DNA of 64,000 nucleotides from Octadecabacter sp. B2R22 (lineage in GTDB: Bacteria > Pseudomonadota > Alphaproteobacteria > Rhodobacterales > Rhodobacteraceae). Positions 1 to 64,000 of the stretch are shown piece by piece. The notes under the pieces were generated by a model. It worked only from the letters and a program-made list of their open reading frames with translations, made no database searches and was not told the DNA's origin. Within the stretch, counting starts at the first letter, position 1; every line of letters begins with the position of its first letter. The stretch lies in contig NZ_JAHKQJ010000002.1 of NCBI RefSeq assembly GCF_018861045.1, forward strand, positions 248,001-312,000, given 5' to 3'. The position numbers and the translations under genes were made by a program.

Positions 1-1225
1 CCCAGCCTGCCGTCCGCTTCGCACGGCACCCGCCTATGACCGCCAAAAAGCGCGCGGCGCCCAGTTTGGGTTTGTGAACGGTTGGGAACGCCCGAATTAT
101 TTCGGGCCGTTAGATGCGCCTGACAGCTTCGATCACGACGCGCGATCCTTCCGCCGTGGCGAATGGTGGCAACACGCTGTGGATGAGGCAAAGGCGATCC
201 GTGAAGGGGTTGGCCTGATCGACGCTACAGCCTTTACCAAACATATCGTCAAAGGCGCGGGCGCTGCGGCGTTTCTGGATTGGTTCACGACCAATAAACT
301 GCCCCGCGTCGGCCGCATCAACCTGACCTATGCGCTGACATCTCACGGGACGACGCGCACGGAATACACGATTGTGCGTTTGTCCGAAGACGAGTTCTAT
401 TTGGTGAGTGCTGGCGCGTGGACAGATTATGACGCTGATTTCTTGCGCAAGGCGATTGAGGACAAAGAGCCGGAGTATGGCCGTATCGAATGCCAGAACG
501 TGACGACCCAGTGGGGTGTCTTCGCGATTGCTGGGCCAAAATCTCGTGATGTGTTGAACGCGGTTATCAATGATGCCGATCCAGAGACTGCGCTGACCAA
601 CAAGCGGTTCCCGTGGTTGTCAGCAAAACAGATCGAGTTGGGCATGTGTCCCGTGAATGCGATCCGCGTTGCCTATACCGGTGAGTTGGGCTGGGAATTG
701 CACCACCCGATGGAGATGCAGAACTACCTGTTTGATTTGCTCGAAAAAGCAGGCGAACCACACGGAATGAAACTGGTCGGCGCGCGGGCGCAGAACTGGC
801 TGCGTCAGGAAAAATCCTATCGCGCGTTCGGCACGGAACTTGGCCGCGACGCGACCCCTCTTGAGGCTGATTTACCGCGCTTTGTGGATTTGGAAAAGGA
901 CTTCCAAGGCAAAGAAGCGATGGAGAAGATCGGTATTCGATCCAAGTGTGTGACCTTGCTGATCGACGGGCCTGAGGACGCGGACCCATGGGGTCGTGAA
1001 GCGTTGATCCATGGCGGGCAAAAGGTCGGGCGCCTGACCTCGGGCGGCTATTCTGTGGCCTTTGGCAAATCCATCGGCATGGGATATCTCCCGCCTGAGT
1101 TGTGTGCCGTCGGAACCAAAGTTAAGGTGCGCATGTTCCGTGAGTTGTGGGACGCTGAAGTTGTACAGGACAGCCCCTATGACCCGAAAAACGAAACCAT
1201 TCGCAAGAACGCTGAGGGCGCTTAG
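1..1225 (+). CDS. Dimethylglycine/sarcosine dehydrogenase-type enzyme, C-terminal part (5' partial)
   Basis: The reading frame is open from base 2 into the window edge, so the gene starts upstream. A GTG at 74 is internal, because the preceding residues (AYDRQKARGAQFGFVNGWER) are the usual linker between the FAD domain and the folate-binding part of these enzymes. What is visible is the FAO_M tail, the GcvT aminomethyltransferase-like domain and its C-terminal barrel (near RLTSGGYSVAFGKSIGMGYL). The family demethylates dimethylglycine or sarcosine oxidatively and passes the one-carbon unit to tetrahydrofolate, in glycine betaine catabolism. The exact substrate cannot be read without the FAD domain. 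The end overlaps the start of the next gene by 47 bases. Confidence 0.85.
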   Translation, partial: PACRPLRTAPAYDRQKARGAQFGFVNGWERPNYFGPLDAPDSFDHDARSFRRGEWWQHAVDEAKAIREGVGLIDATAFTKHIVKGAGAAAFLDWFTTNKLPRVGRINLTYALTSHGTTRTEYTIVRLSEDEFYLVSAGAWTDYDADFLRKAIEDKEPEYGRIECQNVTTQWGVFAIAGPKSRDVLNAVINDADPETALTNKRFPWLSAKQIELGMCPVNAIRVAYTGELGWELHHPMEMQNYLFDLLEKAGEPHGMKLVGARAQNWLRQEKSYRAFGTELGRDATPLEADLPRFVDLEKDFQGKEAMEKIGIRSKCVTLLIDGPEDADPWGREALIHGGQKVGRLTSGGYSVAFGKSIGMGYLPPELCAVGTKVKVRMFRELWDAEVVQDSPYDPKNETIRKNAEGA

Positions 1226-1640
1226 CACCGTTGCACTGATGTTGCTTGTCAGCCCGGTCTGGGCGTTGGGGTTTGCTAGCCCCAGCGGCAATATCAAATG
1301 TTACGTGGAGACCTACGGCGAGGATTCGATCATTGAAGCGGACCTCGTTTGTCTGATTTTCGACGCTGCTTGGGACTTACCGCCTGACTATGGTGATGGC
1401 GATCCTACGTGCGATTTGGATGAAACACGGACGCTGGTCCTGCCGACGTCTGGGCAGCCTGAGGAACGTTGGACATGCCACGGGGACGTGTTTTGGCCGG
1501 CGCCGCTAGCAACGATCAGTTACGGATCCGAATGGTCATTTTATAGCTATACCTGCGCCATGGCTGCCAGCGGAGTGAGTTGCGAGAACCGCAATGGCAA
1601 CGGGTTTTCCGTTAATCGCGCGGGCCGCACGTTGAACTGA
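1179..1640 (+). CDS. Small secreted protein, DUF6636-like
   Basis: The chosen ATG at 1179 gives a protein of 153 aa with a clear signal peptide: a basic start (MTRKTKPFARTLR) followed by a hydrophobic stretch ending VWALG. The mature start, FASPSGNIKCYVE, and the spaced cysteines (roughly six, probably disulfide-bonded) match the small periplasmic DUF6636 type, whose function is unknown. The open frame extends further upstream inside the preceding gene, but that extension would bury the signal peptide. The start lies inside the 3' end of the dehydrogenase gene in another frame, so the two may be translationally coupled. The family call rests on the N-terminal motif and cysteine pattern only. 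Confidence 0.7.
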   Translation: MTRKTKPFARTLRALSTVALMLLVSPVWALGFASPSGNIKCYVETYGEDSIIEADLVCLIFDAAWDLPPDYGDGDPTCDLDETRTLVLPTSGQPEERWTCHGDVFWPAPLATISYGSEWSFYSYTCAMAASGVSCENRNGNGFSVNRAGRTLN

Positions 1641-1681
1641 TCAACATACGGCCCGTGTTCGAGTGATGAAGGGCTGCCTGC

Positions 1682-2119
1682 TTAGTGGCTGCCAGGGCCG
1701 AAGTCGGCGGATGTGACGCTGCCGTCTTCGTTTTTGTCCAGCATGGCGAACCAGCCTGTGCTGCCTGCAACGAATTCTTCGCGTGTGACGTTGCCGTCGC
1801 CATCTGTGTCATTGAAGGTCAGCGTCATGCCTTCCATCATACGACCACCGCCATTGCCGTTGCCGTGACCGCCTGCATTGGCTTCCATGTCGGCTGCGCG
1901 GGTTTCATCGAATTGGGCGTATTCTTCGGCGTTCAGCAGGTCGTTTTCATCGTTGTCAAACATGTTGAAAACCATGTCGCGCCGCTCCGTGATTTCTTCA
2001 AGCGTGACCGTCGCGTCGCCGTCCAGATCCCAGTTTTCGACAAAGTGTCCACCCGGGGTGCCCTGTGCAAAGGCGGCTGGGGCGGCGAGGGTCAGGACGA
2101 TTGTGAGAGTGCGTAACAT
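1682..2119 (-). CDS. Secreted EF-hand calcium-binding protein
   Basis: A protein of 145 aa with a signal peptide (MLRTLTIVLTLAAPAAFAQ) and four EF-hand loops: DLDGDATVTLEE, DNDENDLLNAEE, DTDGDGNVTREE and DKNEDGSVTSAD, all with the acidic D-x-D/N-x-D spacing. It should bind calcium in the periplasm. The start at 2119 is preferred over one 36 bases further upstream because it has a GGAG ribosome site at good spacing and places the signal peptide at the N terminus. A Gly/Asn-rich linker (GGHGNGNGGG) separates the second and third loops. No partner is encoded next to it, so its role is unknown. Confidence 0.85.
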   Translation of the reverse strand: MLRTLTIVLTLAAPAAFAQGTPGGHFVENWDLDGDATVTLEEITERRDMVFNMFDNDENDLLNAEEYAQFDETRAADMEANAGGHGNGNGGGRMMEGMTLTFNDTDGDGNVTREEFVAGSTGWFAMLDKNEDGSVTSADFGPGSH

Positions 2120-2207
2120 ATAAAGCTCCATTGTGTTTATATGTTTAATACGCACATCGGCCGCCTTTTGATCGGGCCAAACTGTCGCAGTGCGATTTGG
2201 GGCGGAT

Positions 2208-3176
2208 TTACGCCTTTTGGAACGCGATATCCAAACGTGGCTTTAACTTGCGATACTCGATCCGCTGGACGGGGTGAACGGTATGCCCTTTTCGGGTAAT
2301 GCCAGCCCAATCGATCAACAGACGACCGCGGATGGCGACGTCAAGAACGTCTTGGTTCACCTTGTGTTTGTAACCTTTGAAAAACATCTCGCGGTGCGTT
2401 TTGGTGATGCCCGCGCTGTCGACGCCTTCCAGCGGGGTTTCGCGATGGATGTCACATTTCAGGAAATCAACGATGTCATAGACAGCCATTTTGCGCCGCG
2501 CCTCGGTGAAATCAAAGCCGTAGGTCATCCCCGGCCCAAGCATCATGTTTTCGCTGTGAAAATCGCCGTGGGACGTTGCGTGTAGGTCGCTGACGTCGTT
2601 CACTTTCTTGAGCTGTTCACGCAGCATGGCGCGCATCAATTCCACCTCGGCGCGGGGCGCCTGCATCTCGTTCGTTTCAAGCAGGACGTCCAATTCCTTG
2701 GTCATCCAGTTGCCCCAGAACTTGTTCTTTTTGATCGGCTTATATTCGTGCATCGCATGCAGCCATAGCCCCGCACGACGAAACACCTGACGACGCGTTT
2801 GTTCATTCTCGACAGACTGCAGGCGTTCCCCAGCGGTCTTATAGTCCAGAAATTCCGTCACACAGAACTGCCCTGACGGGGACAAATAGACAGGGGTCGC
2901 AATGCCGAGTTTCTCATATTTGGCGAAATGCGAGCTGAGGGTCTGCAACTCGGCAAATTCCTTTGCCAAGCGGCCATCGCTGTCGGCTTCGTAGTCCAGT
3001 TTCAGCGCATAGACGTCAGACCCAAGTTCGACCCGCCAGACTTGGCGCGTGTTTGGATAGGAGAGGGCCTTATAGATCAGCCGGTGATCGGGCATGCCAG
3101 TGAACCCTTTATGGGCGGCAAACTCGCGGATCATTGCATTTACGCGAGAGTCTATAAGGGGCGAGCTGATTGTCAT
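2208..3176 (-). CDS. Phosphotransferase of the aminoglycoside/choline kinase-like fold
   Basis: A protein of 322 aa with the layout of small-molecule kinases of the APH family: an N-lobe lysine (K59 in YALKLDY), the catalytic loop HGDFHSEN (D205, N210) and a metal-binding aspartate in FDFTEAR (D222). The family phosphorylates small hydroxylated substrates or sugars. The substrate cannot be predicted from sequence alone, and there is no operon partner. It is not evidence of antibiotic resistance, because such proteins are common in heterotrophic marine bacteria with other substrates. It is transcribed away from the Hint gene at 3364. Confidence 0.75.
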   Translation of the reverse strand: MTISSPLIDSRVNAMIREFAAHKGFTGMPDHRLIYKALSYPNTRQVWRVELGSDVYALKLDYEADSDGRLAKEFAELQTLSSHFAKYEKLGIATPVYLSPSGQFCVTEFLDYKTAGERLQSVENEQTRRQVFRRAGLWLHAMHEYKPIKKNKFWGNWMTKELDVLLETNEMQAPRAEVELMRAMLREQLKKVNDVSDLHATSHGDFHSENMMLGPGMTYGFDFTEARRKMAVYDIVDFLKCDIHRETPLEGVDSAGITKTHREMFFKGYKHKVNQDVLDVAIRGRLLIDWAGITRKGHTVHPVQRIEYRKLKPRLDIAFQKA

Positions 3177-3363
3177 GTGCCTAGTGTTGCGTGTTGCGGC
3201 GCTAGGGTCAAACGCTTGTTAATCCAGTGGATTGTTCATCGAAACGCTAAGACCTGACCTAAAATACAGGTAAATTTGTCCGCTTTTGCCACAATTGGGC
3301 CAACACTTGGGCGGTTTGCGCCGCTAGATCGTCGGTCGTGTTAGCCAAACAAGGAGGCCACAC

Positions 3364-3906
3364 ATGAGATATCAACCGGAATTACAGGCCCTGTCCCCAT
3401 GGGTGTCCGCCTTTGGCGTCACGCCAGAGACACGTATTTCGACGCCGCTGGGTGAACGCGCGGCCGCTGATCTTGCAGTGGGTGATCTTGTTACGACGCG
3501 CGATTACGGCCCCCAGCCGATTACGGACCTGCGTGAGGCCCTTGCCGCTCCATCCGAACGCAACCATTTCCCCGTGCGCATCTCTCAGGGTGCGCTTGGG
3601 TTTGGCTTGCCGCATGCCGACTTGACGGTCGGACCGCAACATCGCGTGTTGTTTGAACACATTCGTGTGCCTCTCATGTTTGGCGATGATGCCGTATTTG
3701 TGCGAGCTAAATCCCTCGCCGTGAGCCATGATCGCGTGAGCGTGCAGAACAGCCCATGCCCCGTAAGTTTCATTCAGATATCCATTGCCAAGCAAGGTAT
3801 CATCTTTGCGCAAGGCGTTCCCGTGGAAACGATCATCCATGATGGCGGCTGTGATTTGGGCTATATGACATTGCGGTCATGGGAGCTGATGGCGGCCGTG
3901 GCCTAA
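3364..3906 (+). CDS. Hint-domain protein lacking the nucleophilic cysteine
   Basis: A protein of 180 aa preceded by a strong ribosome site (AAGGAGG, 9 bases upstream). Nearly its whole length is a Hint_2-type domain: TRISTPLGERAAADLAVGDLV, then the histidine block VGPQHRVLFEH. Proteins of this type in Rhodobacterales usually start the domain with CFTPGT. Here the corresponding stretch is FGVTPETRI, so the Cys that starts autoprocessing is absent and the domain is probably not self-cleaving. Function is unknown. A second, cysteine-bearing Hint protein lies at 61162. Confidence 0.75.
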   Translation: MRYQPELQALSPWVSAFGVTPETRISTPLGERAAADLAVGDLVTTRDYGPQPITDLREALAAPSERNHFPVRISQGALGFGLPHADLTVGPQHRVLFEHIRVPLMFGDDAVFVRAKSLAVSHDRVSVQNSPCPVSFIQISIAKQGIIFAQGVPVETIIHDGGCDLGYMTLRSWELMAAVA

Positions 3907-3915
3907 GGGCGACCC

Positions 3916-4293
3916 TTAGAAGGTTGAATTGCAGGCCTGCGCCAAAGGGGCGACATCATCATATTGAATGCGGTTAAGAGGGGCTGCGCGCGCCCAATCA
4001 ACACTCAGCGCAAACGGATCCGAATAGGACATCCGGCGTGCGGCGGTGCTTTCAAGTTGTTGAATGAAATTTTCGACGGCGGGTGAGCCAAACTCTTGGA
4101 CCATTGCAGACAAAAGGCAGGCCTTGCCGTTGCGATCGGCGGCGGTCCAATCCCGATAGCGCGACCCGCTGCCGTGGAGGACCAAAACCTGTTCGCGGAT
4201 CGCTTCTTCGGAGATTTCCCAACGCGACAACATATCCGCCTGCGCGGTGCTGGCGAAAAGAGTAATTACGAATCCAAAACAAAGAGCTTTCAT
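3916..4293 (-). CDS. Hypothetical secreted protein
   Basis: A protein of 125 aa with a signal peptide (MKALCFGFVITLFASTAQA) and a mature part of about 105 residues. It has two cysteines (GKACLLSAM and AQACNSTF) that could form one disulfide. I do not recognise a family. It starts 3 bases after the stop of the oxidoreductase gene at 4296, in the same direction, and is probably the last gene of that transcription unit. The small membrane protein at 5375 is the first. Confidence 0.6.
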   Translation of the reverse strand: MKALCFGFVITLFASTAQADMLSRWEISEEAIREQVLVLHGSGSRYRDWTAADRNGKACLLSAMVQEFGSPAVENFIQQLESTAARRMSYSDPFALSVDWARAAPLNRIQYDDVAPLAQACNSTF

Positions 4294-4295
4294 GG

Positions 4296-5372
4296 CTACG
4301 TTAGGTAACGTTCTGGCGAAAGCTTGGCAATGATTCCCGCTGGTATATCCGGCTGGCGATCAGCGACCAGATCGGCAACCAACTGGCTTGCTGCGGGGGC
4401 GGTTTGGAACCCGTAGCCGCCTTGCCCCGCCATCCAGATGAACGACGCATCGCGCGCGTCTGGCCCAAGCACGAGGTTGCGATCCGGTGAGAAGCTGCGC
4501 AAGCCAGCCCAATTGGATAAAAGTCGGGTGACGGGTTCGGTGACATGGGCTTCGTATCGCGCAAGGCCCTCGGCGAGCACCATATCATCGGCCCATGCAT
4601 CCATAGGCGGCATTGGTGCTTCTTCGGCGGGAGAGACGATCAGGGCGCCTGCGTCGGGTTTGCAATACCAGTTTTCGCCGGTTCCAAACATCATCGGCCA
4701 GCTGGACACGTCTAGACCGCCCGGCGCAGGGATGCGCGCCATAGAACGGCGCAGTGGCGTGATGCCTATCGGTGCGATCCCTGCCATTTGGGCCACAACG
4801 TCAACCCACGCACCCGCGGCGTTCACAAGGTTCTTGGCGCTCAAGACGTCATCACCGACCGTGACCTCCCAACCGTTCCCCGTGCGGGTTATGCCAGTGA
4901 CTTCGGCAGAAGTGCGCACCGTTCCGCCAGTCGCGCGGATGTCGCTGGCAAAGTTCTGCACCATGCGGTCGGTGTCTAAATCCCATGCTTCGGCGTGATA
5001 TCCGGCCCGCGTCACGGTGTCGTTGAGGATCGGCAGCATCGCGCGGGCGTCAGACAAGGAGATGTCGTGCAGGTTCATGGCTTTCAAGTCAGCCTCGAAA
5101 TCCGCGCCATCGTCTTTGGTGCCGATCAACAGGATGCCACGCGGGCTGGTGACGCCGCCGTGGGCTTCGAAGTGGTGTTGTTTGCTGGCGGTATTCAGCG
5201 CGACGGTTGAGGGTGATCCGTAGCATTCTTCGAACATCGCAGCCGAGCGGCCTGAGGCGTGATAGGCCAGCGCGCTTTCACGCTCAAGCACCGTGACTGA
5301 CCCAAGCAGCGACAGCCGTGCGCCCACAGACACCCCGGCAATACCGCCACCGATAACGAGGAAATCGATCAT
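4296..5372 (-). CDS. FAD-dependent D-amino acid dehydrogenase, DauA-like
   Basis: A protein of 358 aa of the DAO superfamily. The N terminus carries the Rossmann dinucleotide motif (DFLVIGGGIAGVSVGARL). HASGRSAAMFEECYG, VNAAGAWVD and the C-terminal AGQGGYGFQTAPA all resemble D-arginine dehydrogenase DauA of Pseudomonas. It would oxidise a D-amino or related amino acid to the 2-oxo acid, passing electrons to a carrier or oxygen. Substrate preference is an inference from similarity remembered for the family. It sits between a small membrane protein (2-base gap) and a secreted protein in one unit. Confidence 0.8.
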   Translation of the reverse strand: MIDFLVIGGGIAGVSVGARLSLLGSVTVLERESALAYHASGRSAAMFEECYGSPSTVALNTASKQHHFEAHGGVTSPRGILLIGTKDDGADFEADLKAMNLHDISLSDARAMLPILNDTVTRAGYHAEAWDLDTDRMVQNFASDIRATGGTVRTSAEVTGITRTGNGWEVTVGDDVLSAKNLVNAAGAWVDVVAQMAGIAPIGITPLRRSMARIPAPGGLDVSSWPMMFGTGENWYCKPDAGALIVSPAEEAPMPPMDAWADDMVLAEGLARYEAHVTEPVTRLLSNWAGLRSFSPDRNLVLGPDARDASFIWMAGQGGYGFQTAPAASQLVADLVADRQPDIPAGIIAKLSPERYLT

Positions 5373-5374
5373 CG

Positions 5375-5770
5375 CTAGCGTGCCCAGAGGGAGCGCAAGA
5401 ACAACCCGATCCCCCCGACCAATAGTATAAGGATCATGAGCAGGTCAAAGGCGCTCATCCGCACGAGGGTGAAGTTGATGCTGGCGATCACACCAACAAC
5501 CAGCGCGATGATTGATCCGCCTGACAGCAGCCAGCCCAACCAGTTGCGGCTGTTGTAAAAGATCATGCCGACGCCAAAGGCGAAGGGCACAAGAACCAGA
5601 CCCGTCGTGACCGGAAAGCCGCCAATCGAATACATCTGATTGCCCAGCCCAAACTGGGGCCGCACCATGATCCCCCGCAAGAGAAGATAGCCCCCGGCAA
5701 TCATCATGATAATCCCCAAAAGAAACGACCCTTCGCCGCCCCTTGTTCCGCCCGCGCCCCGATATGGCAT
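5375..5770 (-). CDS. Small integral membrane protein, unknown function
   Basis: A protein of 131 aa with four predicted membrane segments: GSFLLGIIMMIAGGYLLL, VTTGLVLVPFAFGVGMIF, WLLSGGSIIALVVGVIA and LLMILILLVGGIGLFL. The N terminus is Gly/Arg-rich. No catalytic motif is visible. It is the first gene of a three-gene minus-strand unit with the DauA-like dehydrogenase and the secreted protein at 3916. I do not recognise a named family. Confidence 0.7.
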   Translation of the reverse strand: MPYRGAGGTRGGEGSFLLGIIMMIAGGYLLLRGIMVRPQFGLGNQMYSIGGFPVTTGLVLVPFAFGVGMIFYNSRNWLGWLLSGGSIIALVVGVIASINFTLVRMSAFDLLMILILLVGGIGLFLRSLWAR

Positions 5771-5902
5771 CCTAATACTCCGCTTGTTGTTGCGGGCACA
5801 TTGAAGGCCTGTTGCAGAAAATTCTAGAAAATTCGTCAGGCAGCGACAAATCTTCGAAGCCGCTGCGTAGAAGACTTATATCAACTGCTAAAGGCACATC
5901 AC

Positions 5903-7018
5903 ATGACCCAATTTCGGTTCTCCTCGGCTGCGGCCCTCATAGCTCTCGCGCCGTTTGCAGTGCAGGCCCAGATAGAGGGGGCACAGATTTCTTCAGACGC
6001 GCTTGTGTCTGAGCCAACGGTGGTGGAATGCACTTTGACAGACGGGAGTGCTGCCTCCTGCCTAGAGATCACAGTTAAGTACCAGCCTGATGACCTTGAA
6101 ATCGGGCCGTTTTGCCCGGCAACCCTTGAGGACGAAGGCGGCATTTGGGACTGGGACGGCGATGAGGCCGGTCTGTATCGTGTGGACGGTGAGTTCCTTA
6201 AGATGCTCGATGAGATGGGGTACCATTTCTACGACGAAGACGGCACGGTCCATGTGTTTGATATCCGCGTGGAAGGGCCGACCGAGGCCAACGAATGTAT
6301 CAGCGGGTCCGTCGATGAGGCCGTTGAAATGACCATGTTGATCCCGACGACGCCGCAGATGGCCGATGCGCCTGTATCCTTGGGGACCGTGGCAAAGATT
6401 GGCATGTCGCTCAGCGGTGTGCCGATTTTCGCAGATGCGCCGAGCGTTCTGGACACAGGCCACATGCCCGCACTGGATGTTTGCGCGGGTCACGTCGATC
6501 CGGGTGGGTGGTATCACTACCACGGCACGGCGAGCGATCTGGACACCGTTTATGAGCACAATAATGTCGAAGGGTCCTGTGCCAATGCGGTCCAAGATGC
6601 CAAAGCGCAATTCGGCTATGCCTTTGACGGTTTCGCAATCATGGGCAGCCTTGAACATGATGGCAGTGTGCCGCGCGACCTAGATGAATGCGGCGGCCAT
6701 ATGGATGGCGACACCTATCACTACCACTCAACCGGGGAATTCCCGAATCTGCCGACGTGCCTTGTCGGGCTTCAGGCGGAGGATAATTTCAACACCACGG
6801 CAGCGGCTGGCATTGGTGCCGCGGGTGGTCCCGGCGGCGGCCAAGGTGGAGGCCGTCCTGATTTTGAGGCCATCGCCTCTGACCTTGGCATTGATGCGCA
6901 GCTGTTGATGCAAACCATGCAAGATGCAGGCGGCCCAAATGCAGATTTGGCCGCAGTTGCCGCCAACCTTGGCGTGGATGAAGCCGACTTGCGCGCCGCA
7001 TTGCCACAACGCCCCTAA
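5903..7018 (+). CDS. YHYH-domain secreted protein
   Basis: A protein of 371 aa with a signal peptide (start MTQFRFSSAAALIALAPFAV, ending AQA). The core holds the two hallmark motifs of the YHYH family, WYHYHGTASD and DTYHYHSTGEFP, with paired cysteines. The last 90 residues are a low-complexity Gly segment (GAAGGPGGGQGGGRP) followed by two short Ala/Asp-rich helical repeats (SDLGIDAQLLMQTM and ANLGVDEADLRAAL). YHYH proteins are extracellular or periplasmic and of unknown function; histidine clusters suggest metal binding, which is inference. A bidirectional terminator follows at 7055. Confidence 0.8.
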   Translation: MTQFRFSSAAALIALAPFAVQAQIEGAQISSDALVSEPTVVECTLTDGSAASCLEITVKYQPDDLEIGPFCPATLEDEGGIWDWDGDEAGLYRVDGEFLKMLDEMGYHFYDEDGTVHVFDIRVEGPTEANECISGSVDEAVEMTMLIPTTPQMADAPVSLGTVAKIGMSLSGVPIFADAPSVLDTGHMPALDVCAGHVDPGGWYHYHGTASDLDTVYEHNNVEGSCANAVQDAKAQFGYAFDGFAIMGSLEHDGSVPRDLDECGGHMDGDTYHYHSTGEFPNLPTCLVGLQAEDNFNTTAAAGIGAAGGPGGGQGGGRPDFEAIASDLGIDAQLLMQTMQDAGGPNADLAAVAANLGVDEADLRAALPQRP

Positions 7019-7054
7019 TACGAACGACCAAGACCACCACTCCCCAAGAACGAG

Positions 7055-7081
7055 AAAGGCCCGCCAGATTGGCGGGCCTTT
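7055..7081. terminator. Bidirectional rho-independent terminator
   Basis: A perfect 11-bp stem (AAAGGCCCGCC/GGCGGGCCTTT) with a 5-base loop. Runs of A and T lie at its two sides, so it can end transcription from the YHYH gene on the plus strand and from the xdh-BMP operon on the minus strand. Confidence 0.85.
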
Positions 7082-7107
7082 CTATCTTACTTTATAGGTC
7101 TTGCGAC

Positions 7108-8199
7108 TTATTGTGGGACGTCGCCGGTGATGCCTTCGACATAAAAGCCCATGCCAGCCAGTTCACCCAGATCAGCAGTTTCGCCTTCTGCCAACCAAGC
7201 AGAGCCGTCCTGTTTGTTGATCGGGCCAGTGAACGGTTGGTAGTCGCCTGCTGTGATGGACGCCATCAGGGCCTCAGCGGAGGCCTTAACTTCGGCAGGA
7301 ACCGCATCGGTGATTTCACCAATGCCGACCATGCCAGTGTCCATACCGTCCCATGTGTTCACGCTTTCCCATGTGCCATCCATGACAGCCTGAGTGCGTT
7401 CAATGTAATATGGTGCCCAGTTGTCGATGATAGAAGACACGCGCGGCATTGGTGCGAATTCGATCATGTCGGATGCTTGGCCAAAGGTGTAAACCGTAGC
7501 GCCTGCTTCGTTTGCTGCTGCTGCCGCCGCTTGTGGAGCGGTGGAATCAGTGTGCTGCAAGATCACGTCGGCGCCTTGTTCGATCAGCGTGTTCGCTGCG
7601 TCGGCCTCTTTTGCTGGGTCAAACCATGTGTAGAGCCAGATGATCTTGAACTCGACGTCAGGATTTACCGCTTGCGCGTGAAGGTACGCGGAGTTGATGC
7701 CACGGATAACTTCCGGAATTGGCACAGATGCGATGTAACCGATGACGTTGGATTCAGTGATTTGGCCTGCGATGTGGCCCTGAACGGCGCGACCTTCGTA
7801 GAAGCGTGCGGAATAAACGGACACGTTGTCGGCCTGTTTGTAGCCTGTCGCATGTTCAAACATCACGTCTGGGAATTGTGCCGCGACGTTGATTGTCGGG
7901 TCCATGTAGCCAAAGGATGTTGTGAAAATCAGGTCTGCGCCTTCAAGCGCCATCTGCTGCATCACGCGTTCAGCGTCTGGGCCTTCTGGGACGTTTTCAA
8001 CGAAGACAGTCTCGACCGCGTCGCCAAAATGCTCTTCTACGGCCAGACGGCTTTCGTTGTGCTCATATGTCCAGCCGCCATCGCCGATGGAACCGACGTA
8101 AACAAAGCCGACTTTCAGTGGCTCGTGGCCGTCAGCAGATGCCATACCGCCCAACATGGCTGTTGCCGCAGCGCTGGCCAAAAGTGTTCTTCTCAACAT
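7108..8199 (-). CDS. BMP family ABC transporter substrate-binding protein
   Basis: A protein of 363 aa with a signal peptide (MLRRTLLASAAATAMLGGMASA). The mature protein has the BMP-lipoprotein-family pattern: VGFVYVGSIGDGGWTYEHN near the N terminus, then ADLIFTTSFGYMDP and VPIPEVIRGINS. These proteins bind nucleosides or purines outside the membrane. The start at 8199 is preceded by AGGGGGA; longer in-frame extensions run into the permease gene and are rejected. It is the last gene of the operon starting with xdhA at 16696. A small hairpin at 8238 separates it from the permease and may favour higher expression of the binding protein. Confidence 0.9.
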   Translation of the reverse strand: MLRRTLLASAAATAMLGGMASADGHEPLKVGFVYVGSIGDGGWTYEHNESRLAVEEHFGDAVETVFVENVPEGPDAERVMQQMALEGADLIFTTSFGYMDPTINVAAQFPDVMFEHATGYKQADNVSVYSARFYEGRAVQGHIAGQITESNVIGYIASVPIPEVIRGINSAYLHAQAVNPDVEFKIIWLYTWFDPAKEADAANTLIEQGADVILQHTDSTAPQAAAAAANEAGATVYTFGQASDMIEFAPMPRVSSIIDNWAPYYIERTQAVMDGTWESVNTWDGMDTGMVGIGEITDAVPAEVKASAEALMASITAGDYQPFTGPINKQDGSAWLAEGETADLGELAGMGFYVEGITGDVPQ

Positions 8200-8237
8200 G
8201 TGAAATCCCCCTGTGGATTCATTTAGGTTTGGTTTGC

Positions 8238-8255
8238 GCTTCCCTAGCGGGAAGC
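8238..8255 (-). promoter_or_regulatory. Intercistronic hairpin before the BMP gene
   Basis: A perfect 7-bp stem with a 4-base loop (GCTTCCC-TAGC-GGGAAGC) overlaps the stop codon of the permease gene and lies just before the BMP gene. It has no T-run, so it is more likely an RNA stability or partial-attenuation element than a terminator. Confidence 0.45.
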
Positions 8256-9320
8256 ATGGAATGTCTTGCCAAGTGACCCTGGCGCTCCGCCAGCGGACAT
8301 AATGACCAGAACAACGATGGTGGCAATATAGGGCGAGGCAGAAAGCCAAAGTGCGTCGTTGAACGACCACCCCATCCAGCCATAAAAATACACAAGTGCA
8401 GCAATGCCAAACGTCACGCCGATCGCTTTCGCCGATGATTTTGAAATGCTGCGATGAAGCGCGATTTTGTATAGGGCCATTATGACCCCCGTCGCGACAA
8501 GGATCCACGGCAGCACCGACAGTAACGGCAGTCCCGCCGCCTGTAGGTTTAATTGCAAAACGGTCACGCCCCCGAACAAATACGCCCCAAGCAAAAGCCG
8601 CAGCGGTTTCCAGCTAGCAAAGACGACGATGGCCAGCGCGATCCAGCCGGCACCGGCTGTCAGACCATCGGCATAAGTCGGCACGCGCACGATAGACAAA
8701 TACGCGCCGCCAAGCCCTGCGCAGGCCCCGCCAAACATGATCGCCAGAAGGCGTGTGCGCACAACATGATAACCCAAGGCGTGGGCCGCTTCGTGGTTTT
8801 CACCCACGGCGCGCAAAACCAACCCTGCACGGGATTTTTGTAGGAACCACCAGACCCCTGCAACAATGGTAAGGCCGACGTAGACCATGGGATCATGCTG
8901 AAACACAATAGGGCCAATCACGGGAATGTCGCCGAGAAGGGGAATGTGCCAATCGGGGAAGGCGGGTGCTCTTACGCCCAGATAGCCTTGCCCGATCAAG
9001 GACGCGAGCCCGAGGCCGAACAGCGTCAGCGCCAGACCAGTGGCCACCTGATTGGATAGAAGGAACTGCGTCAGGATGCCAAAGACAAGCGCCATGCCAG
9101 CCCCCCCAACCGCGGCTGCAAGAAACCCGATCCACGGGTTGCCCGTCGAGATGGCCGCAACAAAACCGAGCACGGAACCGGAAATCATCATCCCTTCAAC
9201 GCCAAGGTTTAGCACGCCAGCGCGTTCCACAACCAATTCACCAATGGCGGCAAGTAGGATCGGCGTTGCAGCCACCATCAGCGACGCCAGCAAAAGGATC
9301 GGGTCGATTGAACCAAACAT
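8244..9320 (-). CDS. Nucleoside/purine-type ABC transporter permease (second)
   Basis: A protein of 358 aa, about eight to ten hydrophobic segments, of the BPD_transp_2 (RbsC/NupQ-like) type. LGVEGMMISGSVLGFVAA near residues 40-55 is the usual signature of the shorter permease in BMP-type transporters, followed by the conserved loop GLTAGAGWIALAIVVFASW. It forms the membrane channel with the permease at 9634. Its ATG overlaps the stop of the upstream small membrane protein by one base (TAATG), so translation is probably coupled. Confidence 0.9.
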   Translation of the reverse strand: MFGSIDPILLLASLMVAATPILLAAIGELVVERAGVLNLGVEGMMISGSVLGFVAAISTGNPWIGFLAAAVGGAGMALVFGILTQFLLSNQVATGLALTLFGLGLASLIGQGYLGVRAPAFPDWHIPLLGDIPVIGPIVFQHDPMVYVGLTIVAGVWWFLQKSRAGLVLRAVGENHEAAHALGYHVVRTRLLAIMFGGACAGLGGAYLSIVRVPTYADGLTAGAGWIALAIVVFASWKPLRLLLGAYLFGGVTVLQLNLQAAGLPLLSVLPWILVATGVIMALYKIALHRSISKSSAKAIGVTFGIAALVYFYGWMGWSFNDALWLSASPYIATIVVLVIMSAGGAPGSLGKTFHASR

Positions 9321-9637
9321 TAGACGATCCCCCCGTGCGCGATCAGATGAACGGAGCCTGCAACTGCAATAGCGCCCGCCAGCATCATTCCGATATGGCG
9401 CAGACTTGGGCGATGCAGCCGTTCAATCCATGCGTGCGCGCGGGGCGACAGTCGTGCCGCAAATACCGCCGCGCTGACAATCGCGGCGACCAGGATAATA
9501 TGGGCAGCGACAAAAGCGATCAGGGCACCACGGCCCACGGTGCCTTCACCTGTCAAAGCACCGTGCAGCATCCACATCATCATTAGCCCCATCAGGCCGC
9601 CCATTACCGCAGGCATCAGGTTTCTTTTCACAATCAT
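9320..9637 (-). CDS. Small membrane protein inside the BMP-type ABC transporter operon
   Basis: A protein of 105 aa with three hydrophobic segments: VMGGLMGLMMMWMLHGAL, GALIAFVAAHIILVAAIVSA and IGMMLAGAIAVAGSVHLIA. Its ATG overlaps the stop of the upstream permease (ATGA), and its stop overlaps the start of the next permease (TAATG), so the three are almost certainly cotranslated. I do not recognise the family. Position suggests an accessory subunit or assembly factor for the transporter, which is inference. A longer open frame exists upstream in the permease gene but is a shadow. Confidence 0.7.
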   Translation of the reverse strand: MIVKRNLMPAVMGGLMGLMMMWMLHGALTGEGTVGRGALIAFVAAHIILVAAIVSAAVFAARLSPRAHAWIERLHRPSLRHIGMMLAGAIAVAGSVHLIAHGGIV

Positions 9638-10716
9638 GCCGTCGCTCCTCGGGCCATCCGCACGCGGTAATTCGTCAGCACGTCGACAGCCAAAAGGAAA
9701 AACAACAACATGCCTTGGAAAACTTGGATCGCCGCACCCGGAAGGCCGAGGGACGATTGTGCCACGTCGCCGCCAATGTAGGTCAGCGCCATGAGGCCGC
9801 CTGCCAACAGGATGCCGATAGGGTTCAACCGGCCCAAGAAGGCGACGATGATCGCGGTGAACCCGTAGCCCACATTGAAATCGATGCTGACCAATCCGGA
9901 GGGACCTGAAACTTCGGTAAGTCCCGCAAGGCCCGCCAATGCGCCCGATGTGCCAAGACAAAAGAGCACCAATCGCGTGGGATTAACGCCCGAAAACGCC
10001 GCGGCGCGCGGCGCTTGGCCTGCCAGTTTGATTTGGAAGCCGAGGATGTGTTTTGAAAACAGGATATAGGCAAAGATCACTGCGATCAGGGCGATGACGA
10101 CGCCCCAGTGCATGCCGTAGCCTTGGTCGATCCAACTGCTGGAGGAGGCGTATTGCGACAGGTTGCGCGACCCCGGAAAGCCCATACCTTCTGGGTTTTT
10201 CATCAGCCCCAGTGCCATTGAGGCCAGCAATTGCTCGGCCACATAGACCAGCATCAGCGACACAAGGATTTCATTGGTGTTGAATTTAACCCGCAAAATA
10301 CCGGGGATCATAGCCCACGCGAAGCCGCCAAAGGCCCCAGCGATCAGCATGAGTGGAAAGATCAGCCATCTGGCCTCCATGGGGTAGAACGCGAGGCCGA
10401 CCGCCGCACCGCAAAGTGCACCGATGATGTATTGCCCTTCAGCGCCAATGTTCCAAATGCCGGCTTTAAACCCAAGCGACAGGCCCAAAGCGATGGCGAC
10501 CAAAGGCGCACCTTTCACCAGCAATTGCGGCAGGTAGAAAAAGTTGAATTTGCCGAACAACGGTTCCCAAAAGATTTTCGAGAGCGCTTCGATGGGCGGG
10601 GTGCCGAGGGTCGCAAACAGCGCCGCACCTGCGATCATTGTCAGGACAACGGCCACCAATGGCGCCGCATAGGACCAGAATTGCGAGGGTTGGGGGCGTT
10701 TTTCAAGCGTCAACAT
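9634..10716 (-). CDS. Nucleoside/purine-type ABC transporter permease (first)
   Basis: A protein of 360 aa of the BPD_transp_2 family, with a long hydrophobic profile and the conserved stretch SLGFKAGIWNIGAEGQYIIGA, then RVKFNTNEILVSLMLVYVAEQLL, typical of the larger permease of BMP-type importers. The start (MLTLEKRPQPSQ) overlaps the end of the ATPase gene by 14 bases; an upstream in-frame start inside the ATPase is less likely. It pairs with the permease at 8244 to form the channel. Confidence 0.88.
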   Translation of the reverse strand: MLTLEKRPQPSQFWSYAAPLVAVVLTMIAGAALFATLGTPPIEALSKIFWEPLFGKFNFFYLPQLLVKGAPLVAIALGLSLGFKAGIWNIGAEGQYIIGALCGAAVGLAFYPMEARWLIFPLMLIAGAFGGFAWAMIPGILRVKFNTNEILVSLMLVYVAEQLLASMALGLMKNPEGMGFPGSRNLSQYASSSSWIDQGYGMHWGVVIALIAVIFAYILFSKHILGFQIKLAGQAPRAAAFSGVNPTRLVLFCLGTSGALAGLAGLTEVSGPSGLVSIDFNVGYGFTAIIVAFLGRLNPIGILLAGGLMALTYIGGDVAQSSLGLPGAAIQVFQGMLLFFLLAVDVLTNYRVRMARGATA

Positions 10717-12226
10717 GGGCGACCTCCATATCGTGGGCACCACCAAGCATGAGCCCGACTTCCTCGACTGTCAGTCCTTGCGCGGGGCGAAGGGGAGAGA
10801 GCCGACCTTCGTTCAGCGCGGCAAAATAGTCCGAGATTTCCATGAGTTCATCAAGGTCTTGGCTGATCACGATCACCGCCGCCCCCTTGGCCGCCAAGTC
10901 AAGCAACGCTTGCCGGATCGCGGCAGCGGCAGAGGCATCTACGCCCCATGTTGGCTGGTTCACGATCAAGACCTGCGGGTCTTGCAGGATTTCCCGTCCG
11001 ATAACGAATTTTTGCAGGTTCCCGCCAGACAGAGACCGCGCAGCGTTGGCGGTTCCTGGCGTGCGAACATCAAAGCGTTCGATGATCTCTTCGGCGAAGC
11101 TGCGCGCGCTGCCCCAGTCGATAAAGCCGTTCTTTGTGAGGTTCTTGCGCTTGCGAGCTGTAAGGGCAGCATTCTCGGTTAGGGACATATCCGGCGCTGC
11201 GGCATGGCCCATGCGTTCTTCCGGGGCGGCGCAGATGCCAAGGCTGCGGCGCGCATCGGGCGCGTGGTGGCCGATATCTTGATCTTGAAAGAAGATGTTG
11301 CCCGCTTGGGTTCGAATTTCACCAGACAGCGCCGCCAGAAGTTCATCCTGACCATTGCCCGCAACACCGCCAATGCCAATGACGTCGCCCGCGCGGATGT
11401 CCAGATTTATGCCTTTCAACGACGTGCCAAATTCAGCGGGGGAGGCCACGGACAAGTCTCTGATCTGCATAAGCGTTTCGCCGGACTTGCCGATTTCACG
11501 TTCGGGCACGTGCAGTGTGCCGCCGACCATCAGTTCCGCCATTTCACGGGCACTGGTTTCGCGCGGATCACAGGTTCCTACGACTTCGCCAAGGCGCAAA
11601 ACGGTGGCTTCGTCACACAGCGCGCGAATTTCTTCGAGCTTGTGTGAAATGTATAATATTGCGGTGCCTTCGGACTGCAGTTTGCGCAGGGTTTCAAATA
11701 GGATTTCGACCTCTTGCGGGGTCAGAACCGAGGTCGGTTCATCCATGATCAGCACTTTGGGGTCTTGCAACAGGCAACGAATAATCTCGACCCGTTGGCG
11801 TTCACCCGCGCTAAGGTCGCCGACGATGCGCGATGGATCAAGCGGCAACCCGTAGGTTTCCGATACCTCTTTGATGCGCGCTGCAAGATCGCGCATGGGC
11901 GGTGGGTTTTCCATGCCGAGGGCGACGTTTTCCGCGACGTCTAAGGCTTCGAATAAGGAAAAGTGCTGAAAGACCATGGCGATACCAGCGGCACGGGCAG
12001 CGCGGGGTTCGGCGGGGATAAAGGGCGCGCCTTCAAGGGTCATGGTGCCGCTGTCGGGTTTAACCAACCCGTAAATGGTTTTGACCAAGGTGGATTTTCC
12101 GGCCCCGTTTTCACCCAACAACGCGTGCACTTCACCGGCGCGGATATCAAAAGACACATCGTTGTTGGCAACGACTCCGGGATACGCCTTGGTGAGGCCT
12201 GATAGTTTCAGGAGAGGGTCGTTCAT
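10703..12226 (-). CDS. ABC transporter ATP-binding protein, double ATPase (nucleoside/sugar type)
   Basis: A protein of 507 aa with two fused ATPase domains, as in ribose and nucleoside importers. The first has an intact Walker A (GENGAGKST, residues 38-46), signature LSAGERQRVE and Walker B VLIMDEPTSVL. The second has the degenerate Walker A usual for this family (GGVAGNGQDELL) and the signature LSGGNLQKF. It would energise the two permeases encoded downstream. Its start overlaps the stop of xdhC (ATGA), tying purine import to xanthine oxidation in one transcript. Confidence 0.92.
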   Translation of the reverse strand: MNDPLLKLSGLTKAYPGVVANNDVSFDIRAGEVHALLGENGAGKSTLVKTIYGLVKPDSGTMTLEGAPFIPAEPRAARAAGIAMVFQHFSLFEALDVAENVALGMENPPPMRDLAARIKEVSETYGLPLDPSRIVGDLSAGERQRVEIIRCLLQDPKVLIMDEPTSVLTPQEVEILFETLRKLQSEGTAILYISHKLEEIRALCDEATVLRLGEVVGTCDPRETSAREMAELMVGGTLHVPEREIGKSGETLMQIRDLSVASPAEFGTSLKGINLDIRAGDVIGIGGVAGNGQDELLAALSGEIRTQAGNIFFQDQDIGHHAPDARRSLGICAAPEERMGHAAAPDMSLTENAALTARKRKNLTKNGFIDWGSARSFAEEIIERFDVRTPGTANAARSLSGGNLQKFVIGREILQDPQVLIVNQPTWGVDASAAAAIRQALLDLAAKGAAVIVISQDLDELMEISDYFAALNEGRLSPLRPAQGLTVEEVGLMLGGAHDMEVAHVDA

Positions 12227-12975
12227 CCAGTTCGGTCCTTTGCGGCCATTCGTGCCGACGTAGAGATTAACGCTGCCGCAACGCCAACCGCAATGGCCTG
12301 CGGGTGCTTTCCGAGGGCCGGATCGCCTATTGGACAGGCAATGCGCGAAATTTGTGCAGCCTCATGCCCCATAGACGCGAGCCGAGACCGGAAGCGTGCC
12401 CATTTGGTTGCAGAGCCGATCAATCCGACACTGGCGAAGTCGTGGCGCAGAAGGGCGTCGCACAGGGCGAGGTCGATGTCGTGGGAATAGGTGAGGATCA
12501 GATGGTCCGCGTTTATCGGGCCATGTGGCACCGCAAGAACGGGATTGGCAGCGACGAGTGGTGAAACAGTCGGCGCAAGGATGTCGGGCATCCGTTCGGG
12601 TGTAGTGTCGATCAGCGTGATGTCACGGTCTTCGAGCGGGGCGATAACGTTTGCGATGGCCCGTCCGACATGGCCCGCGCCCCAAATCCAAAGCGGCGGT
12701 TCCGTAAAGGTCTGCTTGGGCGCTGTGCGGTTGAACGCGAGGGTGACAGTCCCGCCGCAGCATTGCCCCAGATCAGGGCCAAGGGGAATCGTGCGTGTTG
12801 TGTTCTGACCGCCTGACGTCAGCATCTCGCGCGCAATGCGGGCGGCGTCCCATTCCAACGCGCCGCCCCCAATAGTGCCGCTTTGACGATCCGCCCAAAC
12901 GCGCATGAAGGTGCTTGCGTCACGCGGGGCTGATCCTTTGGTGCCTTGTACTGTAACGGTGATAAAATCGTTCAT
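12223..12975 (-). CDS. xdhC: XdhC, molybdenum cofactor maturation protein of xanthine dehydrogenase
   Basis: A protein of 250 aa with the XdhC layout: an N-terminal XdhC/CoxI part (RVWADRQSGTIGGGALEWDA) with CCGGTVTLAF, and a C-terminal Rossmann-like part (LWIWGAGHVGRAIANV). XdhC binds molybdenum cofactor, promotes its sulfuration and hands it to XdhB. The start overlaps the stop of xdhB (ATGA), and its end overlaps the ATPase start. Length and motifs are normal for the family. Confidence 0.93.
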   Translation of the reverse strand: MNDFITVTVQGTKGSAPRDASTFMRVWADRQSGTIGGGALEWDAARIAREMLTSGGQNTTRTIPLGPDLGQCCGGTVTLAFNRTAPKQTFTEPPLWIWGAGHVGRAIANVIAPLEDRDITLIDTTPERMPDILAPTVSPLVAANPVLAVPHGPINADHLILTYSHDIDLALCDALLRHDFASVGLIGSATKWARFRSRLASMGHEAAQISRIACPIGDPALGKHPQAIAVGVAAALISTSARMAAKDRTG

Positions 12976-15326
12976 CCGCGCGCCCGTTTCACCGCCTGCA
13001 ATACTTCCTCGGACGTCGCGGGCGCCTGTAGGTCGGGGTAGGTCGGCCCGCAGGCGGCGCAGGCGTCGGCCAAGGCCAGATGCGCCGATATGCCGAGCAT
13101 AAACGGAGGCTCACCCACAGCTTTGGAACGGTAAACCGTTTCGGCGCGGTTTTCACCGTCCCACAGGGTGACGTTGAAGACTTCGGGGCGGTCGCTACAG
13201 GCGGGGATTTTGTAGGTGCTGGGCGCATGGGTGCGCAGTCGGCCATCGTCATCCCAGACGAGCTCTTCTGTGGTGAGCCAGCCGGCGCCCTGAACGTAGC
13301 CACCCTCGATCTGGCCGATATCAAGTGCAGGGTTCAGCGATGCACCCGCATCGTGCAGGATGTCGGTGCGAAGGATACGGTTTTCGCCGGTGTTGGTGTC
13401 GATCACGACTTCAGTCAGGGCCGCGCCGTACGCGAAGTAAAAGAACGGGCGGCCTTTGCCTGCTATACGATCCCACGCCACGTCAGGTGTTCTGTAAAAC
13501 CCCGTCGCGCTGAGCGAGACGCGGTTTTCGTAAGAGAGCTTTGCGGCGTCTGCAAAGGACAGCGTTTTGTCCGCAACAAGAACCTGCCCGTCGTGGAAAG
13601 TGACGGTTTCCGGTGAGACGTCGTGAAGCTTTGCTATACAAACCGCGATCCGGTCGCGGATCGTGTCGCAGGCGTTTTGTACGGCCATTCCGTTGAGGTC
13701 GGTTCCTGAAGAGGCCGCCGTTGCGGATGTGTTGGGCACTTTGCCTGTGTCGGTCGCGGTGATTTTGACAGCACTAATGTCCACGCCGAACCGTGTTGCC
13801 GCGACTTGCGCCACTTTCTGGAACAGACCTTGGCCCATTTCGGTGCCGCCGTGGTTCAGGTGGATCGATCCATCCTGATAGACATGCACCAAGGCCCCCG
13901 CTTGGTTCAGATGGGTGAGCGTAAAGGAAATACCGAATTTTACGGGGTTAAATGCGAGGCCTTTCTTGAGCGTTGCATGGCTGGCGTTCCAATCTGCAAC
14001 GGCGGCCTTTCGGGCGTGATAGTCTGCACCATTCAGCAAAGTGTCGGTCATCTCGTGCAAGATGAAATCCGTGACTTCCATCGCGTAGGGCGTGGTGTTG
14101 TCTTTGGGTTTGGCGTTCGGGGAATGCGCGCCGCCGAACCGTTTTCCTGTACCGGCGCCAGCCTGACCTGCCGGCGTGTCATCCGCGGCTGCATAGTAAT
14201 TGGTGCGGCGCACGTCGGCTGGGTCAAGGTTCAAGGTGTGGGCAATATGATCCATCACTCGTTCGATTCCGATCATCCCCTGTGGCCCGCCAAAGCCGCG
14301 ATAGGCGGTGGCGCTTTGCATGTTGGTCTTGAGGCGGTGTGACGTGATGCGCGCTGCGGGCAGAAGGTAGGCGTTGTCCGCATGCAGCATCGCGCGGTCG
14401 GCAACTGGCAGGGAAAGATCCTGCGCCCAGCCGCAGCGGGTAAATTGCGTGAAGTCAATCCCGTGGATGCGGCCCGTCGCGTCAAAGCCCACGTCGTAAT
14501 CAATGCGGAAATCATGGCGCTTGCCTGTGATCATCATATCGTCGTCACGATCATAGCGCATCTTGCAGGGCTTGCCCGTGAGAGACGCCGCGATGGCACA
14601 ACTCACGGCCAAAGCGTTGCCTTGGCTTTCTTTGCCACCAAATCCGCCACCCATGCGACGGATTTCAACCCGTACGCTGTGCATCGGAACGCCCAAGGCA
14701 TCCGCGACCTTATGCTGGATTTCGGTCGGGTGCTGGGTGGAAGACTGCACAACCATGTCGCCGCCTTCTTGCGGCAGGGCGAGGGCAGCTTGTCCTTCGA
14801 GGTAGAAGTGTTCCTGTCCACCCATGTCAAAGGACCCAGTCAGGCGGTTGGGCGCAGTGGCGAGGGCTGTATCGACGTCGCCTTTGGTATAAATGCGCGG
14901 GCCGTCTTCAAAGCGTGAATTCGCAGCGAGCGCGTCTTTTATGGATAGGATCGGCGTGTCTTCGGAGTAAGTGATATCGCCCAGCCGTGCCGCATTGCGG
15001 GCGTTGAGATGGCTGTCGGCCACGACCAAGAACAACGGTTGACCGATGTAGTGCACGCTGCCGTCTGAAAGCATGGGTTCGTCGTGGATCGACGGTGAGA
15101 CATCGTTTTCAAACGGCAAGTTATCCGCCGTTAGGACATGGATCACACCCGCCGCATTGCGCACGCGATCAAGGGTCATCGACGTGATGGTGCCACGCGC
15201 AATGGTGCTGGTCCCAAAGGCGAGGTGCAGTGTGCCGCTGGGCAGGGGCACATCGTCAACATAACGCGCGGTGCCCGTCACGTGGAGGCGGGCGGCGTCA
15301 TGGGGGAGGGGTTTTGAAACGCTCAT
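12972..15326 (-). CDS. xdhB: Xanthine dehydrogenase, molybdopterin-binding subunit
   Basis: A protein of 784 aa. The N-terminal aldehyde oxidase/xanthine dehydrogenase a/b hammerhead begins [16 protein letters not shown]. Cofactor motifs include [10 protein letters not shown] and [12 protein letters not shown], and the C terminus carries the conserved [11 protein letters not shown] with the glutamate needed for base-assisted catalysis. Together with XdhA it oxidises hypoxanthine to xanthine and xanthine to urate. The gene overlaps xdhA and xdhC by ATGA at both ends. Length is normal for the bacterial two-subunit enzyme. Confidence 0.95.
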
Positions 15327-16696
15327 GCGCGGACCTCCAACACGTCGGTCTGGTTACCGTTTAGGTCATCGAAATAGCGGTGCAGCTGGCCGATGGCGGC
15401 CTCCATGCGGTAGTCGGCTGAGGCGCGCATGTCTGACATAGGTTGGAAGTCTTCGCGCAACTGCGCCGCTGCGTTTGTGATGGTTTCGAGCGACCAAGGT
15501 TTCCCGATCAGGGCGGCCTCTGTTGTGGCTGCGCGTTTTGGCGTGCCTGCCATGCCGCCAAATGCGATGCGGGCGTCCGTGATCTGACCGTCTTGGGCGG
15601 TGATGTTGAATGCGCCACAAACAGCCGAAATGTCTTGGTCAAACCGTTTGGACAGTTTGTAGCACCGCAGTGCGGGGGCCGATTTCGGGATGGTAACGGC
15701 TTCGACGAATTCACCTGGTTTGCGGTCTTGTTTGCCGTAGTCGATGAAGAAATCTTCAATCGGGAGGTCACGGCGGGTGTCGCCGTGGCGCAGGTGCAAG
15801 GTTGCCCCGAGGGCGATCAAGGCCGGCGGGTTGTCCCCAATGGGCGATCCGTTGGCAATGTTGCCGCCGATGGTCGCAGCGTTGCGAACTTGAAGGGATC
15901 CATAGCGGCGGATCATTTCAGCATAGGACGGATGCAGGTCGCGCACTGCGGCCAGTACATCGGTCATGGTCACGCCAGCGCCGATGCGCAGGGCATCGCC
16001 TTCATCATCGATTTGTTGCAGGTCGGTGCAGCGGTTCAAGAACGCGACATCGTCGAGTTTCCCATCACGGTCGGCAAAGTGTTTCGTCACCCATAGGCCG
16101 ACATCCGTGGCGCCCGCGATAAGCGTGCCTTTGGGGTGCGCTAGGCACCACTGAGCGAGGGCATCGCTGGTTTCGGGTGCAGGGATTTGCGTTTCTTTGG
16201 GCAGATCCAAAGGCGTGTCGCGCACGTGATCTGGGATGGGCGCGTCCTCAGCCGATTTGGCGGCGCGGATAATTGGGGCGTAGCCTGTGCAGCGGCACAG
16301 ATTGCCCGCCAGCGCGTCGTTGTGATCTGTGCGGCCATTCAGGTGGGCCGTCGCCATCGACATCACAAAGCCGGGTGTGCAGAAACCGCATTGGCTGCCG
16401 TGGTGATCAATCATCGCTTGTTGCACGGGGTGCAGGCTGCCGTCTGGCGCGGCAAGCCCTTCTACGGTGCGCACCGCCTTGCCGTGCAGTTGCGGTAAGA
16501 ACAGGATGCACGCGTTAAGGCTGCGGGCACCGGTCGCGTCTGTGACCATGATCGAACAGGCCCCGCAGTCGCCTTCATTGCAGCCTTCTTTGGTGCCTTT
16601 AAGGTCGCGGGCCTCGCGTAGGTAATCCAGCAGCGTTTGCGTCGGTGGGGTGTCCACCTCCACGATTTCCCCGTTGAGAAGAAACGTCACGATCAT
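15323..16696 (-). CDS. xdhA: Xanthine dehydrogenase, iron-sulfur and FAD subunit
   Basis: A protein of 457 aa with two [2Fe-2S] clusters ([10 protein letters not shown], and [11 protein letters not shown] with CRCTGY) in the first 155 residues. These are followed by an FAD-binding domain with the [17 protein letters not shown] motif and a C-terminal CO dehydrogenase flavoprotein-type domain. It passes electrons from the molybdenum subunit to NAD. The start chosen is the ATG at 16696 ([10 protein letters not shown]), where homology to the ferredoxin fold begins; an upstream extension to 16777 adds about 27 unrelated residues. First gene of the eight-gene xdh-BMP operon. Confidence 0.94.
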
Positions 16697-16819
16697 ATGA
16701 ATGCTCTGCCGCGGTACTAATGTGCCGTATGGGCGCAAGGTCGATGCGGCGTAGACCCCAGCGCTGGAACGGATCAAAGCCGTTCAGGCTGGGATTGGCA
16801 AGCCCTTTGGCCGGATCAA

Positions 16820-17278
16820 TCAGTCTTGGGCCGCAACCAAACGGTCGAGATTTTCCATGCTACCCGTCCAGCCGCCTTGGAATTCGGCGATCATTTCGGG
16901 ACCGACGAATGAGGAAACGGCGACGGTGACGGACAGGGATGAACCTGCGCCTTTTGCGACCAGTTCCAATGTTACCAGACTTGCGCCAAGGGCCATGCCA
17001 CCTGCTTCGATCACTTCTGTGTAGACGGCGCGGGTGGCGTCTTCGAGGTGATACCAACGTGTGTATGATTCAAACTCAGGGGCATCGGCAGGGCCGCATC
17101 TTTGGTGGTCAGTGCCGCCGACCCGAACGTCCGAGGACAGGGTTTCGAGAACCATGCCTTCGCCTGGCGCCCCCCATGTCGCGCGCATGTCAGGCTGCGT
17201 GAGCAGGGGCCACATACGTGTCGGGTTCAGGGCGAGGTCACGGGTGAACGTGAACGTGTCGGTGCTGTTGTTGGTCAT
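16820..17278 (-). CDS. SRPBCC/AHSA1-like domain protein
   Basis: A protein of 152 aa of the START/AHSA1 (activator of Hsp90 ATPase homologue 1-like) type: FTFTRDLALNPTRMWPLLTQPD at the start and a C-terminal helix, GGWTGSMENLDRLVA. Such proteins have a hydrophobic cavity and are often encoded together with an ArsR regulator, as here. The ATG overlaps the stop of that regulator (ATGA). The ligand is unknown. Confidence 0.85.
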   Translation of the reverse strand: MTNNSTDTFTFTRDLALNPTRMWPLLTQPDMRATWGAPGEGMVLETLSSDVRVGGTDHQRCGPADAPEFESYTRWYHLEDATRAVYTEVIEAGGMALGASLVTLELVAKGAGSSLSVTVAVSSFVGPEMIAEFQGGWTGSMENLDRLVAAQD

Positions 17279-17604
17279 GATGTGTTCCTGTTGATGTGTT
17301 CGGCAAGGGTGGTCAGGCGATCAAGGCGCTGGTCCCAGACGCGGCGTTGCCATTCGAGCCAGCCTTGCAGCTCCATCAGCGGCGCGGCTTCTATGTGGCA
17401 GGTCCGCACGCGGCCCTTTTTGACGCTCCGTACGAGGCCGCTGTCTTCGAGCACTTTTAGGTGGCGCATGAAGGTTGGCAGGGCCATGTCATGCGGGCTG
17501 GCAAGGTCAGACACTGAGGCCGGACCATTGACCAACCGTTCGATCACAGCGCGGCGGGTTGGATCCGAGAGGGCAGAAAAGGATGAGTCGAGTTGGCTTT
17601 GCAT
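17275..17604 (-). CDS. ArsR-family transcriptional regulator
   Basis: A protein of 109 aa that is nearly all a winged helix: FSALSDPTRRAVIERLVNGPASVSDLA, then the recognition helix region ALPTFMRHLKVLEDSGLV and a wing (SVKKGRVRTCHI). No metal-binding Cys pair is visible, so it fits the SdpR-like group that pairs with SRPBCC proteins. The start is set at 17604 because homology begins there. A good promoter (TTGACA, 17-base spacer, AATACT) lies so close that the message may be nearly leaderless. A start at 17640 would add 12 residues. Confidence 0.85.
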   Translation of the reverse strand: MQSQLDSSFSALSDPTRRAVIERLVNGPASVSDLASPHDMALPTFMRHLKVLEDSGLVRSVKKGRVRTCHIEAAPLMELQGWLEWQRRVWDQRLDRLTTLAEHINRNTS

Positions 17605-17611
17605 GGGGTGC

Positions 17612-17640
17612 AGTATTGGGGGCAAAATCATGGCTGTCAA
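17612..17640 (-). promoter_or_regulatory. Promoter of the arsR-AHSA1 pair
   Basis: On the minus strand, TTGACA (17640-17635), a 17-base spacer and AATACT (17617-17612) form a close match to a housekeeping promoter. Transcription would begin within a few bases of the ATG at 17604. Confidence 0.6.
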
Positions 17641-17641
17641 G

Positions 17642-17665
17642 ATACTTAGCTAAATAGCTAAGTAT
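17642..17665. promoter_or_regulatory. Palindromic operator, probably ArsR-binding
   Basis: A perfect 10-bp inverted repeat with a 4-base centre: ATACTTAGCT-AAAT-AGCTAAGTAT. It directly abuts the -35 box of the arsR promoter. Long AT-rich dyads with this spacing are typical ArsR-family operators, so autoregulation is likely. It may also affect transcription toward dnaE. Confidence 0.7.
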
Positions 17666-17775
17666 TGAGCGATCAGAAGTTAATCACGCGGGTTTACAGG
17701 GGGTTACAGTCGCGTATCGGCAGTCGTTACAATCGGGTCTTTTGGCTATTGGCGCGGGCAGGTAGACTGGTCTTT

Positions 17776-20700
17776 ATGGCTGATCCAAAATTCATTCACC
17801 TGCGCACGCACACGGAATATTCGCTTCTTGAGGGGGCAGTTCCGGTTAAGAAACTTAGCGGCTTGACCGAGGGCGCGGGCATGCCAGCGGTTGCTGTAAC
17901 TGATACCAATAACATGTTCTGCGCGTTGGAGTTTTCCGAATACGCCGCCAAGGCGGGCGTGCAGCCGATCATCGGGTGTCAGGTCGATGTGACCATGGAA
18001 GGCGGCGACCCAAGAGGCCGCCCCACCCCGCCCGCGCCAATCGTTTTGCTGGCCCAGACCGAAGCGGGCTACATGAACCTGATGAAGCTGAACTCCTGCG
18101 CGTATATCGACGCGAACGGGGAGCTGCCGCAGGTTTCATTGGAGGATCTGGAGCGTCATGCTGACGGGTTGATCTGCCTCTCTGGTGGCCCTGACGGCCC
18201 GATTGGCCGTCTGCTGCGCGCTGGGCAACGCCCCGCAGCCGAAGCGATGATGATGAAATTGGCGTCGTCGTTTCCCGATCGCTTATATGTGGAACTGCAG
18301 CGTCATCCTGTGGATGGCGGATTGCCCGAGGCCGAGGCGCTGTCTGAACAGGGCCATGTCGAGATGGCCTATTCAATGGACCTACCGCTGGTCGCCACCA
18401 ATGACGTTTATTTCCCGAAGGCCGCGATTTACGAGGCCCATGATGCGTTGATCTGTATTTCAGAGGGGGCCTACGTCGATCAGAACGAACCGCGCCGCCG
18501 TCTGACACCGCAGCACTATTTTAAGTCACAAGAAGAGATGGTCACGCTGTTCGCGGACCTTCCCGAAGCGATTGCGAACACTGTTGAGATCGCCAAACGC
18601 TGCGCCTTCAAGGTTTATAAGCGCGATCCGATTCTACCGAAATTTGCCGATGATGAGGTCGCGGAATTGCGCCGTCAGGCCGAACAAGGGTTGAAGGATC
18701 GTTTGGCGATCATTCCCCATGCGGCGGATGTGGCGGAATACGAAGCGCGGTTAGAATTCGAGCTGGGCATCATCGAGGGCATGGGGTTCCCCGGTTACTT
18801 TCTGATCGTTGCGGACTTCATCAAGTGGTCCAAGGATCACAACATTCCCGTGGGGCCGGGCCGTGGGTCTGGTGCGGGGTCTTTGGTGGCTTATGCGCTG
18901 TTGATCACCGACTTGGACCCGCTGCGTTATTCGCTGCTGTTTGAGCGGTTCTTGAACCCCGAACGTGTGTCCATGCCCGATTTCGATATCGACTTTTGCA
19001 TGGACCGCCGCGAAGAAGTTATTCGCTACGTTCAGGAAAAATATGGCCGTGATAAGGTAGGTCAGATCATTACCTTTGGTGCGCTGTTGTCCAAGGCCGC
19101 TGTGCGCGATGTTGGTCGTGTTTTGCAGTTGCCCTATGGGCAGGTGGACAAGCTGTCCAAGATGATCCCTGTTGAAGGCGTGAAACCCGTCAGCATTGTC
19201 AAAGCATTGGCGGACGAACCGCGCCTTCGCGAGGCGGCGAATGCCGAAGAAGTCGTGGATCGACTGCTGACCTACGGCCAACAAATCGAAGGGTTGTTGC
19301 GCAATGCATCGACCCACGCGGCGGGTGTTGTGATCGGGGACCGTTCGCTCGATGAACTGGTACCGCTCTATCAAGATCCACGATCTGACATGCCGGCAAC
19401 CCAGTTCAATATGAAATGGGTGGAGCAAGCGGGGCTGGTAAAGTTTGACTTCTTGGGCCTGAAAACCCTGACCGTCATCCAGAACGCTATTGATCTAATC
19501 CGTAAGACGGGGCGTGATATTCACGTGTCAGCGGACGGAACCGAGCTGTACGAACCCGCCGAGGGCGCGGTGAACGAGATCAACGCGATCCCGCTGGATG
19601 ATGAGGCGAGTTACAAACTCTATGCGGCGGCCAAGACCGTCGCCGTGTTCCAAGTGGAATCCAGCGGCATGATGGATGCGCTGCGGCGTATGAAGCCCGA
19701 CTGTATCGAGGACATCATCGCGCTCGTGGCGCTGTATCGCCCCGGCCCGATGGAGAACATTCCGAAGTTCTGCGAAGTGAAAAACGGCACCTCGGATCGC
19801 GACACGTTGCACCCGTCTATCGACCACATCTTGGACGAGACGCAGGGCATCATTGTTTACCAAGAACAGGTTATGCAGATCGCCCAAGAGATGGCGGGCT
19901 ACAGCCTTGGTGGCGCTGACCTGTTGCGCCGTGCGATGGGTAAAAAGCTGCAAGAAGCGATGGATGCCGAAAAGCCGAAATTCATTGCTGGGTCCGCTGA
20001 AAACGGCGTCGACAAGAAAAAGGCGCAAGAGGTCTGGGACCTGCTCGATAAGTTCGCCAACTACGGTTTCAACAAATCCCACGCTGCGGCCTATGCGGTG
20101 GTCAGCTATCAAACGGCGTGGCTAAAGGCGAACCATCCGGTCGAATTTATGGCCGGTGTGATGAACTGCGATATCCATTTGACAGATAAGCTCGCTGTTT
20201 ATTTCCAAGAGGTGAAGAAGGGCCTTGAACTGCCGTGGTCGCCGCCTTGTGTGAACACGTCACTGGCGACGTTTGATGTGCAGGACGGCACGTTGGTTTA
20301 CGGGCTTGGCGCGCTTAAGAACGTTGGCGTGGATGCCATGGGGCTGATCGTTGATGGGCGCACGGCGGACGGGGGCAAACCGTTTGCGACGTTGTTCGAT
20401 CTGGCCCGCCGCGTAGACCTCAAGCGTGTGGGTAAACGCCCAATGGAGATGCTGACACGGGCAGGGGCGTTTGATGTTCTCGACCCGAACCGCCGCCGTG
20501 TGTTTGACAGCTTGGATGCCTTGGTGGGCTATTCCGCCGCAATCCACGACCAGAAAAATTCCAATCAAGTCAGCCTGTTTGGCGAAGCTGGGGATGATCT
20601 GCCAGAACCGCGATTGTCTCCGGTTGAGGACTGGTTGCCAGCGCATCGTTTGGCTGAAGAATTCAAAGCTGTCGGGTTCTACCTGTCCGGTCACCCGCTG

Positions 20701-21282
20701 GATGATTACATGGCAGCGTTGAAACGATCCGAAAAAGTGCTGACCTTGGATGAGGTCACTGCGAAGGCAGCGGGCGGTGCATTCGTCGCCAAGATGGCCG
20801 GAACCGTGGCGGGACGACAAGAACGTAAATCTGCGCGGGGCAACCGATTTGCCTTTGTGCAGCTTTCGGACCCGACCGGCCAATACGAAGTCACGATGTT
20901 TAGCGATACATTGGAAGTGGCACGCGAACATCTTGAGACCGGCAATCAGGTCGTCATCGGCGTTGAGGCCACGATGGAATCCGAACAGCTAAAACTGTTG
21001 GGCCGCTCAGTCACGCCTGCCGACATGGCCGTGGCGAACGCTGGGTCGTCAGGTTTGCGGGTTTTTGTTGGCGATGTGGGTGCCATTGAGACCGTGAACG
21101 GTATCTTGCAAAACGCGATCCGTGATGGTGTCAAAGGCGGGCGTGGCCCGATTACCTTTACCATTGATGATGCCGAATTGGGCGAAATCGATGTCGAACT
21201 CGACACTGATTTCCCAGTGAACCCGCAGATCAAGGGGGCCTTGCGCAGCCTTGGAGGGGTGATTGAGGTTCTTGAAATCTAG
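17776..21282 (+). CDS. dnaE: DNA polymerase III alpha subunit
   Basis: A protein of 1168 aa, the normal length for DnaE. It opens with the PHP domain (FIHLRTHTEYSLLEGAV). The C-family polymerase palm includes GPGRGSGAGSLVAYAL and the catalytic aspartates in MPDFDIDFCMDRRE. The C terminus has the helix-hairpin-helix and OB-fold (KMAGTVAGRQERKSARGNRF). It is the replicative polymerase subunit. The ATG at 17776 is chosen because homology starts there; a longer open frame begins at 17665 but adds 37 unrelated residues. It converges with the gene at 21287, leaving only 4 bases between stops. Confidence 0.97.
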   Translation: MADPKFIHLRTHTEYSLLEGAVPVKKLSGLTEGAGMPAVAVTDTNNMFCALEFSEYAAKAGVQPIIGCQVDVTMEGGDPRGRPTPPAPIVLLAQTEAGYMNLMKLNSCAYIDANGELPQVSLEDLERHADGLICLSGGPDGPIGRLLRAGQRPAAEAMMMKLASSFPDRLYVELQRHPVDGGLPEAEALSEQGHVEMAYSMDLPLVATNDVYFPKAAIYEAHDALICISEGAYVDQNEPRRRLTPQHYFKSQEEMVTLFADLPEAIANTVEIAKRCAFKVYKRDPILPKFADDEVAELRRQAEQGLKDRLAIIPHAADVAEYEARLEFELGIIEGMGFPGYFLIVADFIKWSKDHNIPVGPGRGSGAGSLVAYALLITDLDPLRYSLLFERFLNPERVSMPDFDIDFCMDRREEVIRYVQEKYGRDKVGQIITFGALLSKAAVRDVGRVLQLPYGQVDKLSKMIPVEGVKPVSIVKALADEPRLREAANAEEVVDRLLTYGQQIEGLLRNASTHAAGVVIGDRSLDELVPLYQDPRSDMPATQFNMKWVEQAGLVKFDFLGLKTLTVIQNAIDLIRKTGRDIHVSADGTELYEPAEGAVNEINAIPLDDEASYKLYAAAKTVAVFQVESSGMMDALRRMKPDCIEDIIALVALYRPGPMENIPKFCEVKNGTSDRDTLHPSIDHILDETQGIIVYQEQVMQIAQEMAGYSLGGADLLRRAMGKKLQEAMDAEKPKFIAGSAENGVDKKKAQEVWDLLDKFANYGFNKSHAAAYAVVSYQTAWLKANHPVEFMAGVMNCDIHLTDKLAVYFQEVKKGLELPWSPPCVNTSLATFDVQDGTLVYGLGALKNVGVDAMGLIVDGRTADGGKPFATLFDLARRVDLKRVGKRPMEMLTRAGAFDVLDPNRRRVFDSLDALVGYSAAIHDQKNSNQVSLFGEAGDDLPEPRLSPVEDWLPAHRLAEEFKAVGFYLSGHPLDDYMAALKRSEKVLTLDEVTAKAAGGAFVAKMAGTVAGRQERKSARGNRFAFVQLSDPTGQYEVTMFSDTLEVAREHLETGNQVVIGVEATMESEQLKLLGRSVTPADMAVANAGSSGLRVFVGDVGAIETVNGILQNAIRDGVKGGRGPITFTIDDAELGEIDVELDTDFPVNPQIKGALRSLGGVIEVLEI

Positions 21283-21286
21283 CCGC

Positions 21287-21880
21287 TTAGAAAATCCGCC
21301 GTTTGCGCAGAGTGATCACTGCGGCAAGCAGAGCAAAAGCGCACAAGGTGATCTTGGATGCCGTGCCCATGGTTCCGTCGATCATGACGGCATGGGCCAC
21401 GCTAAAGGCGACGATCAAAAGCCCCATCGCCCCATGTACCCGCCGCCACAGACGAGGCGGGATACGCAACCAAAGACGCAGAAGCGCAAAGACCCCCGTT
21501 GCGATCAGTAGCCACATCGCGAGAACGCCCCAAAGCGAAAACGGAGTGGGTGAGTTAAAGGAGAGCGCGTCGATCACATCGGGCGGGCTGGTGACCCAAA
21601 GCGCGACGATGTGCAAGACGACCGCAGCAATCAAAGCACCGCCGCAGACGCGGTGCAGGCCGCGCGCGGGTCTCCCATTAATCCCCGCCAAAGCCTCCCC
21701 GACGAGCAGCGGCTGAACCAGCAAAAGGATCATAGCGACAACCCCTGCGATCCCCGCAGCGATGTAGACCGGATTGCGGTAGGCCAGCAGCGGGCTGGAG
21801 GCCGCGACAGTGAGGGACCAAGCCGATACCGCAATCAGGGCGATCCAAATCCAGACACGGGCAGAATTGCGCTCCGTCAT
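21287..21880 (-). CDS. Ferric-reductase-like transmembrane protein
   Basis: A protein of 197 aa with six hydrophobic segments. Histidines at membrane positions (GLHRVCGG, VVLHIVALW, RRVHGAMGL and VAHAVMIDG) have the spacing of heme-ligating histidines in the ferric reductase/MsrQ/cytochrome b561-like group. It probably carries heme b and moves electrons across the inner membrane. It is cotranscribed with, and overlaps by ATGA, the exported intradiol-like protein at 21877. The electron donor and acceptor are unknown. Confidence 0.7.
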   Translation of the reverse strand: MTERNSARVWIWIALIAVSAWSLTVAASSPLLAYRNPVYIAAGIAGVVAMILLLVQPLLVGEALAGINGRPARGLHRVCGGALIAAVVLHIVALWVTSPPDVIDALSFNSPTPFSLWGVLAMWLLIATGVFALLRLWLRIPPRLWRRVHGAMGLLIVAFSVAHAVMIDGTMGTASKITLCAFALLAAVITLRKRRIF

Positions 21881-22377
21881 GCAGGGGTGAGAACGAAATC
21901 CACGTTCAGGGATGTGTCAGAGGAGCTCTCGAGAATGGGGCGCAGGAATACGGTTTCGAAATCGTCGCTGTCATAGGCAAGATGGCCATGGGCCTGTCCG
22001 AAGGCAGGGACGATCTGTGGCATCTCAAGGCGAAATGTCCCGTCGGCCTGCGTCAATGTCGCGCCGTGGCTGTGGGGGTCGCGTTCATGGCCTTCGGTGG
22101 TGTGGGCCCAGACCTGAATACGAATGCCGTCCAGTGGCGCGCCATCACCTGCACGGCGCACGCTGCCGGTCATCCAAAACCCGCCGCCGCCGATTTTCTC
22201 AACGATGGGGGCATCGGGGCGATAGTTGTTGGACCCGCCACGCATCGATGGTGTGGGGGCAAGGGTCTGTGCATAGGCTGGTGTTATCAGGCCAGAGGTT
22301 CCGGTTAGGGCGGCAGCACCTGTCAGGCTGGCGCCGCTTGCGATGAAACGTCGGCGGGTCTGTTTTGGATGTGTCAT
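21877..22377 (-). CDS. Tat-exported intradiol dioxygenase-fold protein
   Basis: A protein of 166 aa with a twin-arginine signal (QTRRRFIASGASLTGAAAL, cleavage near AYAQ). The body resembles the core of intradiol ring-cleavage dioxygenases: GFWMTGSVRRAGDGAPLDGIR, a VWAHTTEG turn, and an HGH pair (GQAHGHLAY) placed like the iron-binding histidines. It is shorter than true catechol or protocatechuate dioxygenases and the tyrosine ligands are not obvious, so ring cleavage is uncertain. It is paired with a heme membrane protein, suggesting a periplasmic redox role. Confidence 0.65.
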   Translation of the reverse strand: MTHPKQTRRRFIASGASLTGAAALTGTSGLITPAYAQTLAPTPSMRGGSNNYRPDAPIVEKIGGGGFWMTGSVRRAGDGAPLDGIRIQVWAHTTEGHERDPHSHGATLTQADGTFRLEMPQIVPAFGQAHGHLAYDSDDFETVFLRPILESSSDTSLNVDFVLTPA

Positions 22378-22576
22378 GGCTCTCTCACGGGTTGCACGGC
22401 GATTGACCTCAGATTAGGGCGTTGGGCCGCCAAAGGAACCCACTGCGCGTAAATGTGATCGCGACGTGTGGCCGATGACGGGCGCGGTGGCGAAACCTTG
22501 CCTGCCTTAAGGGTTACCTAGACGCATGTAGGGCGATCCGTTAATAACGCCTTAATAACAGGTTAAAGGACGCTGA

Positions 22577-23458
22577 ATGCGCCGTATTTTATTGGGTTTT
22601 GGGGTTTCCGTCATGCTGGCGGGGTGTGGTGATCCACTGCGCGATATTGCGCGGCTAGATGATGTGGCTGTTTCTGAAACATCAGCGTCCGTCGCACAAA
22701 CGCCCGCTGAGGCAAACAACACAGGCGGCGGTTTGTTTGGTCGTTTGTTGAACCGCCAACCTGATGATCCGACGAATGCAGCCGTCGAGGCTGCGTTGCA
22801 AGACGCAGATGCCGTGTCTTCGCTCGCCGGAGCAGAGAGCCAAGACGCTGAGGTCATTGAGGCCTCCGTTGCGCCTGAACCCGAACTTGAACAACCGCGC
22901 CGTGGCCTTGGCGGGCTGTTCCGCCGATCACCTGATCGCGCGGCCCCGCGTACTGGTCCTGATGCGTCTGACGTGGAGGCTGGCACGGTCCTTCCATTTG
23001 GGCAGATCGCCCGCGTTTGCGGTATTCCGCCCCGTGAGTTGGGCGGTCAGGTCGACGCCGAAGCAGGGTATCGCATCTACGACACGTCTCCGGGGTCAAC
23101 GGGGTTGCGTCCGTTTTACATCACCGGATTTAAAGACGACTGCGTTCGCACGTTCACCGGTGCTGTGGTCGTCACGGGCGATGTCGAAACCCATGAATTC
23201 GTCCGCTATCGCCCCAGCAACGAGCGGATCGCCTATACAACAACCGACAACGCCTATGAGGCTCTAAAGGCCAGCGAATGCCGTGTCGGTCGTGGTCAGC
23301 CTTGCGGTGAACGCCGCACGCGACTGGACCGCAACACGCAGTTCATCACCGTCTATAATTTCTTTGGGGGCACGTTCAGTGCTGTCCCGACGCAATGGGC
23401 GCAAATCTTGGTCCATGACGGCGAAGTGCTCGCTATGTCGATCAAGAGCGGTGAATAA
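22577..23458 (+). CDS. Lipoprotein of unknown function
   Basis: A protein of 293 aa with a lipoprotein signal: MRRILLGFGVSVMLAGCGDP, lipobox LAGC. Residues 30-130 are low-complexity and acidic/proline-rich with two GLFGRLLNR/GLFRRSP-like basic patches. The C-terminal 150 residues look folded (AEAGYRIYDTSPGSTGLRPFY) and hold four cysteines (RVCGIP, DDCVRT, SECRVG, QPCGER) that could form disulfides. No family is recognised. It is preceded by an intergenic region of about 200 bases with no other gene. Confidence 0.75.
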   Translation: MRRILLGFGVSVMLAGCGDPLRDIARLDDVAVSETSASVAQTPAEANNTGGGLFGRLLNRQPDDPTNAAVEAALQDADAVSSLAGAESQDAEVIEASVAPEPELEQPRRGLGGLFRRSPDRAAPRTGPDASDVEAGTVLPFGQIARVCGIPPRELGGQVDAEAGYRIYDTSPGSTGLRPFYITGFKDDCVRTFTGAVVVTGDVETHEFVRYRPSNERIAYTTTDNAYEALKASECRVGRGQPCGERRTRLDRNTQFITVYNFFGGTFSAVPTQWAQILVHDGEVLAMSIKSGE

Positions 23459-23464
23459 CGTCGT

Positions 23465-23677
23465 TTAGTAGTGTGGTGGCCGTTGGTCGGCCAAGGGCAC
23501 GGAACTGCCCGTGTCCATCTCGCGGCTGGCTTCGCGTTCCATCAACATTTTGACGCGGTGGGTCAGTTTGCTGATTTCCGTTTCCTGCCGCGCCACAATA
23601 TCTGACAGATCGTCGACAGTGCGGTTCAGGTGGGCCAGTTGTTCTTCTAGGTGTGTTTGATTGCTCATACTGCTCAT
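23465..23677 (-). CDS. slyX: SlyX-like coiled-coil protein
   Basis: A protein of 70 aa (67 if the second ATG at 23668 is used). It is an amphipathic coiled coil (LEEQLAHLNRTVDDLSDIVAR, IDs spaced by heptads) ending in a Pro-rich tail, VPLADQRPPHY, with the PPHY end characteristic of SlyX. Function is not established. Convergent with the lipoprotein gene. Confidence 0.85.
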   Translation of the reverse strand: MSSMSNQTHLEEQLAHLNRTVDDLSDIVARQETEISKLTHRVKMLMEREASREMDTGSSVPLADQRPPHY

Positions 23678-23785
23678 TAAGGGGCGTTAGGGCAATTTGC
23701 CAACCGCTTTCTTGGCCCCGCTGTTGCGTGGGGGCAGCGGGCGGGGTAAAGCGCGGGGGATATTATCCAACGAGCGGAGCCTCTC

Positions 23786-25273
23786 ATGGCCAAGCAGAAA
23801 AAAACCCAACGTCCAAAGGCGCAAACCCCAAAGGGTTTCCGCGATTATTTCGGAGCAGAGGTCGCACAGCGCACAGAAATGTTGCGTGTGATTGCTGGGG
23901 TTTATCATCGTTACGGGTTTGAGGCGCTTGAGTCGGCGGCTGTTGAAACCGTCGAGGCGCTGGGCAAGTTCCTGCCGGATGTAGATCGTCCCAATGAGGG
24001 CGTGTTCGCATGGCAAGAAGAAGATGAAAACGACAACGGCGATTGGCTGGCCCTGCGGTATGATCTGACGGCGCCTTTAGCCCGTGTTTTCGCGCAGCAC
24101 CGCAATGATTTGCCGACCCCCTATCGCCGCTTTGCGATGGGTCCGGTTTGGCGCAACGAAAAGCCGGGACCGGGGCGGTTCCGTCAATTCTATCAGTGTG
24201 ATGCGGATACGGTCGGCAGCGGTAACGTTGCCGCAGATGCCGAGATTTGTGCGATGCTGGCGGATACGCTTGAGGCCGTTGGTATTGATCGCGGTGATTA
24301 CGTTGTGCGGATCAACAACCGTAAGGTTCTGAACGGCGTATTAGAGGTCATGGGCCTGTCTGATGACGACCAAAAAGCCAACGTTCTGCGCACCATCGAC
24401 AAGTTCGACAAGGTCGGCGAAAGCGGCGTGCGTGAATTGCTGGGCAAAGGGCGCTTGGATGCGTCTGGCGCTTACATTGACGGTGTCGGTCTGAGCGATG
24501 CACAGGCCGAACCTGTTGTCGCGTTTCTGACATCTAAAGCGGACAATACGGCGGGCACTTTGGCGAACCTTCGCGCCGCGATTGGCGACAGTGAAGTGGG
24601 CGCAAAGGGTGTCGAAGAACTCCAGAGCATGGCCGACCTTCTCGCCGCAGGTGGCTACGGCCCTGATCGCATCGTCATCGACCCATCCGTTGTGCGCGGT
24701 CTCGGTTATTACACGGGCCCTGTGTTCGAGGCCGAGCTGACGTTCGAAATCAAAGACGACAAAGGCCGTCCACGGTCTTTCGGGTCCGTTGCTGGTGGCG
24801 GACGTTATGATGACTTGGTGAAACGCTTCACGGGCCAAGAGGTTCCGGCGACGGGCATTTCCATCGGTGTAGACCGTTTGCTGGCGGCCTTGCACATGAA
24901 GGGTCGCTTAGACACGGACACCACGGGGCCTGTTGTGGTCACGGTCATGGATAAGCACCGCATGGCAGATTATCAGGCGATCGTGTCCGAGCTGCGCAAT
25001 GCGGGCATTCGGGCTGAGGTTTACCTTGGCAATCCAAAAAGCTTTGGCAATCAGTTGAAATACGCGGACCAACGCAACAGCCCAATCGCCATCATCCAAG
25101 GCGGCGATGAGCTGGAGGCAGGCACGTTGCAAGTCAAAGACCTGATCCTTGGCGCGAAGATCGCTGAAACGGCGTCGCAGGAAGAATGGAGCGAACGTCC
25201 GCAACAGTTTGAAATCCCACGCGCCGAGCTTGTTGAACGGATCAAGGCGCTCTTGGACGAGCAGAACCAGTGA
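23786..25273 (+). CDS. hisS: Histidyl-tRNA synthetase
   Basis: A protein of 495 aa of class II tRNA synthetases. Motif 1 region: [15 protein letters not shown]. Motif 2: [21 protein letters not shown]. The histidine-specific loop is [13 protein letters not shown] and motif 3 is [12 protein letters not shown] with [10 protein letters not shown]; an anticodon-binding domain lies at the C terminus. It charges tRNA-His. It is longer than the 420-residue enterobacterial form, as is usual in alphaproteobacteria. The stop overlaps the GTG start of hisZ. Confidence 0.96.
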
Positions 25274-26358
25274 GCACAGACAGCCAAGCCCTATGGACCC
25301 GTGCGCGGGTCTTTCAAGATAAGTTCGCAGCCCTTGGGGCTGTGGTAACGGACGCCGATGTTCTGCAGCCTGCCGGCACTTTGCTAGACCTTTACGGCGA
25401 AGACATCCGCGCGCGGGCCTTTACCACCCATGACGCATTGCGCGGCGAGCTGATGATGCGGCCCGATTTCACGGTGCCAATCGTGCAGCAACATATGGCC
25501 ATTGGCGCGGAACCTGCACGATATACCTACGTTGGCAAAGTGTTCCGTCAACAGGAACAAGATGAAAGCCGCCGGACCGAGTATGTGCAGGTCGGTTATG
25601 AGGTTTTTGACGGGTCTAACCCCGCCGCTGCAGATGCCGAAGTGTTTGCTGCCATGGCCGAGTTGTTGAACGATCTTCCGGTTACCGCGTCCACGGGCGA
25701 TATTGGTATTTTGCGGGCTGCTGTTCAGGGGCTTGCAACAACGGACCGCCGTCGTGCGGCGTTGATGCGCCATCTTTGGCGGCCGCGTCGCTTCAAGGCT
25801 TTGTTGGATCGTTTTGGCGGGCGCACGCCGATGCCCGCAAGCCGCGCCGCACTTTTGGAACAGGCGGACCCGATGGCGGACTTGCCGCCATTGCTGGGAT
25901 TGCGGACGGAATCTGAAATCGCGCTGCGGATTGACGCTTTGCGTGATGATGCGTCCTCTGACCCCATTTCAAACGTCGAACGCGATTTGATGGATGCTTT
26001 GCTGAAAGTGCGTGAAACTGCGCCAAATGCCTTGACCGCCTTGCGCGATATTTCTGTTGATCTGCCGTCGATTGGCGTTGCAGTTGATCGTCTGGCCGCA
26101 CGGCTGGACGCATTGTCCGCGCGTGGCATCGATGTGGATGCCTTGCCGTTTGAGGCCTCTTATGGCCGCACGTCGATGGAATACTACGATGGGTTCGTAT
26201 TCGGGTTTGCCGCGGATGCCGAGCTGAACTTGCCGCCTGTCGCAACAGGGGGGCGCTATGATGCGCTGACCACTGTGCTTGGGGGCGGAACAGGCGTGCC
26301 AGCCGTGGGCGGCGTGATCCGTCCTGATCTCGTGGCCATCGCGGAGGGCGCGCAATGA
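25270..26358 (+). CDS. hisZ: ATP phosphoribosyltransferase regulatory subunit
   Basis: A protein of 362 aa resembling the HisRS catalytic core without the anticodon domain ([52 protein letters not shown]). HisZ pairs with the short form of HisG and is needed for its activity and histidine feedback inhibition. The GTG start overlaps the hisS stop (GTGA) and the stop overlaps the hisG start (ATGA), so the three genes are one translationally coupled unit. Confidence 0.93.
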
Positions 26359-27047
26359 CGTTGAAATTGGGTGTGCCGTCTAAGGGGCGGCTAATGGACA
26401 AAACCTTTGATTGGTTCGCAGCGCGGGGTGTCACCCTTCGCAAGTCCGGATCAGATCGCGAATATGCGGGTGCTGTCGATGGCATCGACGGGATCGAACT
26501 GGTGTTGCTGTCGGCGGGTGAAATCCCGCGCGAGCTGGATGCAGGGCGCATTCATCTTGGCGTGACGGGATCGGACCTTGTGCGCGAAAAACTGTCGTCT
26601 TGGGACCAACGTGTGGTTGAGATTGCGAAGATGGGATTTGGTGGGGCGGATTTGATTATCGCTGTGCCGAACGCTTGGATCGATGTGGATACCTTGGATG
26701 ATCTAGACGCCGTTGCAGCCGCGTTTCGCGCCAACCACGGGTTCCGCCTGCGGATTGCCACGAAATACCACCGTCTGGTGCGGGATTTTCTGCGCGAAAA
26801 CGGGGTGGCCGATTACCAGCTGATCGACAGCCAAGGCGCGACCGAGGGAACCATTCGCAACGAAACCGCCGAAGCCGTGGCTGACATTACATCAACCGGA
26901 GAGACTCTGCGTGCGAATGGGTTGAAAATTCTCAGCGATGGGATGATCCATTCAAGCCAAGCGACGTTGTTTCGGGGGCGCCGTCGGGGATGGACGCAAG
27001 AGCAACGCAATACGCTTAAGGCGTTGGACGAAAAGCTGTCCGACTAA
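26355..27047 (+). CDS. hisG: ATP phosphoribosyltransferase catalytic subunit (short form)
   Basis: A protein of 230 aa. LGVPSKGRLMDKT is the N-terminal signature of the short HisG, followed by LDAGRIHLGVTGSDLV and the PRPP-loop-like sequence QGATEGTIRNETAEAVADI. It catalyses the first step of histidine synthesis and needs HisZ, encoded just upstream. The regulatory C-terminal domain of long HisG is absent, consistent with the presence of hisZ. Confidence 0.95.
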   Translation: MTLKLGVPSKGRLMDKTFDWFAARGVTLRKSGSDREYAGAVDGIDGIELVLLSAGEIPRELDAGRIHLGVTGSDLVREKLSSWDQRVVEIAKMGFGGADLIIAVPNAWIDVDTLDDLDAVAAAFRANHGFRLRIATKYHRLVRDFLRENGVADYQLIDSQGATEGTIRNETAEAVADITSTGETLRANGLKILSDGMIHSSQATLFRGRRRGWTQEQRNTLKALDEKLSD

Positions 27048-27072
27048 ACACAGGGTGGCTGGGTCAGAGAGA

Positions 27073-27504
27073 TCAAAGAACGCCGATTTCAGCGAGAGCG
27101 GCGCTCAGAGTCTCGGGCAAAGCCTCTTCAGCTTCGCGACCTTGCGGTAAATCCATCGGGGCGTCTTCGGGCTTAAGATACCGCCAACCTTGGAACGGGC
27201 GCTTGAGTGTTGGCACAACGCGAATGAGTTCAGGGTCCAGCACAATTGCACAACGCCGGATGCCGTCCGCGCCAATAACTTCATCAAGACGCAGCACTTT
27301 TTGTCGGCAGGCAAGTTGCCCCTTAATGACCCAATAAATTGACCCACCACCAAGGATTTCTGCCTCGCGTTTGGGCCACATACGGGTTACGTGACGTGGA
27401 AGCCCATCTGTCGTTTGGGCACGTTTCTCGTCTTGCCACAGAGTGAGATCTGAGACATTTTCCGTGCCAACGGACAGCTTCTGTAAATGAAGTATGTTCT
27501 TCAA
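27073..27504 (-). CDS. DUF1489 family protein
   Basis: A protein of 143 aa. The family pattern is clear: ILHLQKLSVG at the N terminus, RHVTRMWPKREAEILGGGSIYWVIKG in the middle, and RCAIVLDPELIRV, RPFQGWRYLKPEDAPMDL toward the end. DUF1489 is a conserved alphaproteobacterial protein of unknown function. It is divergent from nrdJ, with a 6-bp dyad in the short region between them. Confidence 0.85.
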   Translation of the reverse strand: MKNILHLQKLSVGTENVSDLTLWQDEKRAQTTDGLPRHVTRMWPKREAEILGGGSIYWVIKGQLACRQKVLRLDEVIGADGIRRCAIVLDPELIRVVPTLKRPFQGWRYLKPEDAPMDLPQGREAEEALPETLSAALAEIGVL

Positions 27505-27511
27505 AAGTTCC

Positions 27512-27528
27512 CCCTACATATGGTAGGG
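27512..27528. promoter_or_regulatory. Small dyad in the DUF1489/nrdJ divergent region
   Basis: CCCTAC-ATATG-GTAGGG is a perfect 6-bp inverted repeat. It lies between two divergent genes only 68 bases apart. It does not match the NrdR box consensus. It may be an operator; confidence is low. Confidence 0.3.
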
Positions 27529-27572
27529 TAAGACCTTCTTAATGATTCTGCTACCATCCCAAAGGACCCGCC

Positions 27573-29834
27573 ATGACCCGCTTTGCTGCCCCTATTGCCG
27601 AACAAATCTGGGACATGAAATACCGCCTGAAAGAGGGTGATGGCACACCGATTGATGCCACCGTCGAAGACACTTGGACACGTGTCGCGAAATCCTTGGC
27701 CAGCGTTGAAAAAAAGCCGAGCGAATGGGAACCGAAGTTCTACAAAGCGCTTGAGGATTTCCGCTATCTGCCGGCTGGTCGTATCACGGCCGGGGCAGGG
27801 ACGGACCGTGCAGTGACGCTGTTCAACTGTTTTGTCATGGGTACAATCCCCGACACGATGTCGGGTATTTTCGACAACCTGCGCGAGGCGGCTTTGACGA
27901 TGCAGCAGGGCGGCGGGATCGGGTATGATTTCTCGACCATTCGCCCCAAAGGTGCTGTCGTTAAAGGTGTGGCCGCGGATGCGTCTGGCCCGCTGTCTTT
28001 CATGGATGTGTGGGACGCGATGTGCCGTACGATCATGTCCGCTGGGTCACGTCGTGGCGCTATGATGGCAACGATGCGCTGTGACCACCCTGATGTAGAA
28101 GATTTCATTACCGCCAAATCGGACGCTGCACGTCTGCGGATGTTCAATATGTCCGTCCTTGTAACGGACCCGTTCATGGAGGCCGTAAAGGCCGACCAGC
28201 CTTGGGATTTGGTCTGGGACGGTGCGACCGTGCGTACGGTGCAGGCCCGTGAATTGTGGGACAGCATCATGTCGTCCACCTACAGCCACGCCGAACCGGG
28301 TGTAATTTTCATCGACCGTATCAACGAGATGAACAACCTCAACTATGTGGAAACCATTGCCGCGACGAACCCTTGTGGGGAACAGCCTTTGCCGCCCTAT
28401 GGCGCGTGTCTGCTTGGTTCGATTAACCTTGCAAGACTGGTGCATTTCCCGTTCGAGGACGCCGCGCAGGTCAAAGAAGATGAGCTCACAGAGCTGGTCG
28501 CCACCGCCGTTCGCATGATGGACAACGTAGTTGATGCGTCAAAGTTCCCGCTCGAGGCGCAGGCCAAAGAGGCCGCAGCAAAGCGGCGGATCGGGCTTGG
28601 CGTGACAGGTCTTGCGGATGCTCTGCTTATGGTTGGTTTGCGCTATGGGTCGGAAGAAGCGGCGCGTCAGACGGAAGTCTGGATGAAAGCGATCGCACGC
28701 GCCGCGTATCTGGCGTCGGTTGACTTGGCTAAGGAAAAAGGCGCGTTCCCGTTGTTTGATGCGGACCAATATTTGGCGTCCGGCAATATGTTGCAGATGG
28801 ATGACGACGTGCGCGACGCCATTCGCGAACATGGCATTCGCAATGCCTTGCTGACCTCTGTTGCGCCGACAGGGACGATTTCGCTCTATGCGGGGAATGT
28901 GTCCAGCGGGATCGAGCCTGTGTTTGCCTATGCCTACACGCGCAAGGTCTTGCAAAAGGATGGTAGTCGCACCGAAGAAGAAGTCGTGGATTACGCCGTT
29001 AAGATGTGGCGCGACCTGCACGGCGATGTTGAATTGCCCGACTATTTCGTCAACGCGCAGACTTTGCCGGCACTAGAGCATGTCCGCATGCAGGCGGCGG
29101 CCCAGAAGTGGGTCGATAGCTCGATCTCCAAGACCATCAACGTGCCCGAAGACATTGATTTCCAGTCTTTCAAAGACGTCTACATGGAAGCATGGGACAG
29201 CGGCTGTAAGGGCTGCACAACCTACCGTCCGAATGATGTGACAGGGTCGGTTCTGTCGGTCGCTGAGGACCCAAAACCGGAAGTGATCGCTGATCAAAAT
29301 GCGGGCGATGTAATCTACATGACAGAGCCGCTTGATCGTCCAGGTGAGCTGACGGGGCAGACCTATAAGCTCAAATGGCCAGACAGCGAACACGCGATTT
29401 ACATCACAGTAAACGACATCCAGCATCAGGGCCAAAGTCGCCCGTTTGAGGTGTTCATCAATTCCAAGAACATGGAACACTTTGCTTGGACTGTCGCATT
29501 GACGCGGATGATTTCTGCCGTGTTCCGCCGCGGTGGCGACGTGAGCTTTGTTGTTGAAGAATTGAAGGCCGTGTTCGATCCGCGTGGTGGCGCATGGATG
29601 CAGGGTAAATATGTGCCGTCCATTCTCGCGGCGATCGGCGGGGTCATTGAAAAGCACATGGTTTCGACGGGCTTTTTGGCGGGCGAAGGGATGGGGCTGA
29701 AGTCAGACCCACATGCGGACGTCGTTCCAATGACACCAAAAGGCAACGCTTGCCCGAGCTGCGGTCAATACACACTACGCATGGTCGAGGGCTGTATGAC
29801 GTGCTCGGACTGCGGCCATTCAAAGTGTGGCTAG
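27573..29834 (+). CDS. nrdJ: Adenosylcobalamin-dependent ribonucleotide reductase (class II)
   Basis: A protein of 753 aa. Conserved parts of class II reductases are seen: LPAGRITAGAGTDRAVTLFNCFV (first active cysteine), AALTMQQGGGIGYDFS, the NPCGEQPLPPYGACLLGSINL block with the active-site cysteine, and SVAPTGTISLYAGNVSSGIEP. The C terminus holds a zinc-ribbon (CPSCGQ, CMTCSDCGHSKC) that probably takes part in reducing the active site. It makes deoxyribonucleotides independently of oxygen using vitamin B12. No cobalamin riboswitch is seen in the 68 bases upstream. A terminator follows at 29864. Confidence 0.95.
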   Translation: MTRFAAPIAEQIWDMKYRLKEGDGTPIDATVEDTWTRVAKSLASVEKKPSEWEPKFYKALEDFRYLPAGRITAGAGTDRAVTLFNCFVMGTIPDTMSGIFDNLREAALTMQQGGGIGYDFSTIRPKGAVVKGVAADASGPLSFMDVWDAMCRTIMSAGSRRGAMMATMRCDHPDVEDFITAKSDAARLRMFNMSVLVTDPFMEAVKADQPWDLVWDGATVRTVQARELWDSIMSSTYSHAEPGVIFIDRINEMNNLNYVETIAATNPCGEQPLPPYGACLLGSINLARLVHFPFEDAAQVKEDELTELVATAVRMMDNVVDASKFPLEAQAKEAAAKRRIGLGVTGLADALLMVGLRYGSEEAARQTEVWMKAIARAAYLASVDLAKEKGAFPLFDADQYLASGNMLQMDDDVRDAIREHGIRNALLTSVAPTGTISLYAGNVSSGIEPVFAYAYTRKVLQKDGSRTEEEVVDYAVKMWRDLHGDVELPDYFVNAQTLPALEHVRMQAAAQKWVDSSISKTINVPEDIDFQSFKDVYMEAWDSGCKGCTTYRPNDVTGSVLSVAEDPKPEVIADQNAGDVIYMTEPLDRPGELTGQTYKLKWPDSEHAIYITVNDIQHQGQSRPFEVFINSKNMEHFAWTVALTRMISAVFRRGGDVSFVVEELKAVFDPRGGAWMQGKYVPSILAAIGGVIEKHMVSTGFLAGEGMGLKSDPHADVVPMTPKGNACPSCGQYTLRMVEGCMTCSDCGHSKCG

Positions 29835-29863
29835 GCTAGACGTTTAGAAATGTTGAATGTGGG

Positions 29864-29898
29864 ACACCCCATAACTTGGCCATTATGGGGTGTTTTTT
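29864..29898 (+). terminator. Terminator of nrdJ
   Basis: An 11-bp stem (ACACCCCATAA/TTATGGGGTGT) with an 8-base loop, followed by a run of T. The right arm and T-run coincide with the outer edge of the inverted repeat proposed as the left end of the transposon. Confidence 0.85.
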
Positions 29899-29925
29899 GA
29901 CCACTCCGCACAGACCAAATGACCA
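29898..29925 (+). repeat. Left terminal inverted repeat (candidate TnsB-binding sites)
   Basis: TGACCA, 4 bases, then GCACAGACCAAATGACCA. The reverse complement of the right copy reads TGACCA, 3 bases, then GCACAGATCAAATGGCCA. The 18-base core matches at 16 positions, and the outer TGACCA box is identical. Confidence 0.65.
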
Positions 29926-30164
29926 CTGACCTTTGCAAGGTTGGTGGTTTGTCATTAATTTCAACGGCTTATAAGATATTGGGTGTTTGGTTGTTGGGGT
30001 TCGATATCCCAAATAGCCTGAATGATCTTGGGCTTGTCATACGCGCCGCTTTGTTCCCTAAATGTTCTCACAGATTCCGGAACCTTTCATATCACACAGC
30101 CCGACAGTCATTGATCGTCGGGCGGCAACGCTGGGTATTCCCCGCGTTATGAAAGGCAACCGAC

Positions 30165-31835
30165 ATGACCCAATCTCAATCCAAAATCCCGTTTCATAAT
30201 CTGACCTTCTACGACGACCTGCCCAAAATGCTTGATGTGGAGGCTCGGTTAAAGACGTTCCTCGAGACGACACGCAAAAGGGCGCAGCGGATTGAGATTG
30301 AGGCGGGTCGTTTGGCGGAGGAAGACCGGGTGTATCCGTATGGCTTGGTCGATGATGTGGACATGGGGCGCATCAAGCGTCGTGCAGTGTGGTTCCTCGA
30401 ACGCAAGCAGCTTTCAACTGGCATGCATCACCTTAGCGATGAGAACCGTGTCAGGCTTACATCCCTCAGAGGCGGGTTGCCGGTCGCCCGCGTCGCCACA
30501 GAGCACGAAGCCGACGAGATCGCGGCGGCGTTGCACGCCGAGATGCCGTGGATGTCACCCGCAACTGAAGCGGTGTGGCACGGGCTTCGTGCATCGGCGC
30601 GCGAGGGGCTGCCGGGGTTTCGTTTTTCTCCGCTCGTTTTGGTCGGTTCCCCTGGGATCGGCAAAAGCCATTGGGCGCACCACATGCTAACAAATCTTGA
30701 TTTGATGGAACTCACTGAATTTCGCCGAGAGCTTCACCGCTATCCGGAATTGTCTGGGGAAGAAGTAGAAACCGCCCGTAAAATCGCAGATGCGTTGATA
30801 CCAATGTCACCAACGCGCGTCCTAACTGGTTTAGGTGGGCACGGTGTGGCCGCGGTTTTTGACAGCGGCAAAGATGGGCCAACGGTCCTTTTTCGGGCTG
30901 AGCTTGACGCGTTACCAATTCAGGAATGTAACAACATCCAATGGTCGTCGCAGATAAGTGGAAAGAGCCACGTTTGCGGCCATGACGGCCACATGACGAT
31001 GCTGCTCGCCTTGGGGCGCATGATTTCGCGCCGACCCGTTGCGCATGGGCGTGTCGTTCTCATGTTCCAGCTCGCAGAAGAGGACGGCAGCGGCGCAAAA
31101 GCTGTTGTCGCCGATCCGGCCTATCAAGACATTCAGGCAGACTGGGCGATTGCCATTCACATCGAGCCCGGACGGCCGTTTGGATACGTCTCGACCTGTG
31201 CTGGACTGATTAACTGCGCTTCATTGGGTCTTAAGATCAAGCTTAGCGGCAAAACCGCCCATGCAGCCGACCCCGAAGATGGCGTTTCTCCGGCACAGGC
31301 TGTTGCCGAGTTGATCCCTGCGCTGGATGCTATGGGGCAAGGCGGATCGTTGGATGAAAAATTTAAACTGGTGACGATTGCCCACGTGAAAATAGGCGAA
31401 CCATCATTTGGCGTTGCACCGGGTGAAGCAGAGGTTTTCGCCACGTTGCGCACAGCGGGCGACGACGGCATGGACCGTCTCGAAACGATGGCGCGCACTC
31501 TTGCTATTTCGGTTGCAGAAAAATTCGGACTGATTGTGGATTTTGAGGTGTGCGATAATTTCGCAGCTTCAATCAATGATCCAGAGGCTTACGCCGTGGC
31601 GACAAAGGCCATGGATGCAATCGATATCGCTTATGGTGACGCGGGTGTTCCCATGCGCGCCTCAGAAGACTTTGGCGTGTTTGGATGGAACGCCAAGGCC
31701 GCAATGCTATGCTTGGGACCAGGCGAAGATTATGCTGCGCTGCACAATCCGGACTACGATTTCCCCGATGATTTGATCCCCATCGGAAGCGCCATCTTTG
31801 AACGTATCGCGCGGGATTTGCTGGGAACAGCTTAG
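30165..31835 (+). CDS. Chimera: truncated AAA ATPase N terminus fused to M20 amidohydrolase
   Basis: One uninterrupted frame of 556 aa joins two unrelated parts. Residues 1-173 look like the N-terminal half of an AAA ATPase and stop just after Walker A (VLVGSPGIGKSHWAHHM); no Walker B, sensor or arginine finger follows. From about residue 174 (a Met at 30684, another at 30705) a complete M20D amidohydrolase begins: FRRELHRYPELSGEE, metal ligands in HVCGHDGHMTM, the catalytic pair AEEDGSG, and LHNPDYDFPDD near the end. M20D enzymes cut amide bonds of N-acyl amino acids or similar. The start at 30165 has an AAAGG ribosome site, whereas neither internal Met has one, so the hydrolase may be made as a fusion. 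Confidence 0.8.
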   Translation: MTQSQSKIPFHNLTFYDDLPKMLDVEARLKTFLETTRKRAQRIEIEAGRLAEEDRVYPYGLVDDVDMGRIKRRAVWFLERKQLSTGMHHLSDENRVRLTSLRGGLPVARVATEHEADEIAAALHAEMPWMSPATEAVWHGLRASAREGLPGFRFSPLVLVGSPGIGKSHWAHHMLTNLDLMELTEFRRELHRYPELSGEEVETARKIADALIPMSPTRVLTGLGGHGVAAVFDSGKDGPTVLFRAELDALPIQECNNIQWSSQISGKSHVCGHDGHMTMLLALGRMISRRPVAHGRVVLMFQLAEEDGSGAKAVVADPAYQDIQADWAIAIHIEPGRPFGYVSTCAGLINCASLGLKIKLSGKTAHAADPEDGVSPAQAVAELIPALDAMGQGGSLDEKFKLVTIAHVKIGEPSFGVAPGEAEVFATLRTAGDDGMDRLETMARTLAISVAEKFGLIVDFEVCDNFAASINDPEAYAVATKAMDAIDIAYGDAGVPMRASEDFGVFGWNAKAAMLCLGPGEDYAALHNPDYDFPDDLIPIGSAIFERIARDLLGTA

Positions 31836-31905
31836 CCCTGTTTCAAGTTAAGCTGACCCATAAGCCCTACGGGACTACCCCCTCACGTCGATGATCAACA
31901 TTGGT

Positions 31906-32505
31906 TCAAAGCGCCTGAAGCATTTTCTGGATTGCGACCATTCCAGGGTCATCCATGCCGATAGTTTTATCCCCAAAAATGCGCGCGCGGCCGATTCTGT
32001 TGGGCTTGTCCCGGAACGAGTACAACGCATCTGTTGCGGCCTCCACGGATGCACTGAGAACAGTGTCGGGCCTGTCCAGTTCGGTACAGGCCCGACGGAT
32101 GGCCTCAAGGGAATCGAGTATCGTTTTGTCACCCAGACTTGCCCCGCCTCTTTCCATCATTGCATCGATTGCAGTGCCTATAAGATCACTAAGCCGAGAC
32201 CACGGGATGGTGTCTTCACCCTTGGTTTGTTTCGCAACAGCCATGAGGGAAATGCCCATCAACGTGCCGAACGAGGACCCTGACACCTTTGTCATGGCTT
32301 TAGCGGCTTCCATACAAGCGCGACCAAAATCATCCGGAAGGTCATCTGCGATTGCGGCCATGTTGTTAAAACCGTTGACCATTGTGACGCCGAGGTCACC
32401 GTCGCCAAGTTTGGCGTCCAGTTCGTTCAGTAAGTCGCCCATAGCGTCCACGTCTTTTTGGATGGCGCGGATCGCGTGGCGCAGGTGGTTGCTTGTCAGA
32501 CCCAT
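31906..32505 (-). CDS. dhaL: DhaL-type kinase subunit (Dak2 domain)
   Basis: A protein of 199 aa, all-helical Dak2/DhaL fold. The nucleotide-binding aspartates are in LDAKLGDGDLGVTMVNG, followed by KVSGSSFGTLMG and the GDKTILDSL motif with GGASLGDKT. DhaL binds ADP/ATP and phosphorylates the substrate held covalently by DhaK. It lies 3 bases after dhaK in the same direction. No DhaM or PTS component is nearby, so it probably uses ATP directly. Confidence 0.88.
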   Translation of the reverse strand: MGLTSNHLRHAIRAIQKDVDAMGDLLNELDAKLGDGDLGVTMVNGFNNMAAIADDLPDDFGRACMEAAKAMTKVSGSSFGTLMGISLMAVAKQTKGEDTIPWSRLSDLIGTAIDAMMERGGASLGDKTILDSLEAIRRACTELDRPDTVLSASVEAATDALYSFRDKPNRIGRARIFGDKTIGMDDPGMVAIQKMLQAL

Positions 32506-32508
32506 GAT

Positions 32509-33504
32509 TTACCCTTTCCAGAACGGATTGGTTGCAGGCGCGGCAAGTAGTTTTTGCAGGTCATCATCCAGCTTCATCACCGTGATCGACGCGCCAGCCA
32601 TTTCCATGGACGTGGCGTAGTTGCCGACCAAGGGCTGGACCAGATCAATGCCTTTTCCCTTCAGGATCGACTGGGCCGCGCGAAACAAGATATACAGTTC
32701 CTCGTTCGGCGTGGCCCCAAGGCCATTGACCAGCATCGAAACCTTGTCCCCCGTTTTGAGTTCAAGCTCGGGCAAGACATGATCCATCAATTCCGCCACA
32801 AGGGCATCCGCAGGCATCAATTTGGTGCGCGACACACCCGGTTCTCCGTGAATCCCCATACCGATTTCCATCTCGTCGTCGGCGATTTCAAACGTCGGCT
32901 TGCCCGCTTGCGGTACAACACAGGACCCAAGCGCAACACCGATAGAACGACAGCTGTCAGCGGCCTTTTGCGTCGCCGCCACCACAGCGGCAAGATCGCG
33001 GCCTTCGGCTGCGGCGGCCCCGGCGATCTTGACCACATAAACCAGCCCCGCGACTCCGCGTCGTTTTTCAGCTTTGTCTGCTGACGCACTCGCGACGTCA
33101 TCGGACACAATGACCTGCTGCGCGGTGATATCTTCCATTTCCGCCATTTCGCAGGCCATAGCAAAGTTCATCTTGTCGCCGCCGTAGTTGCCCACAACGC
33201 AAACAACGCCGTTGCCATCATCGGCGTGCGTGATCGCTTCAAGCATCGGGTTCATATCCGGTGAGGCAAAGACATCACCAACAGCGCAGGCATCCAATAG
33301 CCCATCGCCTACGTAGCCCGCAAAAATCGGCAGGTGGCCGAAACCACCCCCCGACACCACAGCGACGCGCCCTGTGCTGGGCGTCGTCTTGCGCAACATG
33401 CGGCCGGTCTCTCCGTCCACTTTGAACACGTCTGGGTGCGCCAACTGCAACCCATCCAGCACTTCATCAACGTAGTTAACAGCTTCGTTCATCAGCTTCT
33501 TCAT
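32509..33504 (-). CDS. dhaK: DhaK-type kinase subunit (dihydroxyacetone or other keto-sugar)
   Basis: A protein of 331 aa with the Dak1 domain. MGIHGEPGV contains the histidine that forms the hemiaminal with the substrate, and GGGFGHLPIFAGYVGDGLLDA is the phosphate-side loop. True dihydroxyacetone kinases normally read GGGSGHEP here; the FGHLP version occurs in paralogues that act on other keto-sugars such as erythrulose, so the substrate is open. The start at 33504 has an AAGG site; an upstream extension to 33537 is less likely. A 17-base dyad resembling the IclR boxes at 36120 and 36268 overlaps its leader. Confidence 0.85.
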   Translation of the reverse strand: MKKLMNEAVNYVDEVLDGLQLAHPDVFKVDGETGRMLRKTTPSTGRVAVVSGGGFGHLPIFAGYVGDGLLDACAVGDVFASPDMNPMLEAITHADDGNGVVCVVGNYGGDKMNFAMACEMAEMEDITAQQVIVSDDVASASADKAEKRRGVAGLVYVVKIAGAAAAEGRDLAAVVAATQKAADSCRSIGVALGSCVVPQAGKPTFEIADDEMEIGMGIHGEPGVSRTKLMPADALVAELMDHVLPELELKTGDKVSMLVNGLGATPNEELYILFRAAQSILKGKGIDLVQPLVGNYATSMEMAGASITVMKLDDDLQKLLAAPATNPFWKG

Positions 33505-33518
33505 GGGGGCGCCCTTCA

Positions 33519-33535
33519 GTTCTGGAATATAAAAC
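33519..33535. promoter_or_regulatory. Putative IclR-type box before dhaK (weak copy)
   Basis: GTTCTGGAATATAAAAC has the same length and dyad ends as the boxes at 36120 and 36268 (about 11 of 17 positions shared in the best orientation). It lies 15 bases upstream of the dhaK start and close to the divergent iclR gene. Confidence 0.35.
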
Positions 33536-33563
33536 AAAAGTATCTTAATTCAGAATTTCAGTT

Positions 33564-34415
33564 GTGAGCAACCCACCTTTGCATCAGCGGCCAAGTTTCT
33601 TTCGCAATCACTTGTTCCGAATGACGAAACAAAATACGAACCAGAGCATGCAAAGCTCAATTGTCGCCAAAATCCTGAAACTTCTAACGCTCATCAGTGA
33701 AGCACCAAAACCGCTGACGTTTTCGGAAATCGTTGCCGCGAGCGAGATGAACAAGAGCACGATCCACCGTCTTTTGGGGATCTGCATACAGGAACAGATG
33801 GTACAGTTTGATAAACAGCGCAAAGCTTACCTGTTAGGTTCCAAGATGTTCGACCTCGTGCGAAATGCCTATAGCGGCTACGACATTCAAGTGATTGCTT
33901 TGGACGAAATGCTGCGTCTGCAAGACCTGTTTGATGGCAACGTGACGATCGGCGTGCCGAGCGGTTTGGAGATTGTTTATCTGCGGGTTCTTGAAGCACG
34001 ATCATCAACGCGGTCAGTGCAGCAACCTGGAATGCGCGAACCGTTCCACTGTTCAGCGTCCGGTAAGGCAATCTTTGCCTACCTGCCGGAAAAATTGGTG
34101 GATGCGAAATTGGCTGGGCATGAATTCAAGCGCTTCACGGAACGCACACTTACAAATGCGGGCGCGTTCAAAGAGGCACTTCAAGACGTGCGCAAAGCAG
34201 GCTACGCGCAGAATGACCGCGAGGAGTATGATTACTTTGCGGGCATTTCGGCCCCGATTTTCAACTATCTCGGAGAACCGATTGCCGTACTCAACATCTG
34301 GTGCGTAGAGGCCCAGCACCCGATGTCTGAAATGGTTGGTTGGGCAGACGAATTGATGGCATCAGCGGCCCGCGTGACGCAATTGATCGGTGGGGTGAAG
34401 CCGGATTTAGGCTGA
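33564..34415 (+). CDS. IclR-family transcriptional regulator
   Basis: A protein of 283 aa from the first start, or 264 aa from the ATG at 33621. The N-terminal winged helix reads ILKLLTLISEAPKPLTFSEIVAASEMNKSTIHRLL. The C-terminal IclR effector domain has LEIVYLRVLEA, REPFHCSASGKAIFAYLP and YDYFAGISAPIFN. It is divergent from dhaKL and lies inside module A, so it probably controls this cluster in response to a catabolic effector. Near-identical 17-bp dyads upstream of two other units in the module fit a local regulon. Confidence 0.88.
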   Translation: MSNPPLHQRPSFFRNHLFRMTKQNTNQSMQSSIVAKILKLLTLISEAPKPLTFSEIVAASEMNKSTIHRLLGICIQEQMVQFDKQRKAYLLGSKMFDLVRNAYSGYDIQVIALDEMLRLQDLFDGNVTIGVPSGLEIVYLRVLEARSSTRSVQQPGMREPFHCSASGKAIFAYLPEKLVDAKLAGHEFKRFTERTLTNAGAFKEALQDVRKAGYAQNDREEYDYFAGISAPIFNYLGEPIAVLNIWCVEAQHPMSEMVGWADELMASAARVTQLIGGVKPDLG

Positions 34416-34423
34416 ATACCCGT

Positions 34424-34768
34424 TTAGACTGCGCAGATGAAGAATTGCTTTTTGACGAACGTCTCGACGGTCCACTCGGTCTGCAACCCTTCGTCCAGAA
34501 CAAAGCCATCCCCTGCCGCTACGGTCACAGATTGCCCGTCTGACGTTTTGATCACAGCGCTGCCTTCAAGGATGTAGCAGTATTCAACGATGCCGTCGTA
34601 AGATGCGCGAAACACCCCTGCCGAGCTTTCCCAGATACCTGATTTCAAAGTGTCGCTCTGGCCCGAATACATCAGTTCGACGAACTGTTTCGGCGTCCCA
34701 CTGATTGTGTCGTCTGTGACATCCTTTTCGGTCCGTGGCGGTGTGTGTTCGCTGAATAACGTAATCAT
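34424..34768 (-). CDS. Cupin-domain protein
   Basis: A protein of 114 aa with a single cupin fold: GVFRASYDGIVEYCYILEGSAVI followed by AAGDGFVLDEGLQTEWTVE. It resembles the cupin_3 group ((S)-ureidoglycine aminohydrolase-like). The metal-binding histidines of canonical cupins are mostly absent, so a sensory or isomerase-like role is as likely as catalysis. The start at 34768 has an AAAGGA ribosome site. It follows the oxidoreductase gene by 22 bases in the same direction. Confidence 0.75.
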   Translation of the reverse strand: MITLFSEHTPPRTEKDVTDDTISGTPKQFVELMYSGQSDTLKSGIWESSAGVFRASYDGIVEYCYILEGSAVIKTSDGQSVTVAAGDGFVLDEGLQTEWTVETFVKKQFFICAV

Positions 34769-34790
34769 GATATCGTCCTTTTGATCATAC

Positions 34791-36101
34791 CTAACGGCCA
34801 AGAATTCTATCCATCCCGTCGCGCAGCGTCATGGCGGGCGCAGCAAGGGGCAGAAGTTTCGATGTGACACCGTGAAATGGAATAGGTTTGACGGGACTGA
34901 CGGGGAACGGCAATTCATCATCGCGGCCACCCAGTGCTTTATGCACCAGACTGCGCGCCATCACGGACGTCATTGCGATACCACGACCACTAAATCCAAG
35001 GCCCGCCAGAACACCGGGCTGGGGTTCATGCAAATGGGGCATCATTTCGGGCGTCACGCCAATTCGGCCTGACCACGAGGTTTCAATTTCGGTTTCGCCC
35101 AGTTGCGGGAACACTGTGGTCAGCCCGCGTTGCAACCGTTTCAACCCACCCAATGTTTCCATTTTTTCGGGGTCGCTGCCAACACAGCCGAAAATCAGGC
35201 GGTGATCGCGGTCATAGCGGCCAAAATAGATCGCACGGCGGCTGTCGGAAATGGTGACGCCATTGGGCAGCACCGACTTTCGCAAATTGTCGCTCAGCGG
35301 TTCCGTGACCAACGCCACGCTGACCATCGGATAAAGCGTTTTGCGCAAGCCCTTTTGTAGATCATCCGTATAGGCATTGGTGGTCAAGATTACCTTCCCT
35401 GCCAAAACCGAACCCGTGGGTGTGGTGACCTGCCACTTGTCCCCGACCTGCTCCATGGACTGCACAGGCGCGTTTTCATAAAGTTTCGCACCGAACTGTT
35501 GCGCCGTGCGGGCAAATCCGCGCGTTAAGGACAGGGGCTGGACGTGGCCGCCCTTGGGGTGGAACAACGCGAAAGTATACGCCTCTGATCCACAGCGCCG
35601 CGCGACCTCTGCGTCTTCAAGGATTTCAATTTGCCCACCAGCTGCGTTCCAGCCTTCGGACAGCGCTCGCAAGGATCGTGCTTGGGACGGGCAATGCGCG
35701 GCTTGAACCCAGCCGTTTTGCTGCGCGTCACATTCAATCTCGTAATTGCGGATGTCATCAAACAAATCGTCGGCGCACGAGAGCGTTGTGGCGACAAGCC
35801 GTTCTGCAACGCCGCCGCCAAGACGTTGCGCCAGATCATCCGGCGTCGCCCGCCAGATCGGGTTGCACTGCCCGCCACTGCGCCCTGACGCCCCCCAACC
35901 AATTTCCTTTGCCTCAAGCAAAGCAACGCTCGCGCCGCTTTGCGCCAGACCAAGGGCGGTGCGCGTGCCAGTCAAACCGCCACCAATGACAACGAAGTCC
36001 ACCGATACCTGACCCTCCAGCCGCAGCGCCAGTGGTTTTGGCGTCGCGGTGCGCGCCCAATGGATGACATCAATGTTCTCAGGGGCCGGTGACTTTGCCA
36101 T
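34791..36101 (-). CDS. FAD-dependent amine oxidase, PuuB/DAO family
   Basis: A protein of 436 aa. Rossmann motif VDFVVIGGGLTGTRTALGLA at residues 28-50, followed by EIGWGASGRSGGQCNP, which is typical of gamma-glutamylputrescine oxidase-like enzymes, and a C-terminal GLGFSGRGIAMTSVMARSL. It would oxidatively deaminate a primary or secondary amine. The start at 36101 (MAKSPAPEN) has GGAG 9 bases upstream; the Met five codons earlier overlaps that site. A 17-base box at 36120 lies in its leader. Cotranscribed with the cupin gene. Confidence 0.85.
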   Translation of the reverse strand: MAKSPAPENIDVIHWARTATPKPLALRLEGQVSVDFVVIGGGLTGTRTALGLAQSGASVALLEAKEIGWGASGRSGGQCNPIWRATPDDLAQRLGGGVAERLVATTLSCADDLFDDIRNYEIECDAQQNGWVQAAHCPSQARSLRALSEGWNAAGGQIEILEDAEVARRCGSEAYTFALFHPKGGHVQPLSLTRGFARTAQQFGAKLYENAPVQSMEQVGDKWQVTTPTGSVLAGKVILTTNAYTDDLQKGLRKTLYPMVSVALVTEPLSDNLRKSVLPNGVTISDSRRAIYFGRYDRDHRLIFGCVGSDPEKMETLGGLKRLQRGLTTVFPQLGETEIETSWSGRIGVTPEMMPHLHEPQPGVLAGLGFSGRGIAMTSVMARSLVHKALGGRDDELPFPVSPVKPIPFHGVTSKLLPLAAPAMTLRDGMDRILGR

Positions 36102-36119
36102 CTGATGATACTCCAAATT

Positions 36120-36136
36120 GTTTCGTAATTAGGAAC
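36120..36136. promoter_or_regulatory. Putative IclR-type box before the amine oxidase
   Basis: GTTTCGTAATTAGGAAC, a 17-base imperfect dyad 18 bases upstream of the oxidase start. It is identical at 15 of 17 positions to the box at 36268 on the other side of the same divergent region. Confidence 0.6.
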
Positions 36137-36220
36137 TAAAATTCCACATAAAGAAACATAGGGTCAGTGCCAGAGGCGGTCAATACGTTTCGACGCAGTC
36201 CGCGACCTGAGAGAAATGAT

Positions 36221-36250
36221 TTGACCTGCGCTCGATTCTCTCACTAATCT
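36221..36250 (+). promoter_or_regulatory. Promoter of the binding-protein gene at 36313
   Basis: TTGACC (36221-36226), an 18-base spacer and TAATCT (36245-36250). Transcription would start near 36257, placing the box at 36268 just inside the transcript, a good position for a repressor. Confidence 0.5.
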
Positions 36251-36267
36251 TGCTATGCAAAATACAT

Positions 36268-36284
36268 GTTTCGTAATATGGAAC
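36268..36284. promoter_or_regulatory. Putative IclR-type box before the binding-protein gene
   Basis: GTTTCGTAATATGGAAC. It is nearly the same sequence as the box at 36120 and lies 28 bases before the start codon. Confidence 0.6.
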
Positions 36285-36312
36285 AATCGAACTGCACCAA
36301 TAGGAGAACGAC

Positions 36313-37314
36313 ATGAAACTGAAGACAGTAATGATGAGCGCTGCTGCAAGCGTTGCATTGATGACAAGCGCTACAACTGCGATGGCCGATGGCCATTCAA
36401 TCACGGTTGCCTATTTCCTTGAATGGCCAATGCCGATGATGGCAGCCAAGGCATCGGGAGCCTACGAAGAAGCGCTTGGCATGGAAGTGAACTGGGTCTC
36501 ATTTGACACGGGCACAGCTATGTCTGCGGCCATGGCGTCCGGTGACGTCCAAATCGCTGTTTCCCAGGGCCTGCCACCTTTCGTAGTTGCAGTGTCCGGC
36601 GGTCAGAACCTTGAGCTTCTGGACGTTGCTGTAAGCTACGCTGAGAACCAGGGCTGCGTTGTCCGTTCCGATCTGGAAATCGACAAAATGAATGCAAGTG
36701 AGCTCGCCGGTAAAACTGTTGCCGTGCCTCTTGGTACTGCCGCACACTACAGCTTTATCCGTCACATGGACCATTTCGGTGTTGCTCTCGACAGTTTGTC
36801 CATCATTGACATGGACCCACCATCCGGTGCGGCTGCTCTGAGCACTGGCGCAGTTGATTTTGCCTGTGGCTACGGTGGCGGTCTGACATCAATGCTGGAA
36901 TCTGGCGACGTATTGCTGACCGGTGCTGAAAAGCAGGAAATAGGCATTCTGGTCTTTGACGTCACCTCTGCGCCAGCTGCGTTTGTCGCTGAAAACGCCG
37001 ACGTCGTTGAGAAATTCCTCGCCGTGACAGCTGCTGCAAACGCAGAGTGGGCCGCGAATCCGTCTGACGAATTGCTGGGAGCGATTGCTCAGCAAGCTGG
37101 GATGGATTTGGAAGCTGCCCGCAGCGCAATCTCGACAATGTCCTTCCCCACGATCGATGAGCAGCTTTCCGAAGCATGGCTTGGGGGTAACGCTGCACCT
37201 TTCATGAAAGGTGTCGCAGATGTCTTCGTTGAAGCCGGATCCATCGATTCCGCGCTGGACAGCTATGAAGGCGCACTTAATGCAGCGCCACTCGCAGCTG
37301 CAGGCGACATGTAA
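36313..37314 (+). CDS. Periplasmic binding protein, taurine/nitrate (TauA) type, orphan
   Basis: A protein of 333 aa with a signal peptide (ending TTAMADG) and the fold of aliphatic sulfonate/taurine-type binding proteins: VAYFLEWPMPMMAAKASGAYE at the ligand side, then DTGTAMSAAMASGDVQIAVSQ and GKTVAVPLGTAAHYSFIRHM. It would deliver a small amine or sulfonate to an importer. No permease or ATPase of this class follows; the next gene is a DMT transporter after a 313-base gap with a strong hairpin. A GGAG site precedes the ATG. Confidence 0.85.
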   Translation: MKLKTVMMSAAASVALMTSATTAMADGHSITVAYFLEWPMPMMAAKASGAYEEALGMEVNWVSFDTGTAMSAAMASGDVQIAVSQGLPPFVVAVSGGQNLELLDVAVSYAENQGCVVRSDLEIDKMNASELAGKTVAVPLGTAAHYSFIRHMDHFGVALDSLSIIDMDPPSGAAALSTGAVDFACGYGGGLTSMLESGDVLLTGAEKQEIGILVFDVTSAPAAFVAENADVVEKFLAVTAAANAEWAANPSDELLGAIAQQAGMDLEAARSAISTMSFPTIDEQLSEAWLGGNAAPFMKGVADVFVEAGSIDSALDSYEGALNAAPLAAAGDM

Positions 37315-37318
37315 ATTC

Positions 37319-37355
37319 GATTGGCCGAAGGTGTATTTTGCCCATTCGGCCAATC
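37319..37355 (+). terminator. Strong hairpin after the binding-protein gene
   Basis: A perfect 11-bp inverted repeat (GATTGGCCGAA at 37319-37329, TTCGGCCAATC at 37345-37355) with a 15-base loop starts 5 bases after the stop codon. There is no T-run behind it, so it may act as an RNA-stabilising or rho-type end rather than a classical terminator. Confidence 0.6.
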
Positions 37356-37627
37356 AAACCAAACAAATTTAGGGTTGTGCACCCCTGTGCAACTCCAACT
37401 GGCCGGGCACACTGTGTTCGGCCTTTCCTTTTCCCACCGTTACCGGCCTGCTCAGGTGTCGCTCGCCTAAGCAATCAAGCATGGTACATGTTTTAACCAG
37501 AAGCCTCACACGGCAGCTTGGCCCTATTGACCGTTCGGGGCGTTTACGCCATTGGCACTAAAACCTCTTGGGTGTGGGTAGCAAAACACCAGTTGTTGCT
37601 CATTCTGCCATCGGAATTAGACCACCC
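37356..37627. other. Region between binding protein and DMT transporter, no gene
   Basis: About 270 bases with no coding signal. A small hairpin around TGCAC-CCCT-GTGCA (about 37377-37391) is the only structure noticed. The DMT transporter may have its own promoter here. Confidence 0.4.
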
Positions 37628-38515
37628 ATGTACTCAAACGTCGCAACTCATCGCAAAGCGAACCTGCTAGGGAGCGTCTGGATGATCGCTTCGATGGCTA
37701 TTTTTGCCATCGAGGATGCCTTCGTCAAAGCGGCGTCTATCACGCTGCCCGTCGGTCAAATCCTGATCATCTTCGGCTTGGGCGGGGCGGTTGTGTTTGC
37801 GGCTTTGGCGCGCTTGAACAACGAACCATTATTCAACAAAGATGTGCTCTCCCGTCCAATGCGCATTCGCGTCGTTTTTGAGATTGTCGGCCGCCTGTTC
37901 TATGTGCTCGCCATCGCAATGACTCCGTTGTCGTCGGCAACCGTCATTTTGCAAGCAACGCCGCTGGTTGTTGTCGCGGGAGCCGCGTTGGTGTTTGGCG
38001 AAAAGGTCGGATGGCGCAGATGGTCTGCAATCTTCATCGGTTTGGCTGGCGTCATCGTCATCATTCAACCGGGAACCGATAGCTTTTCAATGCTATCAGT
38101 TTTAGCGATTATCGGAATGATCGGTTTTGCAGGTCGTGATTTGGCAAGCAGAGCGGCCCCTGCGACGCTCAGCACTTCTATCCTCGGACTTTACGGTTTC
38201 TTATCTATTGTGGTTGCAGGGGTGATGTTTGCAATCTGGCAAGGTGCTTCATTCGTTTCCGTAGATATAAGGGCCTTTTTCTATCTATTGGGAGCGATTG
38301 CAGCAGGCGTCGCGGCGTATGCATGCCTTATGAAAGCGATGCGCACAGGCGAAGTATCTGCTGTAACGCCATTCCGGTACACAAGGTTGCTTTTTGGGAT
38401 CACGATCGGCGTTGTGTTTTTTGGGGAAAGCCTGAGTTCCGCAATGCTGCTTGGGTCCGGACTAATCGTGGTTTCTGGCCTGTTCATTATGTGGCGGCGC
38501 AAGACAGTTGGATAG
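37628..38515 (+). CDS. EamA/DMT-family transporter
   Basis: A protein of 295 aa with ten hydrophobic segments in two EamA repeats (SVWMIASMAIFAIEDAFVKAA at the start; SVLAIIGMIGFAGRDLASRAA opening the second half). RYTRLLFGITIGVVFFGE is the usual helix-9 region. Such carriers export or exchange small metabolites. The start used is the ATG at 37628; a GTG at 37568 would add 20 residues. It closes module A, but its substrate is unknown. Confidence 0.8.
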   Translation: MYSNVATHRKANLLGSVWMIASMAIFAIEDAFVKAASITLPVGQILIIFGLGGAVVFAALARLNNEPLFNKDVLSRPMRIRVVFEIVGRLFYVLAIAMTPLSSATVILQATPLVVVAGAALVFGEKVGWRRWSAIFIGLAGVIVIIQPGTDSFSMLSVLAIIGMIGFAGRDLASRAAPATLSTSILGLYGFLSIVVAGVMFAIWQGASFVSVDIRAFFYLLGAIAAGVAAYACLMKAMRTGEVSAVTPFRYTRLLFGITIGVVFFGESLSSAMLLGSGLIVVSGLFIMWRRKTVG

Positions 38516-39051
38516 ATCCACCATTTGTCGAAAGGTCCACAAAAGGCGCTCGAGACCGAAAAACCCGAAGCCGCCAAATGCATCGCCGCAGCGAAAGTAC
38601 AGTTTGGATTGGCCCAAAAGACATAGATTGAATGGCAGCTTTGGTGACACAGCCTTCATGACGGGGACAGTCAGCGCCGCGACTGCGAACAAATGCTGCG
38701 GCAGCAATAGCTGCAGGTGCACAAGTCCGCTTCGTCCCGCATCTTACAAGTTCATGCACTGTGCAGCGAACGGCGATGTATCCCGATCCGGCCACTCGCG
38801 ACTGACGCAGCGAAGGTGTCAGGAGAGCCCATTGCGGAAGTGTGGAATTTGCGCTGCACGCGCTCGCAGCGTAGAAAATGGTGCGTGAACTGAAGATTCG
38901 GTGCCGCATTGCAGCGAAAAGACCGGTCATTCATATCTCCCGCGGCAAGCATGGGAATTATTCCAAAAATTAACTGATCTTACGCCGTTCAAACAACAGC
39001 GACAGTCTTGCCGATTGGAAAAGTCGACAGTGGTTACCGAGCAAGTGCAGG
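38516..39051. other. Gap of 536 bases with a degenerate intergenic repeat
   Basis: No gene with a credible ribosome site was found. It holds copy 1 of a repeat family seen twice more at 48785 and 48959, and a further element (GCAGCGAAAAGACCGGTCATTC, about 38910) similar to the sequence after the other copies. Confidence 0.5.
38682..38740 (+). repeat. Degenerate intergenic repeat, copy 1
   Basis: Shares AAATGCTGC, GCAATAGCTGCA, TGCACAAGTCCG and TCGTCCCGC with the copies at 48785 and 48959, in the same order and spacing. Origin unknown. Confidence 0.5.
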
Positions 39052-39945
39052 CTAATCTCGTTGATGCTTTGTCTGTTCAAGCAGCCAATTCTTTAAGAAT
39101 GATGCTGCGGATGACCCCGAGGTATTCTTGTCCAATCCGATTTCGTACCAGATGCAACGAATACTTCGTGGATCCATGCGAACCAGCCGTCCCGACAGTA
39201 TTTCTCGCTCGCATAGGATCTTGTCGGCAAGGATAACCCCTTCTCCGTCCGCCGCCGCGTCAATTGCGAGAGAAAGATCTGAGTAGACCTTGCCCGCGTT
39301 CCAGCCAGTGCTTTCCGGCTCATGGGCCGCATACCATTTATGCCAGGTCTCTTTTCCATTGTCGTGGATGAGAATCGCGCTGCTCCAATCAACTTTGGCA
39401 TCCTGCGACGAAAGTTTTGCGCTCAAGTGCGGTGTCGCGGCCGGAAAGCCGTCAATCGGAAATAATCTGTCCTTTGTCACACCACGTCCCGGCAACCGGG
39501 TCTCAAAGTGAATGACGATATCGGCATGTCCTTCCCCAATCTGTGCCGGAGTCCACGCCGGCCGCAGATCGACGTCTATTCGCGGAAAGAGACTGCAAAA
39601 TTCGGTTATGCGCTTGCGCAGCCAGAGCGAGGCAATCGCAGGTTCCGCGCTGACAACCACTGTGCCGGTCCGTGTTTTTCGCAGCAGGGTTTCGCTTGCA
39701 TCTGTCAGCGTTTGCAGCCCGCTCGCGATTTGCGGAAGCAAGGTCCGCCCATTTTCGCTCAACTCGACCCGGTTGCGGTGTCTGATGAAAAGATCGGTTC
39801 CGAACCAAAGCTCCAGATTTTTGATATGCTGACTGACAACACTGTGGCTGACGTTCAGTTCGCTTGCCGCTTTGGCAAAACTAGAATGCCGTGCAGCGGC
39901 CTCGAAGACCCTAAGTGCATTGAGGTGGCGAAGCGTGTTTCCCAT
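39052..39945 (-). CDS. LysR-family transcriptional regulator, GcvA-like
   Basis: A protein of 297 aa. The N-terminal winged helix reads RVFEAAARHSSFAKAASELNVSHSVVSQHIKNLE, and the effector domain contains RIDVDLRPAWTPAQIGEGHADIVIHF, typical of the GcvA-like group. It is divergent from the ABC transporter operon at 40063 with a 117-base region between them, so it most likely regulates module B in response to the imported compound. Confidence 0.88.
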   Translation of the reverse strand: MGNTLRHLNALRVFEAAARHSSFAKAASELNVSHSVVSQHIKNLELWFGTDLFIRHRNRVELSENGRTLLPQIASGLQTLTDASETLLRKTRTGTVVVSAEPAIASLWLRKRITEFCSLFPRIDVDLRPAWTPAQIGEGHADIVIHFETRLPGRGVTKDRLFPIDGFPAATPHLSAKLSSQDAKVDWSSAILIHDNGKETWHKWYAAHEPESTGWNAGKVYSDLSLAIDAAADGEGVILADKILCEREILSGRLVRMDPRSIRCIWYEIGLDKNTSGSSAASFLKNWLLEQTKHQRD

Positions 39946-40062
39946 TATTCTAGCGTAGGTAAAAGCTTCGCTGAGCGCAAGTTAAACGCGCTTTCTAGGC
40001 TTGGGATTTAGTTGTTAGCCTCGGATCAGCAAATCAGTCACTTAAGCCGCACAGGAACCCGT

Positions 40063-40857
40063 ATGAACGCTGTTTCGACCTCTGCCGACACGAACGTCTC
40101 GCTTGGCGTCAATGATCTTCACAAGTCATTCGGAACGCATGAAGTCCTTAAGGGTGTTTCGCTGGAGGCACGCGAAGGTGACGTCATTTCATTGTTGGGC
40201 TCTTCTGGATCAGGGAAAAGCACGCTCTTGCGGTGCGTCAATATGCTGGAAACGCCGACATCCGGCCAAATATCCGTCCACGGTGAGGTCATCAAGATGA
40301 CCCAAGATCGCGGTGGCATAGCCCGGCCCGCGGACCCCAGGCAGGTGGAGCGCATCCGCGCAAGACTGGCAATGGTGTTTCAGTCCTTCAATCTCTGGTC
40401 TCACATGACTGTCATGGAAAACGTCATCGCAGGGCCAATCCATGTTTTGAAACAATCGCGCGCCGAGGCCATCGAAAATGCCAAGGGCGTGCTTGAACGC
40501 GTCGGCATGTACGAGCGTCGCGACTATTACCCGGCGCATATTTCAGGCGGTCAACAGCAGCGTGCGGCCATTGCCCGCGCGCTTGCCATGGAGCCCGAGG
40601 TGATGCTGTTCGATGAGCCGACCTCTGCTCTTGATCCCGAACTTGTGGGAGAGGTTTTGAAAGTCATTCGCTCACTGGCAGAGGAAGGGCGCACCATGTT
40701 GGTTGTGACACATGAGATGGCATTCGCACGAGATGTCTCATCCAACGTGATATTCCTCCACCAAGGCCTAATCGAAGAGCAAGGCGTGCCCAAGCAAATG
40801 TTCACGGATCCAAAATCCACGCGCTTCAAGGAATTTCTATCCAATACCCGACACTAG
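40063..40857 (+). CDS. Polar amino acid-type ABC transporter ATPase (HisP/GlnQ family)
   Basis: A protein of 264 aa. Walker [14 protein letters not shown], signature [15 protein letters not shown] and Walker [15 protein letters not shown]. The insert with [13 protein letters not shown] between Walker A and the Q-loop is typical of HisP/OccP-type ATPases. The ATG at 40063 has an AGGAA site; the open frame runs 17 codons further upstream without one. It starts a four-gene importer (ATPase, binding protein, two permeases). Confidence 0.92.
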
Positions 40858-40917
40858 GCCGCGAGGCTGTGCAGCACGCATTCACAAACTAAACTAAGTC
40901 CACAAAGGGGAAATCAA

Positions 40918-41688
40918 ATGACACTCAAAAACAAACTTCTCGCGTCCACAGTTGGTGCAATTGCACTGATGGCAGGAATGGCGACAGCAGAACCATTGCG
41001 GATCGGCGTGGAAGGCGCATACCCTCCGTTCTCGCAAAAGGAAGCTGACGGGTCTTTGTCTGGCTTCGACATCGATATCGCACTTGCCCTGTGCGCAGAG
41101 CTGGAACGCGAATGCGAGCTGGTCGAGCAGGAGTGGGATGGCATGATCCCGGCGCTGATCGCAAACAAATATGATGCGATCGTCGCTTCCATGTCGATCA
41201 CCGAAGATCGCCTTCGCTTGGTCGACTTTTCCGAAAAATATTATCAGACACCATCGCGGTTCGTCGCGGCGGAAGGTGCAACATTCGAACTGACACCAGA
41301 AGGTACCGCAGGGCTGAAGATCGGCGTACTGCGCGGCACCACATTGCAATGTCATGTGGAAAAGGCATTCCCTGACGCTGACTTGCGCCTCTACAACACG
41401 CAAGAAGATGTGTTTGCAGATCTTGTCGCCGGACGTCTGGACATGCAGTTGAACAATACGCTTCAGGCCATCGACGGTTTCCTCAACACCCCACAGGGTG
41501 AAGGGTTCGCGTTTCTTGGCGACAATGTCGATGATCCAGAATGCCTTGGCGAGGGGACCGGCATCGCGGTGCGCAAAGGCGACGAGCTGGCGGCCGAGTT
41601 GAGCACGGCAATTGCGGCGATCCGCGCTGATGGCACCTATGCGGCGATCAACGACGCCTATTTCGACGTCGACATTTACGGCGAGTAA
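40918..41688 (+). CDS. Polar amino acid-type periplasmic binding protein
   Basis: A protein of 256 aa with a signal peptide (cleavage near ATAEP) and the SBP_bac_3 fold: LRIGVEGAYPPFSQKEADGSLSGFDIDIA, then EWDGMIPALIANKYDAIVASMSIT and a C-terminal RADGTYAAINDAYFDVD. Close relatives bind lysine, arginine, ornithine or octopine. In this operon the ligand may be a guanidino or ureido compound, which is inference from the downstream enzymes. A GGGG-rich site precedes the ATG. Confidence 0.9.
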   Translation: MTLKNKLLASTVGAIALMAGMATAEPLRIGVEGAYPPFSQKEADGSLSGFDIDIALALCAELERECELVEQEWDGMIPALIANKYDAIVASMSITEDRLRLVDFSEKYYQTPSRFVAAEGATFELTPEGTAGLKIGVLRGTTLQCHVEKAFPDADLRLYNTQEDVFADLVAGRLDMQLNNTLQAIDGFLNTPQGEGFAFLGDNVDDPECLGEGTGIAVRKGDELAAELSTAIAAIRADGTYAAINDAYFDVDIYGE

Positions 41689-41703
41689 CCCCGTTACCTG
41701 AGC

Positions 41704-41734
41704 GCGACAGGGAGTCCTCCGGCTTTCCTGTCGC
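41704..41734 (+). promoter_or_regulatory. Intercistronic hairpin after the binding-protein gene
   Basis: GCGACAGGGA and TTCCTGTCGC pair over 9 of 10 positions with an 11-base loop, starting 15 bases after the stop. Such hairpins often protect the upstream message and raise binding-protein levels over the permeases. Confidence 0.5.
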
Positions 41735-41762
41735 AACTTCTCTCAATGTCTGGACAAAGCAA

Positions 41763-42452
41763 ATGGATGTGATCTTCGAGTACAAACAGATCCTGATCGA
41801 GGGCACTTTGGTGACCATCTCGTTGGCTGTTCTGTCGCTGCTTCTGTCTATTGCATTGGGCCTCATGGGGGCCTTTGCAAAACTTTCGCCCAAGCGCGGT
41901 GTTCGACGCGCGGGTGAACTCTATACCCTCTTTGTGCGCAGCGTGCCTGATCTTGTCTTAATGATGTTGATCTTCTACGGCGGTCAAACGTTGATGAGCC
42001 AAATCGGCGCATTGACCGGCCTTTGGGGCTATATCGACATCAACCAGTTCATCGCCGGTGTGCTGACGCTTGGGTTCATCTTCGGCGCTTATATGTCCGA
42101 AACTTTTCGAGGCGCCATCCTTGCTGTTCCGAGCGGCCAGATCGAAGCGGCGAAGGCTGTGGGGATGACACCCAGTCAGGTCTTTCGAATCGTCACCTGG
42201 CCGCAAATGGTACGTTTCGCGTTGCCGAGCTTCACCAACAACTGGTTAGTTCTGGTCAAATCTACCGCGCTTGTCTCGGTTATTGGCTTGCACGATCTGG
42301 TTTGGAACGCTTTCACGGCGGGACGGTCTACGCACATGCTCTTTAGCTTCATGATCGCTGTTATGGTTATCTACCTGATCATCACTGGTCTGTCTGATGT
42401 GATCCTGCGGGCGGTTGACCGCAAGTACGCCGCTGGCGTGAGAAAGGCCTAA
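41763..42452 (+). CDS. Polar amino acid-type ABC permease (HisQ-like)
   Basis: A protein of 229 aa with about five membrane helices. The HisQ-type start ILIEGTLVTISLAVLSLLLSIALG and the EAA loop (IEAAKAVGMTPSQVFRIVTWPQM) that docks the ATPase are visible. FVRSVPDLVLMMLIFYGG matches the family. Translated just ahead of the HisM-like permease (4-base gap). Confidence 0.9.
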   Translation: MDVIFEYKQILIEGTLVTISLAVLSLLLSIALGLMGAFAKLSPKRGVRRAGELYTLFVRSVPDLVLMMLIFYGGQTLMSQIGALTGLWGYIDINQFIAGVLTLGFIFGAYMSETFRGAILAVPSGQIEAAKAVGMTPSQVFRIVTWPQMVRFALPSFTNNWLVLVKSTALVSVIGLHDLVWNAFTAGRSTHMLFSFMIAVMVIYLIITGLSDVILRAVDRKYAAGVRKA

Positions 42453-42456
42453 GGCG

Positions 42457-43242
42457 ATGGAACCTGAACAGAGTTTTTACGACTACCTGAAGAACATCAG
42501 TGAAACTCAGTCACCAATCGATTTTGTCCTGATCTATGACAACCTCGACCGGTTCGTTGACGGCGCGTTGGTCACGTTGCAACTCACATTCCTCGCGCTT
42601 CTTGTCGGGGGGATAATCGCGGTGCCGTTGGCCATTGCACGCGCATACCGCAAGCCGTTCCTAAGCCCCGCAATTCGTGTCTACACCTATGTTTTTTGCG
42701 GCACGCCGCTTCTGGTGCAGGTTTATCTATTCTACTTCGGCCTTGGCCAGTTCACGGCCGTGCAAGAAAGCTTCCTTTGGGATCCGATCCTCAGCAGCCC
42801 GTGGTGGTGCGTGATGATTGCTTTCACCTTGAATACAGCAGCCTATACCACTGAATTTCTGCGCGGTGCGATCGAAACCACACCCCACGGTGAGGTCGAG
42901 GCCGCAAAGGCATGCGGCATGTCACCCTATGCGCGGATGCGGCTGGTGGTTCTGCCGAGTGCCTTCCGCCGCGCGCTGCCTGCCTACTCGAACGAGGTCA
43001 TTTTCACGCTGCACGGCTCCGTGATAGCGAGCACGGTGACGTTGCAAGACCTTTTGGGCGTCGGGCGCTGGCTGAATGGCCGCTATTACCTCGCCTACGA
43101 AGGCTTTCTAACCGCGATGGTGTTCTACATGGCCATTGTTTTCATGATCACCTTCGCGTTCCGGCTGGCCGAAAAGCGCTTCCTTGGCCATCTGCGCCCG
43201 CGAGAAACACCACAACCCGGCGCAGCAAGAGTTGCCGCCTGA
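42457..43242 (+). CDS. Polar amino acid-type ABC permease (HisM-like)
   Basis: A protein of 261 aa with about five membrane helices. FVDGALVTLQLTFLALLVGG, the FCGTPLLVQVYLFYFGLGQ stretch and the EAA loop (VEAAKACGMSPYARMRLVVLPS) identify it as the second permease of a His/Lys/Arg/opine-type importer. It completes the transporter begun at 40063. Confidence 0.9.
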   Translation: MEPEQSFYDYLKNISETQSPIDFVLIYDNLDRFVDGALVTLQLTFLALLVGGIIAVPLAIARAYRKPFLSPAIRVYTYVFCGTPLLVQVYLFYFGLGQFTAVQESFLWDPILSSPWWCVMIAFTLNTAAYTTEFLRGAIETTPHGEVEAAKACGMSPYARMRLVVLPSAFRRALPAYSNEVIFTLHGSVIASTVTLQDLLGVGRWLNGRYYLAYEGFLTAMVFYMAIVFMITFAFRLAEKRFLGHLRPRETPQPGAARVAA

Positions 43243-43292
43243 GCCAGACCTCCGCATCCCAATCATATTATCTGTTAACGAAAGGCCTCACT

Positions 43293-43928
43293 ATGACCGC
43301 TTCGAAGAAACGTGACCTAATCGAAGGGCGCGCCGCGCTCATCGTCATCGACATCCAGAAATCGACCTTCGCCCCCATTCCTGATGACAAGCGCGCGATT
43401 GCCCATATGCCAGACTACGCAGAGCGTATGGCGCGTTCAAAAGAGGCCATAGACAAGGCACGCGAGGTCGGAATTCCGGTGATCTTCATTCAGGAGATCC
43501 ACCGCGCGAATCTAATCGACATGGGGCGCGAAACCGATGGCGATGAAGATGTTCACTGCCTTGACAGCAACCCACTTACCGCCTTCGCTGAAGAAGAACT
43601 CGGCATGCTGCCGGATGATTACCGCATCTCAAAGCGTCGTTATTCCGCGTTTTACGGGACCGACCTGGAAATCCTGCTGAAGGGGCTCAAGGCGGAGACC
43701 CTGATCCTAGTGGGCGGCCTGACTGACGTTTGCGTGCATTACACTTTCGTTGACGCCCATCAGGGCGACTATTTCTGCCGCGTAATCGAAAACTGTGTCG
43801 CCGGCTCTAGCCTGGAGGCGCATCAGGCATCGCTCAACGCGATGGAATACCTGCAGCACGGCGCGATCCGCACCTTGGATGAAGTCCTGTCCGCGATGGA
43901 AAGCAAAGCTGAAACACAGGCCGCTTGA
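43293..43928 (+). CDS. Isochorismatase-family cysteine hydrolase (amidohydrolase)
   Basis: A protein of 211 aa. The triad of the family is present: Asp in LIVIDIQKS, Lys in RISKRRYSAFYGTDLE, and nucleophilic Cys in LVGGLTDVCVHYTFVDA. Members hydrolyse amides such as N-carbamoylsarcosine, ureidoacrylate, biuret or nicotinamide. Placement before two DUF1989 genes and allophanate hydrolase suggests a urea-like amide; a biuret or carbamoyl substrate is inference. The start at 43293 has an AAAGG site; the much longer open frame upstream is a shadow of the permease gene. Confidence 0.85.
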   Translation: MTASKKRDLIEGRAALIVIDIQKSTFAPIPDDKRAIAHMPDYAERMARSKEAIDKAREVGIPVIFIQEIHRANLIDMGRETDGDEDVHCLDSNPLTAFAEEELGMLPDDYRISKRRYSAFYGTDLEILLKGLKAETLILVGGLTDVCVHYTFVDAHQGDYFCRVIENCVAGSSLEAHQASLNAMEYLQHGAIRTLDEVLSAMESKAETQAA

Positions 43929-43931
43929 TTC

Positions 43932-43969
43932 AATCTTGAGGGCGGTCAATCCGGGCTGCCCTCAAGATT
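43932..43969 (+). terminator. Hairpin between the hydrolase and DUF1989 genes
   Basis: A perfect 12-bp inverted repeat (AATCTTGAGGGC, GCCCTCAAGATT) with a 14-base loop is followed a few bases later by a run of six T. It looks like a terminator or attenuator inside the operon. Confidence 0.65.
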
Positions 43970-44003
43970 TCACAATTTTTTCAAATACAAGGAGCCATTC
44001 GTC

Positions 44004-44828
44004 ATGACAGTTCAAACCACCCTGAGCACAGGTGAAACGCCGCAGGAGCGGTATGAGAGGCTGAAGTCCGAAGGGAATGGAGAGGGCGGCGATTTTGCCG
44101 CGCGGCAGTCTGCCGCCCGCGTCCAACCTGTACCGGCCATTGAGGTGTCATCGGTTATCTATGACGATATCGTGCCGAGCAAAGGGTACTGGCACGGCCG
44201 CCTGAAACGCGGCGATGGTTTACGGATTGTAGCCGAAAGCGCGACCGGGGTCGCGGCCTGTTTCTGGCGCAGCGATGAGACCTCTGAACGGTTCAATCCC
44301 GGCGACACGATCAAGGTGCAATGGACCAGCGAGATGACCACGGGCCGTGTCCTTTTGTCGGATATGGGGCGCGCAATGGTGTCGATCACCCATGATGATT
44401 TCGGACGGTCCGACTGTTTGGCCGGTGTATCCTTGCCCGGGCCTGCGGACGGTGGTGATTGGCAGAGCGGGCGCGAACACTTTCTGCGCGCCGCGTTGAA
44501 AAACGGGCTGAGCAAACGCGACGTTGGTCCTTGCATCAGCTTTTTCTCGCCGGTTTCGGTAGACTCTGGCGGACGGCTGTATTGGGAAGATCAAAACAGT
44601 AGCGGTCCGTTTACCGTGGATCTGCGCGCCGAGATGGATCTGATTGTGACCCTGTCAAACTCGGCACATCCAATGTCGCCGGATCGCGAGCCGCTGCCCT
44701 TGGCAGTAACCCAATTTCTTGCGCCGCCCGCCGCGACAGACGATCTCGCCCGCACCGGGACTGTCGAAGCCCGCCGCGCCTTTGAAAATACCGACGCCCT
44801 TTTCGGCGACCGTAAACGCTTGTCATAA
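44004..44828 (+). CDS. DUF1989 protein, carboxyguanidine deiminase-type subunit (UAAP1-like)
   Basis: A protein of 274 aa. The DUF1989 core shows WHGRLKRGDGLRIV, SERFNPGDTIKVQWT, RVLLSDMGRAMVSITHDD and the conserved VDLRAEMDLIVTLSNSAHP. Paired DUF1989 proteins were long annotated as urea carboxylase-associated proteins. Published work on guanidine assimilation assigns such a pair as carboxyguanidine deiminase (CgdAB), producing allophanate and ammonia. It precedes the second DUF1989 gene by 3 bases. No biotin carboxylase of the guanidine/urea type is encoded in the window, so its true substrate source is open. Confidence 0.8.
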   Translation: MTVQTTLSTGETPQERYERLKSEGNGEGGDFAARQSAARVQPVPAIEVSSVIYDDIVPSKGYWHGRLKRGDGLRIVAESATGVAACFWRSDETSERFNPGDTIKVQWTSEMTTGRVLLSDMGRAMVSITHDDFGRSDCLAGVSLPGPADGGDWQSGREHFLRAALKNGLSKRDVGPCISFFSPVSVDSGGRLYWEDQNSSGPFTVDLRAEMDLIVTLSNSAHPMSPDREPLPLAVTQFLAPPAATDDLARTGTVEARRAFENTDALFGDRKRLS

Positions 44829-44831
44829 GGA

Positions 44832-45467
44832 GTGACCCAGATGCTCGACGCCCCCAATCACGCGGACAACCACCACATCCCAGCTAACGTCGGCTGGTCT
44901 GCGATCATTCGCAAAGGTCAGATGATGCGCATCATCGATCTTGAAGGCCAACAGGCCGTTGATACGCTGTTTTACAGCGCCGACGATACGTCTGAACGTT
45001 ACTCGGCCCAAGATACCGTCCTTGCTCAAAAGTCCCCCTATGTCACCGAAGGCTCAGTGCTTCTGTCAAATGAAGGCAACCCGATGATGACGGTTGTACG
45101 TGATGCCGTTGGGGCGCACGACACCTCTGCCGGGGCGTGTTCTTGTGAGGCCAACACGGTCCGATTTGGCCATGAGGTGCGCCATCTGCACGCGTGCCGC
45201 GACAACTTCGTCACAGAGGCCGCCAAGTGGGGCATGGAGAAACGCGACATCGTGGCCAACGTCAACTTCTTCATGAATGTCCCGATTGAGCCCACGGGCG
45301 CGCTGGCCATTTCCGACGGGCTGTCTGCCCCCGGCAATTCTCTGGATCTGCGCGCAGAGATGGATGTGATCTGCCTGATTTCCAACTGCCCGCAGATCAA
45401 CAATCCCTGCAACGGGTTCAACCCGACGCCGGTTAACGTGCTGATCTGGACGCCTGAGGAAGACTGA
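44832..45467 (+). CDS. DUF1989 protein, carboxyguanidine deiminase-type subunit (UAAP2-like)
   Basis: A protein of 211 aa. IIRKGQMMRIIDLEGQQAVDTLFY, SERYSAQDTVLAQ and VLLSNEGNPMMTVVRDAVGAHDTSAGACSCEANTVRF are typical of the second protein of the pair, with clustered Cys/His that probably bind a metal. The pair should form a heteromeric deiminase. It ends 3 bases before the allophanate hydrolase gene. Confidence 0.82.
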   Translation: MTQMLDAPNHADNHHIPANVGWSAIIRKGQMMRIIDLEGQQAVDTLFYSADDTSERYSAQDTVLAQKSPYVTEGSVLLSNEGNPMMTVVRDAVGAHDTSAGACSCEANTVRFGHEVRHLHACRDNFVTEAAKWGMEKRDIVANVNFFMNVPIEPTGALAISDGLSAPGNSLDLRAEMDVICLISNCPQINNPCNGFNPTPVNVLIWTPEED

Positions 45468-45470
45468 CCC

Positions 45471-47255
45471 ATGGATTTACGCCTTTGCGAACTCGCCCGC
45501 CGTTATGCAGGCGGTGAAACCGTCACCTTTGTGATGAAACAGGTCCTTGCCGACTGTGACGCCTACAGCGACCCAGCGGTTTTCATCAAACGGCTGGATC
45601 AAGCTGATGTTCTGGCGCGTTCAGCAGAATTGGACGCTATCGATCCCGCAGACCGCGGGCGACTTCACGGCGTTCCCTTTGCAGTGAAAGACAATATCGA
45701 TGTGGCCGGATTACCGACCACGATGGGCATGGCAGGCGAACAGCCCATAGCCGAACGTACTGCGACGGCGGTGCAACGCGTGCTCGATCAAGGGGCCGTT
45801 CTGATTGGAAAGACCAATTTGGATCAGTTCGCTACGGGGCTGGTTGGTGTCCGATCACCTTATGGCGCACCCCATTCGGTGTTTGATGAAAAGATGATTT
45901 CGGGAGGCTCCAGTTCTGGATCGGGCGTCTCGGTTGCGGCGCATCTGGTTAGCTTTTCTTATGGCACAGATACCGCAGGATCAGGTCGCGTTCCGGCGGC
46001 GTTCAACAATATCGTCGGGGTCAAGCCAACCAAAGGCATGGTTCCGACCACGGGCGTGTTCCCTGCCAACAAAAGCCAGGATTGCCTGTCGGTTTTTGCG
46101 CTGACCGCGAAGGATGCCGATATGGTGCGTGGCATCATTTCAGGTGTAGACGGGGTAGACCCCTTTGCACGTGACGCCGCACCCGTAGGTTTGCCACAAG
46201 ACAGCCTTCGCATTGGTGTGCCAAGCGCCGCTTCGCTTGAATTCTTTGGCGACACACAGGCCGAGGATAACTACGCCGCCGCCTGTGCAGACCTCTCAAA
46301 AGCTGGCTACACACTTGTCCCGTTTGACTTTGACCCCTTCGCCGCAACCGCCCGTATGCTCTACGGCTCGGCTTGGGTGGCTGAGCGTACCCATGCCCTG
46401 AAACCTTGGCTTGATGCATCGCCTGATCCACTGCACCCAATCACCCGCGAGATTGTCGAGGACGGTTTGCAATACAGCGCTGTTGATACGTTCGATGCGA
46501 TATACAAAGCTGCCGAAGCGAAAGTCGCTCTTGATGTGGTTTGGAACGACATCGACGTGATGTGCGTGCCAACCACGCCGTCGTTCTATTCCTTGGCGGA
46601 ACTGGAGGCTGAGCCAATCCAGCTCAACAAACAACTTGGCTATTACACCAACTGCGTCAATCTGCTGGACTACGCAGCGATCGCTGTTCCGGCGGGGTTC
46701 CGCACAGACGGCTTACCCGCAGGTGTCACTCTCGTTGCACCGGCCTTCACGGATGCAGCACTTGCCCGCCTCGGAGGACAAATCCATCAGCTTTTGTCTA
46801 CAACCACCGGGCGGGACCGCCTTACCATTGCTGATCAGGACACGCCGGACGCAGCGGATGAGTCCTACATAGACATCGCCGTTGTCGGCGCTCATTTGAA
46901 GGGTATGCCTTTGAACAGCCAGCTTACAGAACGGGATGGTGTTCTGCGTGAAACCGTTCAAACCTCATCGGAATACAGGCTGTTTGCGCTTGCCGATACA
47001 ACGCCGCCCAAGCCTGGGCTTGTACGTGATCCCGAAAGTGGCGGGGCCGGTATTGAGCTGGAAATCTGGAGGCTCCCTGAAAGCACACTGGGTGGCTTCC
47101 TCAAACTCATTCCTGCGCCGCTTGGCTTGGGGACAATTATGCTTTCCGACGGGCGACAGGTGAACGGATTTATCTGTGAGAGCCGTGCATTAGGAAATGC
47201 CGTGGACATCACAGAATATGGAGGTTGGAAGACCTACCTTTCTAAGACGGCATAG
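45471..47255 (+). CDS. atzF: Allophanate hydrolase
   Basis: A protein of 594 aa. The amidase domain (residues 1-440) has the Ser-cisSer-Lys triad: Lys in VPFAVKDNIDVAGLPT, the serines in SGGSSSGSGVSVA and FSYGTDTAGSGRVPAAFN. The C-terminal domain (ISO: VVGAHLKGMPLNSQL, then GGFLKLIPAPLGLG and EYGGWKTYL) is the one specific for allophanate hydrolases. It degrades allophanate to ammonia and carbon dioxide. The cognate urea carboxylase is not present, so allophanate must come from another reaction, probably the upstream deiminase or hydrolase. Confidence 0.92.
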   Translation: MDLRLCELARRYAGGETVTFVMKQVLADCDAYSDPAVFIKRLDQADVLARSAELDAIDPADRGRLHGVPFAVKDNIDVAGLPTTMGMAGEQPIAERTATAVQRVLDQGAVLIGKTNLDQFATGLVGVRSPYGAPHSVFDEKMISGGSSSGSGVSVAAHLVSFSYGTDTAGSGRVPAAFNNIVGVKPTKGMVPTTGVFPANKSQDCLSVFALTAKDADMVRGIISGVDGVDPFARDAAPVGLPQDSLRIGVPSAASLEFFGDTQAEDNYAAACADLSKAGYTLVPFDFDPFAATARMLYGSAWVAERTHALKPWLDASPDPLHPITREIVEDGLQYSAVDTFDAIYKAAEAKVALDVVWNDIDVMCVPTTPSFYSLAELEAEPIQLNKQLGYYTNCVNLLDYAAIAVPAGFRTDGLPAGVTLVAPAFTDAALARLGGQIHQLLSTTTGRDRLTIADQDTPDAADESYIDIAVVGAHLKGMPLNSQLTERDGVLRETVQTSSEYRLFALADTTPPKPGLVRDPESGGAGIELEIWRLPESTLGGFLKLIPAPLGLGTIMLSDGRQVNGFICESRALGNAVDITEYGGWKTYLSKTA

Positions 47256-47315
47256 CGCGGTCAGGCAACCCGCTCATCTCCCTCCCCGAACTTACGGCAA
47301 CAGAAAGTAACTTCT

Positions 47316-47669
47316 ATGACAACTCCTATATCCCGTTCGCATACCAACGCGCGAATGTCCCAGATCGTTACACATGGTGATACGATCTACTTGGCTGGGC
47401 AGGTTGGCACCCCAAATGAGAGCGTCGCACAACAGACGCGCGATTGCCTTGCTTCGATCGAAAAACTGCTAGCCGAGGCCGGATCGGATCTGTCGCATAT
47501 GCTTCAGGCGACGATATGGCTGGCAGACATGGCTGACTTCGACGAAATGAACGCAGCTTGGGACGCATGGGTCCCTGAAGGCCAGGCACCGACCCGCGCC
47601 TGCGGCGAGGCACGCCTTGCCACACCGGACTACAAAGTTGAGATCATTCTGACCGCCGCACGGAAGTAA
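47316..47669 (+). CDS. RidA-family protein (enamine/imine deaminase type)
   Basis: A protein of 117 aa of the YjgF/YER057c/UK114 fold: NARMSQIVTHGDTIYLAGQVG, DCLASIEKLLAEAGSDLSHMLQATIWLADM and the C-terminal PTRACGEARLATPDYKVEI containing the conserved arginine and glutamate. RidA hydrolyses reactive enamines or imines. In this operon it may remove an imine made by the amidohydrolase or oxidase steps, as RutC does in pyrimidine breakdown; that is analogy. Confidence 0.85.
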   Translation: MTTPISRSHTNARMSQIVTHGDTIYLAGQVGTPNESVAQQTRDCLASIEKLLAEAGSDLSHMLQATIWLADMADFDEMNAAWDAWVPEGQAPTRACGEARLATPDYKVEIILTAARK

Positions 47670-47673
47670 TGGG

Positions 47674-48609
47674 ATGACTGCCAGTATCCCGGTCATTGAT
47701 GCAACGTCTCTTCCAGCTGGTTTTGGTTGGAAAAATGCGGTTGATGCAATTGCGAACGGGCACGAGCGGAGCCCTGCGAAAATCACCGATCAGTTCTTAA
47801 GCCGTGATCGTGATAGCTTCGTAAACCGTGCTGCGTGGATTAATGATTTCGGAATCGGAGTGAAATCCTTCACCGTTTTTCCTGAAAATGCCCAAGTTCA
47901 AAGACCGTCCGTACAGGGCGCAATGCTGATCTTCGACGATAAAACAGGCGCACCACTTGCCGTTGTCGATAGTGGTTTGGTGACTTACTGGAAAACGGCG
48001 GCAGACTCTGTCTATGGCGCGTCTTTGCTGGCCCGCACTGACAGCAAGACCCTTTTGATTATCGGGGCCGGCGTCGTCGCGAACAGTCTCGTCGACGCTT
48101 ATTCAACGCTTTTCCCAGATTTGGCGCACATAATGATTTGGGGGCGGTCCCCTGAAAAAAGCCGCGCATTGGCGTTACGGCACGCCGGCCAAAAAGCAAA
48201 GGTTGAGGCGATTACCGATCTGGAAGCTGGCGTGAAGCAGGCCGACATTATTTCGACCGCGACAATGTCACAAAACCCGATCCTATTGGGGAAATGGGTT
48301 GCGCCCGGCACACATGTCGACCTGATTGGGGCATTCAAGTCTGACATGCGTGAAGCAGATAATGAATTGCTTGGTCGCGCACAAATATGTGTGGACAGCT
48401 TTGAAACCACGCTTGATCATATCGGCGAGCTGCTGATCCCGCTGCGGGAGGGCACGATTTCCAGGTTGGATGTGGTGGGTGACCTCTATGATCTGACCCA
48501 GAAACAAGTTGGCAGGCCTTCACGTGATACCACCACCGTGTTCAAAAACGGCGGCGGTGCGCATCTTGATCTGATGATTGCTAAGGCTTTGTTCGACTGG
48601 CACAGGTGA
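47674..48609 (+). CDS. Ornithine cyclodeaminase/mu-crystallin family protein
   Basis: A protein of 311 aa. The NAD-binding Rossmann segment reads TLLIIGAGVVANSLVDAY. Family signatures are GLVTYWKTAADSVYGASLL, with the catalytic-region lysine, and APGTHVDLIGAFKSDMREAD. The family includes ornithine and other cyclodeaminases and imino-acid reductases. It starts 4 bases after the ridA-like stop and ends module B. The substrate is unknown; a cyclic imine partner of the RidA protein is a reasonable guess. Confidence 0.85.
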   Translation: MTASIPVIDATSLPAGFGWKNAVDAIANGHERSPAKITDQFLSRDRDSFVNRAAWINDFGIGVKSFTVFPENAQVQRPSVQGAMLIFDDKTGAPLAVVDSGLVTYWKTAADSVYGASLLARTDSKTLLIIGAGVVANSLVDAYSTLFPDLAHIMIWGRSPEKSRALALRHAGQKAKVEAITDLEAGVKQADIISTATMSQNPILLGKWVAPGTHVDLIGAFKSDMREADNELLGRAQICVDSFETTLDHIGELLIPLREGTISRLDVVGDLYDLTQKQVGRPSRDTTTVFKNGGGAHLDLMIAKALFDWHR

Positions 48610-48784
48610 TCGACGAAGCTGTTGCTGCTCAAGCCAAGACCTATTGATCTTGAAAAGTGACGCGAGCGGATGCCCTTGTGCAGCGCGAGTAACTGCTGCG
48701 CACCTATCAGGTCGGCTTTTCTCGCGGTCGGTTCCATTATCGCAACTCTCCCGGCTCAATTCTATCCTGTGAACGCTCATTGCT

Positions 48785-48846
48785 ACACATGAAAGAAAAT
48801 GCTGCATGAACAATAGGCACGATTGCACAAGTCCGGCTTGTCCCGC
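48785..48846 (+). repeat. Degenerate intergenic repeat, copy 2
   Basis: ACATGAAAGAAAATGCTGC, then TTGCACAAGTCCGGCTTG and TCCCGC. Same order of blocks as at 38682 and 48959. Confidence 0.5.
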
Positions 48847-48958
48847 GACATGATTTTTGAGCGATCATGCCGCGAAAGGTTGGTTTGGTCTTACCTAGTT
48901 TTGTCGCTCTGAATGGCTGGTTCGGTGAAACCTGCTTCGCTTCCAAAAGCCCGCCGCT

Positions 48959-49020
48959 GCACATGCGAAGGAATGCTGCGTCGGCAATGGCTGCACAAGC
49001 AAAAGGCGGGTTTGTCCCAC
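48959..49020 (+). repeat. Degenerate intergenic repeat, copy 3
   Basis: ACATGCGAAGGAATGCTGC, GGCAATGGCTGCACAAGC and GGGTTTGTCCCAC follow the same block order as the other copies. Confidence 0.5.
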
Positions 49021-49227
49021 GAACCGTGAATTCACCGCACGTCTGATGTTGCAGTTGCGGCGAAGGTCCGGTCTGACGGGCCTCAGCGCTGCATACTCGA
49101 AATAAGGCGAACGGCAACTAAGCGGTCACCGTAAAAATTCCTCTGTGCAGGGTTGCTCCGGTAGCCAAATGGCTGAAACAACGCTTTATGACTTCCCTAA
49201 CCTATGCACTTGAATGGAGTTTGAGAT

Positions 49228-49551
49228 ATGATCCGGATCAATACCCCCGACGGACCCATTGATGCGGAAGCGGAAATCAGAGGCATTCCGATCAACCCTT
49301 TGAACCCACCGACAATGGAACACGTTGCTCCAATCCGGCGCTGGGAGAACGGTTCAGAACGTGTCTGGGCAAGGCAACCTTGGATTGTCGAAGTCAGCGG
49401 CGGATTTCAGGTCTTTTGCATCCAACCGGCCCAGACTTACCCTACTTCATGGGGAGTGTTCGAAACACTGCAGAAGGCGGCGTTCTGCATCCTTGACGCG
49501 CCTGAGACACCCGTTCAGGTCAGTTGGTTAGAAAGTGATCTTGATTTCTAA
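49228..49551 (+). CDS. Hypothetical protein
   Basis: A protein of 107 aa with a good ribosome site (GGAG before the ATG). No signal peptide or membrane segment. The middle (RQPWIVEVSGGFQVFCIQPAQTYP) looks like a small alpha/beta fold and the end (LQKAAFCILDAPETP) is helical. I do not recognise a family. It stands alone between the repeat-rich gap and a convergent gene at 49650. Confidence 0.6.
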   Translation: MIRINTPDGPIDAEAEIRGIPINPLNPPTMEHVAPIRRWENGSERVWARQPWIVEVSGGFQVFCIQPAQTYPTSWGVFETLQKAAFCILDAPETPVQVSWLESDLDF

Positions 49552-49630
49552 GAATGGCAGAATAATTTGGTGCGTGGTGGTAATTAATGTCAGTTATTTG
49601 CCTGCGTATCGCCTGCTGGCAGGGCTCACA

Positions 49631-49667
49631 CCAATGCAAAGCGATCCTATCAAATCGCTCGCATTGG
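49631..49667. repeat. Long hairpin between convergent genes
   Basis: CCAATGCAAAGCGAT (49631-49645) and ATCGCTCGCATTGG (49654-49667) pair along almost their whole length with an 8-base loop. The right arm covers the last codons of the minus-strand gene. No T-run, so it is not a standard terminator. Confidence 0.5.
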
Positions 49668-50057
49668 CTTGGTAAGGTCTAGCCAGTTCAAATGGGTGAC
49701 GGCCAGTCCGTGCTCCGCAGCAGAAGTTTCGATCTGGTTACTGGGCATGGTGCTATCATGCGCCACCAGCAGCAGGGTGTCTTTGCCTGCCTCTCGAAGC
49801 CTTCCGAAAACGTCGGCCGAAGCTGTTTGTTCAGGCCTATCGTCATCTTTCAGACCGTATTTCAACTCGGCGTAACCTGCGATTAGCTTTTGCAGAAATT
49901 CGACGTGAAACCCGTACTGCGCCACGACGCCCTCTATAAGAACGACTGTGTCAAAATACTGGGGAGCAAAGCGCATGAACAATTCTGGATCGGACAAGCT
50001 TTGAAAATCCAAGTCTAATGGAACAAGGACACTTGTTTTGGCTGATGGTTTGAGCAC
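49650..50057 (-). CDS. Hypothetical protein
   Basis: A protein of 135 aa starting at a GTG with AAGGG upstream. The sequence suggests a soluble alpha/beta fold (SVLVPLDLDFQSLSD, FDTVVLIEGVVAQYG and KDTLLLVAHDSTMPSNQIET). The last stretch resembles the strand-turn of nucleotidase- or hydrolase-like folds, but no catalytic signature is complete. Function unknown; accessory location in the element suggests cargo. Confidence 0.55.
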   Translation of the reverse strand: MLKPSAKTSVLVPLDLDFQSLSDPELFMRFAPQYFDTVVLIEGVVAQYGFHVEFLQKLIAGYAELKYGLKDDDRPEQTASADVFGRLREAGKDTLLLVAHDSTMPSNQIETSAAEHGLAVTHLNWLDLTKPMRAI

Positions 50058-50172
50058 GTATTGGACCCTTATTCTGGATGTTGTAGCAGTGGTTTGTTCT
50101 ATCGTCGTTGTTGATTGGCCGACTTGGCTTCATCACTGACGCGCTGAAAACGCGACTAATGGTGACGAGGTC

Positions 50173-51936
50173 CTAGCCGGGCGGCCAAGAGATATCCCAT
50201 ACCTTTTCACGATCATAATTTAGTTTTTCTTCCAGTTCGCGCACGGCTCGCAGCGTAGCCTGCCAGTCGTTATACGCGTCACGAAGCTGGCCGTAAGGGC
50301 TCACAGGATCGTAACGATTATCTTGAGATTTCTTGAGCTTCTTCTTGATTAGAAGGCGGTCAGGCAGCGCGAACCGTTCGATTTCGCCGATTGGGATCGC
50401 GGGACTTCGGTCCCCGATTGCCAACTTCGACCAGGTGTCCTGAACCTTAGATGTCAAAAGATACATGAATAGAATCCTCGGATCGCAATAAGGCGGTGCT
50501 TCCTCGCCTGACCTTTGCTTTCGTGCCCTGAAGATCAGGAGTGATTGAGCGGCCCAAAGATCTGTTTGTTCAATATCGTCGTCGGTTATGTAGCATACCC
50601 GACCGATCGAGCCACGATGCGCAAATACGACATCATTTCTGCGGAGCTTCTGGGGTTCGAGATTGCTCTCTGTTCCCTTTCTGACTTGAATTTCTCGGTA
50701 AGAGCCGGATAGATCACCGCGCTCTGAAATATCGCTTGGCCGAAGTTCTTTTATGGCAAATTCGCCGTTGGGATCCTTTTTCGTTGTTTTGGGCCTGATG
50801 ATTTTAAACAGCTGAATCAGCTTGTGCTTGGGGGGAGTCCGACTGTTTTTGAAAACAGCTCCAATGCTGTTGCCTCCAGTGGGGCCGACGGCCAGATAGC
50901 GGCGCGGGCTTAGCAAGCTGCCAGCGGCTTTTATTTCATCAATAGAAACGGACGTGGATTTCCCAGGGAACACCAGGCCGCTAAATTCAAGGCTGTCAAA
51001 TTCTGGCTGCGAAGCAGATGATCCCATTCTTATCTGTTCTGACATATCGTCGGACGCGGTTGTTTCGATCGCTATCAAGTGAGGCGAGCTGAGCGATAAT
51101 TCTGTGATCCGTCTGATGCGCAATTTTTGTAAAAGGTTTTGCCTTGTCCTCAGGCGCGATTGTTTTGGCGAGGTTGCAAAGGTGTGCGAGACTAAGGCTA
51201 ACGCCTCGGGCTCAGCTAAGCTGAGGTAGTTCATCATGACGCTTTCTAGGTCATATTTTCCGCGATCAACCGCACGGGGCAGGCCGGACTTTCGCACGCT
51301 TTTATCAAGCTCCGGTGCATTGGAGGCCGTAAACCCTGTTGGCGGAAACGTCACCTCTAGTTCTGGTGGTTCCGTATCTGGTTCGCCATTAATGAGCGCG
51401 TCTGGATTCCAAGGCGGACCTGATTCGACGTAGATTGGCACCTCTAAGAACAATGCTGCCATGGCCATTAAGTAAACTTCTGGTCCAACCCCAGAGAACC
51501 TAACCTCAAACTTCATTCTTTGGGCTATTTGCAATTCCCTCGTATGTCGGAGGCAAAGCAGGATCATCTTCGAGAAAGAAAATCTGACGGCTGATTTTTG
51601 GGTAGTTAGCCTGAGCAAGGTCTTTTGAAGATCGTCTTCTTTAATTTGCGTATGCCCTATCGCCGCGCCGATAAGTTCATAGGCCTTTTCAAATCGCCCC
51701 TCATGTCCGAGGCTTTCTAGGTATCTGACCGTATCTTCTAATGCTCCTCGGGAGGCTGGGTAATAAGGATCAATACCAAGGCGGCCTTCGGTCGACGAAA
51801 GCCTGGTTAAGTCGCGATCATCGCTTCTAAAGCGGATCCCAAATTGGAAAAGCCTTGTGAGGCCTTCGACAGTCTTGGTGTCGACTTCCAATGGCATTTC
51901 TAAATTCGGCAATGGCCTTCTCCCCGTGTTCGGCAC
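50173..51936 (-). CDS. Methyltransferase-remnant/type I specificity-like fusion protein
   Basis: A protein of 587 aa in three parts. Residues 1-200 are not recognised. Residues about 225-310 (YDLESVMMNYLSLAEPEALALVSHTFA and RQNLLQKLRIRRITELSL) look like the end of the catalytic domain of an N6-adenine DNA methyltransferase, but no S-adenosylmethionine motif or NPPY box is visible anywhere. Residues about 335-587 resemble a target-recognition domain of type I restriction systems (PQKLRRNDVVFAHRGSIGR, DLWAAQSLLIF and a final coiled coil LRAVRELEEKL). It could be a defence or DNA-binding cargo protein. No restriction subunit lies beside it. A palindrome at 51985 sits upstream. Confidence 0.55.
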   Translation of the reverse strand: MPNTGRRPLPNLEMPLEVDTKTVEGLTRLFQFGIRFRSDDRDLTRLSSTEGRLGIDPYYPASRGALEDTVRYLESLGHEGRFEKAYELIGAAIGHTQIKEDDLQKTLLRLTTQKSAVRFSFSKMILLCLRHTRELQIAQRMKFEVRFSGVGPEVYLMAMAALFLEVPIYVESGPPWNPDALINGEPDTEPPELEVTFPPTGFTASNAPELDKSVRKSGLPRAVDRGKYDLESVMMNYLSLAEPEALALVSHTFATSPKQSRLRTRQNLLQKLRIRRITELSLSSPHLIAIETTASDDMSEQIRMGSSASQPEFDSLEFSGLVFPGKSTSVSIDEIKAAGSLLSPRRYLAVGPTGGNSIGAVFKNSRTPPKHKLIQLFKIIRPKTTKKDPNGEFAIKELRPSDISERGDLSGSYREIQVRKGTESNLEPQKLRRNDVVFAHRGSIGRVCYITDDDIEQTDLWAAQSLLIFRARKQRSGEEAPPYCDPRILFMYLLTSKVQDTWSKLAIGDRSPAIPIGEIERFALPDRLLIKKKLKKSQDNRYDPVSPYGQLRDAYNDWQATLRAVRELEEKLNYDREKVWDISWPPG

Positions 51937-51984
51937 CTTGCCAGAACTCTATGCCGAAAGAAAGGTCAATTGAAGATTGTAAAC

Positions 51985-52007
51985 TATCTATCAGCTGCTG
52001 ATAGATA
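51985..52007. promoter_or_regulatory. Perfect palindrome upstream of the 587-aa gene
   Basis: TATCTATCAGC-T-GCTGATAGATA, an 11-bp perfect inverted repeat with a one-base centre, 48 bases before the start codon of the minus-strand gene. It has the form of a dimeric repressor operator. Confidence 0.55.
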
Positions 52008-52833
52008 CGAATCTGTTTTTGCTACGATCCTCGTATTATTCGGTATTTCCGCTTAGATTGAATTCACAAACTAGACGCCACCGCTGCTCAGGTCAGTGAG
52101 AAAGGATCGAAGATGCTAAGTGACTCCAAAATGATCAGTGCCAACGGTGCGGTGCATGTTGCACATCCTGCAATCAAGTTGCGCTTCAGCATGATCGAAA
52201 AGCACGAATCACGGTCATGCCTTTGCTCTCCGGAGATGCGCTTTTTTCATCCTGGCTCCAAAAGTCGGGTCAAAAATAAATCACGACTATTTCAGTCGGG
52301 TAATTTTTCGCACGTTCAGCAGGAGCCATACGAAGGCGATGCTGTTTCCTATTTTGTGGGTGAGATGTCGAGGTGCGCTAATGCAATCCGTTGCGCATAT
52401 GCGAAAACGCACACTGTGAGAATTATCTAGTGTGTTGAATTTAATAATAAAAATGTTCACGATTGGTGAATGCCGCGCTATCCTATGTACGACCAGAGTA
52501 TGGACGTCAGACACAAGAAAGGAACGATCATGACCGAACCTTAAAAAAGAAAAATGCGACCTGCGCCAACAGATCGCGATAATTCCTGAAAGACCAAAGT
52601 CTTCCTCTAAGCAAGGATTGGGTACCACTTACGTGGGTCCATTTCAAGGACATCGGTTTTTCAAACAATCCTGATCTCGCTCCAAGTCATCTTTTGATGG
52701 CAACGGGGGAGGTGCGTCTCGAGCTTAAATCGCCGTCCGTAATGGACGTTATGCGAACCGGTCGAGACCGCCTGACGGGATCTTTCTTTTCCATCCTCGG
52801 GGAACCACCCCAACTCAATTGAAAGACAAGAAA
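52008..52833. other. Gap of about 830 bases upstream of tnsA, no confident gene
   Basis: An open frame at 52113-52430 (105 aa) has no recognisable features and a basic, Ser/Cys-rich composition unlike a real protein. A small dyad TTCAC-GATTG-GTGAA (52456-52470) follows an AT-rich stretch that could hold a promoter for the transposition genes. Confidence 0.4.
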
Positions 52834-53511
52834 ATGTCCATCCATTTCCAAACTTGCGGCATCCGCCTTCCTGAAGCCAGCCGTGGCGATCGCAAGACCA
52901 AAGTCGGGTCAACACAACATTTTACTGGCGGAGGCGTCTTCGGCGACGACCAGGGTTTCCGCCTTGGTCTTGAGAGCCATCTCGAAAAAAACGCAGCCTT
53001 GCTGTTGTCGGCACGTTCTTCAACGCTTGGTCTCCGCGAACAGGTTTCGTTCGATTGGTATGACGAGCATGGTGAGTACCATACGCATTACATCGACCAT
53101 GTGGCGACGCAGATTGATGGAGATGTTGTTGGCTATGCTGTCCGCCCTATGGAGCGAGAGAACCTCGAGTATCTCGCAAAACTGGCACGTATCAAGGAGC
53201 AGGCTATTCAGCAGTGTTTTCTGGATGATTTCGTACTGTTTACGGAACAAGATGTATGTCGGGTTGAGCTGTTCAACGCCGAGCTATTCCATGCCGTACG
53301 TCGCCCAGATTGCTTTGCCGATCCCGTCATGCAGGACGTAGCTGCTTCGTCAGTTGGCGTGACGACGATCGATGATTTGGTCAACGAGTCCGGCCTTGAC
53401 GGTATGGGTTTTCGGGCTGCGGTTCGCTTCATCAAATCCGGCCACCTTCAGATGGTTCGTTACGAACGCATCGAGCGTTCCTCGGAGGTTTTCCGGGCGC
53501 GTTCGATCTGA
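52834..53511 (+). CDS. tnsA: TnsA-like transposon endonuclease, active site altered
   Basis: A protein of 225 aa (230 from an alternative start at 52819). It follows the TnsA N-terminal pattern: LESHLEKNAALLLSARSST with the first acidic residue (E47 or E51), then REQVSFDWYDEHGEYHTHYIDH with D88. Normal TnsA next has Q/E-x-K before a proline; here the aligned stretch is GYAVRP, giving Ala102 and Arg104. If the alignment is right, the nuclease would be weak or dead, and 5'-end cutting may be lost. The C-terminal half is helical and would contact TnsC. It precedes tnsB by about 375 bases. Confidence 0.7.
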   Translation: MSIHFQTCGIRLPEASRGDRKTKVGSTQHFTGGGVFGDDQGFRLGLESHLEKNAALLLSARSSTLGLREQVSFDWYDEHGEYHTHYIDHVATQIDGDVVGYAVRPMERENLEYLAKLARIKEQAIQQCFLDDFVLFTEQDVCRVELFNAELFHAVRRPDCFADPVMQDVAASSVGVTTIDDLVNESGLDGMGFRAAVRFIKSGHLQMVRYERIERSSEVFRARSI

Positions 53512-53887
53512 TTGCTCTCTTCGAGATCGGCCAACGACAATTGATCAAGGTCGGTCTCATTTCCCAATTTCTAAAATCACTTAGGCGGCCATCGCCTGAG
53601 GTGTCTCCAGCTATGTGAATGAAAGTAAGTCTCATGCCATCCATCAAACTCGAGTTTTTTATGAGCTCAGACAGAACTATCGCCGGCTATTGGCTGGCTC
53701 CAAACAGTGAAGTCAAAGGAAATGCACAGAAGTTTGCCCGCGCCGAAGTCGATGATTGGGTCTTAGATCTGAAGGCATCTCAGCCGGTAAATTCCTATGC
53801 CAAGACATCACTAAAACTACCTCGGTGCCTTTTACGGCGTCCATACTCCGCGGCGCTCAGCCGTCCAACCTCCTGAAAGGAATTATC
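53512..53887. other. tnsA-tnsB gap, 376 bases
   Basis: Longer than usual for genes of this operon. An open frame at 53619-53876 (85 aa) has no recognisable sequence and is probably not a gene, although a decayed small gene cannot be excluded. Confidence 0.4.
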
Positions 53888-56107
53888 ATGGATCTCTCAA
53901 TCACAAATCAGTTTTCGCAAAACGCCCGTTTGGTCATCAGCAAATTTGACCGAGTAACAATCGAAGGTGTTAGCTACCGCCTGCACCAAGAAACCGAAGT
54001 TGGTTTCGTCTTCCTTCGCGACGATGAAACGCAATTGGCGTGCCAGTTTACGCATGAAGACATGCTGCGTTTGGGCAATGCGCATCGAATCCGTGTGGAG
54101 CGGGGGTACTTTGATCCAGAGTTTGCGGCGAAACGTCAGTTGCATGCCAGCACCGCCTACGGTGGCCTAACTGCAGGCGTGAAGACACGAATGAGCAAGA
54201 GAGAGGCCTACGCCCAAGCGGCATTCGAGTTGCGCAGCGAAGGGAAGATGAAATTTACAGACGAGTCCATCAAGGCGAATACTGAAGCGTTGATGGGTCG
54301 GGCGGTAAAATTGGCCGACAATCTCAATTCCCAGGGGAAGGACGAGCTGACCAAAACGGAAGACTTTGGTGAGCCACCGGCTCCTCGGACATTACGACGA
54401 TGGTTGGCCGCAATGAATGAATTTGGTCGAAGCGGTCTGGTCGATCGGATCGATAGCCGTGGGAACCGGTCGAGCAACCTAGGCCCGGAAGCGTTGGGTC
54501 TTATGATGAAAGAAGTGCGTAAGTACCTTTCGCCCGAGAAGCCTTCGATCAAACTCGTCCATGAAGACGTTATGCTGAGCTTCGAGAAACGCAATGAGGA
54601 GCGGAAAGCAAACGGTCAGCAATCGCTGACCATCCCGAGCCGTGAAACCGTGCGCCGCTCGATCCGAGCTCTTGATCCCTATCAGGTTGAGCTGGCACGC
54701 AACGGCGAAGCAGCCGCGCGCAAGAAATTCCGACCTGTACTGAACGGTATCTCGGTGACGCGCCCGCTGGAACGGGTCGAAATCGACGAATGGACTGTCG
54801 ATGTCATGACCTTCCTGGAGAGCACGGGCATGTATGCCCTTATGTCCGATGAGGATAAGCGGTCACTTGGGCTGTTTCTCAAAGGCGACGAAGATGACGA
54901 AGATGGTGGCGGCAAAAAGAAGAAAAAGAATCTTGGAAGATGGACATTAACCGCCGCAATCTGCTGTGCCACACGTTGTATCGTAGGGATGGTCTTGAGC
55001 CCCAATCCTGGGAGTGAGGCGGCGGTTCAACTGCTGCAGATGATCACGACCAATAAGGGCGCGTGGAGTGATGCAGTTGGGGCGCTTACACCCTGGGACA
55101 TGCACGGTACGCCAGAACTGATTGTCTTCGACGGCGGCGCGGCTTTTAAATCGCAGCGGTTTCGTATGGCCGTCAATGATCTTGGTGTCATGTGGGAAAT
55201 GGCAATGAATGGGGTCCCAGAGAACAGAGGCACCATCGAGCGAGTGTTCGGGACTTTTGCGACTGACTTTGCGCCACGTCTGTCGGGCCATACTTTCAAT
55301 AGTATTGTGGAAAAAGGCGATGCCGACCCTGAGGCTCGCGCTGCCTTGAACCTGGATGATTTCACCTTCGCGTTGATCCGTTGGGTGACCGACATCTATC
55401 ACAACACGCCGCACGGCGGTTTGAATGGCGAAACGCCTGTAAAGGCATGGCGCCGTCTGTCTCAGGAATACGGGGTGCCATCATCGCCTGATATGGAAAT
55501 GATGCGCCTGTGTTTTGGTCAAGAGCGACAGTACGTTCTGGACAAGGAAGGGATCACCATTCTTGGTGTTCGCTACCAGTCAGATGCCTTGCAAGAGTAC
55601 AGGCGCCGGAAAGACCCGCATGAGGTCGATGTACGTTGGCATCCTAAAGACATTGGTACGATTTCGGTACGGATCGGAAAGGCTTGGTTTGAGATTCCGG
55701 CCTTGGACAGCTCCCTCGATGGAGTTGCTGCACAGACCTGGCTGACTGCGGTCCGTCAAACAAGAGCGGCGAATCCAAAGGTGGACCGTCTGGACAATGT
55801 TGCTGTCCGTGAGGCTATCAAGGCGATCGCTGCACGCAATGAGCAGGCAAAGCTGGCTTCCAGCCTCAACCTTCAGGATTGGTCCGAAGAGCGAATGGCA
55901 CTGGCAGAAAAGAATCTGCTGGCGGGCATCGAGTTCTATGAGCGCAAAGAGCCCACGCAACAGAAGGGCACCTTGGGTCACGAAATCCCGAGCGTCGAGG
56001 AACTGACGGGTGCGCCGATGGAGACTCGCCCTGCCAAGAAGGGCAAGTCCGTCGTGTCGTCTGATCTGCCAAAGAAACCATCCAACGTTACAGTCGAGGA
56101 GGACTAA
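53888..56107 (+). CDS. tnsB: Transposase TnsB/TniA-type (DDE, Mu-like)
   Basis: A protein of 739 aa. The N-terminal region is helical DNA-binding. The DDE integrase core is complete: D300 (RVEIDEWTVD), D415 (LIVFDGGAAF) and E451 (NRGTIERVFG), giving the canonical D-35-E spacing. A basic run (KKKKK near residue 350) follows an acidic one. The Mu-transposase C-terminal beta-barrel lies near residues 560-620. It catalyses strand transfer at the element ends. The start at 53888 has AAAGGA upstream; an earlier in-frame Met at 53756 lies in unrelated sequence. Confidence 0.93.
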   Translation: MDLSITNQFSQNARLVISKFDRVTIEGVSYRLHQETEVGFVFLRDDETQLACQFTHEDMLRLGNAHRIRVERGYFDPEFAAKRQLHASTAYGGLTAGVKTRMSKREAYAQAAFELRSEGKMKFTDESIKANTEALMGRAVKLADNLNSQGKDELTKTEDFGEPPAPRTLRRWLAAMNEFGRSGLVDRIDSRGNRSSNLGPEALGLMMKEVRKYLSPEKPSIKLVHEDVMLSFEKRNEERKANGQQSLTIPSRETVRRSIRALDPYQVELARNGEAAARKKFRPVLNGISVTRPLERVEIDEWTVDVMTFLESTGMYALMSDEDKRSLGLFLKGDEDDEDGGGKKKKKNLGRWTLTAAICCATRCIVGMVLSPNPGSEAAVQLLQMITTNKGAWSDAVGALTPWDMHGTPELIVFDGGAAFKSQRFRMAVNDLGVMWEMAMNGVPENRGTIERVFGTFATDFAPRLSGHTFNSIVEKGDADPEARAALNLDDFTFALIRWVTDIYHNTPHGGLNGETPVKAWRRLSQEYGVPSSPDMEMMRLCFGQERQYVLDKEGITILGVRYQSDALQEYRRRKDPHEVDVRWHPKDIGTISVRIGKAWFEIPALDSSLDGVAAQTWLTAVRQTRAANPKVDRLDNVAVREAIKAIAARNEQAKLASSLNLQDWSEERMALAEKNLLAGIEFYERKEPTQQKGTLGHEIPSVEELTGAPMETRPAKKGKSVVSSDLPKKPSNVTVEED

Positions 56108-56109
56108 TC

Positions 56110-57072
56110 ATGAAGGATTTCGTATCAAGAGAAGCGGCATTGGATGCTGTTCGCGACCTCCACATTGGGCTTGATTTGGACGCTGAAGCGGCCATGCATA
56201 CCAAGCGCCTATTGCAACGTGATGGTGAGCGAAATCTTCTCCCCAAAGCGCGGCGTTTAACGAGGACTGGGGAGACCCGAGGGATGATGCTGGTGGGTGC
56301 GCCCGGCAGTGGTAAATCTCATCTCATGGACCGGACGCTCGGCAAGATGGGCCAAGTGTTGGAAGGTACTGCTGACGCGCGCCCCCTGATTGCGTGCCCA
56401 GTGCCAAGCCCTGCGACCTTTAAAAGCATGACATTGGCATTGCTGGAGGAGTCTGGGTTTGAAGACGCAAACCCGCGCCAAGAGGCCTGGTCCCTTTGGC
56501 AAATGTTCCGCCATAGGATCGGCTTGCTGGGCACCGCTGTGGTCTGGATCGATGAGGCACAGGATCTCTTCTGCGCTGATCGCAAACTGATCTTGCGTGC
56601 TCTGAAATCGCTTATGCAGGGAGACAATGCAGTTGCCGTCATTTTGTCTGGCACTGAAGATTTGGCCGATGTCATCCGTTCCGACGCGCAGGTAAAGCGC
56701 CGCTTTACGGCAATGGTGCTGCCTGAGTTGGTCGAAGCCGTTCATGGAGATATGTACTGCACGATCATGACTGACTATTGCGGTCGGGTTGGATTGGAGC
56801 CCCCGGTTGAGGCGGATTTGATCGGTCGCATCTTCCATGGTGCGCGGTATCGCTTTGGCCGTGCCATTGAGCTTTTGTTATTGGCTATGGAGTTCGCGAT
56901 CGAGCAAGATGATGATTGTCTGACCATCGACCACTTCGCTTCAGCCTATGCGATGAACGAGGCCTGTCCGTCATCGGAAAACGTCTTCTATGTAGACATC
57001 TATCATGTCTTGGATCCCGATGCCGAGGATGATGCACTGGCATCGCGATCGCGTCGGAAACGGAGAGGGTGA
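56110..57072 (+). CDS. tnsC: Transposition ATPase TnsC/TniB-type
   Basis: A protein of 320 aa of the AAA+ class. Walker A GAPGSGKSH at residues 63-71 and Walker B VVWIDEA at 144-150, followed by sensor 1 (AVILSGTED) and an arginine-finger candidate in KRRFTAM. It links the target selector (TniQ) to the transposase. It begins 2 bases after the tnsB stop and overlaps the tniQ frame, as in typical tniABQ or tnsBC operons. Confidence 0.92.
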   Translation: MKDFVSREAALDAVRDLHIGLDLDAEAAMHTKRLLQRDGERNLLPKARRLTRTGETRGMMLVGAPGSGKSHLMDRTLGKMGQVLEGTADARPLIACPVPSPATFKSMTLALLEESGFEDANPRQEAWSLWQMFRHRIGLLGTAVVWIDEAQDLFCADRKLILRALKSLMQGDNAVAVILSGTEDLADVIRSDAQVKRRFTAMVLPELVEAVHGDMYCTIMTDYCGRVGLEPPVEADLIGRIFHGARYRFGRAIELLLLAMEFAIEQDDDCLTIDHFASAYAMNEACPSSENVFYVDIYHVLDPDAEDDALASRSRRKRRG

Positions 57073-57077
57073 GCGCC

Positions 57078-58628
57078 ATGTCAGCCTTATTTCCTCGTCT
57101 TCCGTTTCAGCATGATGAAACGCCCATGTCTTGGGCAGCACGGCTAGCGGCCTTCCATACGGGAGGCCGCGTACTGCCGTTTCTGAATACTGTTAGAATT
57201 CCAGCGGCGGATCTCGCCTGTGGTAAACCCGAGGCCGTCGAACGGCTTTGTATGATCGCCGGTCAGGACCTCGAACCAGTATCTGATAATACGATAATGG
57301 CCTTGGGCAACCGTCGATACAGTCTTCGCGGATGCGAGTTCTCGGCGGAGCTAACCACCGGTGTCGTGACACGGTTCTGCCCGCTGTGCCTGAGCGAAGA
57401 CCAAGCTGGGCAGGCTTGGCCGAAAGCAGCAATGCGGCATCGGTTGCTTTGGCGGCTAGCGCCTGTGCGCACGTGCAGGAAGCACCAAATCCCCTTGACC
57501 CAAGTTCGGGCAGGCAAGTGGACTGATATGCTTCACGAGGTTCAAACAATAAGTGAGGCAGTTTCTGCGGCACGCGTTTCTGAGCCTAACCTTGTTCGGC
57601 GGGATCCATCGCCGCTGCAGGAGTATGTCGAGGGACGTCTTGAAGGTGAGCCCGGACCGGCTTGGTTAGACGGGCAGGGCATTGATCAAGCCTGCCGTGC
57701 CGCAGAAATGCTCGGAGGTCTTATGACTTTTGGTTCAGATCAAAAGGCGGCTGAAATGACAGAGGATATGTGGGACGCGGCTGGACGTGCTGCATGGCCC
57801 ATTGTTTGCGACGGGGATGCTACAATCCGTGATTTTCTTCGCACACAGCTCCTGACGGCGGTCAATATAAGCGGTCACCCCAGCCCGAGGAACTCCCTCG
57901 GCATGCTCTATGGCTGCTTGTTCGCCAGTCGACTGTCAAAAGACCCAGGACCTATTCGTGACATCGTGCGCGACGTTATCATCGACAATGTGCCATTGGT
58001 GCCGGGGCAGATGCTTTTGGGGGAGCAGATCACGACACCACGCTTGGCTAGCATCACGTCAATTGCGAGCGCTGAGCATCTTCATCCAAAAACGCTGACG
58101 AATATCTTGAAATTGGCAGGAGTGATTGATGAAACGGAACCGCTGAAAGGCGCTTGCAATGTCGTTGCTGATTACGCTTTGGCGAAGCCCCTCATTGAAC
58201 GGGCGCAGCATGCGACACCGGTAACGCGTGTCCCGGATATGTTGTCCGCATCGCGACCGATGGTTGCTGCGCTGATCGAGCTGGGGCAGCTGCGCAGGAT
58301 ACAGGATCATGATGAGCTCAAAAGTAAGGTCGGGAAATCAATCGACGGCCGATCGATCCAGGAAGTTTTGAAGTTCATCGAAGGGCAGTTTGAAGTCGTG
58401 AAAGAGGTGCCGGTAGGGCATGTGCATTTGGCAAAGGCGGCCGAGAAAACCAAGGTCACGTTGTTGGCAATATTGGAACTGTTGTTTGGGCTGCATCTCA
58501 AAGACGCATGCAGGCTGAAGGATCATCATGGGTTTGAAGCGGTGATGGTATCATCGATAGAGATCATGAAATGCATCGAAGATCCGCCGAATAACGCCTC
58601 CGATGAGATTCGTTTTTGGATGCCGTGA
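57078..58628 (+). CDS. tniQ: TniQ-family target-selection protein
   Basis: A protein of 516 aa. The N-terminal TniQ domain begins FPRLPFQHDETPMSWAARLA and holds a zinc site with C101, C104, C133 and H136 (RFCPLCL, RTCRKH). The C-terminal 330 residues are variable, mostly helical, as expected for the target-binding part of TnsD/TniQ proteins. A GTG at 57069 overlaps the tnsC stop, but the ATG at 57078 has the better ribosome site (GGAGAGGG). It should choose the insertion site. A terminator follows. Confidence 0.9.
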   Translation: MSALFPRLPFQHDETPMSWAARLAAFHTGGRVLPFLNTVRIPAADLACGKPEAVERLCMIAGQDLEPVSDNTIMALGNRRYSLRGCEFSAELTTGVVTRFCPLCLSEDQAGQAWPKAAMRHRLLWRLAPVRTCRKHQIPLTQVRAGKWTDMLHEVQTISEAVSAARVSEPNLVRRDPSPLQEYVEGRLEGEPGPAWLDGQGIDQACRAAEMLGGLMTFGSDQKAAEMTEDMWDAAGRAAWPIVCDGDATIRDFLRTQLLTAVNISGHPSPRNSLGMLYGCLFASRLSKDPGPIRDIVRDVIIDNVPLVPGQMLLGEQITTPRLASITSIASAEHLHPKTLTNILKLAGVIDETEPLKGACNVVADYALAKPLIERAQHATPVTRVPDMLSASRPMVAALIELGQLRRIQDHDELKSKVGKSIDGRSIQEVLKFIEGQFEVVKEVPVGHVHLAKAAEKTKVTLLAILELLFGLHLKDACRLKDHHGFEAVMVSSIEIMKCIEDPPNNASDEIRFWMP

Positions 58629-58663
58629 CACCTAGTATCTAAAGGAATTCACATAAATCTCTG

Positions 58664-58693
58664 AAAATGCTGCCCTCGGGTGGCATTTTTTTT
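58664..58693 (+). terminator. Terminator of the transposition operon
   Basis: AAAATGCTGCCC and GGGTGGCATTTT pair with two G-T pairs and a short loop, followed by a run of eight T. Confidence 0.8.
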
Positions 58694-58703
58694 AATTTTT
58701 CGA

Positions 58704-58730
58704 TGGCCATTTGATCTGTGCAAATGGTCA
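58704..58730 (-). repeat. Right terminal inverted repeat (candidate TnsB-binding sites)
   Basis: On the plus strand TGGCCATTTGATCTGTGC, 3 bases, TGGTCA. Its reverse complement matches the left repeat at 29898-29925 at 16 of 18 core positions plus the outer box. Confidence 0.65.
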
Positions 58731-58787
58731 TTTTGGCCGCCGAGTGTGTGGCTAGGTCCAATAAAATAAGGGGGTGTAAATCACATA

Positions 58788-60035
58788 GTGGCCAAGTTAC
58801 ACTATGTTCGGACATTGAAACATGTGGTGTTTCAACGACCCAATGAACCCAAGAAGAGATTTAGCATGACGAAAGACGCGCAAGAGTGGTCACAGTGGTT
58901 TTGGGGGCCATTCTTGTCGGATTGGCTGGCGCGTGTTCAGGACGGCGAGAATGGCGTCTTTGATGCGCTTGATGTGGATGGCAATCCTGACCTAACATCT
59001 GGCAAGACGCTTTTGGCGCAAGCGAGAACGTTGTTTACGATTGCGCATATCGCACTGGCGTCCGGCGATCCCGCGCACGTTGAAGCGGCGCGAAAGCAGG
59101 CGGAATTTGTTAAGTCGTTCCAAAAGGCCAAAGGGCTTTATCGCTGTAAATCGATGCGCGACGGCACGGCGACAGGGCGCAAAGACGGTGAAATTGCCCG
59201 CAGCTACGATCAGACCTTTGTAGTTTTAGGGTTCGTGACGTGGAATAAGGTCGCACAGTCTGCCGACGTGAGCATCTTGATTGAGGAGTGTTGGGGCGCG
59301 CTGAAGACCCACCTGACGGACCCTGATACGGGGCTCTTGCGAAATGACGATAGTGGCGCGGATACAGGACCCGCGCAAAACCCGCACATGCACCTTTATG
59401 AAGCGTGCCTTCAAGGGTTCCGCATGACGAATGACGCGATCTGGCTAGAACGCGCGGCGGATTTGCGGGCCGTTGGGTTGCAGTACTTTATGGATGACAA
59501 CAGCGGCAGCATTGCCGAGTTTCTGACGCCTGATTTGCAACCGTTGGCGGGCGGCGATGGTCAGCGCCGCGAGGTGGGGCATCAGTGTGAATGGGCGTGG
59601 CTCTTGTTGGAAGAGGCCGAGCTCGCCAAGACAACAACCCCGATTGATCCGGCGGGTCGTTTGGTAACATTCGCCGACGACTGTGGGTTTGCCAGCAAAG
59701 GACTGTTCGAAGGGGCGGTCTATGATGCGGTGTCATCGGCTGGGGATGTTGTTGAAAACAGTTTCCTGTTGTGGCCACAAACCGAGGCCATCAAGATTTT
59801 GACGACCCGACACAGGGCCGGAGATCCGTCTGCGGGTGAGAGAGCGCAGCGCCTAATGTGCTTGATGTTTGAACGTTGGTTCGTGGGCCATACGTGTTTC
59901 GTCAATCAACTTGACGCAGAGGGTGCAGTTATTTGGGACGAAGGGCTGACGCGCCTGATGTATCACCTTGTTATCGCCATGAGCGAAGGTGCGCGGGCGG
60001 GTCTTTGGGCGGATATGCCTAAAGCGCAAGGGTGA
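58788..60035 (+). CDS. AGE-family (N-acylglucosamine 2-epimerase-like) sugar isomerase
   Basis: A protein of 415 aa of the (alpha/alpha)6-barrel AGE family. Recognisable are AQARTLFTIAHIAL near the N terminus, RSYDQTFVVLGFVTW and the catalytic-histidine regions NPHMHLYEACLQ and VGHQCEWAWLLLE, then NSFLLWPQTEAIK. Relatives interconvert aldose and ketose sugars, for example mannose and fructose. The GTG start has a GGGGGTG site somewhat far upstream; the ATG at 58866 is an alternative. It is the first gene outside the transposon. Confidence 0.8.
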   Translation: MAKLHYVRTLKHVVFQRPNEPKKRFSMTKDAQEWSQWFWGPFLSDWLARVQDGENGVFDALDVDGNPDLTSGKTLLAQARTLFTIAHIALASGDPAHVEAARKQAEFVKSFQKAKGLYRCKSMRDGTATGRKDGEIARSYDQTFVVLGFVTWNKVAQSADVSILIEECWGALKTHLTDPDTGLLRNDDSGADTGPAQNPHMHLYEACLQGFRMTNDAIWLERAADLRAVGLQYFMDDNSGSIAEFLTPDLQPLAGGDGQRREVGHQCEWAWLLLEEAELAKTTTPIDPAGRLVTFADDCGFASKGLFEGAVYDAVSSAGDVVENSFLLWPQTEAIKILTTRHRAGDPSAGERAQRLMCLMFERWFVGHTCFVNQLDAEGAVIWDEGLTRLMYHLVIAMSEGARAGLWADMPKAQG

Positions 60036-60174
60036 AGCGCCTAACGTGATCGGGGGGCGGGCCCGATTGGCCACACTCTTGCCGAATTCGGTGGCTATGT
60101 GGGTCGTCAAAGGAGGGTGCGTTGGCTTATAGGTCGGCGGATCGTCACGCAGAACACATAAGTTGGGGAACAAG

Positions 60175-61098
60175 ATGCGTCTATTTTCAGTTATTTGCGC
60201 TGGGCTTTGTGCAGGGCTATTGAGCGCTGCACCTGCGCACGCGCAGGACCGTGAAACGCTTGGGTTTGGCCGTCTTCTGACCAACGATTTCTTTGGCGAC
60301 AACGAGGACCGCTGGCGGTCCGGGTCCTATTCCTATTCCTTCGTGCGCGGCTACGGCTGGAACGGCGAGCTGCCAACCACACCGGGTGCGATCCTTGAAT
60401 ATCGACTGCGTTCCGAGATCATTGCACCATCCGCTCTGAACGGATCTGGGTCGAATGACCGTGCCTATGTTGGGGCGTTGTCTGCGGGGGTGCATACGCA
60501 TTTCGCACGCGGTGGCGCGGATGTTACGGCGGGCGTTGATCTTGTTGCGGTCGGGCCACAAACCGGAATGGCGAACATGCAAGACTGGTTCCACGACATT
60601 GTAAGTGCACCGAATATTTCTAATTCAGTCGAGGCCAATCAGGTGGCAAACGCCGTCTATCCAACTGCTTTGGCGGACGTGTCTTATCCGGTCATGATCG
60701 GAGAACGGACACAGTTGCGGCCTTTCATCCAGACCCAATACGGCGTTGAAGACTTCGTGCGTGTCGGTGCGGATGTGTTGATCGGTGAAGTGTTGCACAA
60801 TGACCTTTGGGTGCGCGACAGCGCGACGGGTCACTTATATAGCGGGATCGAAGAAGGCTCTGCCGGAAACGGATTGGTGCTGGGTGCGGATTATGCGATC
60901 ATTGGTGACAGTGCCTATTTCCCTGCAAGTTTCGGAACTGTTGCAGAAGATGAACGCTTTCGCGCACGGGCAGGGATGCATTGGCGTCTTGGGCCCGGCA
61001 TCTCTTATTTTTATGGCCTAACGTATCTTGGCGAAGAGTATGTTGGCCAGCCTGAGGGCCAGTTCATCGGATCACTGAAGCTTAATTTCAACTTCTAA
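60175..61098 (+). CDS. LpxR-like (DUF2219) outer membrane beta-barrel protein
   Basis: A protein of 307 aa with a signal peptide (MRLFSVICAGLCAGLLSAAPAHA). The mature start GFGRLLTNDFFGDNEDRWRSGSYSYSF has the Asn-Asp and DR..SG pattern of the lipid A deacylase LpxR family. Alternating hydrophobic strands continue to a C-terminal Phe (KLNFNF), the usual outer membrane barrel ending. It may remove a fatty acid from lipid A or be a relative with another role. The ATG at 60175 is preferred to one 12 bases upstream. Confidence 0.75.
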   Translation: MRLFSVICAGLCAGLLSAAPAHAQDRETLGFGRLLTNDFFGDNEDRWRSGSYSYSFVRGYGWNGELPTTPGAILEYRLRSEIIAPSALNGSGSNDRAYVGALSAGVHTHFARGGADVTAGVDLVAVGPQTGMANMQDWFHDIVSAPNISNSVEANQVANAVYPTALADVSYPVMIGERTQLRPFIQTQYGVEDFVRVGADVLIGEVLHNDLWVRDSATGHLYSGIEEGSAGNGLVLGADYAIIGDSAYFPASFGTVAEDERFRARAGMHWRLGPGISYFYGLTYLGEEYVGQPEGQFIGSLKLNFNF

Positions 61099-61161
61099 AC
61101 AAAAAGTTAACGGCAATCCTTAAAGTGGCTTGATCGGCTCGATTCACCTCTGTTAACGTCA

Positions 61162-62277
61162 ATGTCAGAACCCTGCACAAAGAGGCGGGGCAAGACAGAG
61201 GCAGTTACGGGCATGAAAACGGGCTTTAAGGGCACGTTCGTCATTTCCTGGTCACAAACGGAACTCGATGGGTTCTGGTCGGCACCGCTTGAAAACTTGC
61301 GGGTCGGGACAGCGTGGTCGTGGACAGGCGAAGCGGTGCGGGTGGACGGACCCGCAGATATTCTACCATTGGGTGACGCCGCTGGCGAAGCCGATATTCG
61401 GGCGCGGGCTGCAATGTCTGTACGCCGATTGCTGCGCGCCGTTGAGGTCAACACGTCCCGCCTTGATTTGGTTGAGGTAGAAGCCCCGCATTTTGAACAG
61501 AGTTTTACGGTCACCGACGGGCGTGAGACGTGGACGATCACCTTGATCGAAGGCGCTGTGCCGTCCGCTCGCCTGTGCATGTTTATCGGTGAAATCCCGC
61601 CACGCACCGCCGATCTTTGGATTGTCAATCACACGGTTGATCTGAAATCCCGTGACCAGAACGATGATCCCGCCGGCGGTGTGATCTGTTTTACACCCGG
61701 CACCATGATCCAAACCGAAAATGGTTTGATGCGGGTTGAAGAGATCAATGAAGGCGTGCGCGTTCAAACCAAAGACAACGGGTGCCAAGAAGTGTTGTGG
61801 ACAGGGGCGCGGCGCGTCACTGGTGCGCGGCTTTATGCGATGCCGCATCTGTGTCCGATCCGATTGCGGGCGGGATCACTGGATGACGATGTGCCGGATG
61901 CTGGCCTTTTGGTCAGCCCCGATCACCGTGTCATGGTCAAAGGCGCGCGGGCGCGAGCTTTGTTTAATACCGACGAAGTCTTGGTGGCGGCACGTGATTT
62001 GGTGAATGATCAGTCCATCTATGTTGATCGCTCGCTGCGGCAGGTCGAATACATCCACATGCTCTTGCCGAGCCATGAGGTGATGTTTGCCAACGGTGTC
62101 GAAAGCGAGAGCTTCCACCCTGCAAGTGCGGGCCTTGAGACCCTTGATGATCATGACCGCGCACGCCTGTTCGCGCAGGTTCCCGAGATTGCGGCAGACG
62201 TTAACGCCTATGGCGCCTACGCACGCCGTGTCGTTTCGGCATCTGAAGCTGCGATTTTGCGTCACGACGCGGCCTAA
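61162..62277 (+). CDS. Hint-domain protein with intact nucleophilic cysteine
   Basis: A protein of 371 aa. Residues 1-165 are not recognised, ending TADLWIVNHTVDL. Then a Hint_2 domain begins CFTPGTMIQTENGLMRVEEI with the expected Cys, and contains VSPDHRVMVKGARARALF and LLPSHEVMFANG. Such proteins in Rhodobacterales are proposed to self-process or to be secreted with RTX-type repeats; none are seen here. An M50-type peptidase gene starts 3 bases after it, so the two may be linked. Confidence 0.8.
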   Translation: MSEPCTKRRGKTEAVTGMKTGFKGTFVISWSQTELDGFWSAPLENLRVGTAWSWTGEAVRVDGPADILPLGDAAGEADIRARAAMSVRRLLRAVEVNTSRLDLVEVEAPHFEQSFTVTDGRETWTITLIEGAVPSARLCMFIGEIPPRTADLWIVNHTVDLKSRDQNDDPAGGVICFTPGTMIQTENGLMRVEEINEGVRVQTKDNGCQEVLWTGARRVTGARLYAMPHLCPIRLRAGSLDDDVPDAGLLVSPDHRVMVKGARARALFNTDEVLVAARDLVNDQSIYVDRSLRQVEYIHMLLPSHEVMFANGVESESFHPASAGLETLDDHDRARLFAQVPEIAADVNAYGAYARRVVSASEAAILRHDAA

Positions 62278-62280
62278 GCG

Positions 62281-62994
62281 ATGCGGCTACTCGCCAGCTT
62301 CGTGAAAGGTCACTGGCAATTGCTGGTCTTGGCCGCACTTCTATTTGCGTTTTGGGACACGGACGTCGTTTGGCCCTTGCGGGTAATGATCGTACTATTT
62401 CACGAGTTATCCCATGCTGGCGTAGCACTTTTGACGGGCGGTGAGGTTCTGGAGTTGACCATAAACCGGCGCGAAGGTGGTCAGGTCTGGTTTCGAGGCG
62501 GAAGCTATATCTGGACAGCAATGGCTGGATATCTTGGATCACTCTTCATCGGTGTGTTCTTATTCCTGATAGGGGTACATACCCGATTGGATAGATATGT
62601 GACGGTAGGGCTTGGGCTGATTATTCTGCTAACAACCATCCTTTTCGTTCGCGAATGGTTCGCGATTGCCTTCATGACCGTAACAGCCGTTGTCTTAATC
62701 GCGATAGGCTGGAAGCTGCCCCGTGAAGTATCTGATCTGTTTTTGCGGCTTATTGGGCTCGTTAGTATGCTTTACGTTCCTTGGGACATCGCCGTTGATA
62801 CGATCTTCACGCGCAACCGTACGTCCTTAATGGCTACGGATGCTCAGGCGATTGCCTATCAACTCGGCCTGACGGAAAAGATCGTGGGAGTGGTTTGGGT
62901 TATTGTTGCTTTGACTGTGACGGCTCTGACACTGCGGTTTGCATTGCGATCGCCTAGCAACTTGAGCTTCCAGACCTCGTCAGATTTGCGTTGA
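62281..62994 (+). CDS. M50-like membrane metallopeptidase
   Basis: A protein of 237 aa with about six membrane segments. The zinc motif HELSHA (H41, E42, H45) lies in the first helices, as in M50B/site-2 protease relatives. A second conserved stretch, GGSYIWTAMAGYLGSLFIGV, follows. The third zinc-ligand aspartate is not certain (WDIAVDTIF is a candidate). It would cut peptides within the membrane or be a non-proteolytic relative. It is directly downstream of the Hint gene. Confidence 0.75.
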   Translation: MRLLASFVKGHWQLLVLAALLFAFWDTDVVWPLRVMIVLFHELSHAGVALLTGGEVLELTINRREGGQVWFRGGSYIWTAMAGYLGSLFIGVFLFLIGVHTRLDRYVTVGLGLIILLTTILFVREWFAIAFMTVTAVVLIAIGWKLPREVSDLFLRLIGLVSMLYVPWDIAVDTIFTRNRTSLMATDAQAIAYQLGLTEKIVGVVWVIVALTVTALTLRFALRSPSNLSFQTSSDLR

Positions 62995-63019
62995 CTCATG
63001 ATTGGCTCGCGCGTAGAGG
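62991..63019 (+). promoter_or_regulatory. Promoter of rpsD
   Basis: TTGACT (62991-62996), a 17-base spacer and TAGAGG (63014-63019). The leader would be about 105 bases, long enough for S4 autoregulation, which is known in other bacteria but not shown here. Confidence 0.55.
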
Positions 63020-63131
63020 GGCCGTTCATTGGTGTTGGTGGTTCCCGCAAGGGAGTGCCTGTCGGGCTTCGGCCAGAGGACAACGCCCTTCATAGCCCGC
63101 ATTGGGCGCTCTAATCGAAGGAGATCAGCGT

Positions 63132-63752
63132 ATGACTAAACGTACCGCTGCCAAGTACAAAATTGACCGCCGGATGGGTGAAAACATCTGGGGTCGTCCG
63201 AAATCCCCTGTTAACCGTCGTGAATATGGCCCCGGCCAGCACGGTCAGCGCCGTAAGGGCAAATTGTCTGACTTCGGTATGCAGCTGCGCGCCAAGCAGA
63301 AGCTGAAAGGCTACTACGGCGACCTGACAGAGAAACAGTTCCGCCGCATCTTTACAGAAGCTGAGCGTGTAAAAGGCGATACAGGTGAAAACCTTATTGG
63401 TTTGCTTGAGCGTCGTTTGGACGCTGTTGTGTACCGCGCCAAGTTCGTACCGACTGTTTTCGCAGCACGTCAGTTCGTGAACCACGGCCACGTTCGTGTG
63501 AACGGCAAAAAGGTAAACATCCCTTCTTACCGCGTTAAAGAAGGCGACGTGATCGAGATTCGCGACCGTTCCAAGCAGAACGTTGCAGTGATCGATGCAG
63601 TTGCACTGACAGAGCGTGACGTTCCTGACTACATGGACGTTGACCATAACAAAATGACAGCGACATTCGTGCGCACTCCAGGTCTGGGTGACGTACCGTA
63701 TCCGGTCATGATGGAACCAAACCTCGTCATCGAATATTACGCTCAGAACTAA
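63132..63752 (+). CDS. rpsD: 30S ribosomal protein S4
   Basis: A protein of 206 aa, the normal S4 length. [18 protein letters not shown] opens it; [17 protein letters not shown] and the S4 RNA-binding domain ([38 protein letters not shown]) follow. It is a primary 16S rRNA-binding protein and assembly initiator. The ATG at 63132 has an AAGGAG site; a longer open frame starts at 63102 without one. Terminator at 63787. Confidence 0.97.
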
Positions 63753-63786
63753 GTCTGGGCAGGGCGCTTTCGCGCCGTTAAAGATA

Positions 63787-63820
63787 GGGCCTGCCACCTT
63801 GCGTGTGGCGGGCCTTTTTT
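63787..63820 (+). terminator. Terminator of rpsD
   Basis: GGGCCTGCCAC and GTGGCGGGCC pair around a short loop, followed by six T and GTTTT. Confidence 0.85.
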
Positions 63821-63844
63821 GTTTTACGACCCAAAGGAAAGATC

Positions 63845-64000
63845 ATGGCGATCACACCACAACCCGGCATCATGGACATTGACCTTTATGTTGGCGGCAA
63901 AAGCCATGTGGACGGGCTCAGCAATGTGCTGAAGCTGTCCTCAAACGAGAACCCTTTGGGGTCTTCTGATGCTGCCAAAGACGCCGTGGTGCGGGCGTCG
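63845..64000 (+). CDS. hisC: Histidinol-phosphate aminotransferase, N-terminal part (3' partial)
   Basis: The frame starts at an ATG with AAAGGAAAG upstream and runs off the window. The 52 visible residues include [17 protein letters not shown] and [13 protein letters not shown], the conserved N-terminal block of HisC-type class I/II aminotransferases. It would convert imidazole acetol phosphate to histidinol phosphate, complementing the hisZ and hisG genes in this window. Some HisC relatives accept aromatic amino acids. Confidence 0.85.

Follow-up and report, generated by a model that had tools for sequence, protein, structure and literature searches.

An isochorismatase-fold hydrolase of a guanidine-linked family appears to take the place of the carboxylase in a carboxyguanidine operon

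In an operon of Octadecabacter sp. B2R22, a member of an uncharacterised, guanidine-linked hydrolase family appears to stand in for the ATP-using first enzyme of the carboxyguanidine pathway, and the operon may import an amino acid that red seaweeds use for storage. We infer that this hydrolase, here called ISO, cleaves an imported guanylurea-type compound to carboxyguanidine directly, making a carboxylase unnecessary. We rate this reading, including its reactions and the identity of the substrate, as slightly short of an even chance.

Results

The window, meaning the whole 64-kb stretch of DNA analysed, contains ten intact frames at 40063–48609, all on the + strand and separated by gaps of 3–75 bp. 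A gene for a LysR-type regulator (39052–39945, − strand; Pfam HTH_1 and LysR_substrate) diverges upstream of this compact operon. The first four frames encode an ABC importer, consisting of a HisP-like ATPase (40063–40857; Pfam ABC_tran, and 371.5 bits to NCBIfam HisP, below its cut-off of 466), a periplasmic binding protein of the lysine/arginine/ornithine type (40918–41688; SBP_bac_3, with PDB matches to LAO and HisJ), and permeases that match HisQ-like (41763–42452) and HisM-like (42457–43242) profiles. ISO, an isochorismatase-fold amidohydrolase and a proposed guanylurea-type hydrolase, follows at 43293–43928 (PF00857, 136.9 bits). UA1 (UAAP1; 44004–44828) and UA2 (UAAP2; 44832–45467) are of the CgdA and CgdB types of carboxyguanidine deiminase subunit. 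UA2 reaches 324.5 bits against a TIGR03424 cut-off of 284.7, and UA1 reaches 210 bits against a TIGR03425 cut-off of 205.95, a model on which two relatives linked to a carboxylase reach 233.7 and 211.3. AtzF, an allophanate hydrolase with a C-terminal AH_C domain (45471–47255; PF01425 and PF21986), scores 718 bits against a TIGR02713 cut-off of 511. The operon closes with a RidA-family enamine/imine deaminase (47316–47669; PF01042, Ribonuc_L-PSP) and a protein of the OCD/mu-crystallin family (47674–48609; PF02423). These matches bear out an earlier note on this DNA, which had read here a dedicated importer, two carboxyguanidine-deiminase-type proteins with allophanate hydrolase, an isochorismatase-type amidohydrolase, a RidA protein and an ornithine cyclodeaminase-like protein.

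For the last gene the best model is pyrroline/piperideine-2-carboxylate reductase, though its score is below that model's cut-off (NF004793, 269 bits against 322). A true ornithine cyclodeaminase was rejected at this position (NF005762, 70.7 bits against 350); one that exceeds the same cut-off (561 bits) lies elsewhere in the genome, at C7:597735, adjoining an arginase-family gene. A DAO-type FAD oxidoreductase is encoded at 34791–36116 on the strand opposite to the operon.

The earlier note had also seen no guanidine or urea carboxylase in the operon, and had taken a co-regulated carboxylase gene elsewhere in the genome as what would count against it. The genome search was negative: TIGR02712 gave partial matches only, all below cut-off, and the CT_C_D domain was absent, the same search finding it in 6 of 14 control genomes. 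To the extent that the assembly permits (99.28% complete, in 10 contigs and not closed), this rules out a hidden carboxylase. Among 390 genomes of the order, a sample drawn from a larger group, five carry the deiminase (UAAP2), and in the other four a carboxylase is adjacent in every case. UA2 is 57–64% identical to the UA2 proteins of these four carboxylase operons, and UA1 and UA2 taken together are 40–64% identical to their counterparts there.

The gene set is not a chance assembly: two relatives carry the same arrangement. The whole operon is present in Loktanella sp. PT4BL (L105), and the part from LysR to AtzF is present in Epibacterium ulvae 4A10 (L106). Both repeat the order ISO-UA1-UA2-AtzF, and a carboxylase over cut-off was found in neither genome. 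Comparison of the window with the two relatives gave dN/dS values of 0.04–0.21 for ISO, UA1, UA2 and AtzF, indicating purifying selection. RidA was not found after AtzF in L106, where the record ends about 450 bp beyond that gene, so the deiminase block need not be followed by the RidA/OCD end. Within the ISO family, the three members from deiminase-bearing operons of this type group as one clade (support 100/97) nested in a larger deiminase-free set. The block thus seems to have been inserted later, between ISO and the RidA-OCD genes, at a place held in relatives by EamA, OCD and/or Gdx. For these analyses 80 of 133 relatives were kept, several loci end at contig ends, and 8 of 11 plasmid records were examined; two plasmid hosts of the cluster are recorded as marine-alga isolates.

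ISO has a putative catalytic triad, D20-K114-C147, assigned by analogy with TrtA. The three residues are invariant in 19 aligned sequences, and conservation was also examined over 120 relatives; a conserved stretch lies around residues 78–90. The protein was rejected as a biuret hydrolase (NF050097, 59.8 bits against a cut-off of 370), and the position of the second active-site lysine of BiuH (K145) is a tyrosine in ISO. This tyrosine was rejected as a marker of guanylurea activity because a putative nicotinamidase (3s2s) has it too. At 27.6%, the identity of ISO to the tested guanylurea hydrolase of plasmid pMET-2 is low, a point against our proposal. The pMET-2 enzyme lies far nearer to biuret hydrolase than ISO does, and by sequence ISO is not an orthologue of it. 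In the Rut pyrimidine pathway, RutB, an isochorismatase-fold ureide hydrolase, and RutC, a RidA protein, are encoded in one operon. The ISO-RidA pairing resembles this, but both proteins fall far below the corresponding cut-offs and were rejected as RutB (52.6 bits against 377.95) and RutC (34.3 against 169.1). The earlier reading that some other entry substrate gives carboxyguanidine, biuret or allophanate is supported; carboxyguanidine fits best among these products and biuret is disfavoured because of the low score of ISO to biuret hydrolase. The identity of the substrate itself we infer.

ISO is a member of a guanidine-linked family, a link that is new here and is seen for part of its relatives. 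We scored a Guanidine-II-like motif, the Gdx exporter, guanidine hydrolase, deiminase and carboxylase as guanidine features, using identity thresholds of our own choosing (an exporter-like gene at L062 was missed by them, and the L062 riboswitch was counted). At least one feature was near 34 of 126 ISO loci, and none near the other 92, which counts against our proposal. Forty 19.5-kb control regions were taken from genomes that bear ISO: Gdx occurred in 1, a riboswitch-like motif (any position, either strand) in 4, and UA1, UA2, carboxylase and the guanidine hydrolase GdmH in 0. A Guanidine-II aptamer was confirmed with Rfam at 13 ISO loci and stands directly before ISO in 3 of them, the motif starting 64–66 nt upstream of the ISO match; Roseibium L176 and Falsiruegeria L181 have a Guanidine-II element before ISO. 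A motif-independent scan of 21 related loci found a Guanidine-II aptamer at ISO in one and, next to a GdmH operon, a Guanidine-I aptamer in three; 3 of 4 GdmH loci have Guanidine-I riboswitches. The GdmH-like protein of L087 matches PDB 7esr with 546 bits, and the SugE/Gdx protein of L098 scores over its family cut-off. The riboswitches, Gdx, guanidine hydrolase and carboxylase-pathway genes beside some of its relatives tie ISO to guanidine independently of the window, in which no guanidine riboswitch was matched by Rfam.

The importer of the window accompanies ISO at 23 loci, with an ornithine cyclodeaminase in 11, Gdx in 6 and deiminase in 3. No locus of the 23 combines Gdx with the deiminase, and in related clusters whichever is present fills the same position. 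Clusters of this kind that have no deiminase repeatedly include OCD and RidA genes, which point to an ornithine/proline branch. In 11 ISO clusters of PotD type a 2OG-Fe oxygenase and a protein with an invariant D-x-R stand with ISO; PotD-type clusters have MgdH/MgdL-like genes, and their product may be free guanidine or methylguanidine. In the methylguanidine demethylation operon of Vreelandella boliviensis, MgdH and MgdL are extra enzymes feeding a guanidine pathway, as we propose for ISO (PMC12508155). The MgdH/MgdL genes are not in the window operon, and the operon legend of that paper names no isochorismatase-type gene.

By sequence, the importer is of the cationic-amino-acid type and HisJ/ArgT-like, with scores below the cut-offs of those models. 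Of the carboxylate site of LAO, the residues Arg77, Ser70, Ser72 and Thr121 (LAO numbering) are retained in its binding protein. The aspartate that binds the alpha-ammonium group in LAO (Asp161) is replaced by asparagine, in 20 of 23 aligned proteins, so a plain L-alpha-amino acid such as gigartinine is disfavoured as the ligand, and gongrine or an N-acylated form is left. A LysR gene of the same kind lies near ISO in 20 of the 23 importer-bearing loci. The divergent promoter region contains a LysR-operator-like dyad, AGCGTAG-N7-CTTCGCT (39952–39972). Its first arm is identical in 11 of 14 aligned intergenic regions; the other three were trimmed at an incorrect start or cover it incompletely. 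Two of the 11 differ in the second arm.

In the pathway that we propose, the importer would bring in a compound that bears a carboxylate and ends in a guanylurea-type group, R-NH-CO-NH-C(=NH)NH2. Acting as a cysteine amidohydrolase, ISO would attack the ureido carbonyl and release the amine R-NH2 and N-carboxyguanidine, which the CgdA/CgdB-type proteins would deiminate to allophanate and AtzF would convert to ammonia and CO2; the ATP- and biotin-dependent carboxylase would therefore be bypassed. Related enzymes of the fold do leave an N-carboxylate product, biuret giving allophanate and triuret carboxybiuret (PMC7948467). The natural compounds that would fit best are gigartinine (R-NH2 = ornithine) and gongrine (R-NH2 = 4-aminobutyrate), guanylurea amino acids abundant in red algae (PMC13208526). 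With gigartinine, the ornithine released could be turned into proline by way of RidA, the reductase and the products of OCD-type genes. The linkage in gigartinine is one that we take from the compound's name; were the carbamoyl group on the guanidine end instead, the product of ISO would be arginine and not carboxyguanidine. In related clusters that have Gdx but lack deiminase and AtzF, decarboxylation would leave guanidine, and the cell would export it.

Discussion

The nearest known system is the guanidine carboxylase pathway (Gca/GC-CgdAB-AtzF), where, as here, one operon joins an ABC importer to CgdA-, CgdB- and AtzF-type proteins, those of the window being over cut-off. The differences are that no carboxylase was found in the window operon or its genome and the operon has an isochorismatase-fold hydrolase in that place, and that the window has a cationic-amino-acid-type importer and a LysR regulator instead of a guanidine riboswitch, which is frequent in the carboxylase pathway though not universal.

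ISO might instead be an acylguanidine hydrolase that releases free guanidine, with the deiminase and AtzF using carboxyguanidine of other origin or a different guanidino compound. We consider this unlikely, although the company kept by ISO relatives would suit it: Gdx with Guanidine-II riboswitches, or GdmH, carboxylase or MgdH/MgdL-like genes, all of which speak of handling free guanidine or methylguanidine. The reported product of guanylurea hydrolase is likewise guanidine, and counts against our carboxyguanidine proposal (PMC9800807). Free release leaves the deiminase and AtzF to be explained, since both are under purifying selection, yet no carboxylase scored over cut-off in the window's genome or in those of L105 and L106.

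There is a small probability that ISO hydrolyses plain guanylurea as a functional analogue of GuuH, with guanylurea imported and RidA and OCD as bystanders. The GuuH enzymes of the metformin/guanylurea route in Pseudomonas mendocina are known guanylurea hydrolases of the isochorismatase fold, and an Aminobacter Gdx pair has been shown to expel guanylurea (PMC9800807). ISO shares the fold, but it is only proposed to cut a guanylurea bond, and to do so upstream of CgdAB and AtzF, whereas the P. mendocina strains also use carboxylase (PMC9800807); nor is it an orthologue of the tested enzyme, which is close to biuret hydrolase as ISO is not. The carboxylate site kept by the binding protein would be useless for guanylurea, and the ornithine cyclodeaminase genes near 11 of the 23 importer-linked ISO genes do not suit the bystander role.

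We also think it improbable that the operon serves ordinary free-guanidine use through an unrecognised carboxylase, or is what passively remains of a carboxylase operon after its arrival in an amino-acid operon. The likeness of UA1 and UA2 to the proteins of carboxylase operons and the unclosed assembly leave room for either, but in three genomes the deiminase-AtzF trio has stayed intact and under constraint, the importer belongs to the cationic-amino-acid type, and neither a CT_C_D domain in the genome nor a riboswitch in the window was found.

Very improbable is a route through biuret, which the deiminase would form from a guanylurea compound and ISO, as a biuret hydrolase, would convert to allophanate for AtzF. 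Isochorismatase-fold biuret hydrolases do feed AtzF (PMC7948467), and BiuH and TrtA share with ISO the fold, the putative D-K-C triad and, if our proposal is right, an N-carboxylate product. Against it stand the biuret-hydrolase score of ISO, its tyrosine in place of the second BiuH lysine, and the presence of AtzF near only 4 of 126 ISO genes. Opine catabolism, which also uses HisJ-type importers and ornithine cyclodeaminase, was put aside, with no oxidase in the operon and no obvious role for an isochorismatase-fold enzyme, and keeps a slight residual likelihood given the FAD oxidoreductase on the other strand.

Guanidine riboswitches are widespread, and reviews describe the origin of guanidine in nature as obscure or as a question still open (PMC7266159, PMC12186494). 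The ISO family, found partly behind guanidine riboswitches, beside exporters and degrading enzymes, and in marine import operons, offers a concrete and testable source. A wider reading, possible but on balance doubtful, is that ISO founds a widespread enzyme family, partly under guanidine-riboswitch control, that frees guanidine or carboxyguanidine from natural guanylurea and acylguanidine compounds and that here would let gigartinine or gongrine of red algae feed the carboxyguanidine pathway without ATP. If our proposal is true, the carboxyguanidine pathway could be entered without ATP or biotin, marine bacteria would have a natural guanidine source in red-algal guanylurea compounds, and a major nitrogen store of red seaweeds would be linked to bacterial nitrogen use.

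Results

A predicted carboxyguanidine operon with no carboxylase

The gene list that the earlier note had drawn up for 40063-48609 was correct, and its names are supported by family scans. On the plus strand, the intact operon encodes, in order, an ATPase, a binding protein, two permeases, an isochorismatase-fold hydrolase (ISO, 43293-43928), the carboxyguanidine deiminase subunits UAAP1 and UAAP2 (CgdAB), allophanate hydrolase (AtzF), a RidA protein and a protein of the ornithine cyclodeaminase (OCD)/mu-crystallin family, with intergenic gaps of 3 to 75 bp. A LysR gene lies divergently on the minus strand, starting at 39945. UAAP1, UAAP2 and allophanate hydrolase exceed curated family cut-offs; the last gene product is closer to pyrroline-2-carboxylate reductases than to ornithine cyclodeaminase, and is under the cut-offs of both models. 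No Rfam family reached its gathering score in the window. The segment 34791-38515 encodes a DAO-type FAD-dependent oxidoreductase, a binding protein of NMT1 type and an EamA transporter; an 83% relative of the transporter sits downstream of a reductase gene in L044/L109.

No urea or guanidine carboxylase exceeded the family cut-off in the window genome (10 contigs, 99.28% complete), and the CT_C_D domain, found in 6 of 14 control genomes, is likewise missing. A carboxylase gene elsewhere in the genome, which would have counted against the earlier note's reading, was not found over this cut-off. Among 390 genomes drawn from the order, UAAP2 was over cut-off in 5, carboxylase in 5 and both in 4; in these four the UAAP2 and carboxylase matches are 15-16 bp apart, and the window genome alone has UAAP2 over cut-off and no carboxylase. 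Loktanella sp. PT4BL (L105) and Epibacterium ulvae 4A10 (L106), which both carry ISO-UAAP1-UAAP2-AtzF, also lack a carboxylase over cut-off, while the genome of locus L178, searched alongside them, has one. RidA and OCD-family genes recur in L105; neither is found in the 450 bp remaining after AtzF in L106.

Comparison of the window with L105/L106 gave dN/dS values of 0.04-0.21 for ISO, UAAP1, UAAP2 and AtzF, indicating purifying selection. For the segment 44832-47255, dS between the window and L106 is 0.16 (UAAP2) and 0.26 (AtzF), far under the 0.85-1.8 of the transporter genes, which suggests recent transfer of this segment between lineages.

A proposed reaction for ISO

Ureide hydrolases of the isochorismatase fold act through a thioester, and their product is an N-carboxylate: they convert biuret to allophanate and triuret to carboxybiuret (available text of PMC7948467). 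Guanylurea hydrolase (GuuH) shares the fold, with guanidine as its reported product (available text of PMC9800807). By the thioester chemistry of this fold, ISO would convert a substituted guanylurea, R-NH-CO-NH-C(=NH)NH2, to R-NH2 and carboxyguanidine, and the latter is the substrate of CgdAB. Such a release would account in one step for the presence of CgdAB and AtzF without carboxylase in the window, and also for the guanidinium exporter (Gdx) of some relatives without CgdAB. D20, K114 and C147 are retained in the alignment of ISO relatives and form a putative triad, assigned after triuret hydrolase (TrtA). The most parsimonious interpretation is that ISO releases carboxyguanidine, every reaction being predicted.

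Guanidine features beside ISO genes

Searching the 390 genomes with ISO gave matches at E ≤ 1e-30 in 49, and 49 places besides the window's own were taken; plasmid records (8 of 11 taken) and named genome contigs (80 of 133 kept) were further sources. After identical ISO genes were merged, the census comprised 126 loci including the window.

Guanidine-II aptamers reached the Rfam gathering score in 13 of 37 scanned ISO-related loci: 6/8 and 6/8 in two batches picked by motif scan (16 loci), and 1/7, 0/7 and 0/7 in the 21 loci not so picked. The order is aptamer-Gdx-ISO in Falsiruegeria mediterranea (L181); in L078, aptamer and exporter are oriented away from ISO. In five loci (L071, L073, L076, L077 and L176), three of them Rfam-confirmed, a Guanidine-II-like motif starts 64-71 nt ahead of the ISO match, and since that match begins at ISO residue 1 or 2, no gene intervenes. 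By the same rule, the motif occurs ≤1.2 kb upstream of ISO in 16/126 loci, against 4/40 control regions (19.5 kb, at arbitrary positions in ISO-bearing genomes) in which it was counted anywhere and on either strand. Gdx is near ISO in 16/126 loci and in 1/40 controls; UAAP, carboxylase and guanidine hydrolase (GdmH) occur in 0/40. At least one guanidine feature accompanies ISO in 34 of the 126 loci and none of those scored in 92, compared with 5/40 controls under a looser motif rule than that used for ISO loci. ISO is linked to guanidine through the neighbouring genes and aptamers of part of its relatives. One genome (G082) has two ISO genes (L045/L070): an import operon contains one of them, and the other follows a Guanidine-II riboswitch and Gdx.

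Fourteen loci have a PotD-type importer, and in 6 of these GdmH (L082, L087, L089, L090) or carboxylase (L081, L178) lies nearby. In L087, the GdmH-like protein matches the Synechocystis guanidine hydrolase (PDB 7esr) at 546 bits, and three of the four GdmH loci contain Guanidine-I aptamers. Eleven of the 14 (L081-L090 and L178) also have a 2OG-Fe oxygenase, identified by Pfam in L081, and, next to ISO, a protein of ~244 aa with an invariant D-x-R, for which the one scanned (L083) had no Pfam match. This pair resembles MgdH and MgdL, the latter in its residues D49 and R51; MgdH and MgdL convert methylguanidine to guanidine (available text of PMC12508155). By this analogy the oxygenase may be MgdH, and the D-x-R protein MgdL, the N-(hydroxymethyl)guanidine lyase.

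Import clusters and a possible exchange of the exporter

In 23/126 loci, ISO has a binding protein of the cationic-amino-acid type in its neighbourhood. Of these loci, 11 carry a long-type ornithine cyclodeaminase (over its cut-off in L098), 7 RidA, 6 an exporter of Gdx type and 3 both UAAP1 and UAAP2. For example, a Roseovarius plasmid of marine-algal origin has the order ISO-EamA-OCD-Gdx-RidA-reductase, and Sulfitobacter sp. CW3 has ISO-EamA-Gdx-RidA-reductase; in the window, UAAP1-UAAP2-AtzF occupy the place between ISO and RidA. Gdx and UAAP1/2 occur together in 0/126 loci. In a tree of 122 rows (121 ISO and one GuuH outgroup), the three UAAP-bearing ISOs of the window operon type form one clade (100/97) amid rows without UAAP in their clusters, and L178, with a UAAP2-like gene and carboxylase, falls elsewhere. 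We infer, from small numbers, that the guanidinium exporter was later replaced by enzymes consuming the same waste.

Several further associations were seen. ISO is flanked in L055, L056, L057 and L091 by a PLP ornithine-decarboxylase-like gene (by eye) and a DUF1989 gene, the latter checked in L091, a further ISO-DUF1989 link. The window genome has two more DUF1989 proteins (C7:1225331-1225873 and C4:92718-93221); one is 61% identical to that of L091, with ArgE-type-peptidase-like and Pot-type-ATPase-like genes near, and the other, in an 814 aa frame, is possibly of TMAO-demethylase type. Citrulline hydrolase (CtlX) lies between EamA and ornithine cyclodeaminase in a Yoonia plasmid (L099, source marine algae; over its cut-off) and in Aliiruegeria haliotis (L115); citrullinyl-arginine is another red-algal compound (available text of PMC10817618). 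In a Boseongicola MAG (L113), a ureohydrolase-family gene (PF00491) and an apparent glycine-betaine-type ABC importer are followed by ISO and EamA, and a second (L117) has a similar ureohydrolase match at the same distance.

Candidate substrates

Red algae are rich in gigartinine (L-alpha-amino-delta-(guanylureido)valeric acid) and in gongrine (gamma-(guanylureido)butyric acid). In Gymnogongrus flabelliformis, guanylurea amino acids reportedly account for 48.3% of the total organic nitrogen, with variation over the seasons (available text of PMC13208526). With the linkage read from the compound names, ISO would release ornithine from gigartinine, which would fit the ornithine and proline genes of related clusters. 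Outside this operon, the window genome encodes the predicted ornithine-to-proline step: an ornithine cyclodeaminase above its model cut-off adjoins an arginase-family gene (C7:597735-599686). In the binding protein, Asn replaces the Asp of the lysine/arginine/ornithine binding protein (LAO) in 20 of 23 aligned proteins, and Arg77, Ser70, Ser72 and Thr121 are retained. In LAO, this Asp holds the alpha-ammonium group and the other four residues belong to the carboxylate site. These residues would favour gongrine or an N-acylated form as substrate and disfavour gigartinine.

Discussion

In the open-access papers searched, guanidine, riboswitch and isochorismatase were not found treated together, nor were guanidine riboswitch, hydrolase and nicotinamidase. 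Bacterial breakdown of gigartinine was not found in the available text of open-access work on this compound (PMC13208526, PMC10817618), nor CgdAB without carboxylase in that of PMC9800807, PMC12186494, PMC11399263, PMC11647477, PMC12508155 and PMC12625717. The last of these deals with biuret, triuret and guanylurea hydrolases of the isochorismatase fold in nitrifiers, where it reports that guanidine genes are lacking.

The observation in the earlier note is confirmed, and its suggestion of another entry substrate stands, with the product narrowed to carboxyguanidine that ISO would release. With all reactions predicted, the window operon is a new form of the guanidine carboxylase pathway, and the ISO hydrolase family is a candidate natural source of guanidine.
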